Source: Gemmatirosa kalamazoonensis
GTDB lineage: Bacteria; Gemmatimonadota; Gemmatimonadetes; Gemmatimonadales; Gemmatimonadaceae
NCBI RefSeq assembly: GCF_000522985.1
Contig: NZ_CP007129.1
Location: 1-64,000, forward strand
Direction of reading: 5' to 3'
Length of the DNA: 64,000 nucleotides
In this document: positions 1 to 64,000 of the stretch, in pieces
Position numbering within the stretch: the first letter of the stretch is position 1
How the letters are laid out: every line of letters starts with the position of its first letter
Notes under the pieces: model-generated
The model's database searches: none
Told to the model about the DNA's origin: nothing
What the model saw: the letters and a program-made list of their open reading frames with translations, nothing else
Program-made: the position numbers and the translations under genes

Positions 1-1487
1 GCGCGCTGCGCGCGCCGCGCGCCGGTGCGTCTCCCGCTCCCGCTCGCGGTAGATGTCACGCGGCGTCTGCTCGTTCGACCACCCGCCGAGGTGCATCAGC
101 GCGCCGGCCGACACCTCGAGGTCGTCCGCCGCGTCCGTCGCGGCGCGCCGCATCCCGTACCACGCGAGCCCCGGCTGCTCGCGTACACCGGCGAGCTCGC
201 GCGCGCGGTGGAACAGCGTGTTCATCGTGCGCTCGTTCAGGGGTGTGAGGCGCCGCTTCTCCACCCACGCCGCGCTCTGCACGCGCTGCTTCCCGTAGCC
301 CGTCGGCGCTGTTGGGATGAGCGGCGCCGCTGGCGCGTCCGCCTTCGCGCCGGCGCGGGCCCGGCGGCCGCGGGGTCGCGCTGCGCGAGTCGGCCGGCCG
401 GCACGAGCACGTAGTCGGGCGGGTCGCGATCCTCGGCGAGCGCCGCCTGGTACTCACGCTCGAGCGCGCGCAGGTAGCCCGTCTCGGGATGCAGCGCCGC
501 CTCCACCGCGGCGCGCTGGCCGCGCGTGAAGTAGACCGTCACACCGCCCTTCTTTCCGCGCCCCTTCACGACCACGCTGCCGTAGTCCACGGCGTCGTCC
601 TGGCCGAGCGGGGGCAGGGGATCGGGGAGCGGCGGCAGCGTGAGCTGCGAGCGCCGAACGCGCAGCACCTGGACGGGCCGGAGCTCGGCGCCGATCGCCA
701 TGGCGAGCGCGAGGCGCGGGTCCACCTCCGACGCCTTCGCGAGCAGCGCGCGGTACTCCCCGAGCTGGTAGCGCGGCCGCTGCACCTCGGGCAGATCGCC
801 ACCGCCGTAGAGCTCCGCGTAGTCCCGGCGCAGCTTCTCCTTCCACTTCCGCGGCGGCACCGCCTGGTCCTCGCCGAGGAGCGCGCTGCCGTCGGGCGCC
901 TGCATCTCGCGCAGCTCGTCGAGCAGCCGAAGCGTGCGCTCGATCGTCGTCATGGCGCCCGCGTACCCCACGCCGCCGTCGGCGCGGATCGCGGCCATGC
1001 GCGCGCGCCAGAGCCGCACGAAGTCGTCGCGGCGCACGTGCGCGAGCGGCGTGTCAGGGCCCCACACGGCCATCGCTTGCGTCGCCGCGGCGATGACGCC
1101 CTTGTTGTAGCGCGTCGGCGCGTGATAGCGCCCGCGCTCAGCGTCCTGCACGGCGTGGATGCCGTCGGCGACGGTGAGGAGCTTCGGCGGGGCTGCTGAG
1201 GGTTCGCGCCTAGCCGGCGCCGGAGCGTGGCCGCTGTTCACCGCGTATTGGAGCTCGGCCGCGCGCATGGCATCCTCGAGCACGGCGGCGCGCGCCTTCC
1301 CGGCGAGCGGCTTCCCCTTCGCGTCGACAAGCGTCAGCGCGAGTGCGCGGACGCGCCAGTTGGCCGCGGCAGCGTCGCGCCAACGCAGGTACAACGCGCC
1401 CGCGCGGCGGTCGAGCCGCTGCGACACCCGCACCTTGTGCTTGCCGCGACCGATCATCTCGAGGTCCTCCCAGACATCTGGGGACAT
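1..1487 (-). pseudogene. Tyrosine integrase, copy 1: window-truncated and frameshifted
   Basis: This is the same gene as the intact integrase at 52997-54547. Here its C-terminal end is cut by the window edge, and one G is missing from a G-run at 357-359. The deletion moves translation out of frame after about residue 375, so the catalytic C-terminal part is lost in this copy. Because the other copy is intact and the change is in a homopolymer, a sequencing or assembly error at a contig end is the simplest reading. A real mutation in one of two tandem copies would look the same. Confidence 0.9.
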
Positions 1488-1490
1488 CCG

Positions 1491-1871
1491 TTAGGCCTTA
1501 GTCTTCCGCCGCCGGCGGGGCGCATGCGCGGGTTGCTCTGCTGCGCGGGCCTTCCGCACCGCGTCGCGCGGGATTTCCCAGCCCCTCGCGGTGTGAATCG
1601 CGCCCGGCAGCTCGCCGGCGCGGCACCACCGCCGCACGGTCTGCGGAGTCGTGTTGTTGCGCGGGAGCACGGCGAACTCCTCCGGCGTCAGGCGCTCGGT
1701 GGCGCGGCTTGCTGCCGCGATGCGCTTGCGGAGCTCGCGCTCGCACGATTCCACGGCCTCCGCGACGGGATCGTGCGGCGCGCGCGCGCGGCGCATCTCG
1801 ACCTCCTCACGCCACACATCAGGTAGCGTCGCGATCGGGCCGAGCAGCGAGGTGAACGTGGCGTCAGGCAT
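1491..1871 (-). CDS. Excisionase/MerR-like helix-turn-helix protein
   Basis: The product is 126 residues. The ATG at 1871 overlaps the stop of the ATPase gene upstream (TGATG), which decides the start. The middle reads LTPEEFAVLPRNNTTPQTVRRW and continues to GELPGAIHTARGWEIPRDAV, the layout of a short winged-HTH excisionase-type domain: helix, recognition helix starting TPQTVRRW, then a wing with a G-W-x-I-P turn. The C-terminus is Lys/Arg-rich. It sits directly upstream of the integrase in the same operon, so a directionality factor or local regulator is likely. The stop codon is inside a GCCTAAC heptamer. Confidence 0.6.
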   Translation of the reverse strand: MPDATFTSLLGPIATLPDVWREEVEMRRARAPHDPVAEAVESCERELRKRIAAASRATERLTPEEFAVLPRNNTTPQTVRRWCRAGELPGAIHTARGWEIPRDAVRKARAAEQPAHAPRRRRKTKA

Positions 1872-3676
1872 CAGGCGAGTCCTCGGGGGAAGAGGAGTTC
1901 GGTGGCAATGACCTCGGAGCGCGAGACGTCGGCGAGGAGGCCTAACGTCCGCAGCTTCGACAGGTTGTTGCTGAACGAGCCGGTGTCGGCCTGGACGCCG
2001 AGCGCCTCGGCGATCTGCTGGCGCGTGATCGGCTTCGGGTACGCGCCGATCAGCTGCTCGAGCATCCGCTTCTGCGTGCCCGAGAGTGAATTGCTGGCGT
2101 CGATCCACAGCGAGTGGACGTCGTCGACGCTGACGACCGTCGGCAGTTCCGTGATGTGCGCGCGGCCGTCGGCGGTGAGCGCGATCGCGCCGCCCGGTGC
2201 GTCCTCGAGGAGCCCCGCGGTGCGGAGCGTCGAGAGGTTGTTCGAGAACGACCCCGTGGTGTGCGAGATCCCGCACACGCCGGCGACGGCCGCGCGCGAC
2301 GTCGGCGTCTGTCCGAGCTGCTCGAACAGCGCGAGCGCGTTCAGGATCCGCTGCTGCGTGCCGGAGACGTGCACGCCATTGCCGCTCGCCGGCGCCGGCG
2401 AGCGTCTCACCGGCGGCGCGGAACGTGGCGCAGCCGCCGCCGACCGTGTCGGCCGCGCCGGAATGCGTCCCACCGCGGGCGGTGCCGCCGCGATGTGCGC
2501 GGGCACGTCGCCAGCGATCGCGTCGGCCGTGCGGCGCATCGCGTCCACCGCGGCCGTGGCCACGTCGGTGAGCCGCTCCGCTGTCGCGCGCAGGTCGACC
2601 GCGCGGCCGACGAGCAGCGTACGCAGCTCCTGCACGGCGGCCTCGAGCCCGCGCTTGTACTCGGCCTGCAGGGCTGCCGGATCCGGCGCCGCACCCCGCT
2701 GCTTCAGCTCGCGCTCGAGCTCCGTGATGCGCTTCCGCAGCTCGCGCGGGTCGTCGGCGCGCGCCTGCTCGATCGTGGTCGCGAGCTTCGCCTTCAGCGC
2801 CTCGAGGTCCACGTCGGCCGTGCGCGTGGGCGCCTTCACGCGCTCGCCGGCCTTCGGCGTGCGGCGTGAGTCGAACGTGCGCGCCGAGCGCACCTGCACC
2901 TGCTGGAACACGTCGAGCCACTCCGGAGACCAGAACCAGGCGGTGCCCTGCGGCAGCCGCCGTAGCGACGTGAGGAAGTCCTCCGCGCGCCCCTCCGCGT
3001 CGTGCTCGTCGATCCACGCCTCGAGCGCCTTCCGGTCCTGCGGCGCCACGGTGCGATGGCAGACGAGCAGCTCCACCTGCGTGAGCACGTCCTTGTTCAC
3101 CGTGCTCGCGCGCTGATCGATCAGCGTGACGCCGAAGCCGGAGGCGCGGCCCTGGCGCACGAGCTTCTGGATCGCGCCGACCATCTGCGCGTCCTCGCCC
3201 ATCACGCGCTGCGGGACGAACAGCGAGGCCTCGTCGAACACGCACATGAGCGGCGTCGCGCGTCCCTCCTGCCCCTTTCGGAAGTAGAGGCGGCGCGCGA
3301 AGTCGGTCACGAACCGCCGCATGTCGCGCTGGCTCTCGAAGTGGCGGAGCGAGCAGACGACCGACGCGTTCGACTCCACGACGAAGTCGGCGATCGTCGC
3401 GCCGTCGCCGGCGGCGAGCGGCAGGTCGCCGCGGCGGCCGCCGAGGATGACGACCGGGTAGCCGGGCGACTTCCCATCGGCGGAGCTCTTGAGGCCCCAC
3501 CACACGTCGGTCGGGTCGATCACGGCGACCTGCTGGCCGTGCTCGAGCAGCTCCTCGACGATCACCGTGGCGGTGGTCGACTTCCCCGACCCGCGGATGC
3601 CGAGTACCGCCATGGTGCCCGTGACGGTGTCGAGCGGCAGCGCGAGGTTCGCCGCGACGCGAAGCGCGTTAGGCAT
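1871..3676 (-). CDS. HerA/DUF87-like ATPase with two C-terminal winged-helix repeats
   Basis: The product is 601 residues. It has a Walker A GIRGSGKS at residues 26-33 and a Walker B-like segment PLMCVFDEA with D148-E149. A DQR motif follows (about residue 185), all typical of the HerA/FtsK-like DUF87 group of DNA-pumping or conflict-associated ATPases. A Glu/Arg-rich region predicted to form a coiled coil covers about 280-330. After a Pro/Ala linker come two similar winged-helix modules, each with the string TGSFSNNLS followed by LRT.GLL. The domain order suggests an ATPase tethered to specific DNA by its C-terminus. It lies two genes upstream of the integrase in the early operon. A role in DNA translocation or partition is inference; the ATPase call is firm. 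The start ATGCCTAAC overlaps the upstream stop. Confidence 0.75.
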   Translation of the reverse strand: MPNALRVAANLALPLDTVTGTMAVLGIRGSGKSTTATVIVEELLEHGQQVAVIDPTDVWWGLKSSADGKSPGYPVVILGGRRGDLPLAAGDGATIADFVVESNASVVCSLRHFESQRDMRRFVTDFARRLYFRKGQEGRATPLMCVFDEASLFVPQRVMGEDAQMVGAIQKLVRQGRASGFGVTLIDQRASTVNKDVLTQVELLVCHRTVAPQDRKALEAWIDEHDAEGRAEDFLTSLRRLPQGTAWFWSPEWLDVFQQVQVRSARTFDSRRTPKAGERVKAPTRTADVDLEALKAKLATTIEQARADDPRELRKRITELERELKQRGAAPDPAALQAEYKRGLEAAVQELRTLLVGRAVDLRATAERLTDVATAAVDAMRRTADAIAGDVPAHIAAAPPAVGRIPARPTRSAAAAPRSAPPVRRSPAPASGNGVHVSGTQQRILNALALFEQLGQTPTSRAAVAGVCGISHTTGSFSNNLSTLRTAGLLEDAPGGAIALTADGRAHITELPTVVSVDDVHSLWIDASNSLSGTQKRMLEQLIGAYPKPITRQQIAEALGVQADTGSFSNNLSKLRTLGLLADVSRSEVIATELLFPRGLA

Positions 3677-3917
3677 GCGCCCTCCGCCGGAACCGCCGGC
3701 TCGGCGGCACCGCGCCCTTCAGGTGGCGCCACGTCTTGCCGCTGATCGCCATGCTCACGGTGCCGTGCGAGACGCGATAGAGCGCCGCGAACATCGTCAC
3801 CAGCTCGCGCCCCCCTTGGCGCTGTCGCGCCCTGCGCATGACGCGCCGCATGCGGAGCACCTGCCACTCCGTGAGCCGGGCGGCAGGATGCTCCTCGCCC
3901 TCGAATCGGCCGGGCAT
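3669..3917 (-). CDS. Small HTH DNA-binding protein
   Basis: The product is 82 residues. The region RLTEWQVLRMRRV followed by ALYRVSHGTVSMAISGKTW is the pattern of short phage HTH proteins (LTxxQVxxIRxL, then VSxxTVSxIxxGKTW) often found next to homing or HNH genes. The start at 3917 is chosen because the longer frame would run far into the upstream gene. Its last codons and stop (GCATGCCTAAC) overlap the first codons of the ATPase gene, so the two are translationally coupled. Confidence 0.6.
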   Translation of the reverse strand: MPGRFEGEEHPAARLTEWQVLRMRRVMRRARQRQGGRELVTMFAALYRVSHGTVSMAISGKTWRHLKGAVPPSRRFRRRAHA

Positions 3918-3918
3918 G

Positions 3919-4266
3919 TTAGGCGACCTCCGCGCGCGCCGCTTCGCACGCGCCGCACTGGCAGCAGGCACCGTCGGCGACGTAGGGCGCGGCGCGTCGC
4001 GCCTCGATGAACTCCGAGAGGAACACCGCGCGCACGTTGTTCCGCCGATGCTCCACGGTGAGTCGGCGCACGTGCGCTTCGCACGCCGGCACGTGGTCCT
4101 CGTTGTCGCGCCCCGCGACCACGTGCGTCACCGGCTCGCCGCACAGCACCGGCCTGGGACCGTGCTCGTCGACGATCCACGCGACAACGGCCTCACACCC
4201 GTGCCGCGGCGTCGCCGGCGTCAGGTCGATCGGGCGCTCAGGCACCGTCTCAGAGCGGAAGGTCAT
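3919..4266 (-). CDS. Small Cys/His-rich protein, unknown function
   Basis: The product is 115 residues from the ATG at 4266, overlapping the upstream gene by 17 bases. It has Cys and His in zinc-binding spacings: GCEAVVAW, VLCGEPVTHVV, CEAHVRRL, and near the end CCQCGACEAA. The first part resembles small phage zinc-finger proteins with a C...C...H...C-x2-H layout. No catalytic motif is visible. Its operon position between DNA-binding genes suggests nucleic-acid binding, which is inference. Confidence 0.5.
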   Translation of the reverse strand: MTFRSETVPERPIDLTPATPRHGCEAVVAWIVDEHGPRPVLCGEPVTHVVAGRDNEDHVPACEAHVRRLTVEHRRNNVRAVFLSEFIEARRAAPYVADGACCQCGACEAARAEVA

Positions 4267-4717
4267 CGTCACCGTTGTCTCCGAAGTCGGGCACGAAGTC
4301 ACGCGACGCCACGCGCTGGCGGTACGCCTCCCACTCGGCGTCGGTCCGATCACGCCGCTCCAAGTACTCCGCGCGCAGGCGCGTGGCGGCCGCATCGGCG
4401 CGGTCCGCGCCCAGGAAGTGCCGCGCCGTGCGCTGCACGCGCGCGAGGTCGTGGTTCCACTGCTGGGCGAACTCCATCGCCTCGACCGCGCTGGAGGCGT
4501 CGCGCGCGAGCGCGTCGGCCTCCATCAGCGTGGGCTGGGTGTGGCGGTACGCATCGCAGTCGCGGCAGACGGCGAGCTCGTGACGCACGAGCGGGCCCGC
4601 CACGTCGACACGGAGGTACGCGGCCTCGCGCGAGCCGAGGCCGTAGGCGATATGCGCGTTGCAGCGCGCGCACTCGGTGAGCACGCGGACGGTGCCACCG
4701 GGTCGACGGCGTGTCAT
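4250..4717 (-). CDS. Zinc-binding protein with an SSB-like acidic C-terminal tip
   Basis: The product is 155 residues. The ATG at 4717 overlaps the upstream TGA (ATGA), fixing the start. The N-terminal part has CARCNAH and CRDCDAY, two C-x2-C pairs that look like a zinc ribbon. The middle is helical and charged. The protein ends DNGDDDLPL, resembling the acidic tip of bacterial SSB (DDDIPF) except that the last Phe is Leu. A protein that mimics or competes with SSB tails is possible, but the final Phe is normally important. Family unknown. Confidence 0.5.
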   Translation of the reverse strand: MTRRRPGGTVRVLTECARCNAHIAYGLGSREAAYLRVDVAGPLVRHELAVCRDCDAYRHTQPTLMEADALARDASSAVEAMEFAQQWNHDLARVQRTARHFLGADRADAAATRLRAEYLERRDRTDAEWEAYRQRVASRDFVPDFGDNGDDDLPL

Positions 4718-5775
4718 ACACCCACCGCCACCGGCGAAGCCGGCATCTCGTCCCATGTACGGCCGTCGAGCTCTCGACCCGCGCGCACCTTCCCGAGGCG
4801 GAACATCATGCGAGCGTGCCCGCATGTCGGATCGGTCACGTACTGGTGCGCAGCGTTGTGCGCGATCGCCGCCTCGAGCACGCGCGGGTCAGCGTCGTCG
4901 GCGATCCACTCGCCCCACTGTTTGAAGAAGAATGGGACACCCGCGCAGGCACACTGGTCCCGCAGCGCGCGCGCCCATGCCGGGTGCATCGGGCGCGCAC
5001 GCGGCCCACTCTCGCCGCCGACGATGACCCAGTCCACGCCGGCGTCGGTCCACTGGTGCAGCCCGTGCCGGTCGCGCGCGTCGAAGGTGATGAACGACTG
5101 ATCGGCGACGTACTTCCGCACCGCACCCAGGTCGACCGGGCCTAACAGCGGCTCCATGGAGAGGAATCGCACCGCCGCCGGCGTGTCGAGCAGCAGGTGG
5201 ATCCGCGCATCGGCCGCCGCCTGGTCTTCCACCGAGACGCCGAGCCACACGTTCGGCAGCGCGCCGCGCGCGAAGCGCTCTGCTACGGCGTTCACCTGGG
5301 CAAGCGAGAACGCTTGCCCGAGGAACGTGCCTGTGAGCAGCTCAGCCGCACCGAGCTGTGATCCGTAGCGTTCGCGCAGAGTCGCGCACCAGGTCTGCAT
5401 GCGCGCGGGCCGCTTCGTGAGCACCTGGAAGACGTGGCGCTCGGCGAGCGCCATGACGGCGAAGATCGCCGCGAGCTGCTCGTCGGTGACCCCGTCGTGG
5501 AAGAGGTCGGACATGCTGTTCACGAACACGCGCCGCGGCCGCTGCCAGCGCAGCGGATCCGCGAGGTGCTCCGGGATGAACCGCACCTCACCCGTCCAGC
5601 GCGCCTCACCGCTTGATGTGCGCCGAGCAAGGCCCTCGTACGGCTGCCCCGCGCCGCTGAACCGAGCCGCGACGGTCTCCGCGTAGCAGTGGCGGCAGCC
5701 CTCGGACACGCGCGAACACCCGCGGATTGGATTCCACGTCGCGTCGGTCCACTCGATCCCCGTGCGATCACCCAT
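4714..5775 (-). CDS. DUF5131 / phage Gp37-Gp68 family protein
   Basis: The product is 353 residues, a normal length for the family. The N-terminus reads TGIEWTDATWNPIRGC, then VSEGCRHCYAE, the hallmark of DUF5131. Cysteines 20, 27 and 30 form a C-x6-C-x2-C set that resembles a radical-SAM iron-sulfur site. Further family segments are VFVNSMSDLFHD, LTKRPARM, NVWLGVSVEDQ, RFLSMEPLLGP, VIVGGESGP and VPFFFKQWG. The reaction and substrate are not established for the family. It is common in temperate phages of high-GC hosts, usually in the early region, as here. Confidence 0.85.
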   Translation of the reverse strand: MGDRTGIEWTDATWNPIRGCSRVSEGCRHCYAETVAARFSGAGQPYEGLARRTSSGEARWTGEVRFIPEHLADPLRWQRPRRVFVNSMSDLFHDGVTDEQLAAIFAVMALAERHVFQVLTKRPARMQTWCATLRERYGSQLGAAELLTGTFLGQAFSLAQVNAVAERFARGALPNVWLGVSVEDQAAADARIHLLLDTPAAVRFLSMEPLLGPVDLGAVRKYVADQSFITFDARDRHGLHQWTDAGVDWVIVGGESGPRARPMHPAWARALRDQCACAGVPFFFKQWGEWIADDADPRVLEAAIAHNAAHQYVTDPTCGHARMMFRLGKVRAGRELDGRTWDEMPASPVAVGV

Positions 5776-5799
5776 GCGTCGGCCTCGCTGTTTCGTGGC

Positions 5800-6441
5800 T
5801 CATGCCGCGGACTGGTCCCGATACGCCTTCAGCTGCTTCTTCCACGGGCTGTGCTCCGGGTGGTACTTCGGCGGCCGCCCAGGCGGCTTCCAGGCGATCG
5901 GCTCGCCGCACTTGGCGCACACCGGCGCCGGCCGCACCGGGTGCAGCCGGTAGTAGCGCTCGAGCGCCTGCCGCCGCTTCTTCTCGGCGCGCTCGGGCCG
6001 CGCGTTGGCGCGCATGTAGCCGGCGACGTAGCCCGGCGTCCGCTTCAGGTGGTAGCGCCGGCGGTGACGCTTTCGCGCCTCGGGATGCGCGGCCTCCCAT
6101 TCCTTGCGCCGCGCCTTCCGCCGCTCACGGAACGCCCGGTCCGTGCGCCACCGCTTCCGCCACTGCGCGTTCTTGCGCTTCCGGATCTCCGGGTCCTCCT
6201 CCGAGCGACGTCGCGACGTCGCGCGCGCGGCCGCGGCGCACTCGGCGCAGCGAATCGCCCTGCCGATCGCGCCGTACACTGGGCGGGGGCAGTCGCGGCA
6301 CAGCCCAGCGAGGCGCCGCTCGCACCGCGGGCAGCGTGTGACGACCGCGCCACCCGGCTGGACGTCGTGCTCGAGCAGTCCCCCGCAGAACCGGAACGTG
6401 CACTTCGCCATCTGCAGCCCCTTCGCGGCAACGCCAGGCAT
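5800..6441 (-). CDS. Basic multi-zinc-ribbon protein, unknown function
   Basis: The product is 213 residues and very rich in Arg and Lys. Four C-x2-C pairs are visible: CPRCERRL, CRDCPRPV, CAECAAAA and, near the C-terminus, CAKCGEPI. The last is followed by AWKPPGRPPKYHPEHSPWKK, reminiscent of zinc-ribbon plus HNH-type phage proteins, but no H-N-H triad is evident. Between the pairs lies a long basic helical region (about residues 80-165). Nucleic-acid binding is very likely; the activity is not recognisable. A later ATG (QMAKCTF, residue 11) could be the true start. Confidence 0.5.
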   Translation of the reverse strand: MPGVAAKGLQMAKCTFRFCGGLLEHDVQPGGAVVTRCPRCERRLAGLCRDCPRPVYGAIGRAIRCAECAAAARATSRRRSEEDPEIRKRKNAQWRKRWRTDRAFRERRKARRKEWEAAHPEARKRHRRRYHLKRTPGYVAGYMRANARPERAEKKRRQALERYYRLHPVRPAPVCAKCGEPIAWKPPGRPPKYHPEHSPWKKQLKAYRDQSAA

Positions 6442-6453
6442 CGTCGGAGACCG

Positions 6454-6948
6454 TTAGGCGTAGAGGGACTGCGCCGCCGACAGCGCGATGGTCTCCGGGT
6501 CTGTGCCGCGCGCGTGAAAGCCGGCCGCGTACGCGTGCTCGGCGACGCGCGTCGCGTAGGCGGCGACGCGCTTCGCGAGCGCCTTGCTCAGGTTCTCCTC
6601 GCGCGACTGCAGCGCGTCCTCCTGCCGGTCCTGTGGGGCGCGCACGATCAGCATGCCGCGGACGGTGCCCGCGAGCGCGGCCGCAATCGCGTCCTCCACC
6701 GTCTCCGTCGTCGCCAGCTCGAGCTCCTGCTGCTGGGCGAACTGCGGCAGGATGAACGTGCGGATGGCCGCCGCGTCGTCGTCGATCGTGCGCGCGGCAT
6801 TCCGGTAGCCGTCGTCCTTCAGCTGCTTCGCGCGCTTGGCGAGCGCCTCGGCGCGCTGCTCGAGCGCCTGCACGACGATCGTGTGGTCGTGCGGCGTGCG
6901 CAGGATGACGCTGGAACCCGACGCGGTTGCGGCGAACGCAGTAGCCAT
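6454..6948 (-). CDS. Helical protein upstream-coupled to Bet, unknown function
   Basis: The product is 164 residues from the ATG at 6948, which has a GCGAGGA ribosome-binding site a few bases before it; the open frame extends further but overlaps bet. The sequence is mostly alpha-helical with heptad-like Ala/Leu/Glu runs (ALEQRAEALAKRAKQLKDDG and beyond). No cysteine cluster or catalytic motif is seen. Its place just after the recombinase gene hints at a recombination or host-takeover accessory, but that is only positional. Confidence 0.45.
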   Translation of the reverse strand: MATAFAATASGSSVILRTPHDHTIVVQALEQRAEALAKRAKQLKDDGYRNAARTIDDDAAAIRTFILPQFAQQQELELATTETVEDAIAAALAGTVRGMLIVRAPQDRQEDALQSREENLSKALAKRVAAYATRVAEHAYAAGFHARGTDPETIALSAAQSLYA

Positions 6949-6970
6949 GGGTCTCGGTCCTCGCTGGTGG

Positions 6971-8245
6971 TCAGAACGGGATGTCGTCGTCGGCCTTCGC
7001 GGCCCTTCGCTCGAGTGCGTCCTCGACGCGGCCGCCGGCGGGCATGTCGACGCGCGCGGCCGTACTCGGCTTCGGCGGCTCCTGGACGCCGAGGTCCTGC
7101 TGCTTCGCGTACGCGGGCACGTCACCGCGCGCGCGGCGTGCCTCGAGCTCCTCGCTCACGATCTCGATCCACTTCTCCGAGCCGCCCTTGCGCGACGCCT
7201 CGAGTGCGTCAGTGAGTTCGCTCCAGGTGCAGTCGCCGACCTGGCGGCCGCGCAGCTGCTCGAGCGGGAAGTTCTTCGGGAACTTCTTCTCGCCGCGCTT
7301 CACGTCGGCCGACTTCGGCGGCCACTCGCCGGGCCAGTACTTCCCGTCGCAGCTGCGGTCCTTGCATTTGAAGTCCGGCGCGCGCGGGTTCGTCTTCGTC
7401 TCGCGATTGTCCCACATGCCACCGCTGCACTTCGGGCACGTCGGCGCCGGCGGCTCGTTCGGATCGCCCGCGCTCGCCGACGCGGCGGCCGCGGTGTCCT
7501 CGCTCGCGGGCGCCGCGTTCGACGCCTGGCCCATCTCGTCCGGCGTGTACACGCCCGAGAGCTCGTTCGGGAACGCCTTCCGCAGCGCGAGCGCCTCGGC
7601 GCACTTCGCGAGCTGCTCGGGCCCCATGCGCTCCCACATCGACACGAGCCCTCCATCGCGCCTCTTCTGCGCGTACGCGTCGAACCGGGCGATGCCCAGG
7701 AGCGGCTCCTTGAACGCGCGGCGGTGCACGCCCACGCGCGCGGCGTACGGCTGCTCGGCGGGGAACGGCCACACCTCGAACCACCGTACGACGGGGTCTC
7801 CGCCGGTGACGTCGAAGTCGTACAGCTTGCCCCACTGCGGCGGCGTCTGCCCCTCGTACTCGCCGGTGCGCTCGGCGACGAGGCGGAAGCCGTCGATCGA
7901 CACCTCGGCGCGGCCCGTCTCGACCCAGCGGCCGTCCTCCTGCGTCTTCCGCTTGATGAAGTAGATCTGCCGCGCGAACGGGTCGAGGCGGAGCCGCTTG
8001 CACGTGAACAGGAAGAGCTGCAGCTCGTCGTCGGTCGCGCCCTTCGCGATCGTGCGCTTGATCAGCTCGATCTGCTCGCGCGTGAAGTGCAGCCCCTCGA
8101 CGGTCGGCGGTGCGGGCTCCGACTCCGGCGCCTGCTGCTCGCGCTCCGCGCCCTTCGACACGTGCACGAGCGGCGCAGCCTGAGGGAGGTCGACAACAGG
8201 ACCGGTCTGGGCGCGGTCCTGCACTTCGGGGGCGGGCGCGGTCAT
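6971..8245 (-). CDS. bet: Bet/RecT-type single-strand annealing protein with zinc knuckle and SSB-like tip
   Basis: The product is 424 residues from the ATG at 8245, which overlaps the preceding TGA. The core (about residues 50-250) shows Bet family signatures: ELQLFLFTCKRLRLDPFARQ, VSIDGFRLVAERTGEYEGQ, LAKCAEALALRKAFPNELSG and VYTPDEM. Such proteins anneal complementary single strands during phage recombination and replication. After the core comes a zinc-binding set CPKCSGG...CKDRSC (about 275-310) and a helical region. The protein ends ADDDIPF, the same tip as bacterial SSB. No 5'-3' exonuclease partner is recognisable nearby, unlike the lambda red pair. Confidence 0.85.
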   Translation of the reverse strand: MTAPAPEVQDRAQTGPVVDLPQAAPLVHVSKGAEREQQAPESEPAPPTVEGLHFTREQIELIKRTIAKGATDDELQLFLFTCKRLRLDPFARQIYFIKRKTQEDGRWVETGRAEVSIDGFRLVAERTGEYEGQTPPQWGKLYDFDVTGGDPVVRWFEVWPFPAEQPYAARVGVHRRAFKEPLLGIARFDAYAQKRRDGGLVSMWERMGPEQLAKCAEALALRKAFPNELSGVYTPDEMGQASNAAPASEDTAAAASASAGDPNEPPAPTCPKCSGGMWDNRETKTNPRAPDFKCKDRSCDGKYWPGEWPPKSADVKRGEKKFPKNFPLEQLRGRQVGDCTWSELTDALEASRKGGSEKWIEIVSEELEARRARGDVPAYAKQQDLGVQEPPKPSTAARVDMPAGGRVEDALERRAAKADDDIPF

Positions 8246-8397
8246 CCGAGGTGGCTCCGATCCTTGAGGGTCTCGAGACGGCGCGCGCCGCTCGCGCGGC
8301 GGCGGAGCCACCGCACCAGCGCGCGCGCGCCGAGGAACAGCGCGGCGCCGATCGCGCCGCTCCCGGCGCCGGCGAGGAACGTCGCGACGTTAGGCAT
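8242..8397 (-). CDS. Small single-span membrane protein
   Basis: The product is 51 residues and starts ATGCCTAAC at 8397, overlapping the stop of the gene upstream. Residues 5-25 (FLAGAGSGAIGAALFLGARA) are hydrophobic and glycine-rich, followed by a basic stretch VRWLRRRASGARR. This is a one-pass membrane protein with a positive, probably cytoplasmic, tail. Function unknown. Confidence 0.5.
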   Translation of the reverse strand: MPNVATFLAGAGSGAIGAALFLGARALVRWLRRRASGARRLETLKDRSHLG

Positions 8398-8626
8398 CGG
8401 TCGCCTCCTGCCGGACTGCCGGCGCCACGCGCTTGGTGCGACGTGACGAGCCATCGCGCCGATGTGTGTTCAGATTCACGCGCGACGAACCGACCAGAGC
8501 ATCCGAGGCGCACATCGCCTGGAAGGCCGGCTTGAGCGAGTCGATGAGCGCGAGGGTGGCCGGCGTCGGCGGGATCATCGGCGCGCGCTTCCCACCGCGT
8601 GTCGGGATCGGGAGCGGACTAGCCAT
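8390..8626 (-). CDS. Small hypothetical protein
   Basis: The product is 78 residues, coupled at both ends: its start overlaps the preceding TAG, and its stop is within the ATGCCTAAC of the next gene. The N-terminal half has one helix (ATLALIDSLKPAFQAMCASD); the rest is basic. Not recognised. Confidence 0.45.
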   Translation of the reverse strand: MASPLPIPTRGGKRAPMIPPTPATLALIDSLKPAFQAMCASDALVGSSRVNLNTHRRDGSSRRTKRVAPAVRQEATDA

Positions 8627-8819
8627 GCGCCGCGGCCTCCCCGCGCTCGGGCGCGCGCTCCGCAGCGATCACGCGCGGGATGTGTGGAAGCGTGACGTTG
8701 CCCAGGCACGAGACGCACGGCTCGCCGGGGGCCTTGTGGCAACGGGGGCAAGGGACGGCGAGCGCCGGATGATGCTCCCAGCGCTCGATGAGATCGCGGG
8801 TCCGTTTGTCGAGGCGCAT
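8619..8819 (-). CDS. Phage zinc-finger protein (CPxC...PGxPC type)
   Basis: The product is 66 residues. VPCPRCHKAPGEPCVSCLGN with a later H in LPHIPRV matches the small phage zinc-binding motif CPxC-x4-PGxPC...G...H seen in many phages of high-GC hosts. Start at 8819, just after the upstream stop. Probably DNA-binding; target unknown. Confidence 0.55.
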   Translation of the reverse strand: MRLDKRTRDLIERWEHHPALAVPCPRCHKAPGEPCVSCLGNVTLPHIPRVIAAERAPERGEAAAHG

Positions 8820-8821
8820 GG

Positions 8822-9166
8822 TCACGCCTCCGGTGCGCGCGCGAGCGTCCACGCGCGGCAGCGCGCGGCTTCCCACTCGGCCCACCGCTCGAGCGTCGCG
8901 ATCACGGCCGCGCGCTGGTCGCCGCGGTGCCGCGCGTAGTCGGCGTCCTGCTCGACGATCTTCTCGGCCGCGGTCGCCGACGTCGCCGCACTCGACTCGA
9001 GGAGGCGCAGGATCGCGTCGCGCTTCACGAGCGCGCGCCGATCCTCGAGCGCCATCTCGTGCGCGCGCGCCTCGCCGAGTCGCCGAGCGGCGTCGTGCAG
9101 CTGCGCGATCGCGCGGTCCAGGTCCGACGCGATCGGTGACATCGTTGCGCCCAAGGCGGTGGCCAT
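8822..9166 (-). CDS. Helical hypothetical protein
   Basis: The product is 114 residues; the ATG at 9166 overlaps the upstream TGA (TGATG). A second ATG (MSPIASD, at 9141) could also serve. It is Ala/Arg/Glu-rich and predicted all-helical, without Cys clusters or catalytic motifs. Not recognised. Confidence 0.45.
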   Translation of the reverse strand: MATALGATMSPIASDLDRAIAQLHDAARRLGEARAHEMALEDRRALVKRDAILRLLESSAATSATAAEKIVEQDADYARHRGDQRAAVIATLERWAEWEAARCRAWTLARAPEA

Positions 9167-9477
9167 CACGCGGCCTCCGTCTCGGCGGCGCCGCGCGCTG
9201 CGTCCTCGCGCTCCTCGCGCTCCACGGCGTCGAGCGCCTTGCGCCACATCACGAGCCGGATCTGCAGCGCGGCCTCCGTGATGTTCGGCGTGAGCGGCGC
9301 ACCGCCCTTCGCGACGCGCCGGTCGCTCTCGGCCTCGCGCAGCCCGCCGAGCCGCCCGAGCTCCTTCGCCATGTCGGCGATCTCGCGCTCGAGCTCCTCG
9401 CGCGTGAGCCCCGCCGGGACGTTCAGGTCCATCATCGGCGCCGTCGGGACGCCACCGTATCGCAGACTCGGACGCAT
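9166..9477 (-). CDS. Helical hypothetical protein
   Basis: The product is 103 residues with a coiled-coil-like middle (REELEREIADMAKELGRL). It may start later at MMDLNVP. It is the first gene of the tightly overlapping run that leads to bet. The 113 bases upstream (9478-9590) hold no gene and no clear promoter to my eye. Confidence 0.45.
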   Translation of the reverse strand: MRPSLRYGGVPTAPMMDLNVPAGLTREELEREIADMAKELGRLGGLREAESDRRVAKGGAPLTPNITEAALQIRLVMWRKALDAVEREEREDAARGAAETEAA

Positions 9478-9590
9478 CGTTGCGGTTCAGTGCGGGGTGA
9501 GTATCTTCCCCGTCGGGACGCCCATCCCATGGCGGGGCCTCTGGTCTCGTCCTTCGCGCCCTCCGGCCCTCACGCCGGGGGGCGTCGTCG

Positions 9591-9938
9591 TTAGGCGGCC
9601 TCCGTCACCGCGTCGAACGTCAGGTCCACGGCGCGCAGGACCGCGGCGACCAGGTGCTGCTTCACGCGCTCGCGCTGCGCGCCGCCGCTTGCGATGTCTT
9701 CGAGCGCGTTAGGCAGCTTGCCGGCGGGGCGCACGCGGCCGCGCGCGATGTCGTCGATGCGCTCGGAGGGGCGGCGCGGCAGGCCGGCCACGCTGAGCAC
9801 GAGGGCGCCGCGCAGCTCGCGGTCGACGCGCTCACGGATCGTCAGGCGCCGCCGGGCAGGCGCCGGGGGGTGGGGCGGGGGATCGTCGCTGGTGGCGCGC
9901 GCGGGCGCGCCGTCGGTCGTGGGAAGGAGCCCATCCAT
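9591..9938 (-). CDS. Early hypothetical protein
   Basis: The product is 115 residues from the ATG at 9938, preceded by AGAGG at a suitable distance. Longer in-frame starts exist at 9970 and at 10025, the latter with GAGGG before it, so the start is uncertain. The N-terminal third is Pro/Ala-rich and probably disordered. The rest (LTIRERVDRELRGALVLSVA and on) is helical. It lies between the Cro-like gene and the recombination genes. The stop is in a GTTAGGC heptamer. Confidence 0.45.
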   Translation of the reverse strand: MDGLLPTTDGAPARATSDDPPPHPPAPARRRLTIRERVDRELRGALVLSVAGLPRRPSERIDDIARGRVRPAGKLPNALEDIASGGAQRERVKQHLVAAVLRAVDLTFDAVTEAA

Positions 9939-10098
9939 CGTCTGCCTCTGCGGCGTGTGCCGCGACATCGGATCCGGAGATTCCGGCTCGCCCCGGTGCG
10001 GAGCCGGCCCTACCCTCGCGCTCATGTCCCTCACGACCTGCGCGCGAGCACCACCACGTCCGGGCCGGCCGCGTCGTCGGCCCCGCGACGCGTGGGCC

Positions 10099-10302
10099 CT
10101 ACGCCACCTGCGGTGGCAGGTGGTCGGCGATGAACGCCTCGATGAGGCGCGAGAGCCGCGCGCTTTCGCGCTGCCCCGACAGGACGAAGTAGAGGTGCCC
10201 GTACGAGATGCCCTGCTTCTGGGCCCAGCTCTCCATCGTCTCGCCGGCAAGCTTCAGCGCCGCTTCGAAGCGTCGCTTGCGCTCATCTGATGCGCTCGGC
10301 AT
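10099..10302 (-). CDS. Cro-like small HTH regulator
   Basis: The product is 67 residues. ESWAQKQGISYGHLYFVLSGQR fits an HTH with turn at GIS and recognition helix YGHLYFVLSG, as in short Cro/DUF-type phage repressors. It is the first gene behind the strong leftward promoter at 10346-10374 and is divergent from the CI-like gene, the classical position of a Cro protein. The leader of about 37 bases carries an inverted repeat (10324-10340) that could be its operator. Confidence 0.65.
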   Translation of the reverse strand: MPSASDERKRRFEAALKLAGETMESWAQKQGISYGHLYFVLSGQRESARLSRLIEAFIADHLPPQVA

Positions 10303-10323
10303 AGTCGGCTATCGCTCCTCACA

Positions 10324-10340
10324 CGTAAGGTTCACTTACG
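10324..10340. promoter_or_regulatory. Second operator candidate at the early start site
   Basis: Inverted repeat CGTAAG GTTCA CTTACG (6-5-6). Its sequence differs from the spacer operator, so the two may be read by different proteins (Cro-like and CI-like). Confidence 0.55.
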
Positions 10341-10345
10341 GTAGG

Positions 10346-10374
10346 ATCATATATCGGATGCGATATGCTGTCAA
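10346..10374 (-). promoter_or_regulatory. Leftward early promoter (TTGACA-17-TATGAT)
   Basis: On the minus strand a perfect -35 hexamer TTGACA (plus-strand 10369-10374) is followed, after exactly 17 bases, by TATGAT (10346-10351). This is the best sigma-70-type promoter in the window. It would start RNA near 10339 and drive the Cro-like gene and the early operon. The spacer holds operator-like repeat ATATCG-GATG-CGATAT. Confidence 0.8.
10351..10366. promoter_or_regulatory. Operator candidate in the early-promoter spacer
   Basis: Perfect 6-4-6 inverted repeat ATATCG GATG CGATAT lying between the -10 and -35 elements. A repressor bound here would block RNA polymerase. Similar half-sites (TATCGCAC, ATCCGATG) lie to the right toward the CI-like gene. 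Confidence 0.65.
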
Positions 10375-10409
10375 GCGGATCCGATGGTCGTCGTATCGCA
10401 CTCGACAGG

Positions 10410-10739
10410 ATGCCAGACACGCCACCGACGCTCGGGGCCCGGCTCAAGCAGGCGCGCCGGCAGAAGGCCGCCAGGGAGGGGCGTGACTACACGCAGGCAG
10501 CGCTCGCGCAGGACGCGAGCGTGGCACCCGTCAGCGTCTCCCGGTACGAGTCGAACGTGCAGGAGCCGTCGCTGGAGCTGATTCAGCGGATGGCGGCCGT
10601 CCTCGGCGTGTCGCCTGGCTGGCTCGCGTTCGGCGACGAGGATGACGTGCCCAACGACCGTCGGGCACCTACGAGCATGTTCAAGACGCGTGAGCAGCTC
10701 GAGGCGGAGGAACGCGAACAGAAGGACCGCGGCGCCTAA
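10410..10739 (+). CDS. CI-like helix-turn-helix repressor
   Basis: The product is 109 residues from the ATG at 10410; an in-frame ATG at 10365 lies inside the promoter and is less likely. The HTH_3 (XRE) domain covers about residues 7-70: ARLKQARRQ, TQAALAQDASVAPVSVSRYE, then PSLELIQRMAAVLGVSPGWL. A short acidic/charged tail follows, with no peptidase domain, so induction is not by RecA-type self-cleavage. Divergent from the Cro-like gene, it is the likely lysogeny repressor and the head of the rightward gene block. Its stop TAA and the stop of the opposing gene share one GCCTAAC heptamer. Confidence 0.8.
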   Translation: MPDTPPTLGARLKQARRQKAAREGRDYTQAALAQDASVAPVSVSRYESNVQEPSLELIQRMAAVLGVSPGWLAFGDEDDVPNDRRAPTSMFKTREQLEAEEREQKDRGA

Positions 10740-11101
10740 CGGTTGTCGAGCTCTCGGAAATGCGGCATCGGCGGGAGCATGCCGCGACGCTTCCGCCGGT
10801 TGTTGAGCAGCTCCTGCACGCGCGTCATGTAGTCCCGCGGATCCACCGGCGATGGCGCCGGCGGCTGCGGTCGGTCCGGAACGAGTTTCAGCTGCGGCAC
10901 CGGATGCTTCAGGTCCAGCCACGCCTCGAGCGCGCCCATCGCCCGCCCCAGTGGCCACTCTGGTGGCACCGGGCGCTGCGCGCGCAGTGCGCCGGTGTGG
11001 TCGATCGCGAGCAGCACGAGCCGCCCGCGCACCGTGTACGGCGCCACGAAGACGCCGCGCTGCAACAACTCTGTTGTCCGTCCGCCTTCGACTCGCAGCA
11101 T
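10736..11101 (-). CDS. Hypothetical protein convergent with the repressor
   Basis: The product is 121 residues. The N-terminal half (GVFVAPYTVRGRLVLLAIDHTG) looks like a small beta sheet; then a Pro-rich linker and a basic C-terminus DYMTRVQELLNNRRKRRG. It is the only leftward gene to the right of the repressor, and its stop (TAG) overlaps the repressor stop (TAA) in opposite orientation. Not recognised. Confidence 0.5.
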   Translation of the reverse strand: MLRVEGGRTTELLQRGVFVAPYTVRGRLVLLAIDHTGALRAQRPVPPEWPLGRAMGALEAWLDLKHPVPQLKLVPDRPQPPAPSPVDPRDYMTRVQELLNNRRKRRGMLPPMPHFRELDNR

Positions 11102-11121
11102 CAGCTTCGGGTTACGTTCGG

Positions 11122-11141
11122 GGGTGCGCTATATGGCACCC
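11122..11141. promoter_or_regulatory. Hairpin/inverted repeat upstream of the 10736-11101 gene
   Basis: GGGTGC GCTATATG GCACCC, 6-bp arms with an AT-rich centre, 21 bases before the leftward start codon. It may be an operator or promoter element. The rest of 11102-11317 contains no gene. Confidence 0.4.
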
Positions 11142-11203
11142 GACGCGGACACCCGCAACCGTGCGGCCGAGCAAGCCTAACGCTTCCACATCTCCACATC
11201 GCT

Positions 11204-11227
11204 CGGTGTTGCGTCGATGCAACACCG
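11204..11227. promoter_or_regulatory. Inverted repeat before the rightward cargo genes
   Basis: CGGTGTTGC GTCGAT GCAACACCG: perfect 9-bp arms with a 6-base centre, in a gene-free stretch. It could be an operator for the genes starting at 11318 or a terminator-like hairpin; no T-run follows. Confidence 0.5.
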
Positions 11228-11317
11228 GCGGCCGTACCCGGGCGGATGCACGACCCGGCAATGCCGCCGGTTGCCCGCGCCTAACGGCGTCCCCCACCTG
11301 CTGAAGGTCGCCGCATC

Positions 11318-11824
11318 ATGTTCCTCCTATTCATCTTCGCCGTCGCCTGCGGCATCGCCGGCTACCTGCTGCTCGAGCCGATGGACAACGGCGGCGCAGG
11401 CGCCGCGCTCGGGTTTCTACTCGGCCCGATCGGGATCCTTATCGCGTGGATCATGCGAATGAACGCGCAGCGCGAGCTCGAGGCACAGCGCGTTCGACAC
11501 GACCGTCACCACCGCGAGAGCGATTCCCGAGCGACGGCCGTCGTCCCGAGCGCGATGACACGCGACACGAAGGTCTGCCCCGACTGCGCGGAGACCATCA
11601 AGGCCGACGCCCGCATCTGCCGGTTCTGCCGTCGGGAGTTCAGCGTGGAGGAGATCGCGGCCGCGAAAGCGCCGCGCGAAGTCGCGCGCGCGAAAGGACC
11701 GCCGCGCGAGCCGAAGCCCTGCGAGGTGTGCGGCACCCCCGTGGCTTGGGCGGACCAGCGCATCGGCGGTCCTGTCCAGTGTCCGGAGCACCGCGGTGCG
11801 CCGGCGCGCCGGTCCTTCCGCTGA
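11318..11824 (+). CDS. Membrane protein with zinc ribbons
   Basis: The product is 168 residues. Two hydrophobic segments (residues 1-18, FLLFIFAVACGIAGYLLL, and about 27-48, GAALGFLLGPIGILIAWIM) are followed by a basic linker. A UPF0547-type zinc ribbon comes next (KVCPDCAETIKADARICRFC, about residues 87-106), then a second Cys set (CEVCGTPVAW...CPEH). The hydrophobic pair plus ribbon is common in small regulatory membrane proteins. It heads the overlapping chain 11318-13183, so it is probably co-expressed in the lysogen. Partner unknown. Confidence 0.6.
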   Translation: MFLLFIFAVACGIAGYLLLEPMDNGGAGAALGFLLGPIGILIAWIMRMNAQRELEAQRVRHDRHHRESDSRATAVVPSAMTRDTKVCPDCAETIKADARICRFCRREFSVEEIAAAKAPREVARAKGPPREPKPCEVCGTPVAWADQRIGGPVQCPEHRGAPARRSFR

Positions 11825-12453
11825 TGCGGGATCTCAAGTGGTGTGCGGTGTCTCTTCTGATCGTCGGAGCGGCGGCCTGCAAGGGAGCTGACCGCGGCCC
11901 GGACCGTCAGAAGGTCACCGCGGCGCAGCCCGTAGACACCAATCCACCAGGGACGCGATGGACGATCGACAGCACCGTCGACGAGCTGACACGCGCGGTG
12001 TCGTATGAACTGAACGCGCGACCGGTCGAATCGTCGGAGCCCCACGGTTCCATCACCAGCACGGTCGACATCCGGTGGCGGTGCGGGCCGCGCGATCCGG
12101 TGGCTTCCGCCGGCGCCGCGTTCGACATGGCACTCCTCGACTCGCCTAACGTGACCGTGCAGCCGGGCGGGCGGCCCGCGCGATATGAGACGTGGCGACG
12201 TTCGGGCCGGTTCATCGTCGCTGACCCGCCGTTGGCCGATTCGTTGGTCGTTGACCTCCACGTCACCGACACGACGATCGTGCGATTTGAGGCGTTGGGC
12301 CGGCCGGCCTACGTCCACCTGCCGGCGCGCGGCTTTCCCGAAGCATGGCGCGACTGGGTCGCGCGCTGTGACAGGGGAGGTACCGTCCGGAAGATTGTGC
12401 TGCCCAGGATCGGTCGGGCCGTGAGCCGCGTCCAGCAGGCGGCTTCGCGATGA
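11824..12453 (+). CDS. Putative lipoprotein
   Basis: The product is 209 residues, with ATG at 11824 overlapping the upstream TGA. The N-terminus has a signal peptide (CAVSLLIVGAAAC) ending in a lipobox-like AAAC with Cys19, so export and lipidation are expected. The mature part is polar with beta-type segments and no family I recognise. A phage-encoded lipoprotein expressed from the repressor side suggests lysogenic conversion of the host envelope, possibly superinfection exclusion. That role is inference. Confidence 0.6.
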   Translation: MRDLKWCAVSLLIVGAAACKGADRGPDRQKVTAAQPVDTNPPGTRWTIDSTVDELTRAVSYELNARPVESSEPHGSITSTVDIRWRCGPRDPVASAGAAFDMALLDSPNVTVQPGGRPARYETWRRSGRFIVADPPLADSLVVDLHVTDTTIVRFEALGRPAYVHLPARGFPEAWRDWVARCDRGGTVRKIVLPRIGRAVSRVQQAASR

Positions 12454-12854
12454 GCGCGATGCCCACACTCCAGGCGCCGGAGGAGTTCACGAAGCCGGCG
12501 ACCAAGCGGTTCGTCGACGAAGCGCGCGTGGCGCTCGACGAGCACCACGCCGGCGTGCGGATCGACTTCACCCACGTCGTGTCCGTCGGCGCCGCTGGCG
12601 GCCTCGCCCTGCTCGCGCTGCACGAGTACGCCGCCCAGTTAGGCGGTGACGTCCTCCTCGTAAACGTGCCGGACGATCTCGCGGACGAGCTAGCCGCCGC
12701 GGGTGTAGACCGCGCGTGTTACGTGCGCCGCGCCGACGCACGCGCTACTGCGTCGCGACGAGCGCGCGCGAACCAGCGGGCCGGCCGTACCGAGGAGGGC
12801 GACGGGGCAAGCGCACGAGGGGGCTACATCCGCTTGGTGCGAGAGACCGAGTGA
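12450..12854 (+). CDS. STAS-like domain protein
   Basis: The product is 134 residues, start overlapping the lipoprotein stop (ATGA). Residues 15-90 resemble a STAS fold: VRIDFTHVVSVGAAGGLALL is the beta strand plus conserved loop region, then LHEYAAQLGGDVLLVNVPDDL. In STAS antagonists the loop carries a phosphorylatable Ser; here it reads VSVGAAGG, so a switch by phosphorylation is uncertain. The Arg/Ala-rich tail is outside the fold. It might act in a signalling chain, but no anti-sigma kinase is nearby. Confidence 0.5.
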   Translation: MSAMPTLQAPEEFTKPATKRFVDEARVALDEHHAGVRIDFTHVVSVGAAGGLALLALHEYAAQLGGDVLLVNVPDDLADELAAAGVDRACYVRRADARATASRRARANQRAGRTEEGDGASARGGYIRLVRETE

Positions 12855-13183
12855 ACGCTGAGGGCAAACCCCTGTACTTCACCGATCGCGACGGCACGCG
12901 GTGGCGCGTGTACGACCAGGTGCGGCACGAGTCGACTGCGGATGTCTGGCCCCCGGGCCCGGCGACCTTCACGTACCACGATCCGCCGCATCCCGCGGCG
13001 TGGATCCGCGTCTTCGTGCGCGAGGATCGCGTGCGGCGTATCGCGAGCATCGTGTGGCCTGCCGAGCGGGCCGTCGATGACGTGATGCTCGCGGAGCAAC
13101 TCGCCGGCGCGTTCTGGGACACCTCGCACGCGCGCGGGCCCGTCGCGATCGAGGCGACCGGTGGCGGGATGACACCGACGTGA
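12851..13183 (+). CDS. Hypothetical protein
   Basis: The product is 110 residues with a GTG start overlapping the STAS-gene stop (GTGA). The sequence begins GKPLYFTDRDGTRWRVYD and has aromatic-rich beta strands (IRVFVREDRVRRIASIVW). No motif recognised. It is the last member of the coupled chain. Confidence 0.5.
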   Translation: MNAEGKPLYFTDRDGTRWRVYDQVRHESTADVWPPGPATFTYHDPPHPAAWIRVFVREDRVRRIASIVWPAERAVDDVMLAEQLAGAFWDTSHARGPVAIEATGGGMTPT

Positions 13184-13245
13184 TGTGCTCTGCGGAGAGC
13201 GACGGCGCCGGGCACGTCGGCGGATGACCTTCACCGCGAGGACCG

Positions 13246-13431
13246 ATGAAACGCGAATGCATCGGTGGGACGTTCCACGGACAAGTCTTCGATGTTCGAG
13301 ACGGGATTACTGAGGTGCGCATCCCCCTACCAAAGAAGCCCGGCAAGGCCGAGCGGTACACCCCTGGCCATGACGATGCCGGGCGCGCGCTGCTCGTGTA
13401 TGAGGAGGAAGTTGACCACCCATTGGCGTGA
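13246..13431 (+). CDS. Small phage-type hypothetical protein
   Basis: The product is 61 residues: MKRECIGGTFHGQVFDV and then RYTPGHDDAGRALLVYEE. The K-R-x-x-x-GG-x-x-x-G start is common among tiny phage proteins of unknown role. The next 180 bases (13432-13611) have no convincing gene; a short inverted repeat GACGCT CT AGCGTC sits at 13517-13530. Confidence 0.4.
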   Translation: MKRECIGGTFHGQVFDVRDGITEVRIPLPKKPGKAERYTPGHDDAGRALLVYEEEVDHPLA

Positions 13432-13611
13432 CACCCCCGCGATGCATGGCGTTCGAGGTTCACGTGTGCAACAACGCGCGATCAGTTTGCCTCAGTGCCC
13501 CCGCGCGCTGAAGCGTGACGCTCTAGCGTCGCACGCAGATTCACGACGAACCTGCGAGCGCTGTGGGCGCATCGGGCCCCTGGGAGAGGTGACGCGGAGC
13601 ATGCAGCGTCC

Positions 13612-14556
13612 GTGAGCGCCGCCATAAGCTCATACGCCCGTGTCTGGACCGGTGCGGAATGGGAGGAGCACATCAACATGCTGCTCGCCATCCGCTACGC
13701 GGCCGGAGACTACGTGCGAGTACCTGCAAAGCATGGGGGGGACTGCGGAATCGAGGGCTACTCGATTCCGGACGGACGGGCGTATCAGTGCTACGCGCCG
13801 GAAACACCGCTCCCGACGACCCAACTCTACGAACACCAGCGACGGAAGATGGCGACCGATGTGAAGAAGTTCATCGCCAATCGGGAGCGGTTGCTGGCCG
13901 TCCTCGGGACAACTCGTATTCGTCGCTGGCTCCTCGTTGTGCCCGAGCATCGCAGCATACGCCTCAACGAGTACGCCGTCCGCAAGACCGAGGAGGTCCG
14001 CGCCGCAGGCCTGCCCTACGTCACGGATGACTTTCATGTTGTCGTCGTAACAGACGACGACTTCGCCCTCGAGCGAAACAAGCTCTACGAACAGCCAAGT
14101 GGCCTCGTTCGTCTCCCCGAAGTCCTCATCGACGGCGAGGTACTGGACCTCTTCGCCGCGAAGAATGCAGCGGCCATGGAGCACCTCGAGCGAAAGGTGA
14201 AGTCCATCGTGCCTCGTGATCTGTCAGCGCGCGCTGAGGTCGTCCAACAGCTGCTCGAGGCATACGTGATCGGCACAGCGTTGTTACAGCGGCTACACGA
14301 CCTTTCCCCAGCGTTACACGAACAACTACTCAGTGTCGCTGCACGCGCGGCGAAGGAAATCCGTCTGAAATCCCGGATTACGACCGTTCCAGCCTCGGAA
14401 CTTGTCCAACAAACCATCGGCACGCTCAAGGTGCAGATCCTTCGTGCAGCGCCGAGCCTTGAGCTGCATGCCGACGATCTCACGATGCAGATTGTTGCCG
14501 ACTGGCTTATGCGCTGCCCGCTGGACTTTTCCGTCACATCGATGCCCGTCTCATGA
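13612..14556 (+). CDS. ABC-three-component effector: nuclease-like (PD-(D/E)xK-type) protein
   Basis: The product is 314 residues with a GTG start. The N-terminal 110 residues resemble restriction-endonuclease-fold effectors of ABC-three-component conflict systems: TGAEWEEHINMLL, then GGDCGIEGYSIPDGRAYQCY. In this, D44 and E48 sit before the Y-Q-C-Y strand, where classical enzymes have Q-x-K; the Lys is replaced by Tyr (61). Helical segments fill the C-terminal half. The gene overlaps the next by four bases (ATGA) and is first of three. Base composition is visibly less GC-rich than its neighbours. Proposed role: DNA-cleaving output of an anti-phage system. The family link is from memory of motif layout, not a search. 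Confidence 0.65.
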   Translation: MSAAISSYARVWTGAEWEEHINMLLAIRYAAGDYVRVPAKHGGDCGIEGYSIPDGRAYQCYAPETPLPTTQLYEHQRRKMATDVKKFIANRERLLAVLGTTRIRRWLLVVPEHRSIRLNEYAVRKTEEVRAAGLPYVTDDFHVVVVTDDDFALERNKLYEQPSGLVRLPEVLIDGEVLDLFAAKNAAAMEHLERKVKSIVPRDLSARAEVVQQLLEAYVIGTALLQRLHDLSPALHEQLLSVAARAAKEIRLKSRITTVPASELVQQTIGTLKVQILRAAPSLELHADDLTMQIVADWLMRCPLDFSVTSMPVS

Positions 14557-15080
14557 GCGTCCTGGACACCACGCCCACGCCGACGCCTAACTATCTCCTT
14601 GCTGCGTTAAGGAAGTCGGCATCGGTCGTCTCGTTCACGGCCCGCCCGATACCTTTGCACGCCGACTACCGGCCAATCTGGCGCGTCCCGCTTCTCGCGA
14701 TAACGATCCGCCTGTGTTGTCACGCGAGCAGGACAAGTCTAACGCGACTCCACATACTCAACTGGGCGGTGCGAACGCCGTCAGCGCGACGCGAGCTCCT
14801 CGCCCTGCTCGACGGCAAGAAACGTCCGCAGGACGTCATCGTTCGCACAGAGCCGACGCTGAACTTTGTGGTTGATCTTGCTCTGGGCGAGAAGGTGGTG
14901 TCGTTCCCACGTGGCGACCGGGTCGCGTTGACGGAGCGAGGGATCGCGCTTGCCGATGAAGTAATTCAAACGGAAGACTGCTTCGAGGTCGAAAAGGCAT
15001 TCTTCGCGGCCCTCGGAAAGCAACTCACCGAAGAGTGGGTGGGCGAGCTCGTGAAGGTAAGCTTTCAGGACCGTTCATGA
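14553..15080 (+). CDS. ABC-three-component middle component (winged-helix adaptor)
   Basis: The product is 175 residues, ATG overlapping the effector stop. It contains RLHILNWAVRTPSARREL, the characteristic segment of the small middle components (LxLLNWALR.P..R), followed by a winged-helix-like part ending VALTERGIALADEV. In the known systems this protein bridges the SMC-like ATPase and the effector. Overlap on both sides indicates a strictly coupled three-gene operon. The first 25 residues are weakly conserved-looking, and a later start is possible. Confidence 0.65.
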   Translation: MSVLDTTPTPTPNYLLAALRKSASVVSFTARPIPLHADYRPIWRVPLLAITIRLCCHASRTSLTRLHILNWAVRTPSARRELLALLDGKKRPQDVIVRTEPTLNFVVDLALGEKVVSFPRGDRVALTERGIALADEVIQTEDCFEVEKAFFAALGKQLTEEWVGELVKVSFQDRS

Positions 15081-17125
15081 TCATCACGCGACTTCGCCTT
15101 CGCGCGTACACCGCCATCGGTGAGGTTGGTGTTACAATCCCCTTCTCGAAGGGCTTGGTGCTCCTGCGCGCGGAGGGCGCTGGCGGCAAGTCGAACTGCT
15201 TGCTCGCGATCTTGTACGCGCTGGGTCTCGACGGCATGCTCGGGCCGAGTAAGGCAGTACCGCTTAAGCACGCGATGACGGACTTCGTCGATGTTGACGG
15301 CGAAGAGGTGCCAGTGATCTCGTCGGAAGTCATGCTCGAGATCCAGGACGCTGCTGGCCGATTCATTACCGTGCTACGGTCGGTGAAGGGCAATCGCTCC
15401 CGTGACCTAGTAACGGTCTGGGAGGGTGAACATCTTGAGGATACCGAATCCGCTAGCGTGCCCTCGCGCGATTTCTTTGTGCGCGTGCCCGGTGCGGTGA
15501 CCAACGCGGCTGGGTTCCATCAGTATCTGGCGTCCTTCTTCGGCTGGAAGCTGCCGGGTGTGCTGACGTACGGCGGCGAGACAGTCCCGCTCTACATGGA
15601 GAGCATCTTCCCGCTCCTCTTTGTCGAGCAGGTACGAGGCTGGAGTGCCATCGAGGGGATTTATCCTACCCACTTCCGCATTCGCGACCCAGGAACCCGC
15701 GCGGTCGAGTTCATCCTTGCCCTCGGCATCCGCGACCTTGCGGCACGCCGAGCGCTGCTCGAGCGAGACATGGAGAGCGTACGGGTGTCTTGGACACAGT
15801 CAGCACGGCAGGTGGATGCGGTTGCCCGAAACCTGGGTGCTGTTGTGCATGGCCTACCCAATGCGCCGGTCGCAGAGTGGCCAACATCCGCACCACCACG
15901 CTTGCTGGTCTCCGCCGGGGAGAATTGGGAGCCCATCGATGCGTTGATCGCTACCCTTGAGTCCGAGCTCGCCGAGAAGTCTCGAGAGCCGGCTCGTACG
16001 ACGGCAGAGGTGGCCCCACAGCTGGAGGCGGACCTTCGCGAGGCCGAACGACGGGTCCGAACGGTTGAGGCGTGGCTCTCGGGCGTGTTCAATGATATCG
16101 AGCTGCTTGAACTGGAGATAACGCGGACCGAGGAGCGCATTCGGGCGCTCGCGGATGATCTAACACGCAACAAGGACGCGCTTCGCCTCAAGAAGCTCGG
16201 GTCTACGCGGGCACTCGCAATCACATCGGACCGATGCCCGACGTGTCATCAGAGCGTCGAGCTGGCTCTGCTTCCCGAAGTTCGCGCCGCTGAAGCAAGC
16301 CCGATGACGCTCGAGGACAATGTGAGGTACCTCGAGGATCAGCGCGACATGTTCCAACTCGTCCTGGCGCAGACGCAGGACTCGCTCAGTGCGAAGCTCC
16401 GCCAGTCAACCGCTGGCGGCGAGGAGCTTGCCAGAGCACGGGCGACGGTCCGTGATCTCCGCGCGGCGCTAGTCGCACATCCGCTAACGACCTCGAAGGA
16501 GTCGGTCGCCGAGATCGTGCGCCTAGAGGCGAGGATCGATGCGTTGAAGCGCGGTGTCCGGCTCGCGCAGGAGTACACGAACGAGTTCACGGTGCTTGCC
16601 GAACGCTGGGCAGACCTCCAAGCACGGCTGGCAGAATTGCCGGAGGACTCTATATCGGCGGAAGATGCAGCGAAGCTCGGTGCCCTGCAGAGTTCCTTCA
16701 CGGAGCAACTCGTCGAGTACGGGCTCACGTCGGTTGAGCCGCACGCGATCGTTATCCCAAGAGACTCACTGCGTCCGGAGTACAAGGGTTTCGACCTGCA
16801 ATTCGACCTCGCTGGGAGCGACGCAACGCGGGCGACTTGGGCCTACCGGAACGCATTTCTGGAGGTGGCTCGCACCCACGCGACGAATCACCCGGGATTT
16901 CTCATCATCGATGAACCGCAGCAGCAACACCCGAGTCTGGAATCATTCGGGGCTCTGCTGCGGCGGGTCTCCCGGAGTGAAAGGCACGATCAGCAGGTGA
17001 TTATCTCGACGAACGAGAAGGTCAGCGACTTAAGAGCGTTGCTCGAGGGGCATTCATACACGTTGCTTGACTACGGAGATGAACGGATGATGCGGCTTGT
17101 CTCTCGGACGGAGCGACCGGTGTGA
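15077..17125 (+). CDS. SMC-like ABC ATPase of an ABC-three-component system
   Basis: The product is 682 residues. The ATG at 15077 overlaps the previous TGA (ATGA), which decides the start over an in-frame ATG 42 bases earlier. A Walker A-like AEGAGGKS is at 32-39, with Ala in the first Gly position. VEQVRGWSAIEG (about 180-195) precedes a long coiled coil broken by CPTC (Cys387, Cys390), like a Rad50-type hook. C-terminally come a signature-like AGSDATRATWAY, the Walker B GFLIIDEP (D612, E613) and a switch VIISTNE. Expected role: an ATP-dependent DNA or RNP sensor that licenses the effector encoded two genes upstream. Lower GC than the phage backbone and no GTTAGGC heptamer inside suggest recent gain. 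Confidence 0.75.
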   Translation: MIITRLRLRAYTAIGEVGVTIPFSKGLVLLRAEGAGGKSNCLLAILYALGLDGMLGPSKAVPLKHAMTDFVDVDGEEVPVISSEVMLEIQDAAGRFITVLRSVKGNRSRDLVTVWEGEHLEDTESASVPSRDFFVRVPGAVTNAAGFHQYLASFFGWKLPGVLTYGGETVPLYMESIFPLLFVEQVRGWSAIEGIYPTHFRIRDPGTRAVEFILALGIRDLAARRALLERDMESVRVSWTQSARQVDAVARNLGAVVHGLPNAPVAEWPTSAPPRLLVSAGENWEPIDALIATLESELAEKSREPARTTAEVAPQLEADLREAERRVRTVEAWLSGVFNDIELLELEITRTEERIRALADDLTRNKDALRLKKLGSTRALAITSDRCPTCHQSVELALLPEVRAAEASPMTLEDNVRYLEDQRDMFQLVLAQTQDSLSAKLRQSTAGGEELARARATVRDLRAALVAHPLTTSKESVAEIVRLEARIDALKRGVRLAQEYTNEFTVLAERWADLQARLAELPEDSISAEDAAKLGALQSSFTEQLVEYGLTSVEPHAIVIPRDSLRPEYKGFDLQFDLAGSDATRATWAYRNAFLEVARTHATNHPGFLIIDEPQQQHPSLESFGALLRRVSRSERHDQQVIISTNEKVSDLRALLEGHSYTLLDYGDERMMRLVSRTERPV

Positions 17126-17132
17126 CGATCGC

Positions 17133-17236
17133 GTGACGCACCGAACGTAAATCGGGGCTCCCTCACCAGGAGCCCCGATTGTTTACACCGAACCTTACAG
17201 ATTGCGAGCTCGCGGAGCTGCTCGTCGCGGTGTGAC
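17133..17236 (+). repeat. Degenerate copy of a hairpin + LTDxELAELL module
   Basis: Aligned with 17528-17625: GTGACGCAC(C)GAACG, then a hairpin of different sequence, then ACAGATTGCGAGCTCGCGGA versus CACCGATCGCGAGCTCGCCG. The shared peptide here is LTDCELAELLVAV, quickly stopped by TGA, so it is a relic. Nothing else is seen in 17237-17349. Confidence 0.55.
17150..17180 (+). terminator. Strong hairpin after the ABC cassette
   Basis: Perfect 12-bp stem AATCGGGGCTCC / GGAGCCCCGATT with a 7-base loop CTCACCA, 24 bases after the ATPase stop, followed by GTTTAC. The flanking GTAAA and TTTAC could extend it. It lacks a long T-run but is the best terminator-like element in the cargo block. Confidence 0.65.
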
Positions 17237-17349
17237 GAACGGGGCCCAGCTCTCGGAATACCGCAGCGGTCTCGCGGCGACGCGCGTAGGTGGGGGGCGG
17301 TCGATCTTCCTGACGACGCGCGCCGTTGTCGAGCAGCCGGAGGGACGGG

Positions 17350-17520
17350 ATGGGCGCGTGGCTCAGCGCGATCGCGGAATGGCTCGAGGACGTCGTCATC
17401 TACGCGCTCGTCGTGGTCGCGGCGATTCCCACCTACCTGCTGACGATGCGTCGGCGCCGGAGCCGGCCGGAGGACGAGGACGACGAGCCGCGGCCGCCGC
17501 GGCGTCCCCCACCGCGATGA
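17350..17520 (+). CDS. Small membrane protein
   Basis: The product is 56 residues with GGAGGG before the ATG at 17350. MGAWLSAIAEWLEDVV is followed by a hydrophobic span YALVVVAAIPTYLLTM and a charged, Pro/Arg-rich tail. One transmembrane segment. It lies between the two hairpin/LTDxELAELL repeats. Function unknown. Confidence 0.5.
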   Translation: MGAWLSAIAEWLEDVVIYALVVVAAIPTYLLTMRRRRSRPEDEDDEPRPPRRPPPR

Positions 17521-17527
17521 CGCACGT

Positions 17528-17625
17528 GTGACGCACGAACGCGAGATTGGGCGCCCCCAACCCGGAGGCGCCCATGTCGCATCTCACCGATCGCGAGCTC
17601 GCCGAGCTGCTCGCGGCGATCGCGG
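17528..17625 (+). repeat. Intact copy of the hairpin + LTDRELAELL module
   Basis: Hairpin TGGGCGCC / GGCGCCCA (17548-17555 with 17567-17574) reaches into the ATG at 17574. This starts MSHLTDRELAELLAAIAGDE, a helical ORF that runs in frame, without stop, into brnT at 17730. The hairpin may terminate the upstream message or hide this start codon. Confidence 0.5.
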
Positions 17626-17694
17626 GCGACGAGCCGCTGAGCCGCGCCGAGCTGCGTGGCCTCGCGCTCGAGGTGATGCGGCTGCGTCGCACCC

Positions 17695-17723
17695 TTGCGG
17701 AGTGTATATACACGACGTATATT
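17695..17723 (+). promoter_or_regulatory. brnT promoter (TTGCGG-17-TATATT) with operator
   Basis: A -35-like TTGCGG at 17695-17700 and a -10 TATATT at 17718-17723 are 17 bases apart. The inverted repeat ATATAC ACGAC GTATAT (17706-17722) overlaps the -10 box and is a good site for BrnA autoregulation. The predicted start of transcription coincides with the brnT ATG, implying a leaderless message. Confidence 0.6.
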
Positions 17724-17729
17724 CACCCC

Positions 17730-18005
17730 ATGACGACGCGCTTCGAGTGGGACGACGCCAAGGCCTCGGCCAACCTCGTGAAGCACGGGATCGATTTCGC
17801 CGACGCGGTGCTTGCGTTCGCCGATCCGCAGTTCGTGAGCGTGGAGACCACAAAGCCGGAGCACGGCGAGCGTCGGTGGCTCGGATTCGGTCGCGTGGAC
17901 GGCCGGCTGCTCGCGGTGGCGTACACGATCCGCAGCGACGCGACCCGGATCATCTCGGCGCGCAAAGCCATTCGCCGCGAGCAGCGCAAGTACGGCGCGC
18001 AGTGA
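17730..18005 (+). CDS. brnT: BrnT ribonuclease toxin
   Basis: The product is 91 residues. TRFEWDDAKASANLVKHGID, ADAVLAFADP, HGERRWLGFGRVDGRLLAVAY and IISARKAIRREQRKY are the full BrnT signature (RelE-like fold). BrnT cleaves RNA and slows growth when free of BrnA. Length is normal. The ATG at 17730 is chosen because the family starts here and a promoter/operator lies directly before it; the longer frame from 17574 would add 52 residues. Toxin first and antitoxin second is the usual brnTA order. On a phage it may stabilise lysogeny or act in phage defence. Confidence 0.9.
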   Translation: MTTRFEWDDAKASANLVKHGIDFADAVLAFADPQFVSVETTKPEHGERRWLGFGRVDGRLLAVAYTIRSDATRIISARKAIRREQRKYGAQ

Positions 18006-18042
18006 CTACCGCACGACCGCAGTGACTACAGCCCTGGTAACG

Positions 18043-18477
18043 ATGCCTCGTAACGATAAGACGCCCGGCCGCGGCCGGGGGAAGCCGCGCGCGGGCCGCG
18101 CGGCGCAGACGGGCGGCGCGAAGGCGCCGGCGCCCACGAAGACGACCAGCATGACGCTCGAGGAGGTGCGCGCGCGCGCCGCGCTGCCGCCTAACGCGCC
18201 CGGCGCGCGCGGGCGTACGGACTGGGCCCGCGTCGACGCGATGACGGACGACGATGTCGAGCGGCAGATCGCCGAGGATCCGGATGCGCCGCCGCTACTC
18301 GACGACGCCTCGTGGGCGGCGGCGGTGGCAGAGCGAGATCGGAAGCAGGCGATCTCGCTCCGCGTCGACGCCGACGTCCTCGCGTGGTTCCGCGCGCAGG
18401 GCGCGGGCTACCAGTCGCGCATGAACGCCGTCCTGCGCACGTACATGCACCACCAGCAGCGCGCAACCGGCGGCTGA
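18043..18477 (+). CDS. brnA: BrnA antitoxin (ribbon-helix-helix)
   Basis: The product is 144 residues from the ATG at 18043; a GTG at 18022 would add seven residues. The second half carries the BrnA pattern: TDWARVDAMTDDDVERQI, then a C-terminal ribbon-helix-helix part, ISLRVDADVLAWFRAQGAGY and NAVLRTYM. The N-terminal 40 residues are a Gly/Arg/Lys-rich extension, longer than usual. It should neutralise BrnT and repress the operon at the ATATAC/GTATAT site. It ends one base before the opposing late-gene stop. Confidence 0.85.
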   Translation: MPRNDKTPGRGRGKPRAGRAAQTGGAKAPAPTKTTSMTLEEVRARAALPPNAPGARGRTDWARVDAMTDDDVERQIAEDPDAPPLLDDASWAAAVAERDRKQAISLRVDADVLAWFRAQGAGYQSRMNAVLRTYMHHQQRATGG

Positions 18478-18816
18478 CTAGGCGACCGCCTCGAGCGGCG
18501 GCTCGTCGTAGACGAGGCGCGCCCACCACTTCTGGACCCGCGGGGTGCCGTCGGCGGCGGTGACGCTCATCGTCACGCGGACGGGCGTGCCCTCGGCCGG
18601 CGCGGTGATCGATGGGACGAGCACCTGGGCGGCGCCGGTGCCGTCGGTCACGCCGCTGGCCGAGGCGAGCGGCGCCCCGCTGGCGTCGGCCACCGTGACC
18701 GTGACCGTGGCGCCCACGGCCGCCCCCTGGGTCCGGTTGTCGATCACGTCGTACTCCTCGAGCTGCGCGCTGCCGAGCGGCCACGTGTGGGGGATGATCG
18801 CGGGAGCCTGAGACAT
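18478..18816 (-). CDS. Ig-like virion protein
   Basis: The product is 112 residues, dominated by beta-strand repeats (GATVTVTVADASGAPLASAS and APAEGTPVRVTMSVTAADG) of an Ig-like or Big-type domain. It is the last late gene. Likely a decoration or fibre-accessory protein. The start at 18816 follows a pyrimidine-rich leader without Shine-Dalgarno. Confidence 0.55.
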   Translation of the reverse strand: MSQAPAIIPHTWPLGSAQLEEYDVIDNRTQGAAVGATVTVTVADASGAPLASASGVTDGTGAAQVLVPSITAPAEGTPVRVTMSVTAADGTPRVQKWWARLVYDEPPLEAVA

Positions 18817-18846
18817 GGGAGGGGGAGCGAGAGGAGGACCGAGGCG

Positions 18847-18894
18847 TCAGCGCCGCGATCAGCGCCGCGATCAGCGCCGCGGTCAGCGCTGCGA
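18847..18894. repeat. Four 12-bp tandem repeats
   Basis: TCAGCGCCGCGA twice, then TCAGCGCCGCGG and TCAGCGCTGCGA. The array spans the 3' end and stop of the fibre gene (18883). It is a slippage-prone spot that could vary the fibre C-terminus. Confidence 0.8.
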
Positions 18895-21800
18895 GCGGCG
18901 GATGACATCGAGGACGGGCGCGCTGCGCGCGGCGAAGCGAAGCGGGGTGCTGAACGGGATCACGAGAATGGCGGTACCGCGCCCGGTGATGGCGGGGCGC
19001 GCCGCGAGCGAGCCGCCGCCCGATACGCGGACCGCGCCGACGCCGGCTACGCGCGCCACGCCGGCCACGCCGGCCAACGCACCACTACCCGAGACGGCGA
19101 CTGCGCCGGCGCCGGCGAGGCGCACGTTGGAGACGAGCGTTCCGCCCCCCGTGGAGGTCGGCGCCCCCGCGACAGTGCCGCTGCCGGCGATCTTGGGGCT
19201 CGTCGTCACCACGCCGCCCCAGCTCGTCGCGCCAAGCACCTGGGGGTGCGCGTCGAACCAGTCCTTCGCGAAGTTGCCGAGCTTCGGGGCGGCCGACGAG
19301 TTGTAGTGCTGCACCGTCCCGTCGAAGTAGGTCGTATCGACGCACGCGTGGCCCGGCGCCTGGCGATCGATCTGCAGGAACGGGATGCCGTTCTCCCGCA
19401 TCGCCTCGAAGTCGAGCAGGCCGGCCACGCCGGGCAGCGTGAGGAACGTCGTGCGCAGCCAGTCGTTCCACAGCTTCACGTTCACGCCCGTCTGATTGAG
19501 CGTGCCCGTTCCTGAGGGGCTGTAGAGGAGGTTGTAGTCGATCGAGGTCTGCCCGATCACCCGGAAGCCGAGCGCCACCGCCTTGGCAACGAACGCCGTA
19601 AACAGCGTCGTGACGGTGGGGATGTCGCCGGCTTGGTTGTAGAGGCTCGTGATCGGACTCAGGACGAATCCGGTCAGCAGGAGGTGCGGCCCGCCGCGGC
19701 GCGTATCGAGCTCCAGCGCCACGCGATGGTCCCACGTCGTATCGAAGTCGAGGAACCCGGCGCCGTTGTGCGCCGCCGACACCTTGTTGGGGTCCGTCTC
19801 CAGCCCGAGCGCGGCGAACGTCCCCGCGCCGCTGTTGCGATTCGCGCACGTCGAGAACCACCACCCGCTGCCGTTCGCGCCTGCCGTGTCGCCCACGTCG
19901 TCGACCGGCGCCGTGGTGCCGAACCCGCGGTCGTTGCTCGCGCCGATGTTGATGAACGTGCCCTTCTTGGAGAGGTCCGGCGCGGCGCCGAATTGCGCGG
20001 TCGCGAAGTCCTCGAAGGCGCTATCGAGCGCGCGGCTGCGCGTGGCCGAGCAGACGCCGACCCACAGGAGCGTCATGTCGGCGTAGGTCGTGCCCCAGCG
20101 CCCGAGCGCGAGCGCGAGCGACGCACTCGGCGCCACGGGGAGCCGGTGGCGCTTCACGCCCTGGCGGCCGCGCACGTGCAGCTGGTAGACGTGCGGCCCG
20201 CCCAGCGACGTGCTCACGTTCTGCTCGCGCCCCGCGATGATCGCGCGCGGCGTCGCGCCGGCCGCACTCACGCTGTCGAGCGTCACGAGGTTCGTCGTGC
20301 CCGCCGACCCGGCGTTCGCCTGCAGCCCGTAGTTGCCGCCTGCCGTCGTGGTGAGGTTGCAGTACGGCAGCGAGGTCGTGAGCGTCGGGTCGGGCGAGAG
20401 CGAGACGAGGTGCGCGCCGCTCGACGGCGACTTCACCACGGCGAAGATGTGCAGCGCGCTCGTCGCCGCGAGGTTGATCGCCGCGTCCACCGCCGCGATC
20501 ATGTGGTCCTGGCGCGCCGCGCTGAACACGATCCCGTTGGCGGTCCACAGCGGCTGAGTTCCCGCCGTCGCCTGCGCGAGCGTGTTGAGGAACCCGCCGC
20601 CCGCGCCGCGCACGTCGTCCCACGCGGAGACGCGATCGGTGCCGTCCTTCGTCACGTTCTCCCGGCTGTCGGCGACGGCGAGCCACACCGCGTCGCCACC
20701 GGTCGCCGCGATGAACGCGTCGTTGTCGTAGCGCGCGGCCGTGTGGACGATGATCGTGCGGCTCGCCGTGCCCGTGGCGCCGAGCGAGTCCGTCGCGGTC
20801 AGCGTGATCGTGTGCGTCCCGACCGAGAGGGTGGGCGCGATACTCGTGCCGGTGCCTAACGCGCCGTCGATCGAGGAAGTCCACGCGAGGGAGGCGCCGG
20901 TCAGCGTGCCGTCCTCGGCGTCGGTGCCCGTGCCGGTGATCGTCACCGCGCTCCCCGCCCGCACGATGGTCCCCGAAGCCGGCGACGTGATCGCCGCCGT
21001 CGGACTGCTGTTGCCGCCGTCCGGCGTGTAAGCACCGACCGAGTAGAACGCGCCGTCAGTGAAGTTCCGCCGCACCGCTCGGCGCTCGTCGGTCGAGCGC
21101 GCCGTCTTGTAGATGCGCACCTCGCGCAACCGGACAGCGGAGCCCAGGATCTGCGTGCGCGTCGTGCCGTTGATGCGCCGCACGCCGATCGAGATGTCCT
21201 GCGGCGCCGCCGAAATGCTGCCGCTCGTGGTGCCCGTCGTGACGGTGCCGTTCACGTCGAGGATGCGGCGCGCCGTCGTGACGGCGTTGAGCAGGTCGAA
21301 CACCGCGGCGCCGTAGTTCACGCCGACCGCGAGCTGGCTGTTCGCACCCGTGACGGCGTTTGTCAGGTTCTGCGACCGCATGGCGTCGGTCGGCCGCACC
21401 TGGAGCTCGTAGGGAATCTCGTTCGCCGCGAACCCGCCGAGGTCCACGAGCGAGTAGGTCATCCCCGTGCTGATCGACGCCGTCGTCTCGAAGATCGCCT
21501 CGAGCGTGAGGACGTTCTTATCCGGCACCACGTCGGTCGAGCCGTCGTACTCGCCATAGCTCGCGCCGTCGCCCGCCCACTGGCCGTCGCCGCCCGAGTC
21601 GAGGCTCGCCGTGCCGGTGCCGGTGACCGTGAGGTTGCGACCGCCCGGCGACGAGTCGAGGCCGGCCCAGGTGCTGCCGTCCCGCATGTGGCAAACGAAC
21701 GCGTAGACGCTCGAATCCCACGCCGCGCTGCTGCTGTAGTCCGTCGCCTGCCCCGCATCGCCGATCGCGACGACGAACGTCTGGGCCGTCGTCTTCGACA

Positions 21801-22065
21801 CCGTGACGCCCGCGACGTAGAGCACCACCTCGCCGGCGACCGGGTCGAAGCGCGTGCGCTCGAACGTGAGCTGCGTGCTGAACACCCCGCCCGAGACGCT
21901 CGCGTACGGCACGATGTCGCGCCCATCGGCGCGGCAGAGCCCTCCGTTCGCCACGCTCGCGAGCTGCGCCGCCGAAAGGCGAACGCAGACCGTGAACGCG
22001 GTCACGTCGGCGGTGAGGCTCGCGTCGGCGGGGATGGTGACGGTGAAGTGGCCGGCGAATGCCAT
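18883..22065 (-). CDS. Large tail appendage with lectin-like, Ig-like and SGNH-esterase-like parts
   Basis: The product is 1060 residues. The N-terminal 340 residues resemble DUF2341/LamG-type jelly rolls (FTVTIPADASLTADV and VPYASVSGGVFSTQ). An Ig/PKD-like domain follows (about 355-440; TITLTATDSLGATGTAS). A second LamG-like region (about 450-680) leads to an SGNH-like domain at about 695-935: block I-like FINIGASNDRG and block V-like DGTVQHYN. The C-terminus is a run of short repeats (GAGAVAVSGSGALAGVAG). Such proteins bind and deacetylate surface polysaccharide. Esterase activity is inference; the virion-appendage role is supported by size, beta-rich repeats and location. Confidence 0.65.
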   Translation of the reverse strand: MAFAGHFTVTIPADASLTADVTAFTVCVRLSAAQLASVANGGLCRADGRDIVPYASVSGGVFSTQLTFERTRFDPVAGEVVLYVAGVTVSKTTAQTFVVAIGDAGQATDYSSSAAWDSSVYAFVCHMRDGSTWAGLDSSPGGRNLTVTGTGTASLDSGGDGQWAGDGASYGEYDGSTDVVPDKNVLTLEAIFETTASISTGMTYSLVDLGGFAANEIPYELQVRPTDAMRSQNLTNAVTGANSQLAVGVNYGAAVFDLLNAVTTARRILDVNGTVTTGTTSGSISAAPQDISIGVRRINGTTRTQILGSAVRLREVRIYKTARSTDERRAVRRNFTDGAFYSVGAYTPDGGNSSPTAAITSPASGTIVRAGSAVTITGTGTDAEDGTLTGASLAWTSSIDGALGTGTSIAPTLSVGTHTITLTATDSLGATGTASRTIIVHTAARYDNDAFIAATGGDAVWLAVADSRENVTKDGTDRVSAWDDVRGAGGGFLNTLAQATAGTQPLWTANGIVFSAARQDHMIAAVDAAINLAATSALHIFAVVKSPSSGAHLVSLSPDPTLTTSLPYCNLTTTAGGNYGLQANAGSAGTTNLVTLDSVSAAGATPRAIIAGREQNVSTSLGGPHVYQLHVRGRQGVKRHRLPVAPSASLALALGRWGTTYADMTLLWVGVCSATRSRALDSAFEDFATAQFGAAPDLSKKGTFINIGASNDRGFGTTAPVDDVGDTAGANGSGWWFSTCANRNSGAGTFAALGLETDPNKVSAAHNGAGFLDFDTTWDHRVALELDTRRGGPHLLLTGFVLSPITSLYNQAGDIPTVTTLFTAFVAKAVALGFRVIGQTSIDYNLLYSPSGTGTLNQTGVNVKLWNDWLRTTFLTLPGVAGLLDFEAMRENGIPFLQIDRQAPGHACVDTTYFDGTVQHYNSSAAPKLGNFAKDWFDAHPQVLGATSWGGVVTTSPKIAGSGTVAGAPTSTGGGTLVSNVRLAGAGAVAVSGSGALAGVAGVARVAGVGAVRVSGGGSLAARPAITGRGTAILVIPFSTPLRFAARSAPVLDVIRRSQR

Positions 22066-22141
22066 TACGAGAGAGCTCGAAGAGGAGGGAGAGCGTTAGG
22101 CCGCGCGTTAGGCGCGTGCGTTCGGCAGACAGCGCGCGCGA

Positions 22142-22549
22142 TCAGGTGAGGTTGAGCGTCGAGATCGTGACGTTCTGGCCGACCGTGATGCTGGTGTTAT
22201 CCAGCTCGATGTCGCCGCCGCCGGCGGTCAGCGTGATCGTGCCCTCGATCCGGTGCTGCGTTCCCACGGCGGCGCCGGTGTCGCCTGTCGCCTTGATGCG
22301 GAAGTGCCCCGCCGTGCCGGCCGCCACCGCGGCGGTCGTCGCCAGCGCGGCGTTGAGCGCCTTGACCGCGCCCGACGCGGCGGCCCACAGGTCGGCCGGC
22401 AGGGTGATCGAGACGAGGAGCGTGCCGGACGGCACCGCGCCCGGCCCCGGCGGCGCGCCCGTGCGGATCTCGAGCGTGCCGCCGTTGAACGTGGCGTCGA
22501 TGCTGTCGAGCATCGTGTTCTTTGTGACCGTGTTGAAGACGGTAGCCAT
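22142..22549 (-). CDS. Small virion protein
   Basis: The product is 135 residues, starting TVFNTVTKNTMLDSIDATFN and continuing GGTLEIRTGAPPGPGA. This is a recurring small structural protein in tail-fibre clusters of phages and gene transfer elements. It is beta-rich, with GDTGAAVGTQHRIEGTITL. Exact role unknown. The leader is pyrimidine-rich. The gap 22066-22141 holds two GTTAGGC heptamers. Confidence 0.5.
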   Translation of the reverse strand: MATVFNTVTKNTMLDSIDATFNGGTLEIRTGAPPGPGAVPSGTLLVSITLPADLWAAASGAVKALNAALATTAAVAAGTAGHFRIKATGDTGAAVGTQHRIEGTITLTAGGGDIELDNTSITVGQNVTISTLNLT

Positions 22550-22595
22550 CGGAAGGGAGGGCGAGAGGTCGAGGAGGGGAGGGGTGCGTTAGGCG

Positions 22596-24293
22596 CTAGC
22601 GCGGCGCCTGCGCGATCGTGTTGAAGAGGTGCCAGAAGGCCTCGTCGAAGGCCTTGCCGCCGCGGAGCCACCAGTCGCGCGGCGTCTTCGCCGCGAGCCC
22701 CTCGAGCAGCGTGCGCACGCTCGGCGTGCGCTGGGCGTTCGAGGGCTGGCCGGTGGTCGCGGCCAGCCACGTCGCCGGCGCGAGCAGGAACGCGTTGAGG
22801 CCCGGCTCCGGGTTCGGCCGCGCGGGCGTCGTCGCGCCCTCGTCGGTGCCGCGGAGCGAGTGGTACTGGAACGAGCGCGTCAGCGGGTCGTACTCGCGCG
22901 CCCACAGGTCGTCGACGGCGCGCTGCACCGCGGCGAGGATCCGCGGGTCGGGACTCACCTCGTCGTAGTACCGCGTGAGCGCCTGGAGCAGCATGCCGAC
23001 CATGTAGTTCGACTGGCCGCCCGAGTCCGCGCTCCAGGTGCTCGCGGAGTAGTACCGGCCGCCGAACTGCCCGTCCTTCCGCTGCGACGCGAGCAGGTTG
23101 CTCACCATCGCCGGCAGCGAGTCGGGCGTGAGGTACCGCCCGTAGTACACGAGGCTGGCGCCGGCGATCGTGTAGTAGCGCGCCGCGTCGGCGGGCTGCG
23201 CGAGCATCTCGAGGCGCGCGGCGTCGAGCGCCGCGGCGAGCGCGCGGGCGCGCATCCGGTCGTCGCCGTACGTGCCGCCCATCCAGCCGCTCATGCCCTT
23301 CCGCGTCATCCACGCCTGGATCTCGGCGGTCTTGCGCAGCTGGTAGCGCGTGCGGTCCGAGCCCGTCGCCCAGTAGTGAAGCGGCATGGACTCCGTCATC
23401 GTCCACCACGCGGGCGAGCCGCTGTTGACGGCGATGTACCGCGTGAGGTAGTCGTCCACCATCGCGGTCGCGTGGTACCAGAGCGTCGCGTCGCCCGTAC
23501 GGAGCCACGCCTGGTACGCGATGTAGGCACGGTCGTAGCCGGCGGTGCGCCCGCAGTCCCACTTCGGACCGCAGCGCACCCACTCGGCCGCCTCGAGGCG
23601 GCGGTAGTCGCTCTCGAACTGGCGCACGATCGCGCTCGTGTCGCTGCCGGCGACGCTGAGCGGCCCGCCCCAGCTCGACGCGATGAGGTACCGCGGATCG
23701 GTCGGCAGCGCGGCGGCCGCCGGCACGGGCGAGGTGACCGCGACGCCGGGCCGCGGCAGCGCCGCGGTGTCGTACGGCGTGCCGATCACGAGCTGCGCGT
23801 CGACGGGCGCCCCGTCGGCGAGCGAATCGCTGAACTGCACGAGGACCGCGCGGAGCGAGCCGTCGGGGTGCCGGCCGAAGAGCGCGGTGAAGCTCGCCGC
23901 GCGCTCGACGCCGGCGACGACCACGTGCATGCTGTCGAGCGTCGCCGCGGTGGCGAGGCCGCGCACCAGCGGGATCCCGTTCGTGATCGTGAGCCGACCC
24001 GCGCCGCCATCGAACCGCTGCAGCGCGAGCGGCACCACGCGTAGTGTGTCGGTCATCGTGTCGCACCGCACGACGCGCGTCGTGTCGATGCGGAGCGTGG
24101 TCGTCGTGTCGACCCGCCGCACGTGCACGACGCGCGGCACGACGGAATCGAGGCTGCTCGAGGCGGGCTGCGCGCCCGCGTGCATCGCAACGGTTGCGAC
24201 GCAGAGGAGGACCAGCATGCCGAGCGACCCGAGCAGCGTCAGGGCCTTGGCGACAGCGAGGAGCGCGCGGTGCGCTCGGTAGGACAACGACAT
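22596..24293 (-). CDS. Exported or tail-anchored alpha-toroid protein (glycosidase/lyase-like)
   Basis: The product is 565 residues. Residues 14-40 form a hydrophobic segment (LTLLGSLGMLVLLCVATVAM) followed by HAGAQPA, a plausible signal peptidase site. After a coiled, Thr/Asp-rich part and a beta-rich part (about 90-200) come helical hairpins with aromatic pairs: RAYIAYQAWLRTGDATLWYH, YLTRYIAV, YYTIAGASLVYYGRYL, YMVGMLLQALTRYYDE. This is the repeat style of six-hairpin polysaccharide-active enzymes. It may act on host capsule or on the lysogen's surface. Family assignment is tentative. Confidence 0.5.
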   Translation of the reverse strand: MSLSYRAHRALLAVAKALTLLGSLGMLVLLCVATVAMHAGAQPASSSLDSVVPRVVHVRRVDTTTTLRIDTTRVVRCDTMTDTLRVVPLALQRFDGGAGRLTITNGIPLVRGLATAATLDSMHVVVAGVERAASFTALFGRHPDGSLRAVLVQFSDSLADGAPVDAQLVIGTPYDTAALPRPGVAVTSPVPAAAALPTDPRYLIASSWGGPLSVAGSDTSAIVRQFESDYRRLEAAEWVRCGPKWDCGRTAGYDRAYIAYQAWLRTGDATLWYHATAMVDDYLTRYIAVNSGSPAWWTMTESMPLHYWATGSDRTRYQLRKTAEIQAWMTRKGMSGWMGGTYGDDRMRARALAAALDAARLEMLAQPADAARYYTIAGASLVYYGRYLTPDSLPAMVSNLLASQRKDGQFGGRYYSASTWSADSGGQSNYMVGMLLQALTRYYDEVSPDPRILAAVQRAVDDLWAREYDPLTRSFQYHSLRGTDEGATTPARPNPEPGLNAFLLAPATWLAATTGQPSNAQRTPSVRTLLEGLAAKTPRDWWLRGGKAFDEAFWHLFNTIAQAPR

Positions 24294-24338
24294 CGGAGGG
24301 AGGGGAAGGAAGGAGGGTATTCGTCGCGAATCGCGCCT

Positions 24339-24354
24339 ATAACACAGGCGTTAT
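24339..24354. promoter_or_regulatory. Inverted repeat before the 22596-24293 gene
   Basis: ATAAC ACAGGC GTTAT, AT-rich in a GC-rich setting, about 45 bases before the start codon at 24293. A possible operator or late-gene promoter element; no clear -35/-10 pair seen. Confidence 0.35.
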
Positions 24355-24635
24355 GTCGACTCGGCGCACCGGGGAGCGGTGAAGCCGATCTCGCGCGGCC
24401 GCGCTGGCGAACGCCGGCCGCCGTAGTCGAGGTCGTCCACGAACGGGACCGCGTGACCGCCGTGCACCGTGTCGACGCGCGGGCGTAGCTCCTCGTGCTC
24501 GTCGAGCGCCGCGCGCGCTTCGGCGACGAGCTCACGTCGGACGCGGACGCGGTCCTTCCACGCGCACTCGCGCTCGAGGCGGAACGCGCCGACGTCGACG
24601 ATGACCATGACGCGGGGGGCGGGGGCGTTAGGCAT
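24351..24635 (-). CDS. Small hypothetical protein in the lysis region
   Basis: The product is 94 residues, starting ATGCCTAAC at 24635 and overlapping the endolysin stop. VMVIVDVGAFRLERECAW is the only beta-like stretch; the remainder is charged. Not recognised. Its position directly after the endolysin could suit a lysis accessory. Confidence 0.4.
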   Translation of the reverse strand: MPNAPAPRVMVIVDVGAFRLERECAWKDRVRVRRELVAEARAALDEHEELRPRVDTVHGGHAVPFVDDLDYGGRRSPARPREIGFTAPRCAEST

Positions 24636-25230
24636 GGCCGTCCGCCTGCGCGACCGCCACCATGTCACATGCGCGCGGCATCCGGACGCAGCGCACGCGG
24701 TACGCGGCGCGTGAGAAGCGCGACACCTTCACCTGGTCGGACTGGTTCCCGCCGAGGCACTCGACGTACTCCGGCGTGGCCTTGAGCAGGAACGCGACGT
24801 GATTGCCGGTCGGGCTGCCGGTCGCCGGATCCGGCGCCGCGTTCTTCCTGCAGAGCACCACGATCGCGCCGCGCTGCTCCTCGGTGAGGGCGACGCGGCC
24901 ATACCGGAGCCAGCTCACCGCGGCCGCGCTCTTCGTGCGCTGGTAGCCCGCTTCGCGCATCACCCAGTTCACGAAGCTCGAGCACCAGGGGACCTCGTCG
25001 TGCGTGATCGTCAGCTCGACGGTCTTCCCGTACTCGAGGATCCGCGGGTTGTCCTGCCCGGGACCGGTGCCCGCGATCTCGTGCTGCCCGAGCTCCCGCG
25101 CGGCGATGTGCAGCCACGCGGGGTCGGTGCGGAACAGGGGGAACGGCGTCTGCGCCGGCTGCTGCGTCTGGAGCTGCGTCTGGAGCTGCGTCGCGATCGG
25201 CGTCGGCATCGGCATCGAGGTGGGAGACAT
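24628..25230 (-). CDS. Endolysin, TIGR02594/CHAP-like amidase or peptidase
   Basis: The product is 200 residues. The catalytic region has WCSSFVNWVMREAGY (nucleophile Cys in WCSSF), SAAAVSWLRYGR, GAIVVLCRK, then a catalytic-type His in NHVAFLLK and VECLGGNQSDQVKVSRFS. This is the signature of the TIGR02594 group of NlpC/P60-CHAP-like peptidoglycan hydrolases. The N-terminal 30 residues are Gln/Thr/Pro-rich, without a signal peptide, so export would need a holin. It is followed by DUF1353 and membrane-protein genes on the upstream side. GGAGGA precedes the start. Confidence 0.8.
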   Translation of the reverse strand: MSPTSMPMPTPIATQLQTQLQTQQPAQTPFPLFRTDPAWLHIAARELGQHEIAGTGPGQDNPRILEYGKTVELTITHDEVPWCSSFVNWVMREAGYQRTKSAAAVSWLRYGRVALTEEQRGAIVVLCRKNAAPDPATGSPTGNHVAFLLKATPEYVECLGGNQSDQVKVSRFSRAAYRVRCVRMPRACDMVAVAQADGHA

Positions 25231-25637
25231 CAGAGGGTCCTCCAGTGCGGGGCGCCGAAGTCGCGCACCGCGAGATGCGCCGCCTCGGCGATCACGGGGG
25301 CGACGCCGACGTCGATCATCAGGTCGAGGAAGAGGTCATCCGCCTCCGCGCGGCTGTACCGGATGCGCGGGTCGCTCGGCACGACGCCGCCGGCGCCGTA
25401 CAGCACGTCGTGCGGCAGCGCGGGCACGTCACCGATGTCATCGCGCGAGATGACCGACTGGCAGAGGTGCGGGATGGACGGCCCATCGAAGCGGACGCCG
25501 GCCGCGATCTTCCACACGCGCCCGTGCCGGCCGTCGTGCACCCACACGTCGTTGCGGAGGTCCACGAGCTTGCCCGTGCCGATCTCCTCGAACAGCGGCG
25601 CCGGCGCGATGAACGCGCGGGGATCCGTGAGGCGCAT
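25230..25637 (-). CDS. DUF1353 family protein
   Basis: The product is 135 residues. VWKIAAGVRFDGPSIPHLCQ, ALPHDVLYGAG, YSRAEADDLFLDLMIDVGV and AHLAVRDFGAPHW are DUF1353 signatures. Members are small phage proteins usually placed near lysis or tail genes; conserved Asp and His residues (FDGPS, PHDVLY, ADDLF) hint at metal binding. The ATG at 25637 (MRLTDP) is chosen to avoid overlap with the gene upstream. Confidence 0.75.
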   Translation of the reverse strand: MRLTDPRAFIAPAPLFEEIGTGKLVDLRNDVWVHDGRHGRVWKIAAGVRFDGPSIPHLCQSVISRDDIGDVPALPHDVLYGAGGVVPSDPRIRYSRAEADDLFLDLMIDVGVAPVIAEAAHLAVRDFGAPHWRTL

Positions 25638-25642
25638 CGACG

Positions 25643-26155
25643 TCACTGCGGGGGGAGGGTAGCGGCGGGGATGAACAGCGCAGCGAGGAGCGCGTGCTCG
25701 AGCGGCGAGGGCGCGAACGGGGCCAGCGGCGGCACGCCGTCGGCGACCGCCAGCGCGATCGACGCGACGGCCGCGCTCGTGCGCTGCGGCCCGTGGAGGA
25801 GCGGCCAGCGGCGCCCCTGGCCCAGGACGGCGCACGGCACGCCGCGGTCGGTCGCCTCGTCGCTGCCTAACCGGCGGCACTCGATGCGGCCGAGCGTCGT
25901 CAGCGCCTCGGTGATGGACACGCGGTCCTCGATCGAGAGTGAGTCGCGCACGACGCCGACGCGCTGCTCGTGCTCGATGGCGGCGAAGCGGCTCCCGGGC
26001 GACTGCACCTGCGCGCCGACGAACGCGAGCAGGCCGATCGCGGCGGGCATCCACTCACGCGCGTGCTTCAGCAGCGCGAGCGGCGCGAGCGGCGTCGGAC
26101 GGTTCGTATCGGGGGACTGGCCGTCGCTGGCGCGGCGGCCGTGGAGGGCAGACAT
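25643..26155 (-). CDS. Putative membrane-anchored lysis accessory
   Basis: The product is 170 residues. One hydrophobic stretch at about 36-50 (MPAAIGLLAFVGAQV) follows a Pro-rich cytoplasmic-type N-terminus. A second weakly hydrophobic region is near the C-terminus (LEHALLAALFIPAATL). Adjacency to endolysin and DUF1353 genes suggests a holin or spanin-like role, but no family is recognised. The start is preceded by a pyrimidine-rich leader. Confidence 0.4.
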   Translation of the reverse strand: MSALHGRRASDGQSPDTNRPTPLAPLALLKHAREWMPAAIGLLAFVGAQVQSPGSRFAAIEHEQRVGVVRDSLSIEDRVSITEALTTLGRIECRRLGSDEATDRGVPCAVLGQGRRWPLLHGPQRTSAAVASIALAVADGVPPLAPFAPSPLEHALLAALFIPAATLPPQ

Positions 26156-26227
26156 GAGAGGCGGGGCATGAAGGCGGGAGAGACTGCGGAGGAGGCGGGC
26201 AGGGGAGCGCGTGGGGAGCGCGCGGGC

Positions 26228-29200
26228 CTAACTGTTCGTGATCCACTGCAGCGTGAGCCGCAGCTTGTCGCCCGATGCCCAGGTGAAGGGCACGAGCTGG
26301 CCGACCTGGCCGTTCGAGGCGTAGACCTCGGCGCGCGGCGGCGAGACGACGGTCATCTCGGCGGTGACCGGCGTGTGCGTGTTCGCGCTCGAGTCGTACG
26401 CGCGGCCGTTGCCGGGGAGCGGCGTGTCGGCCGTGTGGTAGTTCACCGACGCCGGCAGGTCGAAGCGCCACGTGCCGGTGCCGTACGTGGTGGTGCTGCC
26501 GGCCGTGAGCTCGATCACCGCGATGACGTGCTGGCCGCGGCGCCAGAGCTTCCCGGTGAGCGTGCCGTTGCCGAGCGACGGCGCGGTGCCGCTCGCGCCC
26601 CACGTCGGCGTGAAGCTCTGCTCGGCCTCGCTGACGTTGAGGTTCGCGCTGCGGACGTTCCTGAGCGTCTTCGTGCGGCCGAACGTGAAGTTCGTGAGGT
26701 TGACCTGGCCCTCGGTCTCGATGTCGTCGAGCACGAGGCCGTCGTACCCGGCGACGAACGGCACGCCGTCGGCCGCGATCACCACCTCGCCCGGGTCGGA
26801 GAGCACCGAGAGGCGGCCGACCTTCACGTTGTGCGCGAAGTCGCCGCTCCAGCTGTAGAGCGCGTCGGCGAAGAGGTCGAACGCCGTGTTCGTCAGCGCC
26901 GTGCCGGCAACGACGCTGCCGCGCACCGCCACGTTGATGATCGAGTGGCCGCGCCCCGTGGTGTCCGGGTTGTCGAGCTTATCGCGCTTCCGGAACATGA
27001 ACACGCGCCGCGTGATCGGCGTGGTGGTCGTGTTCTCGGCGACGATCTCGATGTCGATGTCCTTGAGCGTGGCGGGGCCGGCGACGGACACGCCGGAGAC
27101 GTCCGGGTACTGCGTCACGTCGCAGCACACGAGGCACTGGTTCGTTCCCTGGTCCTGCCCGCCCGCGTAGCGGCCTTTCGTGTGGTAGCGGAGCTTGATG
27201 TTCTGGCACGCGCTGAAGCGACCCGTGTAGCCCTTCGCGATGATCACGACATCGTCGAACGGCCCGCCGTGTTCCGAGTACATCTCGACGTCGTGGTCGC
27301 GGACGCTCGTCGGGAAGTAGCTGCGACCGCAGTTGATCGTGCGGATGTTGCGCGCCACGTAGTCGTCGCCCGAGTGCTGGAACGACTGCGGGTAGTAGAC
27401 GGTCGTGAACTCCGCGTTGGTCATGCGGATGTTGCGCGCCCGGTACTGGAAGTCCGGCCACTCACCGCGCACCTGGAGCCCGAAGCGCCCGCCGGTCTGC
27501 TCCACGTCGCCGATCCGGATGCGGCGCGAGTCGCCGCTCACCGTGATGAGGCTGATCCCGTAGTCGCTCGCCGCGTTCCCGCCCGAGGTCGTGATCGTCG
27601 CGTTGTCCTGCGTGGCGCGGAGCCCGCGCACGGAGAACCCGGCGACGTTGAACAGGTAGACGAGGTTGATCTGGTTCGCCGCCGCGGTGGCGTCGCCAAC
27701 CGAGAACGTCGCGCCGTTTGCCTCGAGGCGCTGGTCGACCGCGTTCGTGAAGTCGAGGAGGATCGATGTGCCGTAGGTCGTCCAGCTCCCCGTCGGGAAC
27801 ACGCGGTAGATCGCGCCGGGGCGCAGCTCCAACGTCGTCCCCTTGAGCGCGCCGCAGATCTGACTCGCGCGGATGATGAGCGCGGTGTCGTCCGTGAGGT
27901 TGTCGCCCTTCACGCCGTAGTGCTCGAGGTGCCACCGGCGCGGCGGCTTCTGGAAGATCGGCGCGCAGAAACCGCCGGCGCTCAGGTCGAACACCTGGCG
28001 GAAGTCCGGCAGCGTCGGCGCCTCCTGGAACGTCATGGTGACGCCGGAGTCGAACTTGATCACCGCGCCGGGCGCGAACACACAGCCCTTGACCGTCGTC
28101 GCGTTCGAGATGCGGTAGGTGCCGGCGGACACCGAGATGCCGCCGTAGATGAGCGCCTCAGGCGACGCGACCGCGAGCGCGAAGTACGGCGAGTCGTCGT
28201 GCACGCCGTCGGCGAAGGCGCCGAACGAGCGCGGGTCATTCGGCGCGAGGCCGGTGTTGCCGCCCCCGCCGCCGGCGCCGCCGCTCTTGCCGCTCGCGTT
28301 CGCCGTCACGACGACGCTCGCGCCGCCGCCCGTCGACTCGGTGGCGAGAGTGGCCGTGAGGGTCGACACCTTCCGTGCGAGCGTGAGCGTCGTCTCGCGC
28401 GGATCGGAGCGGTTCATCCGCATGCGCACCACGCGCAGCGACGCGTTGACGAGTCCCAAGCGCGGCAGGTTCGCCGTCACCATCTGCCCGAGCTGCACGT
28501 CGGTGTTCGCCGTGCCCTTCTCGCGGTAGATGTCGCGGATCCCGGCCTCGTACGAGCTCGCGTTGGCGAGCGGGTTCGAGCGCTCGGGCAGCACGTCGAC
28601 GACCGAGGCCCACAGGTCGTTGGAGCCCGAGAAGTCGCAGACGACCGAGGGCGCCTCACTCGTGAAGTGGAACGCGAAGCCGCCGACGCGCACGGCCTGC
28701 GGCGGGTCGGACGCGACGGCGACGACGGCCACGAGGTCGCGGCAGTCGGCGGGGATCGTGACGCCGGCGAGCGTCGCGGTGACCCACGCGCCGACGCCTA
28801 ACGCCTCCCCGCTGAACGTCCGCGTCTCGAGCGTGGTGAGTGCCGTCGTCACGCCGCGGCGCCAGGTCGCGTCGTATACGGTGATCGTGAGCGCGACAGT
28901 CGCCGGGTCGACGCCGGAGTCGATCTTGTAGTCGAGGATGACGGAGCACTCCGTCTGCTCGTCGCGCCGCCAGCGGTGGACGAGCGGCGCCTGCAGCTGG
29001 GCGTCCTCGAGGAGCATACAGCCCTGCGCGTAGAGGCTGTCGCTCGTGTCCTTCGTGACTGACCCAGAGAGGAGCGCCCACCCGGTGGGCAGCGAGCCGC
29101 TCCACGTGGCGAAGTGGCCGCTCTGCCCCGTCTCGTTCCGGTAGCCCCACACGCCGCTCTGGGTGAGCGAGCCGGCCTTCACCCCGAAGCCGAGCGTCGT

Positions 29201-31009
29201 CTCCGCATTCGGGTCGTTGAGCGCGACGACGTGGCGCGAGGGGCTGGGCAGGCGGTCGAACACGATCCGGTCCCCGCTGAGCAGGCCGGTCGCGGAGTCG
29301 AAAGTGATGGTGTTCGTGCCGCTGTTGAACGCGTCGACGCGCGGGAACGCCGACTGGCGGCGGTACGTGCGCACCTGCACCACCGCATCGCTGACCCACA
29401 GCCCATTCGCCGTGGTGTTGACGGGGATCGCGGCGCCGGTGTAGAAGTCGGCGAGCTGGAACTCGGTGCGGCCGGCGTTGATCGCGGTGATGACGCCGAC
29501 CGTCACCGTCTGGTGCCCCACCGTCGGGTTCTCGAACGTGACGATGTCGCCCACCGCGGGCGTGCCGGGGAGAACCCGGTACGTGATGCCCCACGTGCTC
29601 GTGCTCGAGTTCCACAGGTGCCGCTCGAAGCGGTACGGCGTGGCGGCAGCGCCGCCGGCGTCGAGGACCGTGTAGTCGCCGACGTTGTCGCTCTCGTCCG
29701 GGTCGTTGGTGTAGGTGGAGGTACCGATCTGGCGCCACACCTCGCAGCGGAGGTCGAGGATGTCGGTCGTCGCCTTGAGCGCGGCGGCCAGCGACGCCGC
29801 GTGGGCGGCGTACTTGTAGATGTAGGTCGTGTCGAACGTGACGACCGAGGTGAGCCCCGACGGCGTCCCGAGCTGGAGCCCGAACGGGTTGACGCCGTCG
29901 CCGCCGGGCAGCGTCGTGCGGAGCGAGGCGTCGAACGTGGTGTCGCTCGCCGCGAGCTCCACGATCTCGAACAGCTCGCCGGTCGTCGCGCCCGCCGTGA
30001 GCGTGCCTAACGCGGTGCTGCTCGTCGCCGACGTCACGGTGAACGTCGACGTGAGCACGCCCGAGGCCTTCCCGCTCGTCGACGTCTGGATCTGGTAGCA
30101 CCGGCCGGTGAGGAGGCGGCGCAGGTACTTCCCGACGTGCTGCCCGTCCGACATCGCCGCCCACGTCTGCCCCTGCGGGTCCACGAGCGTGAGGTCGGAC
30201 CCCGAGCGCGCGGAGAGGCGGAATGCGTTCTGATCGAGCGACGTGGCGTTCTCGCCGATCGCGACGACGCGTGTGACCTGCTCGGCCACGTCGTAGGCGC
30301 GCCGGAGGTTCGTGAGCGGGACCTGCGTGCCGGTGGCGTCCGAGGTGATCGTGCGCGCCGGCGCGGTACTCCCGATCTCGACCGGGGCGTTGAGGTCGTA
30401 CTGGGTCGTGCCGTTGCGCACGAGCTGCGGCTCGCAGCTGTAGGCGCCGCTGAAGGTGTTGCGGATGACCTGCAGCGCGTTCTCGCCGTTCCACTCCCAG
30501 TCGAACAGCTGCGCGGGGTAGCCGACCGTGCCCGCGGCGATGTAGCCGTACCCCTGCTGCGTGAGGAACGGCCCCAGGATCGTGGCGCAGAACGTCGCCC
30601 AGGTGGCCTGGTCGAGCCGCCCCGAGAGCTGCGGCGTCGCGAGCGACACGTCGTAGAGCGGCCCCGCATCGGCGAGGTCGAGGAGAAGCGACGACGCAAC
30701 GATCTGCACCGTCCCGAACTCGCCGTCGTCCTCGCGCTCCTCGCTGTGGAGGCGCCACTCCTCGATGACCGTGACGCCGTCGGCGCCGCGCGAGTACTCC
30801 ACGCGCAGGATGCGCCGCGGCTGGAGGTACGGGACGATCGGGTCGGTCGACGGAACCGTCAGCTCGAGCTGATCCTCGCCGTTCAGCGTGTACTCCGCGA
30901 AGATCCCGAGCTCGTCGGGCGCGAGCGAGAGACAGCCGGCGAGCTTCGCGCCCCCCTGGCACTGGAGGCCCGACCACACCTCCACCTTGGTGATCAGATC
31001 CTTCGCCAT
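26228..31009 (-). CDS. Tail hub fused to a beta-helix tailspike
   Basis: The product is 1593 residues, the largest here. The N-terminal about 380 residues look like a siphovirus tail-tip/hub protein (YTLNGEDQLELTVPSTDP, IEEWRLHSEEREDDGEFGTV, TFSGAYSCEPQLV). A long beta-rich middle follows. At about 930 begins the pectate-lyase-type spike: FGAFADGVHDDSPYFALAV, and again at about 1037 YGVKGDNLTDDTALII, then repeated coil turns. The C-terminal knob has SFTPTWGASGTAPS. The layout suggests the hub carries its own polysaccharide depolymerase. Start at 31009, five bases after the tape-measure stop, is coupled. Confidence 0.7.
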   Translation of the reverse strand: MAKDLITKVEVWSGLQCQGGAKLAGCLSLAPDELGIFAEYTLNGEDQLELTVPSTDPIVPYLQPRRILRVEYSRGADGVTVIEEWRLHSEEREDDGEFGTVQIVASSLLLDLADAGPLYDVSLATPQLSGRLDQATWATFCATILGPFLTQQGYGYIAAGTVGYPAQLFDWEWNGENALQVIRNTFSGAYSCEPQLVRNGTTQYDLNAPVEIGSTAPARTITSDATGTQVPLTNLRRAYDVAEQVTRVVAIGENATSLDQNAFRLSARSGSDLTLVDPQGQTWAAMSDGQHVGKYLRRLLTGRCYQIQTSTSGKASGVLTSTFTVTSATSSTALGTLTAGATTGELFEIVELAASDTTFDASLRTTLPGGDGVNPFGLQLGTPSGLTSVVTFDTTYIYKYAAHAASLAAALKATTDILDLRCEVWRQIGTSTYTNDPDESDNVGDYTVLDAGGAAATPYRFERHLWNSSTSTWGITYRVLPGTPAVGDIVTFENPTVGHQTVTVGVITAINAGRTEFQLADFYTGAAIPVNTTANGLWVSDAVVQVRTYRRQSAFPRVDAFNSGTNTITFDSATGLLSGDRIVFDRLPSPSRHVVALNDPNAETTLGFGVKAGSLTQSGVWGYRNETGQSGHFATWSGSLPTGWALLSGSVTKDTSDSLYAQGCMLLEDAQLQAPLVHRWRRDEQTECSVILDYKIDSGVDPATVALTITVYDATWRRGVTTALTTLETRTFSGEALGVGAWVTATLAGVTIPADCRDLVAVVAVASDPPQAVRVGGFAFHFTSEAPSVVCDFSGSNDLWASVVDVLPERSNPLANASSYEAGIRDIYREKGTANTDVQLGQMVTANLPRLGLVNASLRVVRMRMNRSDPRETTLTLARKVSTLTATLATESTGGGASVVVTANASGKSGGAGGGGGNTGLAPNDPRSFGAFADGVHDDSPYFALAVASPEALIYGGISVSAGTYRISNATTVKGCVFAPGAVIKFDSGVTMTFQEAPTLPDFRQVFDLSAGGFCAPIFQKPPRRWHLEHYGVKGDNLTDDTALIIRASQICGALKGTTLELRPGAIYRVFPTGSWTTYGTSILLDFTNAVDQRLEANGATFSVGDATAAANQINLVYLFNVAGFSVRGLRATQDNATITTSGGNAASDYGISLITVSGDSRRIRIGDVEQTGGRFGLQVRGEWPDFQYRARNIRMTNAEFTTVYYPQSFQHSGDDYVARNIRTINCGRSYFPTSVRDHDVEMYSEHGGPFDDVVIIAKGYTGRFSACQNIKLRYHTKGRYAGGQDQGTNQCLVCCDVTQYPDVSGVSVAGPATLKDIDIEIVAENTTTTPITRRVFMFRKRDKLDNPDTTGRGHSIINVAVRGSVVAGTALTNTAFDLFADALYSWSGDFAHNVKVGRLSVLSDPGEVVIAADGVPFVAGYDGLVLDDIETEGQVNLTNFTFGRTKTLRNVRSANLNVSEAEQSFTPTWGASGTAPSLGNGTLTGKLWRRGQHVIAVIELTAGSTTTYGTGTWRFDLPASVNYHTADTPLPGNGRAYDSSANTHTPVTAEMTVVSPPRAEVYASNGQVGQLVPFTWASGDKLRLTLQWITNS

Positions 31010-31013
31010 CGGA

Positions 31014-34000
31014 TCAGTTCACCGTGGTGCGGCCGCCGGCGCGCTCCTGGAAGCGCAGGCGGCCGTTGAGGCGACGATCGAGCTTGTCGACGATCTGGTC
31101 GGCGTCGCGGCCCGTGCCGCGATCGGCCTTCACCACGACGGTGAGCGTGCCGGTCCAGCCGCCGGTGAAGCCCTCGAAAAACTTCAGCGCGCCGGTGTTG
31201 TCGGCGATGCGGGACAGGTACGCGTTCGCGGTGCGCGCGAGCCCGTTCGACTCGTTCGCCTGCGACACCGAGAACCCCGTGAAGGCCGAGGCGACCGAAT
31301 CCTTCACGGTGTCGGTGTGCTTGACGCTCAGGCCTCCGGCCGCCTGGAAGCCGGCGAGCCCCGCGTTGCCGCCGAGCTTCTTCGCGGCGTCGCGCAGGTT
31401 CAGCAGGGTGCTCGCAGTGTCGCGGAGATCGTTGAGCGTGTCCTGGTCGGCCTGTCCGAGCCGCGCGGGGTCGAGCGCTTCCTTGAGCCACGCGTCGATG
31501 GCAGCCGTGAGGCTCGCCGGGTCGGCGGTGTTCGTCCCGTCGAGCGCGTGCGCGGCGTTGCCGTTGAGCATCGCCAGCGCGGCCTGCTGCTGGAGCCCGA
31601 GCGTGGGGTCGATGCCTAACGCGCCGTTGCGCTGCGCGAGCAGGTCGAGGCGCGACGACGCCAGCGAGGCCTCGGCCTGCGCCGCGCGCTTCGCCGCATC
31701 GGCCGCCTTCTGCGTGGCGGCGGCCTGCGCCTCCAGCGCGTTCGTGTAGATGATCTCGGCCTGCGTCATCGCGTCGGCGCCGCCTTTGATCGCCTCCTCG
31801 AGCGCCCGCTGGACGGTGAGCTGGTCGCGCATCGCGTCCGCTTCCGCGGTGCGGCCCTGCGCGACGAGCTGCCGGACCTTCAGGTCCTCCCGGCTCGTCC
31901 GGTTGTACGCCTCGAGGCTGGCGACGCGCTCGCGCTCCGCGTCGGCGGCCTGCTTGTCGCGCGTCGCGTTCGCCGCGGCATCGGCGCCGCGCTGGAACTC
32001 GCGCGCCCGCTCGTCCTCGTAGGCCTGCTCCCTGGCCGCCGCGGCCGCTTCGGCCGCCGCCTTCTCGCGCGCCGCGTCGCGCGCCGCCTGCGTCGCGAGC
32101 ACGCTATCGCGCACGTCCTCGCCATACTGCTTGATCGCGTCGTTCAGCTCCTTCGTGTTCGCGATCTGCCGCTCGATGGCGTCGGCTTCGTCGCCGAGTC
32201 CGCCTAGCCGCAGCTGCTCGGCGCGCTGCTGCTCGAAGAAGTCGAACTTCGACTGGGCGAACTCCAACGCGTTGCGCTGGAGGCCCGCCGCCTCCGCGCT
32301 CGTGACCTGGGCCTGCTTCGCGGCGATGAGGCTCGCGTTGTCGCGGAACGCCGAGCCCTTGTAGGCGTCCGCGGCGTCCTGCCGGAGCTTGTCCGCGGTC
32401 GCGTGAATCGCCGCCTGCGCGTCGTCGAGCGCCGTGCCGGTGCCGCGCATCGCGCGGTCGAACGACGCGAAGCTGGCGACGTAGGCCTGCTGCGCGCGCA
32501 CCATTGCCTCGGCGACTTCCTGCGCCTTCTTGTGCGCGCCCGCGAGCCCGGCGATCGCGCCGATGGCGCCGCCGATGATCGCGCCGGGGACCCCGCCGAC
32601 GCTTCCGCCGGCGAGCGCGCCACCGACCGCGCCGCCAACGAACCCCTGCGCACTGTTCCCCGTCGCCGTCCCGATGCTGTAGCCGACGAAGCCACCGGCG
32701 AGCGCCGCGCCGCCGAACTTGCCGACGTCCGACTTGCTCGCCTTCGACAGCGCCCGCTGCAGCGCGTCGCCCACGAGCTGCTCGCCGAGCTGCGCGATGG
32801 ACGACCAGAACGCCTCGCCGCCGAGCGTGCCGGACTCGAGGCCGCGGAGCACGCCCTGCGCGACCGCGTCGGCGAGGCCATTCGCGACGCGGCGATAGAA
32901 CGGCCCGCCCGCGAGCTCGTCCAGCGTCTGGTCGAACGACTGCAGGAGCGCCGTCGACATGATGCCGAGCGCCTGCTGCGCGTCCTCGTTGATCGACGCC
33001 TCGAACGCGCGGCGCTGCTTCCCAACCTCGGCGAGGTCGGCGGCGATCGACTTGTCGAGCGACGGATCCGAGAGCGCCACAGCCGCGCGCCGCCGGTCGG
33101 CGGCCTGCGCGCGCTCCTCCTGGTCGGCGATGCGCTTCAGCCCCGCGTCGTAGCGCTCGATCGTCTTCGCGATCTCGTCGAGCTCCTTCTTGTGCGCCTT
33201 GTACTCGCCGGTGAGGCTCTTCGCCGTCACCACGACCGGGCCCAGCCCGCGCTCCGCGAACTCCTGCCCGTTGCGTGGATCGAAGAGCGCGGCGAACAGC
33301 TTGTTCACCTCGTCGACCTTCGGCGCGATCTTCGAGCGATCGAGCTCGTCGATCTGCTTCGTGAGCGCGTCGATGCGCGGGTTCGCCTGCACGGCCGAGC
33401 CGGCGCCGAAGCTGCCTGCCGGGGCGTTCTTCAGTGCGTCGAGGAGCTGCTGGCGCTCGTTGAACAGCCGCGCGCGCTCCTCGCGCAGTGCGGTGAGGCC
33501 GTCCTGGCCGCCCGCGGCGCGGGTGCCTAACGTCGCCTCGCGGTACTTCTTCTCCAGTGCCTCGAACGATCCCGAGTTCACGAGGTCGTCGATCGACTTC
33601 TGGATCTTCTCCGCCGCTTCCTTGGACGCCTTGCCGGCGCGATCGGCCGCGCCGCTGTACGCGTCCCACGCGCGCGCCATCACGGTGACGCCGACGAGGA
33701 CGCCCGCCGTGCCGGCGGCGCCGAGCCCCATGAACGGGGCGAGATTGGCGAATAGGGTGCCGAACGACTGCGAGACGCCGAGCGACGAGGCCGCGAGGCC
33801 GTTGAAGGAGTAGACCAGCGACTGCGCCGTCGACGCGGCTCCCCGCTGCCCCTGCTCCACGTCGTTGATCACCCGCCGGTACGTGACGGCCGGCGGCGCG
33901 ACACGGCGCGCCGATTCAGCGAGCCGGTCGGTCGCGTTGGCGGCCTGCCCGATCCCGGCGGCCGCGCTCTGCGCCCCGCTCTGGATGTCGGAGAACGCGC

Positions 34001-34079
34001 GAACGACGCGGTCCCGCCCCTCCTCAGCGGGGCGGGAATCGATCGCGAACGCGACGGTGGGCGACGCGCCAGCGCTCAC
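31014..34079 (-). CDS. Tape measure protein
   Basis: The product is 1021 residues with a GTG start overlapping the chaperone stop (GTGA). Long helical and coiled-coil stretches cover most of it, with Ala/Arg/Glu/Gln-rich repeats at about 640-800. A Gly/Ala-rich hydrophobic segment (about 455-520; GGFVGYSIGTATGNSAQG, PGAIIGGAIGAIAGLAGA) is typical for the part inserted into the host membrane. It comes directly after the G/GT chaperones, as in siphoviruses. At about 1.5 angstroms per residue the tail would be about 150 nm, an estimate from family knowledge. Confidence 0.85.
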   Translation of the reverse strand: MSAGASPTVAFAIDSRPAEEGRDRVVRAFSDIQSGAQSAAAGIGQAANATDRLAESARRVAPPAVTYRRVINDVEQGQRGAASTAQSLVYSFNGLAASSLGVSQSFGTLFANLAPFMGLGAAGTAGVLVGVTVMARAWDAYSGAADRAGKASKEAAEKIQKSIDDLVNSGSFEALEKKYREATLGTRAAGGQDGLTALREERARLFNERQQLLDALKNAPAGSFGAGSAVQANPRIDALTKQIDELDRSKIAPKVDEVNKLFAALFDPRNGQEFAERGLGPVVVTAKSLTGEYKAHKKELDEIAKTIERYDAGLKRIADQEERAQAADRRRAAVALSDPSLDKSIAADLAEVGKQRRAFEASINEDAQQALGIMSTALLQSFDQTLDELAGGPFYRRVANGLADAVAQGVLRGLESGTLGGEAFWSSIAQLGEQLVGDALQRALSKASKSDVGKFGGAALAGGFVGYSIGTATGNSAQGFVGGAVGGALAGGSVGGVPGAIIGGAIGAIAGLAGAHKKAQEVAEAMVRAQQAYVASFASFDRAMRGTGTALDDAQAAIHATADKLRQDAADAYKGSAFRDNASLIAAKQAQVTSAEAAGLQRNALEFAQSKFDFFEQQRAEQLRLGGLGDEADAIERQIANTKELNDAIKQYGEDVRDSVLATQAARDAAREKAAAEAAAAAREQAYEDERAREFQRGADAAANATRDKQAADAERERVASLEAYNRTSREDLKVRQLVAQGRTAEADAMRDQLTVQRALEEAIKGGADAMTQAEIIYTNALEAQAAATQKAADAAKRAAQAEASLASSRLDLLAQRNGALGIDPTLGLQQQAALAMLNGNAAHALDGTNTADPASLTAAIDAWLKEALDPARLGQADQDTLNDLRDTASTLLNLRDAAKKLGGNAGLAGFQAAGGLSVKHTDTVKDSVASAFTGFSVSQANESNGLARTANAYLSRIADNTGALKFFEGFTGGWTGTLTVVVKADRGTGRDADQIVDKLDRRLNGRLRFQERAGGRTTVN

Positions 34080-34962
34080 GGCCGGGTACTCCGATCGGAC
34101 GGCCCGTTAGGCGCCACATCCGGCGTCTCCCGCGCGATGCGCTCGTACGCGATCGACAGATACGTGCTGTCGAGTCGTTGCAGGAGGTCCAAGGCGTCCT
34201 CGCGGTCGTCGGGGTCGTCGGAAGGCCAGCAGGCGCGGAGGTAGGCGAGCGCCTCGCTGACGGGGATGGGCTGCGGGAGCGGCGGGCCGAAGCCGCCGGC
34301 GGTGCGCTGGCGCGCGCGATGGAGGGTCTGGAACGCGCGCCAGTACGGGACGGCGGCGTCGAGGAGGTGGGGGGGACCGGTGACGTGCTCGGCGCGGATC
34401 TCCGCGATGTCGTCGGGAATCGCGTGTCCGGCCTCGCGCGCGGCTTCGGCGACTAGATCGGCGACACGGCTGCGGCGCTCGACGCGCTCGCCTCCTCCGC
34501 CGACGTGCCAGCGGAGGTACTCGCAGAGTTTCCCGACAGGAGCTCCAGCGCGGCCGCGCGGAACGTCTCGGCGTTCACCGAGGCGGCCCACACGTCGTTC
34601 TTGAGCTCCACGAGCGCGGGGTGGCCGAGCACCGCGCGGACGTTCTCGGGCGTGCACGGCAGCGTGTTGCCCTCGAGGTCCACGACGCCGCGCCAGTTGC
34701 TGACGACGGCGCTCAGCACCTCGAGCTGATCGGCGTCCTGCGTCTCGATCGGCAGCACGCCGCTCGCGGCCTTCAGGATCGCCGGGCGGTTGCGCGTGTT
34801 GATGGCCTGGACGACCTCACGGACGGCGCGGCTCGACTGCGCGCGGACGCACATCTCGACGCCGGCGTCGAACGACACCCACGCGCCATCGGTGGCGGCC
34901 TTGGGGTCGATCGCGTAGCGCTTCCACATCGCCGGCTTCGTGCTGCTCTGCTTCGTGCTCAT
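34076..34962 (-). CDS. Tail assembly chaperone G-T, -1 frameshift product
   Basis: A -1 slip at the GGGAAAC heptamer joins the first 145 residues of G to 150 residues read in the overlapping frame, which starts LCEYLRWHVGGGGERVERRS and ends at 34076 on the tape-measure start, giving about 295 residues. The downstream frame has no start of its own near the overlap. This is the same arrangement as lambda G/GT. Identification of T rests on position and frame relation (-1) rather than on sequence family. Confidence 0.75.
34453..34962 (-). CDS. Tail assembly chaperone G
   Basis: The product is 169 residues from the ATG at 34962. It begins MSTKQSSTKPAMWKRYAIDP and contains WVSFDAGVEMCVRAQSSRAV. 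The C-terminus is Ser/Ala-rich, the part replaced after frameshifting. It lies between the tail tube and tape measure genes, the fixed place of this protein, which keeps tape measure subunits soluble during assembly. Confidence 0.75.
   Translation of the reverse strand: MSTKQSSTKPAMWKRYAIDPKAATDGAWVSFDAGVEMCVRAQSSRAVREVVQAINTRNRPAILKAASGVLPIETQDADQLEVLSAVVSNWRGVVDLEGNTLPCTPENVRAVLGHPALVELKNDVWAASVNAETFRAAALELLSGNSASTSAGTSAEEASASSAAAVSPI
34528..34534 (-). promoter_or_regulatory. Slippery heptamer GGGAAAC for -1 frameshift
   Basis: On the minus strand the G frame reads TCG GGA AAC, so the heptamer is in the X XXY YYZ phase. It lies 75 bases before the G stop codon and inside the overlap with the T frame. 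Confidence 0.8.
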
Positions 34963-35023
34963 GGGTAGTGCTCCCGGTAGGGGTAGGGACCGCGACGCGT
35001 GGTGCCGCGGGAAGAGAAGGGGT

Positions 35024-35095
35024 GGCGCTGCCGTCGCCGGCACGCTCCCGAGGCCTGCCGGGGGACAGGGCACTCGGGCCGACGACGACAGCGCC
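35024..35095. other. Long RNA hairpin between tail tube and chaperone genes
   Basis: Arms 35024-35041 and 35078-35095 pair at 16 of 18 positions; the 36-base loop can form inner stems (CCTG/CAGG and CCCGAG/CTCGGG). It fills most of the 158-bp gap 34963-35120. Likely an attenuator or processing site that lowers chaperone expression relative to the abundant tail tube. Confidence 0.6.
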
Positions 35096-35120
35096 TAACA
35101 GCGTTGGGCAGGTACAGCCG

Positions 35121-36611
35121 TTACAGGCCGATCCCCTCGAGGATGGACTGGCTGAACGCGTAGCCGAGCGAGGCGTGCTTGTACGCCTGGAAGCCCAGCT
35201 CCACGGTGATGTCCTGGTCGCCGGCCGGCGCGCCGGTCGTGTACTTCACGGCGGGCAGGTCGAGCACCGTCCCGTGGTCCGTGTTCGGCTCGCGCATCGG
35301 GAACGCGAGGTTCGTCGGCGTCTGGCCCATCACCTTGGCGAGCAGCGTGCTGTCGCCGAGGTAGGCCGTGATGGAGCCGGTGACGTTGCACTTGCCCGGG
35401 TTCACGCCGATGATGCCGTTCGCCGTCGCCAGCGCGGGCAGCTCGCGCAGCCCGTTGTCGAGGTTGATCTTCGCGGCGAGCACGTAGTTCGGCCCCGCGA
35501 GCGGGATCGCGCTCCCGCCCTCCACGATCATCCCGATGTTGGCCAGCGTGTTGTAGGGCGTGTTGCCGAGGCCGAGCGTCGACGTCGTGGCCTTCTGTTC
35601 GGCCACGTTCAGCGCGTAGGTCGCGAACGTGAGGCCGCTGTAGCTCACCTTCGCGATCGACTTCGCGCTGAGGTCGTAGCTCACCGCGCCCATCACGCCG
35701 TCCGAGAACAGCTCGTGGACGTTGTTGATGTCGAGGAACGAGCGCTCGAAGGCGAGCAGCACCGGCGTCACGCCGTTCGCGATGAAGTCGCCGAAGTAGA
35801 TGCGGATCGAGTTCGCGGCCGCGTTGGTGTCGGCGGCCCACCCGATCGGCAGGATGTCGAACGTGAGCGACGCGTTCCCGCGGCCGGCCTTCGCGACGCG
35901 CGCCCAGCCGCCCGGGTTCGTGGCGAACTTCTTGTTCGCCGCGTCGCCGCCGACCCACACCCACGCGCCGTCGGCGGGGATGAACGAGGCGAAGTTGACG
36001 CCGGTCGCGGTGTTCAGGTTCGACGCGCCGGACTGCGTCGTCGTCGGTAGCTCGGCGCCGATGACCTTGATGCGCGCGCCGGCCGGCGGTGCGGCCTCGG
36101 CGACGCCGGCGGCGTTCGTCCACGTGACGGTCGTAGCGCCACCGTCCGCGTTCGCGAGGAACACGCCGTTGTTGGTCGCGTTGGCGAAGCCGCTGACCTG
36201 GACCAGCATCTTCGACTTCACGAAGGTGCCGCCGGAGGCGACCGTCGCCGTCTGGATGTTGGCCGCCGGCGCCGACAGCGCCGTCACCTCCGGGAGGCCG
36301 GCGTAGCCGCCACCCTTGATGAACTCCGCCGTGCGCGTGAACGACGCGAACATCGCCGACTCGAGGAGCGGGTCGTACGAGCGCGCCGAGAGCTCGCCGT
36401 TGATGCCGCCGGAGAGCGTGCGGCCCGTGAGCACCGGGTCGGACATGTTGCGGTCGCTCACGATCTCGCCCGAGGGCGTAACCTGCGGCGCGGCGCCGAG
36501 CGACTCGTCGGTGTAGCGCAGGAGGTTGAACAGGGCGGCGGCGGGCACCGTGCCCGAGACGCTCTGACGCGCAACCTTGAGCGCGATGCGATTTCTGGTG
36601 GCCTGTCCCAT
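35121..36611 (-). CDS. Major tail tube protein (TTP_3-like)
   Basis: The product is 496 residues. LFNLLRYTDESLGAAPQVTP, GEIVSDRNMSDPVLTGRTLS and NGELSARSYDPLLESAMF are characteristic of the phage tail tube family found in P22-like-head siphoviruses. The middle (about 115-260) has beta-rich inserts (GGTFVKSKMLVQVSGF), and the C-terminus YTTGAPAGDQDITVELGFQA completes the tube fold. It is the highest-copy tail protein, consistent with separation from the chaperone by an RNA hairpin. The leader is C/T-rich with no Shine-Dalgarno. Confidence 0.8.
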   Translation of the reverse strand: MGQATRNRIALKVARQSVSGTVPAAALFNLLRYTDESLGAAPQVTPSGEIVSDRNMSDPVLTGRTLSGGINGELSARSYDPLLESAMFASFTRTAEFIKGGGYAGLPEVTALSAPAANIQTATVASGGTFVKSKMLVQVSGFANATNNGVFLANADGGATTVTWTNAAGVAEAAPPAGARIKVIGAELPTTTQSGASNLNTATGVNFASFIPADGAWVWVGGDAANKKFATNPGGWARVAKAGRGNASLTFDILPIGWAADTNAAANSIRIYFGDFIANGVTPVLLAFERSFLDINNVHELFSDGVMGAVSYDLSAKSIAKVSYSGLTFATYALNVAEQKATTSTLGLGNTPYNTLANIGMIVEGGSAIPLAGPNYVLAAKINLDNGLRELPALATANGIIGVNPGKCNVTGSITAYLGDSTLLAKVMGQTPTNLAFPMREPNTDHGTVLDLPAVKYTTGAPAGDQDITVELGFQAYKHASLGYAFSQSILEGIGL

Positions 36612-36661
36612 CGGGGGCGGGGGCGGGAGGAAGGAGGCGGGAATCCGAGGCCGTTAGGCGC

Positions 36662-37135
36662 TCAGATCGAGTTCGTGGTGTGCGTGCGCCAGCTCACGGT
36701 GCAGGGCGCCATGAGCCAGCCGGCAGCATCGGGGATGGCGCCGCCGCGGCTCGCGCCGGTGAGGCGGAGCACGCCGTCGGCGGCCTGCGCGTTCGGCAAC
36801 GCGAGGTCGAGCCCGGGCGGGAAGGCGAGCACCACCGCGTCAGCGAGGGTGTCGCTGTCCGCGGTGCCGGTGTTCGCCGGCGTGAAGACGTCGACGAGCC
36901 AGAGCCCGACGGTCGTGAGCCGTGCGTGAGGGCCGATCGTGTCGGGGACGGTGCCGCCGACCCGCAGCGTGCCGCGGATCCACGGCCGACCGGTCGGGCG
37001 GGTGAAGCGAAGGCCCTCGGACTGCACGGCGCAGCCAGCGAGCGCGCCGAGCGTTGACGCCTGGAGCGCGGCGTCGAGGCGCGCGCCGAGCGCCGCGCGC
37101 AGTGCGGTGGTGAGCGGCGGCAGCGTCGCGCTCAT
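36662..37135 (-). CDS. Tail terminator (DUF4128-like)
   Basis: The product is 157 residues in the canonical slot between the HK97-gp10-like gene and the tail tube. RFTRPTGRPWIRGTLRVGG and LVDVFTPANTGTADSDTLAD with FPPGLDL match the small tail-terminator/DUF4128 style. It caps the tail tube and fixes its length. The ATG at 37135 overlaps the upstream stop (ATGA). Confidence 0.65.
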   Translation of the reverse strand: MSATLPPLTTALRAALGARLDAALQASTLGALAGCAVQSEGLRFTRPTGRPWIRGTLRVGGTVPDTIGPHARLTTVGLWLVDVFTPANTGTADSDTLADAVVLAFPPGLDLALPNAQAADGVLRLTGASRGGAIPDAAGWLMAPCTVSWRTHTTNSI

Positions 37136-37653
37136 GCGCGGGCTCCTCCGCGAGCGTTAGGCGTTCCGCCCTCGAGGACGCGCGCCGTCGCGCGCACCGC
37201 GTCGTCGAAGATGCGGTCGGCCTGGAGCAGCGTGAGGCGCACGAATCCTTCCGGCGCCTGGTCGCTGTGGCCGTTCTCGAGCGCCGCGATGTAGACCGCG
37301 CGGTTCCCACACCAGATGATGTCCCCGACGTGCGTCCCGGCGATCGCCGACGCGATCTCGTCGAGCGCTGCCGGGCCGATCGGCTCGGGCGTGCCGTCCT
37401 TCGGCCGCTCCGCCGTGCCGAGACCGGCTGGCGGGGCACCGAGGGAAACGACCCACATGTTGCGCGCGAAGCCGGTATCGACGGGCGTGCCCGGGAGCCC
37501 GAACTTGCCGCCGACGATCACGAGCTCCACGCACTCGCTCGCGAACTGCTGCAGCAGCGCATCGGACCAGTCGACGGTACGCCGCTTCAGATCCTCCACG
37601 GCGAGCACGAACTCGGCGGCCGGCAGGGCGGCCGTGTGACGGGGCGCGATCAT
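37132..37653 (-). CDS. HK97 gp10-like tail-completion protein
   Basis: The product is 173 residues from the ATG at 37653 (ATGA overlap). FGLPGTPVDTGFARNMWVVS and IIWCGNRAVYIAALENGHSD, followed by APEGFVRLTLLQAD, are the conserved gp10-family segments (P.DTG..R..W, Y...lE.GhS.qaP.G.v). It joins head and tail. Confidence 0.75.
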   Translation of the reverse strand: MIAPRHTAALPAAEFVLAVEDLKRRTVDWSDALLQQFASECVELVIVGGKFGLPGTPVDTGFARNMWVVSLGAPPAGLGTAERPKDGTPEPIGPAALDEIASAIAGTHVGDIIWCGNRAVYIAALENGHSDQAPEGFVRLTLLQADRIFDDAVRATARVLEGGTPNARGGARA

Positions 37654-38003
37654 CGCGCGACCTCCACGGCGTAGCAGCCCGGCTGGTCCTTCACCGCCGT
37701 GATCGTCCAGCGCACGGGATCGCCCGTGACCGGATGCGTGGTGACGAGCGTGTGTGTCGGCTCGGGGATCACTGGCAGATCCACCGTGCTGATCACCGCG
37801 CGGCCCACGACCGCGAAGCCGCCCGACGTGTCGCGCGCGCGACGCTGCCGCACGATGGCGGCCGTGCACGCGTACGCCGGCGGCCCGCTCGCGGTGACGC
37901 CGTCGGGGTTCGGCACCTCGAGCAGCGCGGCGCCGCGCGCGGGCGCGACAGCCCGCATCGCGGTGAGGAACGCGCCGGCGATGGCGGTGGTGGGGAGCGG
38001 CAC
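37650..38003 (-). CDS. Head-closure protein candidate
   Basis: The product is 117 residues with a GTG start. C-terminal beta strands (VRWTITAVKDQPGCYAVEV) and position between the adaptor and the gp10-like gene point to a head-tail stopper. Sequence family not recognised. Confidence 0.5.
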   Translation of the reverse strand: MPLPTTAIAGAFLTAMRAVAPARGAALLEVPNPDGVTASGPPAYACTAAIVRQRRARDTSGGFAVVGRAVISTVDLPVIPEPTHTLVTTHPVTGDPVRWTITAVKDQPGCYAVEVAR

Positions 38004-38016
38004 GGTGCGCCTCCGC

Positions 38017-38547
38017 CTACGCGCGAATCACGCGCTGGCAGGCCGCGGCCGGCCGGCGGAGGCCGCGCAGCTGGCGCACCACGGTGGGCGGCAGGGCGTG
38101 CGGATTGTTCACGAGCGCCACGCGCAACCCGTCCATGTCGACGGTCGCGTTAGGCACCAGCGCCGCGTCGGCGGCCGGCGCCCAGCTCCCCTCGAGCAGG
38201 CAGCAGGCGAGCTCGCACGTCGCCTCCTGCACGCCGCGCGGCACGCTGAACGTCTGCTGCGCGTCCGCCGGGTAGAGCGGCGCGACGAGCAGCTCGCCGA
38301 GGCGGTAGACCCGCGGCCACGGGAGCGCCTGGGTGAGCGTGGCAGGCACGCCGATCCAGGACTCCTGCGTCAACCGGTCGGTCGCCGCGACGAGCGCGCG
38401 CGTGATCGCCACATCGTCGTCGGTGGGCACGCTCCCGCCCACGCCCGTCGATCCCACGCGGCGCTCGACATAGCTGTCGAACGTCGCGCGGGCGACGAAC
38501 GTGTTGGCGGCAGCGCCACCCACCGTCGGATCGAGGGCGAGCGTCAC
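38017..38547 (-). CDS. Head-tail adaptor, DnaT-like (PF20557 type)
   Basis: The product is 176 residues with a GTG start after a GCCTAAC. ANTFVARATFDSYVERR, ITRALVAATDRLTQESWIG and LTQALPWPRVYRLGE follow the pattern of the phage DnaT-like adaptor family (N.YV....a..Y...R, al..At..id....w.G.r....Q.L.WPR). It forms the ring under the portal. Confidence 0.75.
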   Translation of the reverse strand: MTLALDPTVGGAAANTFVARATFDSYVERRVGSTGVGGSVPTDDDVAITRALVAATDRLTQESWIGVPATLTQALPWPRVYRLGELLVAPLYPADAQQTFSVPRGVQEATCELACCLLEGSWAPAADAALVPNATVDMDGLRVALVNNPHALPPTVVRQLRGLRRPAAACQRVIRA

Positions 38548-38550
38548 GCG

Positions 38551-38892
38551 TTAGGCCTCGTCGGACGCCGGGGCGCTCTCGAGCGCCGCCAGCGCGGCCT
38601 GATGCTCCGGCGAGCCGGGCACCACGCGCACGAAGCCGTGCAGCGTGTCGGCCGCGGGCAGCTCGACGAGGTGCGCCGGGCAGGGGTCGAAGCCCTCCGG
38701 CACCGTGTACGTCGGCGCCTGCGCCTCGGCGGTCGCCGAGGCGCTGGTCTCGGCGCTGGCGTCGGAGCTCGTCTCGGTGCTCGTCGCCTCGGGCGCGGTG
38801 GACGCCGCACTCTCGGGCGGCGTCGCAGTCGACGCGCCTGGGGCCTGCGCCTCGGCGGTCGCCGAGGCGCTCTTCGTGGTCGGCTTGGCCAT
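38551..38892 (-). CDS. Low-complexity head protein
   Basis: The product is 113 residues. The first two thirds are Ala/Ser/Thr/Glu-rich and hold the peptide SASATAEAQAP twice (residues 8-18 and 51-61), reflecting a DNA repeat. The C-terminus (PAHLVELPAADTLHGFVRVV) is ordered-looking. Directly after the coat gene, it may be a decoration or stabilising protein; unproven. Confidence 0.45.
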   Translation of the reverse strand: MAKPTTKSASATAEAQAPGASTATPPESAASTAPEATSTETSSDASAETSASATAEAQAPTYTVPEGFDPCPAHLVELPAADTLHGFVRVVPGSPEHQAALAALESAPASDEA

Positions 38893-38895
38893 GGC

Positions 38896-40088
38896 TTACG
38901 CCCCGGCCAGGCGCGCGACCAGCGCCGAGCGGAAGACGCCGACGCCGTAGAGCGTCGCGATCTTCAGCTTGCTCTGGTAGTTCTGGCGCTCGATCTCGGC
39001 GCGGAACACGAGACCCGTCTGCGGATCCGTGTACGTGAAGACGTTCGCCGGGTTGAAGCCGGCGATCGTGAGCTCCTTCAGCGGCCGCGACGCGAACACC
39101 ACACCGCTCTGGTGGATCACCAGGCTGTTGCTGTACGTCGTGCCCGCGCCCAGCACCGTGATCGCCTCGCCGCCGGCGAGCGCCTTCTCGAGCCCGAGGC
39201 CGACCCCGGTCGCGGTGCGCGTCAGCGCCGCGTTGATCGTGACCGTGGTGTTGCCCGCCTGCGCGACCACGACGTCCGCCGCGAGCACGTAGTTGCGCGA
39301 GTGGCCCGCGATCGAGATGACGTCGCCCGCCTTCGCGTTCCAGTTCGCGCCGGCGCCCTTCGCGATGCTGAAGGACAGCGCGCCCGCGGCGGCCGCGCCG
39401 TTCACGGTGAGCGCGCCGGCGCCGATCGCGTTCGTCACCGTGTTCGGGATGAGCTGGTCGGTGCCCAGCGCCGTGCCGTACGCGCCGTTGAGATCCCCCG
39501 TCACGAGCGGGTTGGCCGCGTCGCCGCGGCGGTCCGCCTGCGCGAAGTTCGGGACCTTGAACGCGCGCCAGTACGCGGCCGGCGTCAGGACGCCGACACG
39601 GCCGGCGACCGCGGCGCGCTGCTCGTCGAGGTGCTGGAGCGCGTCGAGGAACGGCTGCTCGTCGGTCGCGAACGGGTTCGTGCCGGGCGTGCCGATCAGG
39701 CGACCCGCGCCCACGACGGCGGCCGCGTACACGTCGCCGTTCACCTGCTCGGCGAGGTCGATGCCCATCTGCGTGACCTGCGCCGGCGTGTTGCCGGACT
39801 CGATCTCGCCGACCTCCTTGTCCGTGAGCGCCATCGAGCGCTCGTAGAACTTGTCGACCTTGAGGCCGAAGCTGTCGGTGTCGGCGGCCTGCGGCGCGGT
39901 GGGCTGGTAGCCCGGCACGACGGCCTGGGGCGCCTGGGGCTTGGCGACGCGCACGCTGATCGTGTCGCCGAGGTTCGCCGGCGCGGGGTCGAGGTCGCGC
40001 GAGACGACGCGCGTGGCGATGGCGCGCGCGCGCGCAGCTGCGTGAGGAACTGCGCCGTGACCTGCGGGAGCAGGGTGGTGATCGGCAT
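38896..40088 (-). CDS. Major capsid protein, P22-coat-like; reading frame broken near the start
   Basis: About 397 residues when joined. The start MPITTLLPQVTAQFLTQLRA (from 40088) is in one frame. The rest, from IATRVVSRDLDPAPANLGDT onward, is in another and runs to 38896. The switch falls in a GC-dinucleotide run at 40022-40034. The P22-type coat pattern is clear: VVSRDLD...ANLGDTISV, then KVDKFYERSMALTDKEV, DLAEQVNGDVYAAAV and a C-terminal IERQNYQSKLKIATLYGVG. An insertion-type domain of beta repeats spans about 185-290. The break is most likely a sequencing error in the GC run; without coat protein the phage could not assemble. Confidence 0.8.
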
Positions 40089-40136
40089 GGGGGTCTCGGA
40101 GGGGTGGAACGGAGGGAGGGAGGGCCGAGACGCACA

Positions 40137-40170
40137 CGCGCCCGGCACGCTGGGGAAGCGTCCGGGCGCG
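40137..40170. other. Long hairpin upstream of the coat gene
   Basis: CGCGCCCGG pairs with CCGGGCGCG and, past a one-base bulge, ACGCT with AGCGT; loop GGGGA. Fourteen base pairs, 49 bases before the coat start on the minus-strand message. Candidate terminator, RNase site or attenuator. Confidence 0.65.
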
Positions 40171-40235
40171 GAGGGAGAACACCGTTAGGCGGCTATGAGG
40201 CCGTCGCACGCGGACGCGGGTGGGAGCGCGGAGCG

Positions 40236-40358
40236 CGGGCACGGCCCGTCGTCGCGCATCTCACCGGAGCTGGGGTCGGGCACCGCCCGACCATGTGCGA
40301 GGCACCGCCTCATGGGGTGGGGGCACGGCCCCCGTGCTGCCTTGCGGGCACCGCCCGC
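40236..40358. repeat. Array of five triloop hairpins (GGGC-ACS-GCCC type)
   Basis: Five inverted repeats at 40236-40248, 40274-40292, 40299-40311, 40319-40333 and 40344-40358. Each has a G/C stem closing an ACC or ACG triloop: CGGGC/GCCCG, GGTCGGGC/GCCCGACC, GAGGC/GCCTC, GGGGGC/GCCCCC and GCGGGC/GCCCGC. Stem sequences differ but stay complementary. The array occupies the 309-bp space 40089-40397 between scaffold and coat genes together with the long hairpin at 40137. Confidence 0.75.
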
Positions 40359-40397
40359 GTCATGCCGTCTGCTGTCGCGCTGTCGTACGACCGCGTG

Positions 40398-41135
40398 CTA
40401 CTCGACGAGCTTCACCTGACCCCTCGCGATCGCGTCGAGATTCGCGCCGAACGCCGCGTTGTCGCCCACCTTGACCGTCTTGGCGTTCGCGTCGACGGTG
40501 CCGCGCGCCGCGTCGGCGGTCGCGCCGGTGCCGCTGGCTGCGCTGCCGGCGAAGAGCCCCGGGTACTGCGCGCGCAGGTCCTGCGCGACCCACTGCTCGA
40601 CGGAGTAGACCGACTCGGTCCCGTCGGGCTGCAGAACGACCGGCTTCGTGCCGTCCTTGAGCTTCACCTGCTGCTTCGCGGCGAGCCGTGCGAGCTGCTT
40701 CGAGGCGGCGTCCTTCGGCTGCGCCTTGTCGATGGCCTCGTCGATGACGCGATCGAGCCGCTCGACCTCGAGCTCGGAGCGAAAGCGCGAGAGCTGCTCG
40801 GTGGCGGGCTTGAGCTCCTTCTCGCGCACCTCGGCGATGGCCGCGGCGATCGCCTTGTCGCGATCGGCGCCGCTCTCGAGGAGCGCGCGTACCTGCTCGA
40901 CGGGCCGGTCGCCGATCACGTCGCGCAGCGGGCGGATCGAGTCCTCGAGCTGCTTCTTCTCGCGCAGCACGTCCGCCTTCGACCGCGAGACCGCGGAGAA
41001 GGTGGTGGACTTGTCGCCGTCGAGGATCGTGAGGTGAAGCTTCCCATCGGCACCGGAGACGTATTCCCCGCGGAGCGATTCGCGGAGGGCCTCGGGCAGG
41101 GAGTCGAGCGAGTCGATGACTGCGGGCAGCGGCAT
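40398..41135 (-). CDS. Capsid scaffolding protein
   Basis: The product is 245 residues from the ATG at 41135 (MPLPAVIDSLDSLPEALRES). DGKLHLTILDGDKSTTFSAV is followed by a long charged helix (about 60-150; SRSKADVLREKKQLEDSIRP and EQLSRFRSELEVERLDRVID). The C-terminal helix-turn region ends ANLDAIARGQVKLVE. The fold type and place before the coat gene fit internal scaffolds that guide shell assembly and then exit. Confidence 0.75.
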   Translation of the reverse strand: MPLPAVIDSLDSLPEALRESLRGEYVSGADGKLHLTILDGDKSTTFSAVSRSKADVLREKKQLEDSIRPLRDVIGDRPVEQVRALLESGADRDKAIAAAIAEVREKELKPATEQLSRFRSELEVERLDRVIDEAIDKAQPKDAASKQLARLAAKQQVKLKDGTKPVVLQPDGTESVYSVEQWVAQDLRAQYPGLFAGSAASGTGATADAARGTVDANAKTVKVGDNAAFGANLDAIARGQVKLVE

Positions 41136-41170
41136 GAGATCACGATGGCGCGGTACGGCTGTGTGCGGCA

Positions 41171-42214
41171 CTAGCCCAACGGGCTAGGTCTGGCGTTGCG
41201 GTCCTCGATGGCGCGCGCCGCGAGCTCCCCGCTCGGCCAGATGCGCGTCACGGCAGCGCAGCGGCAGTTGTAGTCGCCTTCGCCAACACGACGCCACACG
41301 CGGCCCGTGGCGGGGTCGCGGAACGGCTCGCCCTTCCGCACGGTGCGCCGGTGCATGCGGTGGTGCTGCGGGCGCTCGCGGCCGTCGAGCCGGGTCACCC
41401 ACGTCGTGGTGATTCGATCGGCGGTCACGCGCCCGTCCGCGATCGCCTGGTCCCACACGCTGTCCTGCGCGAGACGCAGCGCATCGAGCGTCGCGGTGCG
41501 AGTCGCGGTCTCCGCGCGCCACGCGAGGAGGCGCCGCTGGTATGCGGCGACGCTCGTCTCGATCTGCTCGCGCGTGAGCGCCTTGCCGCCCTCCGCCGCA
41601 CGCCGCAGCGGACCGTCGTAGCGCCGATCGCGCAGCGTGCGCGTGAGCGCCGTGCGGTCGGCGGTCTCCAGCTGGCGGCGGAAGCTCGCGACGAGCTGCA
41701 CGTCATGCTCGCCGAGGCCGATGAGACTGCGCACCTGGCGAGCGGTCTCGCGCGGGTTCACGCCCGCCTCGATGCCGGCCGCGATCGCCGCGCGGAACCC
41801 CTCGCGCAGACTCTCGGTCATCGTGCGCAGCACCTCGGCGCGGTACGAGGCGAGCGTCGCCGACACTGCGGGGTGCAGCACGTCGAACGTGAAGCGGATC
41901 GCCGCACCGCCCGGGCGCGGCGACGGCACGGGTGGGAGGTCGCGTGCCCAGGCAGCACCGCCGGTCGAGAGCACGGCGCGCAGCGCGTCGCCGACGCCGT
42001 TGAGCGCCGCCACCGCGTGCGGCCCGCCGAACACCGCCTCGAGCGCCGCCTCCACGTCGCCGGTGGTGATCGCGCGCTCGATCGCCGAGAGCGTGGCGGC
42101 GTCGCGGATCTGGCGCACCGCGCGCAGCCAGGCGCGCGCGACGTCGGGCGTGAGCCGATCGGCGAGCGCTTCGAGGCGCGCGAGTGCGCGTTGGTCTGCG
42201 GTCGGCGCCGTCAC
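41171..42214 (-). CDS. Minor head / head morphogenesis protein (SPP1 gp7, Mu gpF type)
   Basis: The product is 347 residues with a GTG start overlapping the gene before it. The N-terminal half is helical; the C-terminal module has WVTRLDGRERPQHHRMHRRT, GEPFRDP and the Cys motif GEGDYNCRCAAVTRIWP, the hallmark of this family. It binds the portal and helps DNA entry or capsid assembly. Confidence 0.85.
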   Translation of the reverse strand: MTAPTADQRALARLEALADRLTPDVARAWLRAVRQIRDAATLSAIERAITTGDVEAALEAVFGGPHAVAALNGVGDALRAVLSTGGAAWARDLPPVPSPRPGGAAIRFTFDVLHPAVSATLASYRAEVLRTMTESLREGFRAAIAAGIEAGVNPRETARQVRSLIGLGEHDVQLVASFRRQLETADRTALTRTLRDRRYDGPLRRAAEGGKALTREQIETSVAAYQRRLLAWRAETATRTATLDALRLAQDSVWDQAIADGRVTADRITTTWVTRLDGRERPQHHRMHRRTVRKGEPFRDPATGRVWRRVGEGDYNCRCAAVTRIWPSGELAARAIEDRNARPSPLG

Positions 42215-42450
42215 GGATCGTCGGCGACCCGCCGATGCACGATGTGCAGCCCGACTATGCCGTCGTAGAGCTCCGGGATCGCACAGGGCTCCCAGCCCTT
42301 ACCCTCACAGCGGTAGCAGTCGGCGCCGGCTTCGCCCTCGCACGCGGAACAGGCCTGCGAGACCGCCGGTCCGCACCAGCAGGTGAGCCCCTCGGTGTCG
42401 TGCGGCCGCACGTCGTCGAGCGGATAGGTGTGGACGTTAGGCACCTGCAC
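42211..42450 (-). CDS. Small zinc-finger protein in the head operon
   Basis: The product is 79 residues, GTG start (a second GTG six bases on begins the VPN of a GCCTAAC heptamer). CWCGPAVSQACSACEGEAG and CYRCEGKGWEPCAI give a double C-x2-C (DnaJ-like) zinc finger. Role unknown; coupled on both sides. Confidence 0.5.
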   Translation of the reverse strand: MQVPNVHTYPLDDVRPHDTEGLTCWCGPAVSQACSACEGEAGADCYRCEGKGWEPCAIPELYDGIVGLHIVHRRVADDP

Positions 42451-43006
42451 CCCCCGGGGGGTCGACCCGATAGACCGCGGTCATGCTCACGACGCGCGGG
42501 TAGCGGTGCAGCCCCTGGAGCACGCCCCACCACGGGTCCAGCACGCGCCCGTCGCGCAGCAGCACAACAGCGTGCTGCCCGCTGCCGCGCGTGTTGATCA
42601 CCTCGACGAGATGAAGGTCCGCCCACGGCGCACACGGCCACGACTCGCGCCGCGCTCCGTTCAGGCGGCTCAGGTAGTCGAAGCGGAGGCGCCACGCGAA
42701 GCCGTGGGCGTCGAGCACCTCCTGCCACTGGTAGCGGTGCGCGCCCTCGACGGTGAAGTCGTTGTGCGCGACGAAGTACTGCTTGGTCTCGAAGTACGTC
42801 TTGCCAATGATCATCGCGACGGCGGCGACGACGCAGCCGGAGTTCTCCGGCTGATACACGAACTTCACCGGTAGGTCCGTCGCCGTGCACGCGCAGGGCA
42901 TCCGGTGGCGCTCTCCCGTGCCGCGATGGAGGATGAGGCGTGCCTTCTGATCGGCGCAGTCGGCGCACGCGATCGCGGCCGGCGCATCGGCGTTCAACGC
43001 GATCAC
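42437..43006 (-). CDS. C39-like (papain-fold) cysteine peptidase
   Basis: The product is 189 residues, GTG start overlapping the portal stop. ENSGCVVAAVAMIIGKTYFE places a nucleophile Cys58 at the start of a helix, as in C39 peptidases. GQHAVVLLRDGRVLDPWWG supplies His145 and Asp157 in the usual H-x(11)-D-P spacing. An N-terminal Cys cluster (C14, C17, C38, C40) may bind zinc. Between portal and minor head genes, a role in prohead maturation is possible, although P22-like heads use no known protease. Activity is inferred from motifs. Confidence 0.65.
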   Translation of the reverse strand: MIALNADAPAAIACADCADQKARLILHRGTGERHRMPCACTATDLPVKFVYQPENSGCVVAAVAMIIGKTYFETKQYFVAHNDFTVEGAHRYQWQEVLDAHGFAWRLRFDYLSRLNGARRESWPCAPWADLHLVEVINTRGSGQHAVVLLRDGRVLDPWWGVLQGLHRYPRVVSMTAVYRVDPPGGAGA

Positions 43007-44649
43007 GCCTCACTCCCAGCGTTCGGGTCGCCGTTGCCGTTCACCGCGGCCGCGTCGCGCACGGCCTGGTCCTGCGCGGCGAGCGTCAGCTCCTCCTCCT
43101 CGAGGTCGATCGACTCCGGCAGCACTCCGCCGCTCGCAAGCAGCTTCAGGAACGTGCCGCGCGTGAGCCCACCATCCTTCCGGATCGTGTTGAGCGCGGT
43201 GAGCGTCGGCGCATCGAGCTGCCGCACGTCGTACGTCGTCTGCACGCGCACGGGCAACGCCTCGACCGGCGCCGCCGCCGAGGACGCGAAGCGCGCCGAG
43301 AACCCGACGCCCTGATCAAGCATGTCCTGCAGCCCGAGCGCCGCCAGCGCGAGCGAGGCGTGCCCCGCCTGCGCGTCGTACGCGCGGCCGGTCGCCGTCT
43401 CGGGCGCCGTGTCGCGGCGCAGCAGGAAGTCGAGCGACAGCGTGGCCATCTCCACGCGCAGCCGCTCGAGCTCGACCTGGCTGGCGGCCATCGCGTCCGC
43501 CGGCGCCGCGACGTACTTCACGTCCCCATTTCGCGGCACGTCGATCGAGGTACCCGGGCCCACGGCGACCTGGGGGAACCGACCATCGTCGCCCGGCTCG
43601 CGGCCGACAAGCACGAGGATCGGCGCGAGGGAGAGCGCCATCGACCAACGGCGGTCGCTCGCCGTGCGGTAGTAGTCCGCGTTCGTGTCCGCGAGCGCGA
43701 GCAGCGGCGAGTCGGCGACGAAGGGCGCCGTATGCGGGCTGCCGTAGCCGACGGCGAACGGGATGACGCCGAACGAGCGGCCGGTGCCGTCGAGCACCCA
43801 GCCCGCCTCGCGTGCGACGAAGCGTACCGGCTCCGCCTCGCCGGGCCGCTCGACGCGGTCCCAGAGGACGTAGCGCACGCCGAGCGGTCGCTCGGCGTCG
43901 GTGCCCGCGGCGGGATCGTCCGTCCGCACGAGCAGGAGCTCGCGGAAGCGCCGCGTGGCCGTGACGCCGTACGCGCCGGCGTTCGTCTCGACACGCTCCT
44001 CGAGCACGAGCCGCGTGAGCGCGAGCCGCGTCCCGCCCTGCACGGGATCCACGGCGAGGCCGATGCGCCAGTTCAGGATCTGGTCGCGGCGGTAGGGCAG
44101 GAGCCGCGCGACGACGCGCGTGCTCGCGTCGGGCACCGTGCCGTCGAGCCGCGGCGGCACGTCGACGAGCAGCCCGGCCAGTCCGTCGGTGAGCATGTCG
44201 CGGAACACGCCGCGCGCGACCGTCGCGAGGTCGTGGCCCATGCCGTCGGCATCCTTCGCGAGCGCCTCGAGCGCGTCCGGCAGCGGCGCGGGTTCGGTGC
44301 TGCCCTCAGGGTCATCCCGCTTCGGACGCTGCGGCGGGACGAGCGCCGGCGGCGTGGAGAACACCATGCCGAGCGAGGCGATGAGCGCGCGCCCGGTGGC
44401 CGCGTACACGGAGCTGTACTTCGTGCGGGCCTTGTAGGTGTCCGAACTCTCGCCCTCCCACTTCGGGAGGTGGGTCGGACCTGCGCGGCGCACCGCGTCG
44501 GTGCCGGCGACGAAGTCGCGGACGCGACCGAGCTGCTCGCGCGCGTTCTCGAGCTCCTGCCGCGCGTAGTCGGGGCGCTGCTCGGGCGGCGCACTGCCCA
44601 GGATGTCGGCGGGGAGGGCGCCGTTAGGCGCGGCGGTCGTGGTAGCCAT
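43003..44649 (-). CDS. Portal protein (DUF4055)
   Basis: The product is 548 residues. PTHLPKWEGESSDTYKARTK, TGRALIASLGMVFSTPP, LTDGLAGLLVDVPP, RVVARLLPYRRDQILNWRIG and VIPFAVGYGSPHTAP match DUF4055, the portal type paired with P22-like coats in many siphoviruses. A twelve-subunit ring for DNA entry and head-tail joining. The start at 44649 is after a C/T-rich leader. The acidic C-terminal tail is typical. Confidence 0.85.
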   Translation of the reverse strand: MATTTAAPNGALPADILGSAPPEQRPDYARQELENAREQLGRVRDFVAGTDAVRRAGPTHLPKWEGESSDTYKARTKYSSVYAATGRALIASLGMVFSTPPALVPPQRPKRDDPEGSTEPAPLPDALEALAKDADGMGHDLATVARGVFRDMLTDGLAGLLVDVPPRLDGTVPDASTRVVARLLPYRRDQILNWRIGLAVDPVQGGTRLALTRLVLEERVETNAGAYGVTATRRFRELLLVRTDDPAAGTDAERPLGVRYVLWDRVERPGEAEPVRFVAREAGWVLDGTGRSFGVIPFAVGYGSPHTAPFVADSPLLALADTNADYYRTASDRRWSMALSLAPILVLVGREPGDDGRFPQVAVGPGTSIDVPRNGDVKYVAAPADAMAASQVELERLRVEMATLSLDFLLRRDTAPETATGRAYDAQAGHASLALAALGLQDMLDQGVGFSARFASSAAAPVEALPVRVQTTYDVRQLDAPTLTALNTIRKDGGLTRGTFLKLLASGGVLPESIDLEEEELTLAAQDQAVRDAAAVNGNGDPNAGSEA

Positions 44650-44667
44650 GGTGAACGACGGAGGGGA

Positions 44668-44862
44668 TCAGAGGCGGCCGAACGCGAGCAGCATCGAACG
44701 CCGGCCGATGTAGAGGGCGAGGCCGGCGATCTCGTCGCCGCGTGGGCACGTGATGCCCCAGCGTGGCGACGTGAAGCGCGCGCGGGTGAGCGAGAGGCAG
44801 TGCGAGCGGGCGACGAGAATCCAGCCGGTCCACCCGTCGTGGCGGTGTGCGAGGAGGCGCAT
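44668..44862 (-). CDS. Small hypothetical protein
   Basis: The product is 64 residues, two bases after the upstream stop. It is basic with a hydrophobic C-terminal half (DEIAGLALYIGRRSMLLAF). Kept because of tight operon spacing; not recognised. Confidence 0.35.
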   Translation of the reverse strand: MRLLAHRHDGWTGWILVARSHCLSLTRARFTSPRWGITCPRGDEIAGLALYIGRRSMLLAFGRL

Positions 44863-44864
44863 GG

Positions 44865-45167
44865 TCAGAGGGCGGTCTGGTCGGTGCGGGCGCCGTGCGC
44901 GACATTCGCGCGGCGCGCAGCCTGGCCGAACACGCTGTCCATGAAAGCGAACGGGTTGCCGGCAGCGCGCTGCGCGATCTCCTCCATGTCGGCGGCCCGG
45001 TGCGCGGCGTCGGCGACGGCGCGCTCGCGGCGCACGACGGCGGCGACGAACTGCGCGACGAGGCCGGAGAGCTCGCGGGCCTGCGTCGCGTCGGGGACGT
45101 TCGCGTTGACCCAGCGGGCGAGCGCGGCGTTCGTCTCGGCGACGGCCTCGTTGTGCGTGGTGGCCAT
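44865..45167 (-). CDS. Small helical protein after TerL
   Basis: The product is 100 residues from the ATG at 45167. Helical and Ala-rich (LSGLVAQFVAAVVRRERAVA), with FAFMDSVFGQAARR near the end. In this slot some phages encode a portal- or terminase-associated factor. Not recognised. Confidence 0.4.
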   Translation of the reverse strand: MATTHNEAVAETNAALARWVNANVPDATQARELSGLVAQFVAAVVRRERAVADAAHRAADMEEIAQRAAGNPFAFMDSVFGQAARRANVAHGARTDQTAL

Positions 45168-45184
45168 GGTTTCGTTGGTGGTGA

Positions 45185-46765
45185 TCAGCGGTAGGTGCCC
45201 GTGCCCCAGACGCCCACGGGCGCGGAGCGGCCGAGCCACGCGAGCATCTCGGAGACGAGCATGTCGCGGCCGTTCAGGTCGTAGCGCCCGTCCGCGCCGC
45301 GGCGCACCGCGAACGCGTCGCGCAGCGCGGCCTTCGACGGGTTGCCCGCGACACGCTCGACTGCGGCGGTCACGAGCTCGCGGCCGGCGTCGAGCATGAG
45401 CGGCTTCGACTCGGCCGTCGTCGCCCAGCCGATGCGGCCGGACTGCTCGCGCTGCGACTGGTCGTGCGCGACGCGATGGTAGATCGCGGCGAGCGGGTAC
45501 TGGTGGTCGTCCACCAGGTGGCGCAGCACCGTGATGCCGTGCGCGTTCTTCTCGACGACGAGGAAGGCCGGCGTGCCGCCGACGGCGAGCCGACGGCCCC
45601 ACGTGTTGAGCAGCGCCGCGAACTCGCGGGGCGTGATGTTCGGATCCTCGAAGGTCGCGCGCAGCTTCCACGTCGTGCGCGTGCGCGCCGTGAACGTGCT
45701 GCGGTCGCCGCCGGTGCCCTCCGCCGTGTCGGCGCCGATGATCACGCGCTCGTTCGTCGGCGCGTCGTAGAGCTGCAGCGCGCCATTCAGCTCGACCGAA
45801 CGTGGCTCCGGCGCGGCGAGCATGAGCGCTTTGATCTGCTGCGCGTCGAAGAACATCCCGCCGACGGCGGCCCAGCAGCTCTCGGGATCCTCGGCGTACT
45901 CCTGGAGGAACAGCGTGCGCGTGAGCTCCGCGATCTTCGCGCGGCGCCACTTGAGCTGCTCAAGGTCCAAGCCGTGGGCCGTGAGGAGCAGCTGCTCCTC
46001 GTCGGTGAGCGCCCCGAGCTCGTCGTAGGCGAACAGCGGTAGGCGGTAGTTCGCGCGGTCGCAGAGCCACCACGGGTAGAACACGGCGCGGTAGCCGCGC
46101 GCGGCCGCCTCGCGCCAGAAGTTGTGCGCGGGGCTGTCGAAGCCCGAGGCGGTCGTCTCGAGGACGACGATCGAGCCCTGCGGCACGAGTGCCGGCGTGA
46201 CGCTGCCTAACAACGCGACCGGGTCGCCCCAGAAGGCGAACTCGGAGCCGTGGAAGCGCTTGATCGTGAGCCCGCGGCCCGTGCGCTTCGATCCGGCGGT
46301 GCCGGTGTAGAGCCGCGCGTCGCGCCCGGGGAAGCTCACCTCGGTCGTACCCTTCTCGCCGAGGCGCGGCAGGAGCGCCGGCGGGAAGTGCTCGATCGCG
46401 CGCGTCGTGATGCCGAAGAGCTTCTCGGTGTCTTCCTTCGTGTGCGCGAGCGTGAGCGCGTCGAACCCGCGCTCGCTCCAGATCTGGTGCAGCGCGCGCC
46501 CCTGCTGGTCCGTCGACACGCCACCCTGCCGGGCCTTCAGGACCATGATGCGGGCCTGGCCCTTTGTGGTGAGCTCCTCGCGCTCGACGTCGCCGATCGC
46601 GCGCTGCACGTCGTTCAGCACGAACGGCAGGATCCGTCCGTGCTTGTCGCGGATGCGGTAGCAGCGCCGCGCCCACTCCGCGTAGTCGACGCGGAGCCGG
46701 TCGACGAACGCGATCGCGCGCGCGCGCCGCGCCGGCGGGGCTGACTTACTCGCCGTCGCCAGCAT
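45185..46765 (-). CDS. terL: Terminase large subunit
   Basis: The product is 526 residues from the ATG at 46765. The ATPase half has IMVLKARQGGVS (Walker A-type) and SIVVLETTASG with Glu (Walker B region). The nuclease half has VIIGADTAEGTGGDRSTF, whose Asp begins the RNase-H-like active site, and later VVEKNAHGITVL. These match the Terminase_6 group. It pumps DNA into proheads and cuts it. The gene overlaps the TerS end by 20 bases. Confidence 0.9.
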   Translation of the reverse strand: MLATASKSAPPARRARAIAFVDRLRVDYAEWARRCYRIRDKHGRILPFVLNDVQRAIGDVEREELTTKGQARIMVLKARQGGVSTDQQGRALHQIWSERGFDALTLAHTKEDTEKLFGITTRAIEHFPPALLPRLGEKGTTEVSFPGRDARLYTGTAGSKRTGRGLTIKRFHGSEFAFWGDPVALLGSVTPALVPQGSIVVLETTASGFDSPAHNFWREAAARGYRAVFYPWWLCDRANYRLPLFAYDELGALTDEEQLLLTAHGLDLEQLKWRRAKIAELTRTLFLQEYAEDPESCWAAVGGMFFDAQQIKALMLAAPEPRSVELNGALQLYDAPTNERVIIGADTAEGTGGDRSTFTARTRTTWKLRATFEDPNITPREFAALLNTWGRRLAVGGTPAFLVVEKNAHGITVLRHLVDDHQYPLAAIYHRVAHDQSQREQSGRIGWATTAESKPLMLDAGRELVTAAVERVAGNPSKAALRDAFAVRRGADGRYDLNGRDMLVSEMLAWLGRSAPVGVWGTGTYR

Positions 46766-47493
46766 CGCCCGCACTCTCGCGCTCCGCCTCGTCGAGCAGG
46801 TCCTCGATCGTCTTGTCGCGCGTCTCCACGCGCTCGACGAGCATGCCGAGGTGCTTCGCGACGTTGAGCAGCGCGCCGTCCTGGTCGCGCATCCGCACGT
46901 CGACGCCGTGCTGCGTCTCCTTCACGCCGGCGTACAGGCGGAGCGCCGCCGGCGACAGCCGCCGCGTGTCCTTCACGAGCACGCGCGCGACGCCGTCGCC
47001 CCAGCAGCGCTGGCACTTCGGATTCGGGTCGCGCCGCGGGTCGTACCCGATGCCACCCTGCTCGTCGAAGGCCGGGAACGCGTCGGCCGCGCGCTTCTTC
47101 TTCCGCTCCCAGGCGGCGCGCTCGAGGTCATACTTCGCGCGATCGCGCTGCAGCTCCACGGCGGTGCGCTGGTACATCCCGCCGCGGCCGTGGCAGTAGC
47201 GGCACGAGCGGCGCTGCAACCTCCACCAGCTCGTTCGGGTTCGCATTCGCGAGGTCCCACCAGCGCTGGAGGACGTCGTCCGCCTCGATCTGCGTGCGGA
47301 GCGAGCGGGCCGCCTTCGCTTCCCGGATCGCCGCGGCGATCTGCGGTTTCTGGAGGTTCTCGTAGCCGATGTTGGCCGCCACGCGCGCCGAGTAGCCGGC
47401 CCGAATCGCCGCCTGCGTCGCGTTCAGGTCGACGATGAACTCCTCGACGAAGCGCTGCTGCTTGGGCGTCAGCGCGGGCGCATCGGACGTCAC
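46746..47493 (-). CDS. terS: Terminase small subunit; reading frame broken in the middle
   Basis: The N-terminal frame (GTG at 47493, overlapping the upstream stop) reads ALTPKQQRFVEEFIVDLNAT and AAIRAGYSARVAANIGYENL, the Terminase_2 HTH that binds pac or cos DNA. The rest lies in another frame: RRSCRYCHGRGGMYQRT and a zinc-knuckle-like CQRCWGDG, ending at 46746. The switch is near 47210; removing one G would read NELVEVQRRSCRYCHG smoothly. About 249 residues when joined. A base-call error is the likeliest cause; a true frameshift cannot be excluded. Confidence 0.8.
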
Positions 47494-47846
47494 GACGCCA
47501 GCTGCAGCGGAGCCGCGGAGCCGTGCAGCGCGCGGTCGGCCGCGCGGTCCGCCTCGAGCATCCGGGCGAGGCGGCCGAGCCGGGGCCCTTCCCATGCGCA
47601 GCGGCTCGCGACCGCCTGGGCGAGCTGCTCGACGCGCGCGCGGCAGATGCCGAGCAGCGCCGCGGCCTCACGCTTCGAGTAGCCGGCGACCAGGAGCTCG
47701 GCGACCGCGCGCTCCCGGGGCGTCAGGGAACGCGAGGGCCGGCGAGCGGCAGGGCGCGCGGCCAGCGGCCGGGGAGTGCAGCGACGGAACGTGACGCGGT
47801 TCTCGGGCACCTTGCCACGAAACCCGATTGTAGCCGGCCCGACCAT
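47490..47846 (-). CDS. LuxR/sigma-like HTH regulator
   Basis: The product is 118 residues from the ATG at 47846 (a GTG lies six bases earlier). SLTPRERAVAELLVAGYSKR followed by EAAALLGICRARVEQLAQAV is a LuxR/sigma-4-like HTH. It is 17 bases downstream of a perfect 22-bp palindrome and directly before terS, so it may control late or packaging genes. Confidence 0.6.
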   Translation of the reverse strand: MVGPATIGFRGKVPENRVTFRRCTPRPLAARPAARRPSRSLTPRERAVAELLVAGYSKREAAALLGICRARVEQLAQAVASRCAWEGPRLGRLARMLEADRAADRALHGSAAPLQLAS

Positions 47847-47863
47847 TGGCACATGCGGCTAGC

Positions 47864-47885
47864 CACATGTGTCTAGACACATGTG
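47864..47885. promoter_or_regulatory. Perfect 22-bp palindrome upstream of the HTH/terminase genes
   Basis: Half-site CACATGTGTCT followed at once by its exact complement. A nearby GCACATGC (47850-47857) repeats the core. Likely operator of one of the two LuxR-type proteins encoded on either side, or a packaging-related site. Confidence 0.7.
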
Positions 47886-47916
47886 CCGAGAACCCGCCAG
47901 TCCGCAGAGGGCAGCG

Positions 47917-48207
47917 TTAGGCCGCGTGGTCCTGTGAGACGGGGAGCTCCCGGTCGCGCGGCGCCACCGACTCCGCCAGCCGCCGCATCGCGTACAGGAC
48001 GACACGGTCCTTCGTCCCCGCGTTCGGGGCCCAGTCGTCGGGCAGCTGCGCCGCGATGTCCTCGACGTGCTGGCGCACCGTGCGCTTCGACACCCCCAGC
48101 GCGTGCGCGATCTGCTTGTAGCCCGGCGCCTCGGCGAGGAGGGCGAGGACACGGGCCTGGGCGGGCGTCAGCGGCCGCCGGAGCTCCACGACGGCGCGCA
48201 TCGGCAT
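47917..48207 (-). CDS. LuxR-type HTH regulator
   Basis: The product is 96 residues. PLTPAQARVLALLAEAPGYK, QIAHALGVSKRTVRQHVEDI is a textbook GerE/LuxR HTH without receiver domain. It could be the late-gene activator. The region 48208-48362 before it has no gene; its base content offers no clear promoter. Confidence 0.7.
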   Translation of the reverse strand: MPMRAVVELRRPLTPAQARVLALLAEAPGYKQIAHALGVSKRTVRQHVEDIAAQLPDDWAPNAGTKDRVVLYAMRRLAESVAPRDRELPVSQDHAA

Positions 48208-48362
48208 CTCAGCCCTGCGCTCCTCGGGACTCGCTCATCGTGTCGTACACGTTGCGCATCGGCGTCGGCTACGGATCGGGGTGTGGCGCCGCGCGCTGGC
48301 GGTCTCGTTCGACCACCGAGCGCGCGGGCCCATCTCAACAGACGACCTGGGCTACTACCCCG

Positions 48363-48659
48363 TCACCGCTGCTGCAGCGCGCGGAACGCGCTGTCTCGCG
48401 ACTCCAGCAGCTTCCGCAGCGCCACCGTGCGCTCCGCGGTGCGCGGCAGCGTGTTCACGATCAACTGGGCGTTCTCGAAGTAGACGCGGCCCACCGCCCG
48501 GAGCTGCGGCGGCAGCGTCTCGTACACGAAGAACCCGACGATCGGCTCGACCTGCGTGCCGCCCGCCTGGTCGCCCTGCTGCACGTTGCTCCCGGCCCAG
48601 GTGTTCGCCTGGGCGTTGTTGTCGGTTCCGCTGATGATGGTCGCCGGGCTGTCGGTCAT
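48363..48659 (-). CDS. Hypothetical protein
   Basis: The product is 98 residues, ATG overlapping the RusA-like stop (ATGA). N-terminus Asn/Gln/Gly-rich, C-terminus helical (RTAERTVALRKLLESRDSAF). Not recognised. Confidence 0.45.
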   Translation of the reverse strand: MTDSPATIISGTDNNAQANTWAGSNVQQGDQAGGTQVEPIVGFFVYETLPPQLRAVGRVYFENAQLIVNTLPRTAERTVALRKLLESRDSAFRALQQR

Positions 48660-49249
48660 GGTGCCTCTCCAATGGGAGTAAGGGTGAGACGGATCGACGC
48701 AGGTTCTTTCCGTGTCACGCGCTGCGTCGGGAACGCCCCCCACCGCACGCAGGTTCGGCGGTCGCTCGCGAGGTAGCAGCGTGCGACCAGCCAGTCGATT
48801 AGCCACTTGTGACGGCTCACCGCGCCGTCGTCGTCCCCCGCGCCGCCGAGCACCATGGCCGACGTGAGAAGCGCCCGCCGCATCGGCGTCGCCGGCGGGT
48901 CGGGCACGCGCCACGGTGCGGGCGGCGCGTGGCCGATCATTGCGAGCGTGTCGAGCTGCTCGAGGTACGTGCGCCGCTCGCGGTCGATCGCGCTCCAGTG
49001 CCGCGAGCTGCCATGCGCACGGTTCGCGACGATCGGCGGCACCGGCACGACCAGCTCGAGCGGCGCTGTTACGCCGCTGTTCTCTCGCGCCGCGTGGCCC
49101 GCAAACGACGCGGTAACACGAGACGGCGTCTCAGGTTTTCTGAGGTCCGATCGGGCCGCAGCGGGACGTTGGCGCGGCGCGCGGCCCTGTTTCGCGAGCT
49201 CGGCACGCGCGCGATCGCGCAGGTGCGCCGGCAGGTCGGAGAGGCGCAT
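48656..49249 (-). CDS. RusA-like Holliday-junction resolvase candidate
   Basis: The product is 197 residues. After a basic N-terminus, LELVVPVPPIVANRAHGSSR is the RusA-like beta start (P.PxxN). DDDGAVSRHKWLIDWLVARC with later ASDRRTCVRW resembles the acidic D.DN..K..lD.l...i.dD centre, with the last pair less clear. RLTLTPI closes the sheet. It would cut branched replication intermediates before packaging. Confidence 0.55.
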   Translation of the reverse strand: MRLSDLPAHLRDRARAELAKQGRAPRQRPAAARSDLRKPETPSRVTASFAGHAARENSGVTAPLELVVPVPPIVANRAHGSSRHWSAIDRERRTYLEQLDTLAMIGHAPPAPWRVPDPPATPMRRALLTSAMVLGGAGDDDGAVSRHKWLIDWLVARCYLASDRRTCVRWGAFPTQRVTRKEPASIRLTLTPIGEAP

Positions 49250-49433
49250 CAGGTGCGCGCTCCCGCCACGTCCCCTCCCTCTCTGATAGTCTCTCTTCTT
49301 TCTGGGAGACTAGGGACGGTTGGGAGGGTGGAATAGATAAAGTGCGTGCGCGTGCGCGCATGACACAAAATGCCCGGGAGAGCCTCCCAACTGTAGCAAC
49401 TCCCCCAGACCGTCCCGCCACGCGCAGAGCACC
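49250..49433. other. Gene-free polypurine/polypyrimidine stretch
   Basis: The stretch CCCCTCCCTCTCTGATAGTC and on is C/T-rich on the plus strand (purine-rich in the leftward message). It holds a weak inverted repeat AGTCTC/GAGACT (49288-49293 with 49306-49311). A possible ribosome-binding or terminator region between primase and RusA-like genes; nothing else seen. Confidence 0.4.
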
Positions 49434-50843
49434 TCACGGCGCCGGCTCCCACCGCGCGGCCGGCGCATCCTGCGATGCTAACCGTACGCCACGACGCCAC
49501 ACAAGGCGCTGGGCGCCGGTGCCGCGGAGCTCCTTGGTGATGCCGCGCTCCTCGAGGCGGCGGCCGAACAGGGTCTGCGACATCACGTACTCGCCGCCGT
49601 TCTCCGCCCACTTCTTGTACGACGCGTAGAGACTCGACGCCGCGTCGGCGGCGCCGTCCTCGCGCACGCAGCACTCGGCGATCCACGCGCCTAACACGTC
49701 GCTCTCCGCGCGATAGCTCGCGGTCGCGAGCAGCACGCGCTCCGGCGGCTGCAGCCGCCCGCGCCGCCAGGCCAGGCACCCGTCGAGCGCCCACCCCAGG
49801 ATGCCGGGGAGTTCGCCCTGCAGCTTCGCATCGAGCTCGTGATCCTGCTCCTCGGGCGGGATCGTCACCTCGAACGGCACGAGCCGCACGCGCCGCCAGA
49901 TGCCGTCGTCGGTCCCGCGCACCACCGGCTTGTGGTTCGCCGCGAGCCACAGCTTGAAGGTCGGCTTGAACTCGAACGCCTCGCTGTACAGGTAGCGCGC
50001 GCTCACGACGTCGTCGCCGGTCACGCTCTTGATCAGCCCCTCGGCGAGACGCTGCCCCTCGTTCGCTTCGCTCGCCGTCACCACGCGCGCGCCGAGCAGC
50101 CGCGCGACGTCGTTGCGTGGGCCCGAGTCGCGGCCGCGGTCGAGGAACGTCGCGAAGTCGGCCGCCACCGCGGCGTCGCCGACGAGCCACCGCAGCACCT
50201 GGAGGAACTTCGACTTCCCGTTCGACCCGGTGCCGTGCATGAGGAACATGCACTGCTCGCGCGTGTGGCCGGTGAGCGAGTAGCCGATCGCGCGCTGCAG
50301 AAACCCGATCATGTCCTGGTCGCCGCCCATGATGCGCTCGAGGAACGCGAGCCACGTGGGGCATCGCGCGTCGGCCTCGAGGCGAATGTCGACGAGCTTC
50401 GTGATCCGGTCCTCGCGGGCGTGGGGCCGCAGGCGTCCGGTGCGCAGGTCGAGCGTGCCGTTCGCGAGGGTGAGCAGGTCCGGGTCAGCGTCGAAGTCGG
50501 TCGGTCGTGCGGGGATGCCCTCCTCGCACTGGGCGCGCTCGATCATCGCGCCGATGCGGCCGTTCGATTCGCTCGCGATCGCGTGCTTCGCGAGCAGCTC
50601 CGCCTCGTCGCGGGTCGCCGCGTCGCGCGCCTCCTCGAGGATCGCGCGCACGGTCTCCTTCGCCAGCTGGTGGATGCGCTGCGTGTCGTCGACGGCCCAC
50701 CGTCGGCCGTCCCAGACGAGCCACCGCTTCCACGCCGGCACGTAGTGGAGGTCGGCCCCGTGCCGCGCGACGAGCCGCTCGGCGTTGCCGAGGTCCGTCG
50801 GGTTGAAGGTCGCGACATCCGAGAGGACAGCTACGGCGTTCAT
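49434..50843 (-). CDS. P4/D5-type primase-helicase (SF3)
   Basis: The product is 469 residues. The D5_N region (about 20-150) has WLVWDGRRWAVDD and LANGTLDLRTGRLRPHARED. The SF3 helicase domain has Walker A MHGTGSNGKSKFLQVL, ARVVTASEANEG (Walker B region), LIKSVTGDDVVSARYLY and the sensor segment FKLWLAANHKPVV followed by IWRRVRLVPFE. No N-terminal TOPRIM or AEP primase part is visible, so it is probably the replicative helicase. It lies downstream of the repeat-rich putative origin at 52377-52742. Confidence 0.85.
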   Translation of the reverse strand: MNAVAVLSDVATFNPTDLGNAERLVARHGADLHYVPAWKRWLVWDGRRWAVDDTQRIHQLAKETVRAILEEARDAATRDEAELLAKHAIASESNGRIGAMIERAQCEEGIPARPTDFDADPDLLTLANGTLDLRTGRLRPHAREDRITKLVDIRLEADARCPTWLAFLERIMGGDQDMIGFLQRAIGYSLTGHTREQCMFLMHGTGSNGKSKFLQVLRWLVGDAAVAADFATFLDRGRDSGPRNDVARLLGARVVTASEANEGQRLAEGLIKSVTGDDVVSARYLYSEAFEFKPTFKLWLAANHKPVVRGTDDGIWRRVRLVPFEVTIPPEEQDHELDAKLQGELPGILGWALDGCLAWRRGRLQPPERVLLATASYRAESDVLGAWIAECCVREDGAADAASSLYASYKKWAENGGEYVMSQTLFGRRLEERGITKELRGTGAQRLVWRRGVRLASQDAPAARWEPAP

Positions 50844-51325
50844 GCGACGCTCCGCGTGGGGCGCGGCTCGCTCTCGGCGGGTCGCGCGAGCACGTAGTCC
50901 ACGATGCGCAGGCGCCGGCGCGGCGGGCGCTTCGCGCGCGCGCGCAGCTCCGTGATCGTACGGCGGCCGTCGAACACGACGGCGATCGGCACGCGCGCGA
51001 GCTGCTCGACGAGGTCGCGCACCTCGTGCAGTGCGACGCGCTCCGAGAGCGGCTCACGGATCGCGGCCGGCACGGGCGGGCGGCGCGCGAACTCCACGAG
51101 CGCGAGAAAATCGAGCGGCCGCAGCTTGAACAGTCCCTCCCAGCCGTGCAGCGTCACGCGCTCGGGGAAGAAGGCGAGCAGCGCCGCCACATGCTGGGGC
51201 GCGCCGCGCGGGAAGACGCGCAGCAGGTCCTCATCCGCGAGCTGCGCAGCGGCCCACGGGTCGCGCAGCAGCGCGGCGAGCGTGCCGAACGCTTGCCCCG
51301 CGCGGAGCGTGCGTGGTCGGCTCAT
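50840..51325 (-). CDS. Hypothetical protein coupled to the helicase gene
   Basis: The product is 161 residues (start ATGA overlap at 51325). Helical; AFFPERVTLHGWEGLFKLRP and LVEQLARVPIAVVFDGRRTI. May be a helicase loader or primase partner by position only. Confidence 0.45.
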   Translation of the reverse strand: MSRPRTLRAGQAFGTLAALLRDPWAAAQLADEDLLRVFPRGAPQHVAALLAFFPERVTLHGWEGLFKLRPLDFLALVEFARRPPVPAAIREPLSERVALHEVRDLVEQLARVPIAVVFDGRRTITELRARAKRPPRRRLRIVDYVLARPAESEPRPTRSVA

Positions 51326-51528
51326 GGCGCGAGCTCCGCCCGGTCGGCGAGCTGCACGAGCAGCCGCGCCGCGGTGTCGAGGTGGGCGTCGCGGATCTCG
51401 GTCGGCTCGCCGGTGCGGCTCTTCCGCGCGAGCGCGGTGAGCATGCGCGCGTAGAGGCGCGCCTGGTCCTCGAGCGAGATGCTCTGCGCCTCGTGCGCCA
51501 CGGGGCGAATCGGGATCGGGCGGCTCAT
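51322..51528 (-). CDS. Small hypothetical protein
   Basis: The product is 68 residues with a good GGAGG before the ATG at 51528. Helical (EDQARLYARMLTALARKS). Not recognised. Confidence 0.45.
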   Translation of the reverse strand: MSRPIPIRPVAHEAQSISLEDQARLYARMLTALARKSRTGEPTEIRDAHLDTAARLLVQLADRAELAP

Positions 51529-51586
51529 GGTCGACCTCCGTGTGAGACACCCACCCCGCATCGCAAGGCAAGTCGCGTCGCGCAGC

Positions 51587-51817
51587 TCATGGTGTCGGCG
51601 ACTCCGGCGCCTCGGCCTTCTGATCCGTAGTCAGATGCGCGGTCGGCTCATCGCGTCGGCGCGGCGACGCGTGGCCGAGCGGCCGGGCGGGCCGCGACGG
51701 GGCCGACGCGTCGGCGCGGTCAGCGGGGACGCGCTGCTGGAAGCCCTCGGAGCGCCCGAAGCGGCACGAGCACAGATCGGGACGCTTGTGGCACGTCGGG
51801 CAGAGCGCGTTAGGCAT
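51587..51817 (-). CDS. Small zinc-binding protein
   Basis: The product is 76 residues, starting ATGCCTAAC at 51817. CPTCHKRPDLCSC near the N-terminus is a probable zinc site; the rest is Pro/Arg/Ser-rich and likely disordered. Function unknown. Confidence 0.45.
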   Translation of the reverse strand: MPNALCPTCHKRPDLCSCRFGRSEGFQQRVPADRADASAPSRPARPLGHASPRRRDEPTAHLTTDQKAEAPESPTP

Positions 51818-52136
51818 CGAGCGCCCTCGCGTCGACATACCAGCCCCCCGCGTCCTCGCGCGCCGTGAGCAGGTCGCGGAAGCCGTCCACCGCCAGGCGC
51901 ACCGTCGCGTGCGAGCTCGCGAACGTGTGGCCGTCCACCTCCAGGGAGAGCTCACCCATCTGGAGGTGCGCGTGGCCGCGGACGCGTCGGCGCACGATGC
52001 GGCCGCTCGGCAGGATTACCCGGACCGAGTCGCCGGTCTTCGGCGCCGTCCGCAGGCGCTCGAGCTCCGCCGCGATCGCCGTCAGCGGCGGCAAGCCACC
52101 GTCGCGCCGCGGGCGCGGCTGACGCCGGGGGCTCAT
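51810..52136 (-). CDS. Hypothetical beta-rich protein
   Basis: The product is 108 residues (ATGA overlap at 52136). GDSVRVILPSGRIVRRRVRG and ELSLEVDGHTFASSHATVRL suggest a small beta barrel. Not recognised. Confidence 0.45.
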   Translation of the reverse strand: MSPRRQPRPRRDGGLPPLTAIAAELERLRTAPKTGDSVRVILPSGRIVRRRVRGHAHLQMGELSLEVDGHTFASSHATVRLAVDGFRDLLTAREDAGGWYVDARALDA

Positions 52137-52600
52137 GCCGCACCTCGATCGGTGGGCTGCCGCGGGATTGACCCGCCGCAGTCGAGACAGCGACCGACGA
52201 ACGCGCCGTCCCGGTAGCCCCACGACTCGCGCGTCGGCGCGACGCAGCGGCACTCCGCCGGCCCCCACCCCACGTGTTCCGCCCACCACCGGCGGAGCGC
52301 CACGAGCGCGCGCGCCCAGCGCGTCGCCGGCGCCGGCACGGCCGGCATCGACGTCGGGACGCGCGACAGACTATGTTCGCGCCGTGACGCTCCAGCGCCC
52401 CGATCGGCGAACGCCGCGAACGCGTGTTCGCTGGTTACGCGTTGGTTACGGCGGAGGGAACACGATTCGGCCGGTGTACGGCCTTCCGTGTTCGACCCCG
52501 CGAGCGCCGCTCTCTGGGGCGCGTTCGCAACGTTCGCGAACCTCTGTTCGCGGTCGAGTTTACCAGAGAATCGGATCCCACCGCTACGCCCGAAGCGCAT
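52133..52600 (-). CDS. Cys-containing hypothetical protein spanning the repeat region
   Basis: The open frame is 155 residues from an ATG at 52600 that overlaps the preceding gene. A shorter start at 52348 (MPAVPAP, 71 residues) would leave the repeats non-coding. The C-terminus has CRCVAPTRESWGYRDGAFVG and CLDCGGS, a zinc-ribbon-like pair. If the long form is real, its RRNQRVTSEHAFAAFADRGA resembles TRNQSVTTAAIGERAGVDRG in the gene upstream. Confidence 0.4.
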   Translation of the reverse strand: MRFGRSGGIRFSGKLDREQRFANVANAPQRAALAGSNTEGRTPAESCSLRRNQRVTSEHAFAAFADRGAGASRREHSLSRVPTSMPAVPAPATRWARALVALRRWWAEHVGWGPAECRCVAPTRESWGYRDGAFVGRCLDCGGSIPRQPTDRGAA

Positions 52601-52742
52601 CGTCGGCTAACTCCTCGTGAGACAGTGACTTAGCGCCACGGTCCACGCCGGCACGTTCGCCGATCGCGGCCGTGGTTACGGATTGGTTACGTGTTCGCGC
52701 TGCTACGTCGTCGGCGGCGCGCGACGTTCCCTCGCGAACGTC
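52377..52742. other. Iteron-like repeat region, possible replication origin
   Basis: At least eight copies of GCGAAC/GTTCGC. Two matched pairs of GGTTACG each sit 4 bases apart: 52433-52439 with 52444-52450, and 52674-52680 with 52685-52691. The region sits upstream of the SF3 helicase gene cluster. Parts lie in open reading frames, so the repeats could instead be coding duplications. Confidence 0.5.
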
Positions 52743-53000
52743 TGCCGCCGCAGTCCGGAGGAGCTCCGTCTGGCGCAGCCACGCGTGACCGAGGGTGGTG
52801 AGGCGATACCGGTAGTCGTCGCCCTTCGCGACGAGTCCGCGTTTCACGAGTACTGGCGCGTTCAGCTTTCCGGGCCAGCCGAGGCGGCTGTGGTGCACGG
52901 CTTCGCCGGCGGCGATGCGCCGGAGGGTGGTCGCTTGGTCGGCGGTGAGTCCGTACTCTCCGACGTCACGCGGCGGGCGAGCGTAGCCGAGTCGTCTCAT
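52584..53000 (-). CDS. Winged-helix-like hypothetical protein after the integrase
   Basis: The product is 138 residues, ATG overlapping the integrase stop (ATGA). GLTADQATTLRRIAAGEAVH, then VLVKRGLVAKGDDYRYRLTT and LGHAWL, reads like a winged helix. The C-terminus includes the repeat-encoded TRNQSVTTAA. A regulator or origin-binding role is possible from position. Confidence 0.5.
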   Translation of the reverse strand: MRRLGYARPPRDVGEYGLTADQATTLRRIAAGEAVHHSRLGWPGKLNAPVLVKRGLVAKGDDYRYRLTTLGHAWLRQTELLRTAAADVREGTSRAADDVAARTRNQSVTTAAIGERAGVDRGAKSLSHEELADDALRA

Positions 53001-54547
53001 GCGTCGGTCTCCGCGTTAGGCAGTTCGTTAGGCGGTTCATCCTCGCCGCGGATCGCGGCGCGCGCTGCGCGCGCCGCGCGCCGGTGCGTCTCCCGCTCCC
53101 GCTCGCGGTAGATGTCACGCGGCGTCTGCTCGTTCGACCACCCGCCGAGGTGCATCAGCGCGCCGGCCGACACCTCGAGGTCGTCCGCCGCGTCCGTCGC
53201 GGCGCGCCGCATCCCGTACCACGCGAGCCCCGGCTGCTCGCGTACACCGGCGAGCTCGCGCGCGCGGTGGAACAGCGTGTTCATCGTGCGCTCGTTCAGG
53301 GGTGTGAGGCGCCGCTTCTCCACCCACGCCGCGCTCTGCACGCGCTGCTTCCCGTAGCCCGTCGGCGCTGTTGGGATGAGCGGCGCCGCTGGCGCGTCCG
53401 CCTTCGCGCCGGCGCGGGGCCCGGCGGCCGCGGGGTCGCGCTGCGCGAGTCGGCCGGCCGGCACGAGCACGTAGTCGGGCGGGTCGCGATCCTCGGCGAG
53501 CGCCGCCTGGTACTCACGCTCGAGCGCGCGCAGGTAGCCCGTCTCGGGATGCAGCGCCGCCTCCACCGCGGCGCGCTGGCCGCGCGTGAAGTAGACCGTC
53601 ACACCGCCCTTCTTTCCGCGCCCCTTCACGACCACGCTGCCGTAGTCCACGGCGTCGTCCTGGCCGAGCGGGGGCAGGGGATCGGGGAGCGGCGGCAGCG
53701 TGAGCTGCGAGCGCCGAACGCGCAGCACCTGGACGGGCCGGAGCTCGGCGCCGATCGCCATGGCGAGCGCGAGGCGCGGGTCCACCTCCGACGCCTTCGC
53801 GAGCAGCGCGCGGTACTCCCCGAGCTGGTAGCGCGGCCGCTGCACCTCGGGCAGATCGCCACCGCCGTAGAGCTCCGCGTAGTCCCGGCGCAGCTTCTCC
53901 TTCCACTTCCGCGGCGGCACCGCCTGGTCCTCGCCGAGGAGCGCGCTGCCGTCGGGCGCCTGCATCTCGCGCAGCTCGTCGAGCAGCCGAAGCGTGCGCT
54001 CGATCGTCGTCATGGCGCCCGCGTACCCCACGCCGCCGTCGGCGCGGATCGCGGCCATGCGCGCGCGCCAGAGCCGCACGAAGTCGTCGCGGCGCACGTG
54101 CGCGAGCGGCGTGTCAGGGCCCCACACGGCCATCGCTTGCGTCGCCGCGGCGATGACGCCCTTGTTGTAGCGCGTCGGCGCGTGATAGCGCCCGCGCTCA
54201 GCGTCCTGCACGGCGTGGATGCCGTCGGCGACGGTGAGGAGCTTCGGCGGGGCTGCTGAGGGTTCGCGCCTAGCCGGCGCCGGAGCGTGGCCGCTGTTCA
54301 CCGCGTATTGGAGCTCGGCCGCGCGCATGGCATCCTCGAGCACGGCGGCGCGCGCCTTCCCGGCGAGCGGCTTCCCCTTCGCGTCGACAAGCGTCAGCGC
54401 GAGTGCGCGGACGCGCCAGTTGGCCGCGGCAGCGTCGCGCCAACGCAGGTACAACGCGCCCGCGCGGCGGTCGAGCCGCTGCGACACCCGCACCTTGTGC
54501 TTGCCGCGACCGATCATCTCGAGGTCCTCCCAGACATCTGGGGACAT
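52997..54547 (-). CDS. int: Tyrosine recombinase (phage integrase), intact copy
   Basis: The product is 516 residues. The SAM-like core-binding domain covers about 110-215 (YHAPTRYNKGVIAAATQAMA, TTIERTLRLLDELREM). The catalytic domain has the first Arg in GAELRPVQVLRVRRSQL, the beta-hairpin Lys in VVKGRGKKGGVTVYF, a box II AWYGMRRAATDAA in which the usual His of HxxR is Tyr, GGW before the nucleophile, and the Tyr in RDIYRERE. The Trp in GGW is an accepted variant of the second His; the first substitution is less common. It is embedded in the early operon. No attP could be identified. Confidence 0.85.
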   Translation of the reverse strand: MSPDVWEDLEMIGRGKHKVRVSQRLDRRAGALYLRWRDAAAANWRVRALALTLVDAKGKPLAGKARAAVLEDAMRAAELQYAVNSGHAPAPARREPSAAPPKLLTVADGIHAVQDAERGRYHAPTRYNKGVIAAATQAMAVWGPDTPLAHVRRDDFVRLWRARMAAIRADGGVGYAGAMTTIERTLRLLDELREMQAPDGSALLGEDQAVPPRKWKEKLRRDYAELYGGGDLPEVQRPRYQLGEYRALLAKASEVDPRLALAMAIGAELRPVQVLRVRRSQLTLPPLPDPLPPLGQDDAVDYGSVVVKGRGKKGGVTVYFTRGQRAAVEAALHPETGYLRALEREYQAALAEDRDPPDYVLVPAGRLAQRDPAAAGPRAGAKADAPAAPLIPTAPTGYGKQRVQSAAWVEKRRLTPLNERTMNTLFHRARELAGVREQPGLAWYGMRRAATDAADDLEVSAGALMHLGGWSNEQTPRDIYRERERETHRRAARAARAAIRGEDEPPNELPNAETDA

Positions 54548-54550
54548 CCG

Positions 54551-54931
54551 TTAGGCCTTAGTCTTCCGCCGCCGGCGGGGCGCATGCGCGGGTTGCTCTG
54601 CTGCGCGGGCCTTCCGCACCGCGTCGCGCGGGATTTCCCAGCCCCTCGCGGTGTGAATCGCGCCCGGCAGCTCGCCGGCGCGGCACCACCGCCGCACGGT
54701 CTGCGGAGTCGTGTTGTTGCGCGGGAGCACGGCGAACTCCTCCGGCGTCAGGCGCTCGGTGGCGCGGCTTGCTGCCGCGATGCGCTTGCGGAGCTCGCGC
54801 TCGCACGATTCCACGGCCTCCGCGACGGGATCGTGCGGCGCGCGCGCGCGGCGCATCTCGACCTCCTCACGCCACACATCAGGTAGCGTCGCGATCGGGC
54901 CGAGCAGCGAGGTGAACGTGGCGTCAGGCAT
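54551..54931 (-). CDS. Excisionase-like HTH protein (copy 2 of 1491-1871)
   Basis: Identical product of 126 residues; here it precedes the intact integrase gene. Confidence 0.6.
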   Translation of the reverse strand: MPDATFTSLLGPIATLPDVWREEVEMRRARAPHDPVAEAVESCERELRKRIAAASRATERLTPEEFAVLPRNNTTPQTVRRWCRAGELPGAIHTARGWEIPRDAVRKARAAEQPAHAPRRRRKTKA

Positions 54932-56736
54932 CAGGCGAGTCCTCGGGGGAAGAGGAGTTCGGTGGCAATGACCTCGGAGCGCGAGACGTCGGCGAGGAGG
55001 CCTAACGTCCGCAGCTTCGACAGGTTGTTGCTGAACGAGCCGGTGTCGGCCTGGACGCCGAGCGCCTCGGCGATCTGCTGGCGCGTGATCGGCTTCGGGT
55101 ACGCGCCGATCAGCTGCTCGAGCATCCGCTTCTGCGTGCCCGAGAGTGAATTGCTGGCGTCGATCCACAGCGAGTGGACGTCGTCGACGCTGACGACCGT
55201 CGGCAGTTCCGTGATGTGCGCGCGGCCGTCGGCGGTGAGCGCGATCGCGCCGCCCGGTGCGTCCTCGAGGAGCCCCGCGGTGCGGAGCGTCGAGAGGTTG
55301 TTCGAGAACGACCCCGTGGTGTGCGAGATCCCGCACACGCCGGCGACGGCCGCGCGCGACGTCGGCGTCTGTCCGAGCTGCTCGAACAGCGCGAGCGCGT
55401 TCAGGATCCGCTGCTGCGTGCCGGAGACGTGCACGCCATTGCCGCTCGCCGGCGCCGGCGAGCGTCTCACCGGCGGCGCGGAACGTGGCGCAGCCGCCGC
55501 CGACCGTGTCGGCCGCGCCGGAATGCGTCCCACCGCGGGCGGTGCCGCCGCGATGTGCGCGGGCACGTCGCCAGCGATCGCGTCGGCCGTGCGGCGCATC
55601 GCGTCCACCGCGGCCGTGGCCACGTCGGTGAGCCGCTCCGCTGTCGCGCGCAGGTCGACCGCGCGGCCGACGAGCAGCGTACGCAGCTCCTGCACGGCGG
55701 CCTCGAGCCCGCGCTTGTACTCGGCCTGCAGGGCTGCCGGATCCGGCGCCGCACCCCGCTGCTTCAGCTCGCGCTCGAGCTCCGTGATGCGCTTCCGCAG
55801 CTCGCGCGGGTCGTCGGCGCGCGCCTGCTCGATCGTGGTCGCGAGCTTCGCCTTCAGCGCCTCGAGGTCCACGTCGGCCGTGCGCGTGGGCGCCTTCACG
55901 CGCTCGCCGGCCTTCGGCGTGCGGCGTGAGTCGAACGTGCGCGCCGAGCGCACCTGCACCTGCTGGAACACGTCGAGCCACTCCGGAGACCAGAACCAGG
56001 CGGTGCCCTGCGGCAGCCGCCGTAGCGACGTGAGGAAGTCCTCCGCGCGCCCCTCCGCGTCGTGCTCGTCGATCCACGCCTCGAGCGCCTTCCGGTCCTG
56101 CGGCGCCACGGTGCGATGGCAGACGAGCAGCTCCACCTGCGTGAGCACGTCCTTGTTCACCGTGCTCGCGCGCTGATCGATCAGCGTGACGCCGAAGCCG
56201 GAGGCGCGGCCCTGGCGCACGAGCTTCTGGATCGCGCCGACCATCTGCGCGTCCTCGCCCATCACGCGCTGCGGGACGAACAGCGAGGCCTCGTCGAACA
56301 CGCACATGAGCGGCGTCGCGCGTCCCTCCTGCCCCTTTCGGAAGTAGAGGCGGCGCGCGAAGTCGGTCACGAACCGCCGCATGTCGCGCTGGCTCTCGAA
56401 GTGGCGGAGCGAGCAGACGACCGACGCGTTCGACTCCACGACGAAGTCGGCGATCGTCGCGCCGTCGCCGGCGGCGAGCGGCAGGTCGCCGCGGCGGCCG
56501 CCGAGGATGACGACCGGGTAGCCGGGCGACTTCCCATCGGCGGAGCTCTTGAGGCCCCACCACACGTCGGTCGGGTCGATCACGGCGACCTGCTGGCCGT
56601 GCTCGAGCAGCTCCTCGACGATCACCGTGGCGGTGGTCGACTTCCCCGACCCGCGGATGCCGAGTACCGCCATGGTGCCCGTGACGGTGTCGAGCGGCAG
56701 CGCGAGGTTCGCCGCGACGCGAAGCGCGTTAGGCAT
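54931..56736 (-). CDS. HerA/DUF87-like ATPase (copy 2 of 1871-3676)
   Basis: Identical 601-residue product with Walker A GIRGSGKS and two winged-helix repeats. Confidence 0.75.
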   Translation of the reverse strand: MPNALRVAANLALPLDTVTGTMAVLGIRGSGKSTTATVIVEELLEHGQQVAVIDPTDVWWGLKSSADGKSPGYPVVILGGRRGDLPLAAGDGATIADFVVESNASVVCSLRHFESQRDMRRFVTDFARRLYFRKGQEGRATPLMCVFDEASLFVPQRVMGEDAQMVGAIQKLVRQGRASGFGVTLIDQRASTVNKDVLTQVELLVCHRTVAPQDRKALEAWIDEHDAEGRAEDFLTSLRRLPQGTAWFWSPEWLDVFQQVQVRSARTFDSRRTPKAGERVKAPTRTADVDLEALKAKLATTIEQARADDPRELRKRITELERELKQRGAAPDPAALQAEYKRGLEAAVQELRTLLVGRAVDLRATAERLTDVATAAVDAMRRTADAIAGDVPAHIAAAPPAVGRIPARPTRSAAAAPRSAPPVRRSPAPASGNGVHVSGTQQRILNALALFEQLGQTPTSRAAVAGVCGISHTTGSFSNNLSTLRTAGLLEDAPGGAIALTADGRAHITELPTVVSVDDVHSLWIDASNSLSGTQKRMLEQLIGAYPKPITRQQIAEALGVQADTGSFSNNLSKLRTLGLLADVSRSEVIATELLFPRGLA

Positions 56737-56977
56737 GCGCCCTCCGCCGGAACCGCCGGCTCGGCGGCACCGCGCCCTTCAGGTGGCGCCACGTCTTGCC
56801 GCTGATCGCCATGCTCACGGTGCCGTGCGAGACGCGATAGAGCGCCGCGAACATCGTCACCAGCTCGCGCCCCCCTTGGCGCTGTCGCGCCCTGCGCATG
56901 ACGCGCCGCATGCGGAGCACCTGCCACTCCGTGAGCCGGGCGGCAGGATGCTCCTCGCCCTCGAATCGGCCGGGCAT
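56729..56977 (-). CDS. Small HTH protein (copy 2 of 3669-3917)
   Basis: Identical 82-residue product; stop overlaps the next ATGCCTAAC start. Confidence 0.6.
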   Translation of the reverse strand: MPGRFEGEEHPAARLTEWQVLRMRRVMRRARQRQGGRELVTMFAALYRVSHGTVSMAISGKTWRHLKGAVPPSRRFRRRAHA

Positions 56978-56978
56978 G

Positions 56979-57326
56979 TTAGGCGACCTCCGCGCGCGCC
57001 GCTTCGCACGCGCCGCACTGGCAGCAGGCACCGTCGGCGACGTAGGGCGCGGCGCGTCGCGCCTCGATGAACTCCGAGAGGAACACCGCGCGCACGTTGT
57101 TCCGCCGATGCTCCACGGTGAGTCGGCGCACGTGCGCTTCGCACGCCGGCACGTGGTCCTCGTTGTCGCGCCCCGCGACCACGTGCGTCACCGGCTCGCC
57201 GCACAGCACCGGCCTGGGACCGTGCTCGTCGACGATCCACGCGACAACGGCCTCACACCCGTGCCGCGGCGTCGCCGGCGTCAGGTCGATCGGGCGCTCA
57301 GGCACCGTCTCAGAGCGGAAGGTCAT
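56979..57326 (-). CDS. Cys/His-rich protein (copy 2 of 3919-4266)
   Basis: Identical 115-residue product. Confidence 0.5.
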   Translation of the reverse strand: MTFRSETVPERPIDLTPATPRHGCEAVVAWIVDEHGPRPVLCGEPVTHVVAGRDNEDHVPACEAHVRRLTVEHRRNNVRAVFLSEFIEARRAAPYVADGACCQCGACEAARAEVA

Positions 57327-57777
57327 CGTCACCGTTGTCTCCGAAGTCGGGCACGAAGTCACGCGACGCCACGCGCTGGCGGTACGCCTCCCACTCGGCG
57401 TCGGTCCGATCACGCCGCTCCAAGTACTCCGCGCGCAGGCGCGTGGCGGCCGCATCGGCGCGGTCCGCGCCCAGGAAGTGCCGCGCCGTGCGCTGCACGC
57501 GCGCGAGGTCGTGGTTCCACTGCTGGGCGAACTCCATCGCCTCGACCGCGCTGGAGGCGTCGCGCGCGAGCGCGTCGGCCTCCATCAGCGTGGGCTGGGT
57601 GTGGCGGTACGCATCGCAGTCGCGGCAGACGGCGAGCTCGTGACGCACGAGCGGGCCCGCCACGTCGACACGGAGGTACGCGGCCTCGCGCGAGCCGAGG
57701 CCGTAGGCGATATGCGCGTTGCAGCGCGCGCACTCGGTGAGCACGCGGACGGTGCCACCGGGTCGACGGCGTGTCAT
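57310..57777 (-). CDS. Zinc-binding protein with DDDLPL tip (copy 2 of 4250-4717)
   Basis: Identical 155-residue product. Confidence 0.5.
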   Translation of the reverse strand: MTRRRPGGTVRVLTECARCNAHIAYGLGSREAAYLRVDVAGPLVRHELAVCRDCDAYRHTQPTLMEADALARDASSAVEAMEFAQQWNHDLARVQRTARHFLGADRADAAATRLRAEYLERRDRTDAEWEAYRQRVASRDFVPDFGDNGDDDLPL

Positions 57778-58835
57778 ACACCCACCGCCACCGGCGAAGC
57801 CGGCATCTCGTCCCATGTACGGCCGTCGAGCTCTCGACCCGCGCGCACCTTCCCGAGGCGGAACATCATGCGAGCGTGCCCGCATGTCGGATCGGTCACG
57901 TACTGGTGCGCAGCGTTGTGCGCGATCGCCGCCTCGAGCACGCGCGGGTCAGCGTCGTCGGCGATCCACTCGCCCCACTGTTTGAAGAAGAATGGGACAC
58001 CCGCGCAGGCACACTGGTCCCGCAGCGCGCGCGCCCATGCCGGGTGCATCGGGCGCGCACGCGGCCCACTCTCGCCGCCGACGATGACCCAGTCCACGCC
58101 GGCGTCGGTCCACTGGTGCAGCCCGTGCCGGTCGCGCGCGTCGAAGGTGATGAACGACTGATCGGCGACGTACTTCCGCACCGCACCCAGGTCGACCGGG
58201 CCTAACAGCGGCTCCATGGAGAGGAATCGCACCGCCGCCGGCGTGTCGAGCAGCAGGTGGATCCGCGCATCGGCCGCCGCCTGGTCTTCCACCGAGACGC
58301 CGAGCCACACGTTCGGCAGCGCGCCGCGCGCGAAGCGCTCTGCTACGGCGTTCACCTGGGCAAGCGAGAACGCTTGCCCGAGGAACGTGCCTGTGAGCAG
58401 CTCAGCCGCACCGAGCTGTGATCCGTAGCGTTCGCGCAGAGTCGCGCACCAGGTCTGCATGCGCGCGGGCCGCTTCGTGAGCACCTGGAAGACGTGGCGC
58501 TCGGCGAGCGCCATGACGGCGAAGATCGCCGCGAGCTGCTCGTCGGTGACCCCGTCGTGGAAGAGGTCGGACATGCTGTTCACGAACACGCGCCGCGGCC
58601 GCTGCCAGCGCAGCGGATCCGCGAGGTGCTCCGGGATGAACCGCACCTCACCCGTCCAGCGCGCCTCACCGCTTGATGTGCGCCGAGCAAGGCCCTCGTA
58701 CGGCTGCCCCGCGCCGCTGAACCGAGCCGCGACGGTCTCCGCGTAGCAGTGGCGGCAGCCCTCGGACACGCGCGAACACCCGCGGATTGGATTCCACGTC
58801 GCGTCGGTCCACTCGATCCCCGTGCGATCACCCAT
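57774..58835 (-). CDS. DUF5131 protein (copy 2 of 4714-5775)
   Basis: Identical 353-residue product. Confidence 0.85.
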   Translation of the reverse strand: MGDRTGIEWTDATWNPIRGCSRVSEGCRHCYAETVAARFSGAGQPYEGLARRTSSGEARWTGEVRFIPEHLADPLRWQRPRRVFVNSMSDLFHDGVTDEQLAAIFAVMALAERHVFQVLTKRPARMQTWCATLRERYGSQLGAAELLTGTFLGQAFSLAQVNAVAERFARGALPNVWLGVSVEDQAAADARIHLLLDTPAAVRFLSMEPLLGPVDLGAVRKYVADQSFITFDARDRHGLHQWTDAGVDWVIVGGESGPRARPMHPAWARALRDQCACAGVPFFFKQWGEWIADDADPRVLEAAIAHNAAHQYVTDPTCGHARMMFRLGKVRAGRELDGRTWDEMPASPVAVGV

Positions 58836-58859
58836 GCGTCGGCCTCGCTGTTTCGTGGC

Positions 58860-59501
58860 TCATGCCGCGGACTGGTCCCGATACGCCTTCAGCTGCTTCT
58901 TCCACGGGCTGTGCTCCGGGTGGTACTTCGGCGGCCGCCCAGGCGGCTTCCAGGCGATCGGCTCGCCGCACTTGGCGCACACCGGCGCCGGCCGCACCGG
59001 GTGCAGCCGGTAGTAGCGCTCGAGCGCCTGCCGCCGCTTCTTCTCGGCGCGCTCGGGCCGCGCGTTGGCGCGCATGTAGCCGGCGACGTAGCCCGGCGTC
59101 CGCTTCAGGTGGTAGCGCCGGCGGTGACGCTTTCGCGCCTCGGGATGCGCGGCCTCCCATTCCTTGCGCCGCGCCTTCCGCCGCTCACGGAACGCCCGGT
59201 CCGTGCGCCACCGCTTCCGCCACTGCGCGTTCTTGCGCTTCCGGATCTCCGGGTCCTCCTCCGAGCGACGTCGCGACGTCGCGCGCGCGGCCGCGGCGCA
59301 CTCGGCGCAGCGAATCGCCCTGCCGATCGCGCCGTACACTGGGCGGGGGCAGTCGCGGCACAGCCCAGCGAGGCGCCGCTCGCACCGCGGGCAGCGTGTG
59401 ACGACCGCGCCACCCGGCTGGACGTCGTGCTCGAGCAGTCCCCCGCAGAACCGGAACGTGCACTTCGCCATCTGCAGCCCCTTCGCGGCAACGCCAGGCA
59501 T
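58860..59501 (-). CDS. Basic zinc-ribbon protein (copy 2 of 5800-6441)
   Basis: Identical 213-residue product. Confidence 0.5.
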   Translation of the reverse strand: MPGVAAKGLQMAKCTFRFCGGLLEHDVQPGGAVVTRCPRCERRLAGLCRDCPRPVYGAIGRAIRCAECAAAARATSRRRSEEDPEIRKRKNAQWRKRWRTDRAFRERRKARRKEWEAAHPEARKRHRRRYHLKRTPGYVAGYMRANARPERAEKKRRQALERYYRLHPVRPAPVCAKCGEPIAWKPPGRPPKYHPEHSPWKKQLKAYRDQSAA

Positions 59502-59513
59502 CGTCGGAGACCG

Positions 59514-60008
59514 TTAGGCGTAGAGGGACTGCGCCGCCGACAGCGCGATGGTCTCCGGGTCTGTGCCGCGCGCGTGAAAGCCGGCCGCGTACGCGTGCTC
59601 GGCGACGCGCGTCGCGTAGGCGGCGACGCGCTTCGCGAGCGCCTTGCTCAGGTTCTCCTCGCGCGACTGCAGCGCGTCCTCCTGCCGGTCCTGTGGGGCG
59701 CGCACGATCAGCATGCCGCGGACGGTGCCCGCGAGCGCGGCCGCAATCGCGTCCTCCACCGTCTCCGTCGTCGCCAGCTCGAGCTCCTGCTGCTGGGCGA
59801 ACTGCGGCAGGATGAACGTGCGGATGGCCGCCGCGTCGTCGTCGATCGTGCGCGCGGCATTCCGGTAGCCGTCGTCCTTCAGCTGCTTCGCGCGCTTGGC
59901 GAGCGCCTCGGCGCGCTGCTCGAGCGCCTGCACGACGATCGTGTGGTCGTGCGGCGTGCGCAGGATGACGCTGGAACCCGACGCGGTTGCGGCGAACGCA
60001 GTAGCCAT
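59514..60008 (-). CDS. Helical protein (copy 2 of 6454-6948)
   Basis: Identical 164-residue product. Confidence 0.45.
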   Translation of the reverse strand: MATAFAATASGSSVILRTPHDHTIVVQALEQRAEALAKRAKQLKDDGYRNAARTIDDDAAAIRTFILPQFAQQQELELATTETVEDAIAAALAGTVRGMLIVRAPQDRQEDALQSREENLSKALAKRVAAYATRVAEHAYAAGFHARGTDPETIALSAAQSLYA

Positions 60009-60030
60009 GGGTCTCGGTCCTCGCTGGTGG

Positions 60031-61305
60031 TCAGAACGGGATGTCGTCGTCGGCCTTCGCGGCCCTTCGCTCGAGTGCGTCCTCGACGCGGCCGCCGGCG
60101 GGCATGTCGACGCGCGCGGCCGTACTCGGCTTCGGCGGCTCCTGGACGCCGAGGTCCTGCTGCTTCGCGTACGCGGGCACGTCACCGCGCGCGCGGCGTG
60201 CCTCGAGCTCCTCGCTCACGATCTCGATCCACTTCTCCGAGCCGCCCTTGCGCGACGCCTCGAGTGCGTCAGTGAGTTCGCTCCAGGTGCAGTCGCCGAC
60301 CTGGCGGCCGCGCAGCTGCTCGAGCGGGAAGTTCTTCGGGAACTTCTTCTCGCCGCGCTTCACGTCGGCCGACTTCGGCGGCCACTCGCCGGGCCAGTAC
60401 TTCCCGTCGCAGCTGCGGTCCTTGCATTTGAAGTCCGGCGCGCGCGGGTTCGTCTTCGTCTCGCGATTGTCCCACATGCCACCGCTGCACTTCGGGCACG
60501 TCGGCGCCGGCGGCTCGTTCGGATCGCCCGCGCTCGCCGACGCGGCGGCCGCGGTGTCCTCGCTCGCGGGCGCCGCGTTCGACGCCTGGCCCATCTCGTC
60601 CGGCGTGTACACGCCCGAGAGCTCGTTCGGGAACGCCTTCCGCAGCGCGAGCGCCTCGGCGCACTTCGCGAGCTGCTCGGGCCCCATGCGCTCCCACATC
60701 GACACGAGCCCTCCATCGCGCCTCTTCTGCGCGTACGCGTCGAACCGGGCGATGCCCAGGAGCGGCTCCTTGAACGCGCGGCGGTGCACGCCCACGCGCG
60801 CGGCGTACGGCTGCTCGGCGGGGAACGGCCACACCTCGAACCACCGTACGACGGGGTCTCCGCCGGTGACGTCGAAGTCGTACAGCTTGCCCCACTGCGG
60901 CGGCGTCTGCCCCTCGTACTCGCCGGTGCGCTCGGCGACGAGGCGGAAGCCGTCGATCGACACCTCGGCGCGGCCCGTCTCGACCCAGCGGCCGTCCTCC
61001 TGCGTCTTCCGCTTGATGAAGTAGATCTGCCGCGCGAACGGGTCGAGGCGGAGCCGCTTGCACGTGAACAGGAAGAGCTGCAGCTCGTCGTCGGTCGCGC
61101 CCTTCGCGATCGTGCGCTTGATCAGCTCGATCTGCTCGCGCGTGAAGTGCAGCCCCTCGACGGTCGGCGGTGCGGGCTCCGACTCCGGCGCCTGCTGCTC
61201 GCGCTCCGCGCCCTTCGACACGTGCACGAGCGGCGCAGCCTGAGGGAGGTCGACAACAGGACCGGTCTGGGCGCGGTCCTGCACTTCGGGGGCGGGCGCG
61301 GTCAT
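60031..61305 (-). CDS. bet: Bet-type annealing protein (copy 2 of 6971-8245)
   Basis: Identical 424-residue product ending ADDDIPF. Confidence 0.85.
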   Translation of the reverse strand: MTAPAPEVQDRAQTGPVVDLPQAAPLVHVSKGAEREQQAPESEPAPPTVEGLHFTREQIELIKRTIAKGATDDELQLFLFTCKRLRLDPFARQIYFIKRKTQEDGRWVETGRAEVSIDGFRLVAERTGEYEGQTPPQWGKLYDFDVTGGDPVVRWFEVWPFPAEQPYAARVGVHRRAFKEPLLGIARFDAYAQKRRDGGLVSMWERMGPEQLAKCAEALALRKAFPNELSGVYTPDEMGQASNAAPASEDTAAAASASAGDPNEPPAPTCPKCSGGMWDNRETKTNPRAPDFKCKDRSCDGKYWPGEWPPKSADVKRGEKKFPKNFPLEQLRGRQVGDCTWSELTDALEASRKGGSEKWIEIVSEELEARRARGDVPAYAKQQDLGVQEPPKPSTAARVDMPAGGRVEDALERRAAKADDDIPF

Positions 61306-61457
61306 CCGAGGTGGCTCCGATCCTTGAGGGTCTCGAGACGGCGCGCGCCGCTCGCGCGGCGGCGGAGCCACCGCACCAGCGCGCGCGCGCCGAGGAACAG
61401 CGCGGCGCCGATCGCGCCGCTCCCGGCGCCGGCGAGGAACGTCGCGACGTTAGGCAT
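61302..61457 (-). CDS. Small membrane protein (copy 2 of 8242-8397)
   Basis: Identical 51-residue product. Confidence 0.5.
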   Translation of the reverse strand: MPNVATFLAGAGSGAIGAALFLGARALVRWLRRRASGARRLETLKDRSHLG

Positions 61458-61686
61458 CGGTCGCCTCCTGCCGGACTGCCGGCGCCACGCGCTTGGTGCG
61501 ACGTGACGAGCCATCGCGCCGATGTGTGTTCAGATTCACGCGCGACGAACCGACCAGAGCATCCGAGGCGCACATCGCCTGGAAGGCCGGCTTGAGCGAG
61601 TCGATGAGCGCGAGGGTGGCCGGCGTCGGCGGGATCATCGGCGCGCGCTTCCCACCGCGTGTCGGGATCGGGAGCGGACTAGCCAT
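61450..61686 (-). CDS. Hypothetical protein (copy 2 of 8390-8626)
   Basis: Identical 78-residue product. Confidence 0.45.
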   Translation of the reverse strand: MASPLPIPTRGGKRAPMIPPTPATLALIDSLKPAFQAMCASDALVGSSRVNLNTHRRDGSSRRTKRVAPAVRQEATDA

Positions 61687-61879
61687 GCGCCGCGGCCTCC
61701 CCGCGCTCGGGCGCGCGCTCCGCAGCGATCACGCGCGGGATGTGTGGAAGCGTGACGTTGCCCAGGCACGAGACGCACGGCTCGCCGGGGGCCTTGTGGC
61801 AACGGGGGCAAGGGACGGCGAGCGCCGGATGATGCTCCCAGCGCTCGATGAGATCGCGGGTCCGTTTGTCGAGGCGCAT
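61679..61879 (-). CDS. Phage zinc-finger protein (copy 2 of 8619-8819)
   Basis: Identical 66-residue product. Confidence 0.55.
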   Translation of the reverse strand: MRLDKRTRDLIERWEHHPALAVPCPRCHKAPGEPCVSCLGNVTLPHIPRVIAAERAPERGEAAAHG

Positions 61880-61881
61880 GG

Positions 61882-62226
61882 TCACGCCTCCGGTGCGCGC
61901 GCGAGCGTCCACGCGCGGCAGCGCGCGGCTTCCCACTCGGCCCACCGCTCGAGCGTCGCGATCACGGCCGCGCGCTGGTCGCCGCGGTGCCGCGCGTAGT
62001 CGGCGTCCTGCTCGACGATCTTCTCGGCCGCGGTCGCCGACGTCGCCGCACTCGACTCGAGGAGGCGCAGGATCGCGTCGCGCTTCACGAGCGCGCGCCG
62101 ATCCTCGAGCGCCATCTCGTGCGCGCGCGCCTCGCCGAGTCGCCGAGCGGCGTCGTGCAGCTGCGCGATCGCGCGGTCCAGGTCCGACGCGATCGGTGAC
62201 ATCGTTGCGCCCAAGGCGGTGGCCAT
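61882..62226 (-). CDS. Helical protein (copy 2 of 8822-9166)
   Basis: Identical 114-residue product. Confidence 0.45.
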   Translation of the reverse strand: MATALGATMSPIASDLDRAIAQLHDAARRLGEARAHEMALEDRRALVKRDAILRLLESSAATSATAAEKIVEQDADYARHRGDQRAAVIATLERWAEWEAARCRAWTLARAPEA

Positions 62227-62537
62227 CACGCGGCCTCCGTCTCGGCGGCGCCGCGCGCTGCGTCCTCGCGCTCCTCGCGCTCCACGGCGTCGAGCGCCTT
62301 GCGCCACATCACGAGCCGGATCTGCAGCGCGGCCTCCGTGATGTTCGGCGTGAGCGGCGCACCGCCCTTCGCGACGCGCCGGTCGCTCTCGGCCTCGCGC
62401 AGCCCGCCGAGCCGCCCGAGCTCCTTCGCCATGTCGGCGATCTCGCGCTCGAGCTCCTCGCGCGTGAGCCCCGCCGGGACGTTCAGGTCCATCATCGGCG
62501 CCGTCGGGACGCCACCGTATCGCAGACTCGGACGCAT
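62226..62537 (-). CDS. Helical protein (copy 2 of 9166-9477)
   Basis: Identical 103-residue product. Confidence 0.45.
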   Translation of the reverse strand: MRPSLRYGGVPTAPMMDLNVPAGLTREELEREIADMAKELGRLGGLREAESDRRVAKGGAPLTPNITEAALQIRLVMWRKALDAVEREEREDAARGAAETEAA

Positions 62538-62650
62538 CGTTGCGGTTCAGTGCGGGGTGAGTATCTTCCCCGTCGGGACGCCCATCCCATGGCGGGGCCT
62601 CTGGTCTCGTCCTTCGCGCCCTCCGGCCCTCACGCCGGGGGGCGTCGTCG

Positions 62651-62998
62651 TTAGGCGGCCTCCGTCACCGCGTCGAACGTCAGGTCCACGGCGCGCAGGA
62701 CCGCGGCGACCAGGTGCTGCTTCACGCGCTCGCGCTGCGCGCCGCCGCTTGCGATGTCTTCGAGCGCGTTAGGCAGCTTGCCGGCGGGGCGCACGCGGCC
62801 GCGCGCGATGTCGTCGATGCGCTCGGAGGGGCGGCGCGGCAGGCCGGCCACGCTGAGCACGAGGGCGCCGCGCAGCTCGCGGTCGACGCGCTCACGGATC
62901 GTCAGGCGCCGCCGGGCAGGCGCCGGGGGGTGGGGCGGGGGATCGTCGCTGGTGGCGCGCGCGGGCGCGCCGTCGGTCGTGGGAAGGAGCCCATCCAT
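62651..62998 (-). CDS. Early hypothetical protein (copy 2 of 9591-9938)
   Basis: Identical product; same start uncertainty. Confidence 0.45.
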   Translation of the reverse strand: MDGLLPTTDGAPARATSDDPPPHPPAPARRRLTIRERVDRELRGALVLSVAGLPRRPSERIDDIARGRVRPAGKLPNALEDIASGGAQRERVKQHLVAAVLRAVDLTFDAVTEAA

Positions 62999-63158
62999 CG
63001 TCTGCCTCTGCGGCGTGTGCCGCGACATCGGATCCGGAGATTCCGGCTCGCCCCGGTGCGGAGCCGGCCCTACCCTCGCGCTCATGTCCCTCACGACCTG
63101 CGCGCGAGCACCACCACGTCCGGGCCGGCCGCGTCGTCGGCCCCGCGACGCGTGGGCC

Positions 63159-63362
63159 CTACGCCACCTGCGGTGGCAGGTGGTCGGCGATGAACGCCTC
63201 GATGAGGCGCGAGAGCCGCGCGCTTTCGCGCTGCCCCGACAGGACGAAGTAGAGGTGCCCGTACGAGATGCCCTGCTTCTGGGCCCAGCTCTCCATCGTC
63301 TCGCCGGCAAGCTTCAGCGCCGCTTCGAAGCGTCGCTTGCGCTCATCTGATGCGCTCGGCAT
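63159..63362 (-). CDS. Cro-like HTH regulator (copy 2 of 10099-10302)
   Basis: Identical 67-residue product. Confidence 0.65.
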   Translation of the reverse strand: MPSASDERKRRFEAALKLAGETMESWAQKQGISYGHLYFVLSGQRESARLSRLIEAFIADHLPPQVA

Positions 63363-63383
63363 AGTCGGCTATCGCTCCTCACA

Positions 63384-63434
63384 CGTAAGGTTCACTTACG
63401 GTAGGATCATATATCGGATGCGATATGCTGTCAA
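63384..63434 (-). promoter_or_regulatory. Early promoter and operators (copy 2)
   Basis: Same TTGACA-17-TATGAT promoter (63406-63434) with both inverted repeats. Confidence 0.75.
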
Positions 63435-63469
63435 GCGGATCCGATGGTCGTCGTATCGCACTCGACAGG

Positions 63470-63799
63470 ATGCCAGACACGCCACCGACGCTCGGGGCCC
63501 GGCTCAAGCAGGCGCGCCGGCAGAAGGCCGCCAGGGAGGGGCGTGACTACACGCAGGCAGCGCTCGCGCAGGACGCGAGCGTGGCACCCGTCAGCGTCTC
63601 CCGGTACGAGTCGAACGTGCAGGAGCCGTCGCTGGAGCTGATTCAGCGGATGGCGGCCGTCCTCGGCGTGTCGCCTGGCTGGCTCGCGTTCGGCGACGAG
63701 GATGACGTGCCCAACGACCGTCGGGCACCTACGAGCATGTTCAAGACGCGTGAGCAGCTCGAGGCGGAGGAACGCGAACAGAAGGACCGCGGCGCCTAA
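63470..63799 (+). CDS. CI-like repressor (copy 2 of 10410-10739)
   Basis: Identical 109-residue product. Confidence 0.8.
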   Translation: MPDTPPTLGARLKQARRQKAAREGRDYTQAALAQDASVAPVSVSRYESNVQEPSLELIQRMAAVLGVSPGWLAFGDEDDVPNDRRAPTSMFKTREQLEAEEREQKDRGA

Positions 63800-64000
63800 C
63801 GGTTGTCGAGCTCTCGGAAATGCGGCATCGGCGGGAGCATGCCGCGACGCTTCCGCCGGTTGTTGAGCAGCTCCTGCACGCGCGTCATGTAGTCCCGCGG
63901 ATCCACCGGCGATGGCGCCGGCGGCTGCGGTCGGTCCGGAACGAGTTTCAGCTGCGGCACCGGATGCTTCAGGTCCAGCCACGCCTCGAGCGCGCCCATC
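63796..64000 (-). CDS. Hypothetical protein, partial (copy 2 of 10736-11101)
   Basis: The C-terminal part only; the window ends inside the gene. Confidence 0.5.
   Translation of the reverse strand, partial: MGALEAWLDLKHPVPQLKLVPDRPQPPAPSPVDPRDYMTRVQELLNNRRKRRGMLPPMPHFRELDNR

Follow-up and report, generated by a model that had tools for sequence, protein, structure and literature searches.

The closest described systems are the annealing proteins of the lambda Redbeta/RecT type (Bet; TIGR01913, PF03837), for which several articles report contacts with SSB. In Redbeta, the contact is made by the C-terminal part, a helical domain that binds SSB, and is needed in vivo (PMC8303780), while PMC10711431 links RecT activity to the C-terminal residues of SSB, and ties the range of hosts in which phage annealing proteins work to how they recognise the SSB tail of the host. 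Sak4 is reported to be stimulated by the tail of a phage SSB, and DDDIPF is given as the C-terminal end of the E. coli SSB (PMC5928155). RecO is among the repair proteins that recognise SSB tips (PMC7913777, PMC10018359).

Two further systems bear some likeness to the protein considered here. DdrB of Deinococcus has a purported SSB-like motif, which was dispensable for radioresistance, and a structure of its own, unlike that of our protein; zinc is not mentioned in the text of that article (PMC3834827). In other single-strand annealing proteins (SSAPs), a C-terminal HTH domain like that of Redbeta is common to unrelated clans, which has been ascribed to domain shuffling between phages; the words zinc, tail and acidic are absent from the text of the article (PMC8093625).

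The window, i.e., the whole stretch of 64,000 nucleotides that was analysed (C3:1-64000), encodes a RecT protein that has the annealing core in common with lambda Redbeta/RecT by profile and fold, but differs from Redbeta in its SSB-like tip and zinc ribbon and in the absence of a recognised neighbouring exonuclease. With bacterial SSB it shares the C-terminal tip, whereas the OB-fold SSB domain of the latter (PF00436) is absent, RecT being its sole Pfam match. Compared with the HTH domain of SSAPs, the C-terminal cassette of this protein consists of a ribbon and an SSB tip and is found on host chromosomal proteins too. One of them, a chromosomal Rad52-like protein of Gemmatimonadaceae encoded in the same genome (L003), has the same zinc ribbon and tip and ends in TADDEIPF, but it belongs to a different annealing family (PF04098) and lacks the helical domain. 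Since C-terminal domains shared among SSAPs are already known for the HTH (PMC8093625), the ribbon-plus-tip tail appears to be a new version of a known kind of sharing. No report of such a tail on annealing proteins was found in the open-licence PMC literature, the coverage of which is partial, and the group of proteins with this ribbon and tip is not known to correspond to a published family.

Anatomy of the RecT/Bet-type protein

The gene is located on the minus strand at window positions 6971-8245 (ATG at 8243-8245, stop codon at 6971-6973). Its 424-aa product had been described in the initial annotation as a Bet-type protein ending in ADDDIPF, and both points were borne out: the C-terminus reads RAAKADDDIPF, and the protein scored 85.9 bits against NCBIfam TIGR01913 (bet_lambda), exceeding the cut-off of 76.95, and 102.9 bits against Pfam RecT PF03837 (cut-off 24; E 2.1e-29, aa 54-245). 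It also matched PHROG 2780 with an E value of 7.6e-61. The features of the gene are as follows.

6971..8245, minus strand: gene for a 424-aa single-strand annealing protein of the RecT/Bet type (profile, fold and ORF evidence)
7511..8086, minus strand: RecT/Redbeta annealing core, aa 54-245 (Pfam RecT, PHROG 2780, Foldseek 7ujl/7ub2)
7313..7444, minus strand: four-cysteine ribbon, predicted to bind zinc, with WPGEWPPK, aa 268-311 (C270, C273, C294, C299; alignments)
7106..7270, minus strand: small helical domain, aa 326-380, bounds approximate (common to L090 and L034; alignments A3 and A9)
6995..7105, minus strand: linker, aa 381-417 (low confidence, pLDDT mostly <60)
6974..6994, minus strand: SSB-like C-terminal tip ADDDIPF, aa 418-424 (sequence and tip controls)
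60031..61305, minus strand: second, identical gene copy in the adjoining prophage unit (sequence identity)

The AlphaFold model of the protein is modest (mean pLDDT 67.6), with moderate to good confidence for the core, the ribbon and the helical domain and low confidence for the linker and the tip; the cassette modelled alone reached a mean pLDDT of 74.3. Foldseek matched the full model to Redbeta (7ujl, E 3.2e-5) and LiRecT (7ub2, E 0.018). By profile and fold, the protein is assigned to the RecT/Bet-type annealing proteins, and annealing is its predicted activity.

The cysteines C270, C273, C294 and C299 are spaced C-x2-C-x20-C-x4-C and are followed by the WPGEWPPK motif. The site had been called a zinc knuckle, which is a CCHC element (C-x2-C-x4-H-x4-C); the spacing observed is that of a ribbon instead, and the four cysteines suggest that it binds zinc. 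All four are conserved without exception in alignments A5 and A7, but some rows of A1 depart from them. The ribbon profile built from the 14 rows of A1 matched the window RecT with an E value of 4.1e-22 in the own-genome search, which is partly by construction, the window ribbon being one of these rows; the independent link is provided by the whole-protein search of the phylum genomes described below. The ribbon piece alone gave no Pfam match at E<=5, the ribbon-cassette profile gave no match among PDB sequences at E<=1, and the stand-alone double-ribbon protein described below had only sub-threshold zinc-ribbon matches.

The helical domain contains two helices (aa 341-354 and 357-373) with pLDDT blocks of about 84-93. 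Its assignment to a recognisable known fold was dropped, the cassette model having no Foldseek match at E<=0.001 and a best VIA-align Z of 4.4, neither of which proves a new fold. A relationship to ExoX-like_C (PF20600) was dropped as well, since the 80-aa piece gives no profile match; a profile-profile comparison (hhalign) with a set including one PF20600 protein returned a probability of 82, a weak similarity with three sequences on each side that is kept as a lead.

An acidic tip ending in PF is a trait of SSB. The claim that ADDDIPF is the exact SSB tip is correct with respect to E. coli, the SSB of which ends in DDDIPF, but not with respect to the host, whose single PF00436 SSB, encoded on the chromosome, has the C-terminus EDSDDDLPF. 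Among 684 stop-terminated six-frame ORFs of at least 50 aa in the window, the strict tip is present in the two copies of the recT gene alone.

Distribution of the ribbon and the tip

Among the matches listed for viral RecT relatives, 80 loci were kept, four of which run off the contig; 65 of the 76 complete proteins are devoid of the tip and 11 have it (L208 and L210 counted), and no ribbon was found in any of the 80 loci. The RecT proteins of cultured phages translated (four of 124 matching records: Microcystis phage Mae-JY09, Synechococcus phage S-H1, Gordonia phage PrincePatrick and Mycobacterium phage prophi62-3) all end in unrelated residues. The tip was consequently rejected as a trait of the RecT family and, since most RecT homologues end differently, it belongs to the C-terminal cassette and not to the RecT core. 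Conservation of the tip in homologues, which the initial annotation had proposed as the test of its reading, is therefore lacking in most RecT proteins but is seen among ribbon-bearing annealing proteins. A RecT with the ribbon is known from a single genome. The ribbon-less viral RecT proteins with a tip are L194, L198, L200, L202, L203, L205, L206, L208, L210, L212 and L213; the six that were read have another C-terminal stretch in common, labelled OB-like by eye.

The searches that found the ribbon never used the tip as a criterion; the one exception is that tip-bearing rows went into the structure and cassette alignments, which came later. Because each ribbon scan used one short peptide pattern, the distribution counts are lower bounds. 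The whole window protein had matches in 24 of 298 genomes of the phylum, namely its own genome, two genomes via the RecT core (G267 and G034), and 21 via aa 237-364, where the matches are due to the ribbon. Scanning viral contigs with the whole protein gave five pattern matches, none of which was confirmed. The scan with the 14-row ribbon alignment revealed 57 viral loci and 31 genome loci, all 31 of the latter in Gemmatimonadota; the viral loci are mostly ERF, along with two Rad52-like (L097, L098), one phrog_10048 (L090) and others. A scan for the WPG[EQ]WPP motif yielded 68 stretches, with the ribbon and the motif occurring together in three new proteins (L231, L243 and L261).

Altogether, the ribbon is carried by RecT, ERF, Rad52, AAA_24/Sak4-like, phrog_10048 and stand-alone double-ribbon proteins, in phages and on host chromosomes. 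Its carriers in the genomes include chromosomal Rad52-like proteins (PF04098), the two-ribbon stand-alone protein, L039, which is an ATPase of the AAA_24/Sak4-like type, and L034, which belongs to phrog_10048; most of them have an SSB-like end. Assignment to phrog_10048 was made by PHROGs for L034 and L090 and by eye for L261, and these three are predicted to be annealing proteins.

Four loci were left out before counting, three without a ribbon (L013, L019 and L041) and one with an open 3' end (L129). The strict tip was found in 96 of 119 ribbon proteins and in 56 of 69 clusters at 90% identity, one member being judged per cluster, while 105 of the 119 (sum over classes) match the relaxed tip pattern. 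The counts by class, with labels given by simple motif rules and rows including some genes fetched twice, are listed below.

Rad52, chromosomal: tip in 29/36
ERF: strict tip in 37/46, relaxed in 45/46
Double ribbon: tip in 18/18
AAA_24/Sak4-like: tip in 2/2
phrog_10048: tip in 2/2 (a third protein, L261, lacks the tip and is counted under other)
Rad52-like, viral: strict tip in 1/2, relaxed in 2/2
RecT: tip in 1/1
Other: tip in 6/12

Three of the 13 clusters without the strict tip still end in PF. The tip-less ribbon proteins comprise Rad52 rows (L021, L029, L117 group) as well as L035, L084, L086, L088, L093 and L261; since such proteins exist, the tip is not indispensable. As a control, the strict tip was counted in coding-like ORFs of at least 100 aa without the ribbon pattern and was present in 13 of 1847, which were SSB, nine RecT, two Rad52-like proteins (L302 and L303, the tip of the latter being poor) and one ribbon protein that had slipped through the ribbon filter (L126). 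Among 80 ERF loci, both of those with the ribbon have the tip, as do 10 of the 78 without it. Such tips without a ribbon, in 11/76 complete RecT (among the matches listed) and 10/78 ERF, are a counterpoint to the coupling of the two elements.

A close Rad52 orthologue (E <1e-69) was detected in 12 of 200 genomes; all twelve are ribbon proteins and eleven have the tip, L021 being the exception. In the tip-bearing chromosomal orthologues, linkers of 13 to 68 aa, little alike, lead to the same tip, and a constant end after variable linkers is what characterises a short docking motif. At another chromosomal locus (L309), a rad52-like gene at 5837-6706 on the plus strand encodes both ribbon and tip; a RecN-like ORF, recognised by eye at 11028-12491, lies about 4.3 kb away.

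Possible roles of the C-terminal cassette

The reading we favour, with a probability of roughly 0.58, is that the window encodes a RecT/Bet protein ending in a transferable adaptor cassette, which would dock annealing proteins onto partners that read SSB tips. The cassette, in which a four-cysteine putative zinc ribbon is combined with a disordered linker, an acidic-hydrophobic tip like that of SSB and, in this protein, a small helical domain, is mobile among unrelated annealing proteins, and its tip is retained despite free linkers. We infer the docking and the identity of the partners. Docking onto SSB-tip readers is favoured because repair proteins read SSB tips and annealing proteins depend on contact with SSB; for a tip that is real, SSB-like and kept against drift across many ribbon-bearing annealing proteins, a role in contacting SSB-tip partners would be the simplest reading.

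In the mechanism we propose, the RecT core would anneal complementary strands, and its oligomer on ssDNA would display the tip many times over. The tip could dock into the pockets of SSB-tip readers, candidates for which are host RecO, the gene of which is present in the host genome, or a nuclease or helicase of phage or host origin. In this way, repair factors and SSB-coated DNA would be brought together with the annealing protein, and the ribbon probably supplies a nucleic-acid or protein contact.

Tentatively, and with more doubt than confidence, one could extend the proposal to the whole set of carriers: a zinc ribbon with an SSB tip might make any annealing protein, whether from a phage or a bacterium, act as an SSB-like hub recruiting the SSB interactome, and might also mark unrecognised annealing proteins (phrog_10048 and the L092 and L231 families) as well as a stand-alone two-ribbon adaptor in Gemmatimonadaceae. 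Annealing proteins with an SSB tip of their own make the link between host range and the SSB tail testable from the other side and could aid the tuning of recombineering in hosts with few tools. They also provide a sequence handle for unrecognised annealing families, and the presence of this tail on a Rad52-like protein of the host shows that phage and bacterial recombination proteins have one C-terminal module in common.

It is unlikely, but worth weighing, that the tip acts on its own annealing protein, filling either the DNA groove or a docking site for SSB tips, in its own subunit or the neighbouring one, and so providing self-inhibition or assembly control that is released by DNA or SSB. 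Recognition of the SSB tail is reported for RecT and Redbeta proteins (PMC8303780, PMC10711431), so that a tip carried by such a protein could compete, and PMC5928155 considers contact between an acidic SSB tail and the DNA site of the same protein. However, the stand-alone double-ribbon protein keeps the tip in all 18 rows without having an annealing core, and the linker is free in both sequence and length.

The view that the ribbon does the work, with the tip as a dispensable passenger or a mere solubility aid, seems improbable. Ribbon proteins without the tip do exist (the 13 of 69 clusters noted above), and the motif of DdrB was reported to be dispensable in radioresistance (PMC3834827), but a passenger would decay, yet the tip persists behind divergent linkers and is also present on ribbon-less RecT and ERF proteins.

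Replacement of a missing phage SSB by the tip-bearing annealing protein is very improbable and was rejected. The own-genome search found no PF00436 match in the prophage, the single match of the genome being the chromosomal gene, and an SSB-like ORF was present in the 2-3 kb flanks of 0/57 ribbon loci as compared with 3/80 RecT (among the matches listed) and 8/80 ERF loci. This flank signal was not borne out on whole viral records, which may be fragments: PF00436 was detected in 2/31 tip-bearing and 4/33 tip-less records, and the difference is largely gone. The same records lend no support to the earlier suggestion that a recombinase with its own SSB tail could bypass host SSB, since the tip-bearing ones are not clearly poorer in ssb.

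Finally, a chance likeness of the last residues, for which no supporting point was found, is refuted in practice by the controls, as no other ORF of the window ends in this way, nor does any unrelated gene among the 1847 control ORFs.

Genome setting of the prophage

The genome, that of a member of the Gemmatimonadota, comprises 7.48 Mb in four contigs, with C3 accounting for 1,106,233 bases. The recT gene lies in a tailed prophage, with portal, terminase, head morphogenesis, minor tail and D5-type primase/helicase genes. It consists of two almost identical units, each ~53 kb long, that adjoin in tandem, with the junction at window positions 52554-52567, and the short sequence TACCAGA is present at this junction and at both outer ends (C3:105626 and C3:1101199). 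A DNA search with the portal gene against 21 relatives gave full-length matches in the own genome alone.

The end of contig C3 is a 99.76% copy of its start, with gaps as the only differences, and this duplication is probably an untrimmed circular overlap. A 4.5-kb insert cutting the integrase at the contig start was for this reason dropped as an interpretation, and the 416-aa integrase at 237-1487 is more likely to be a sequence-end artefact than a cut integrase. A repeat scan of the contig end gave nothing informative.

No nuclease partner was identified by PHROGs or Pfam among the neighbours scanned, several of which match no family; in the RecT relatives of Gordonia and Mycobacterium, a RecE-like gene is adjacent. 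Near recT, on the minus strand at 1871-3676, lies a gene for a HerA-like ATPase with C-terminal winged helices, a possible end-processing partner. Another gene (4250-4825, minus strand) encodes a 191-aa protein, assigned to no PHROG family, that ends in NGDDDLPL, one residue off an SSB-like tip. The prophage also bears a complete Lamassu-type defence set at window positions 13612-17125 on the plus strand, predicted by PADLOC models:

13612-14556, plus strand: LmuA (PADLOC)
14553-15080, plus strand: LmuC (PADLOC)
15035-17125, plus strand: LmuB (PADLOC)
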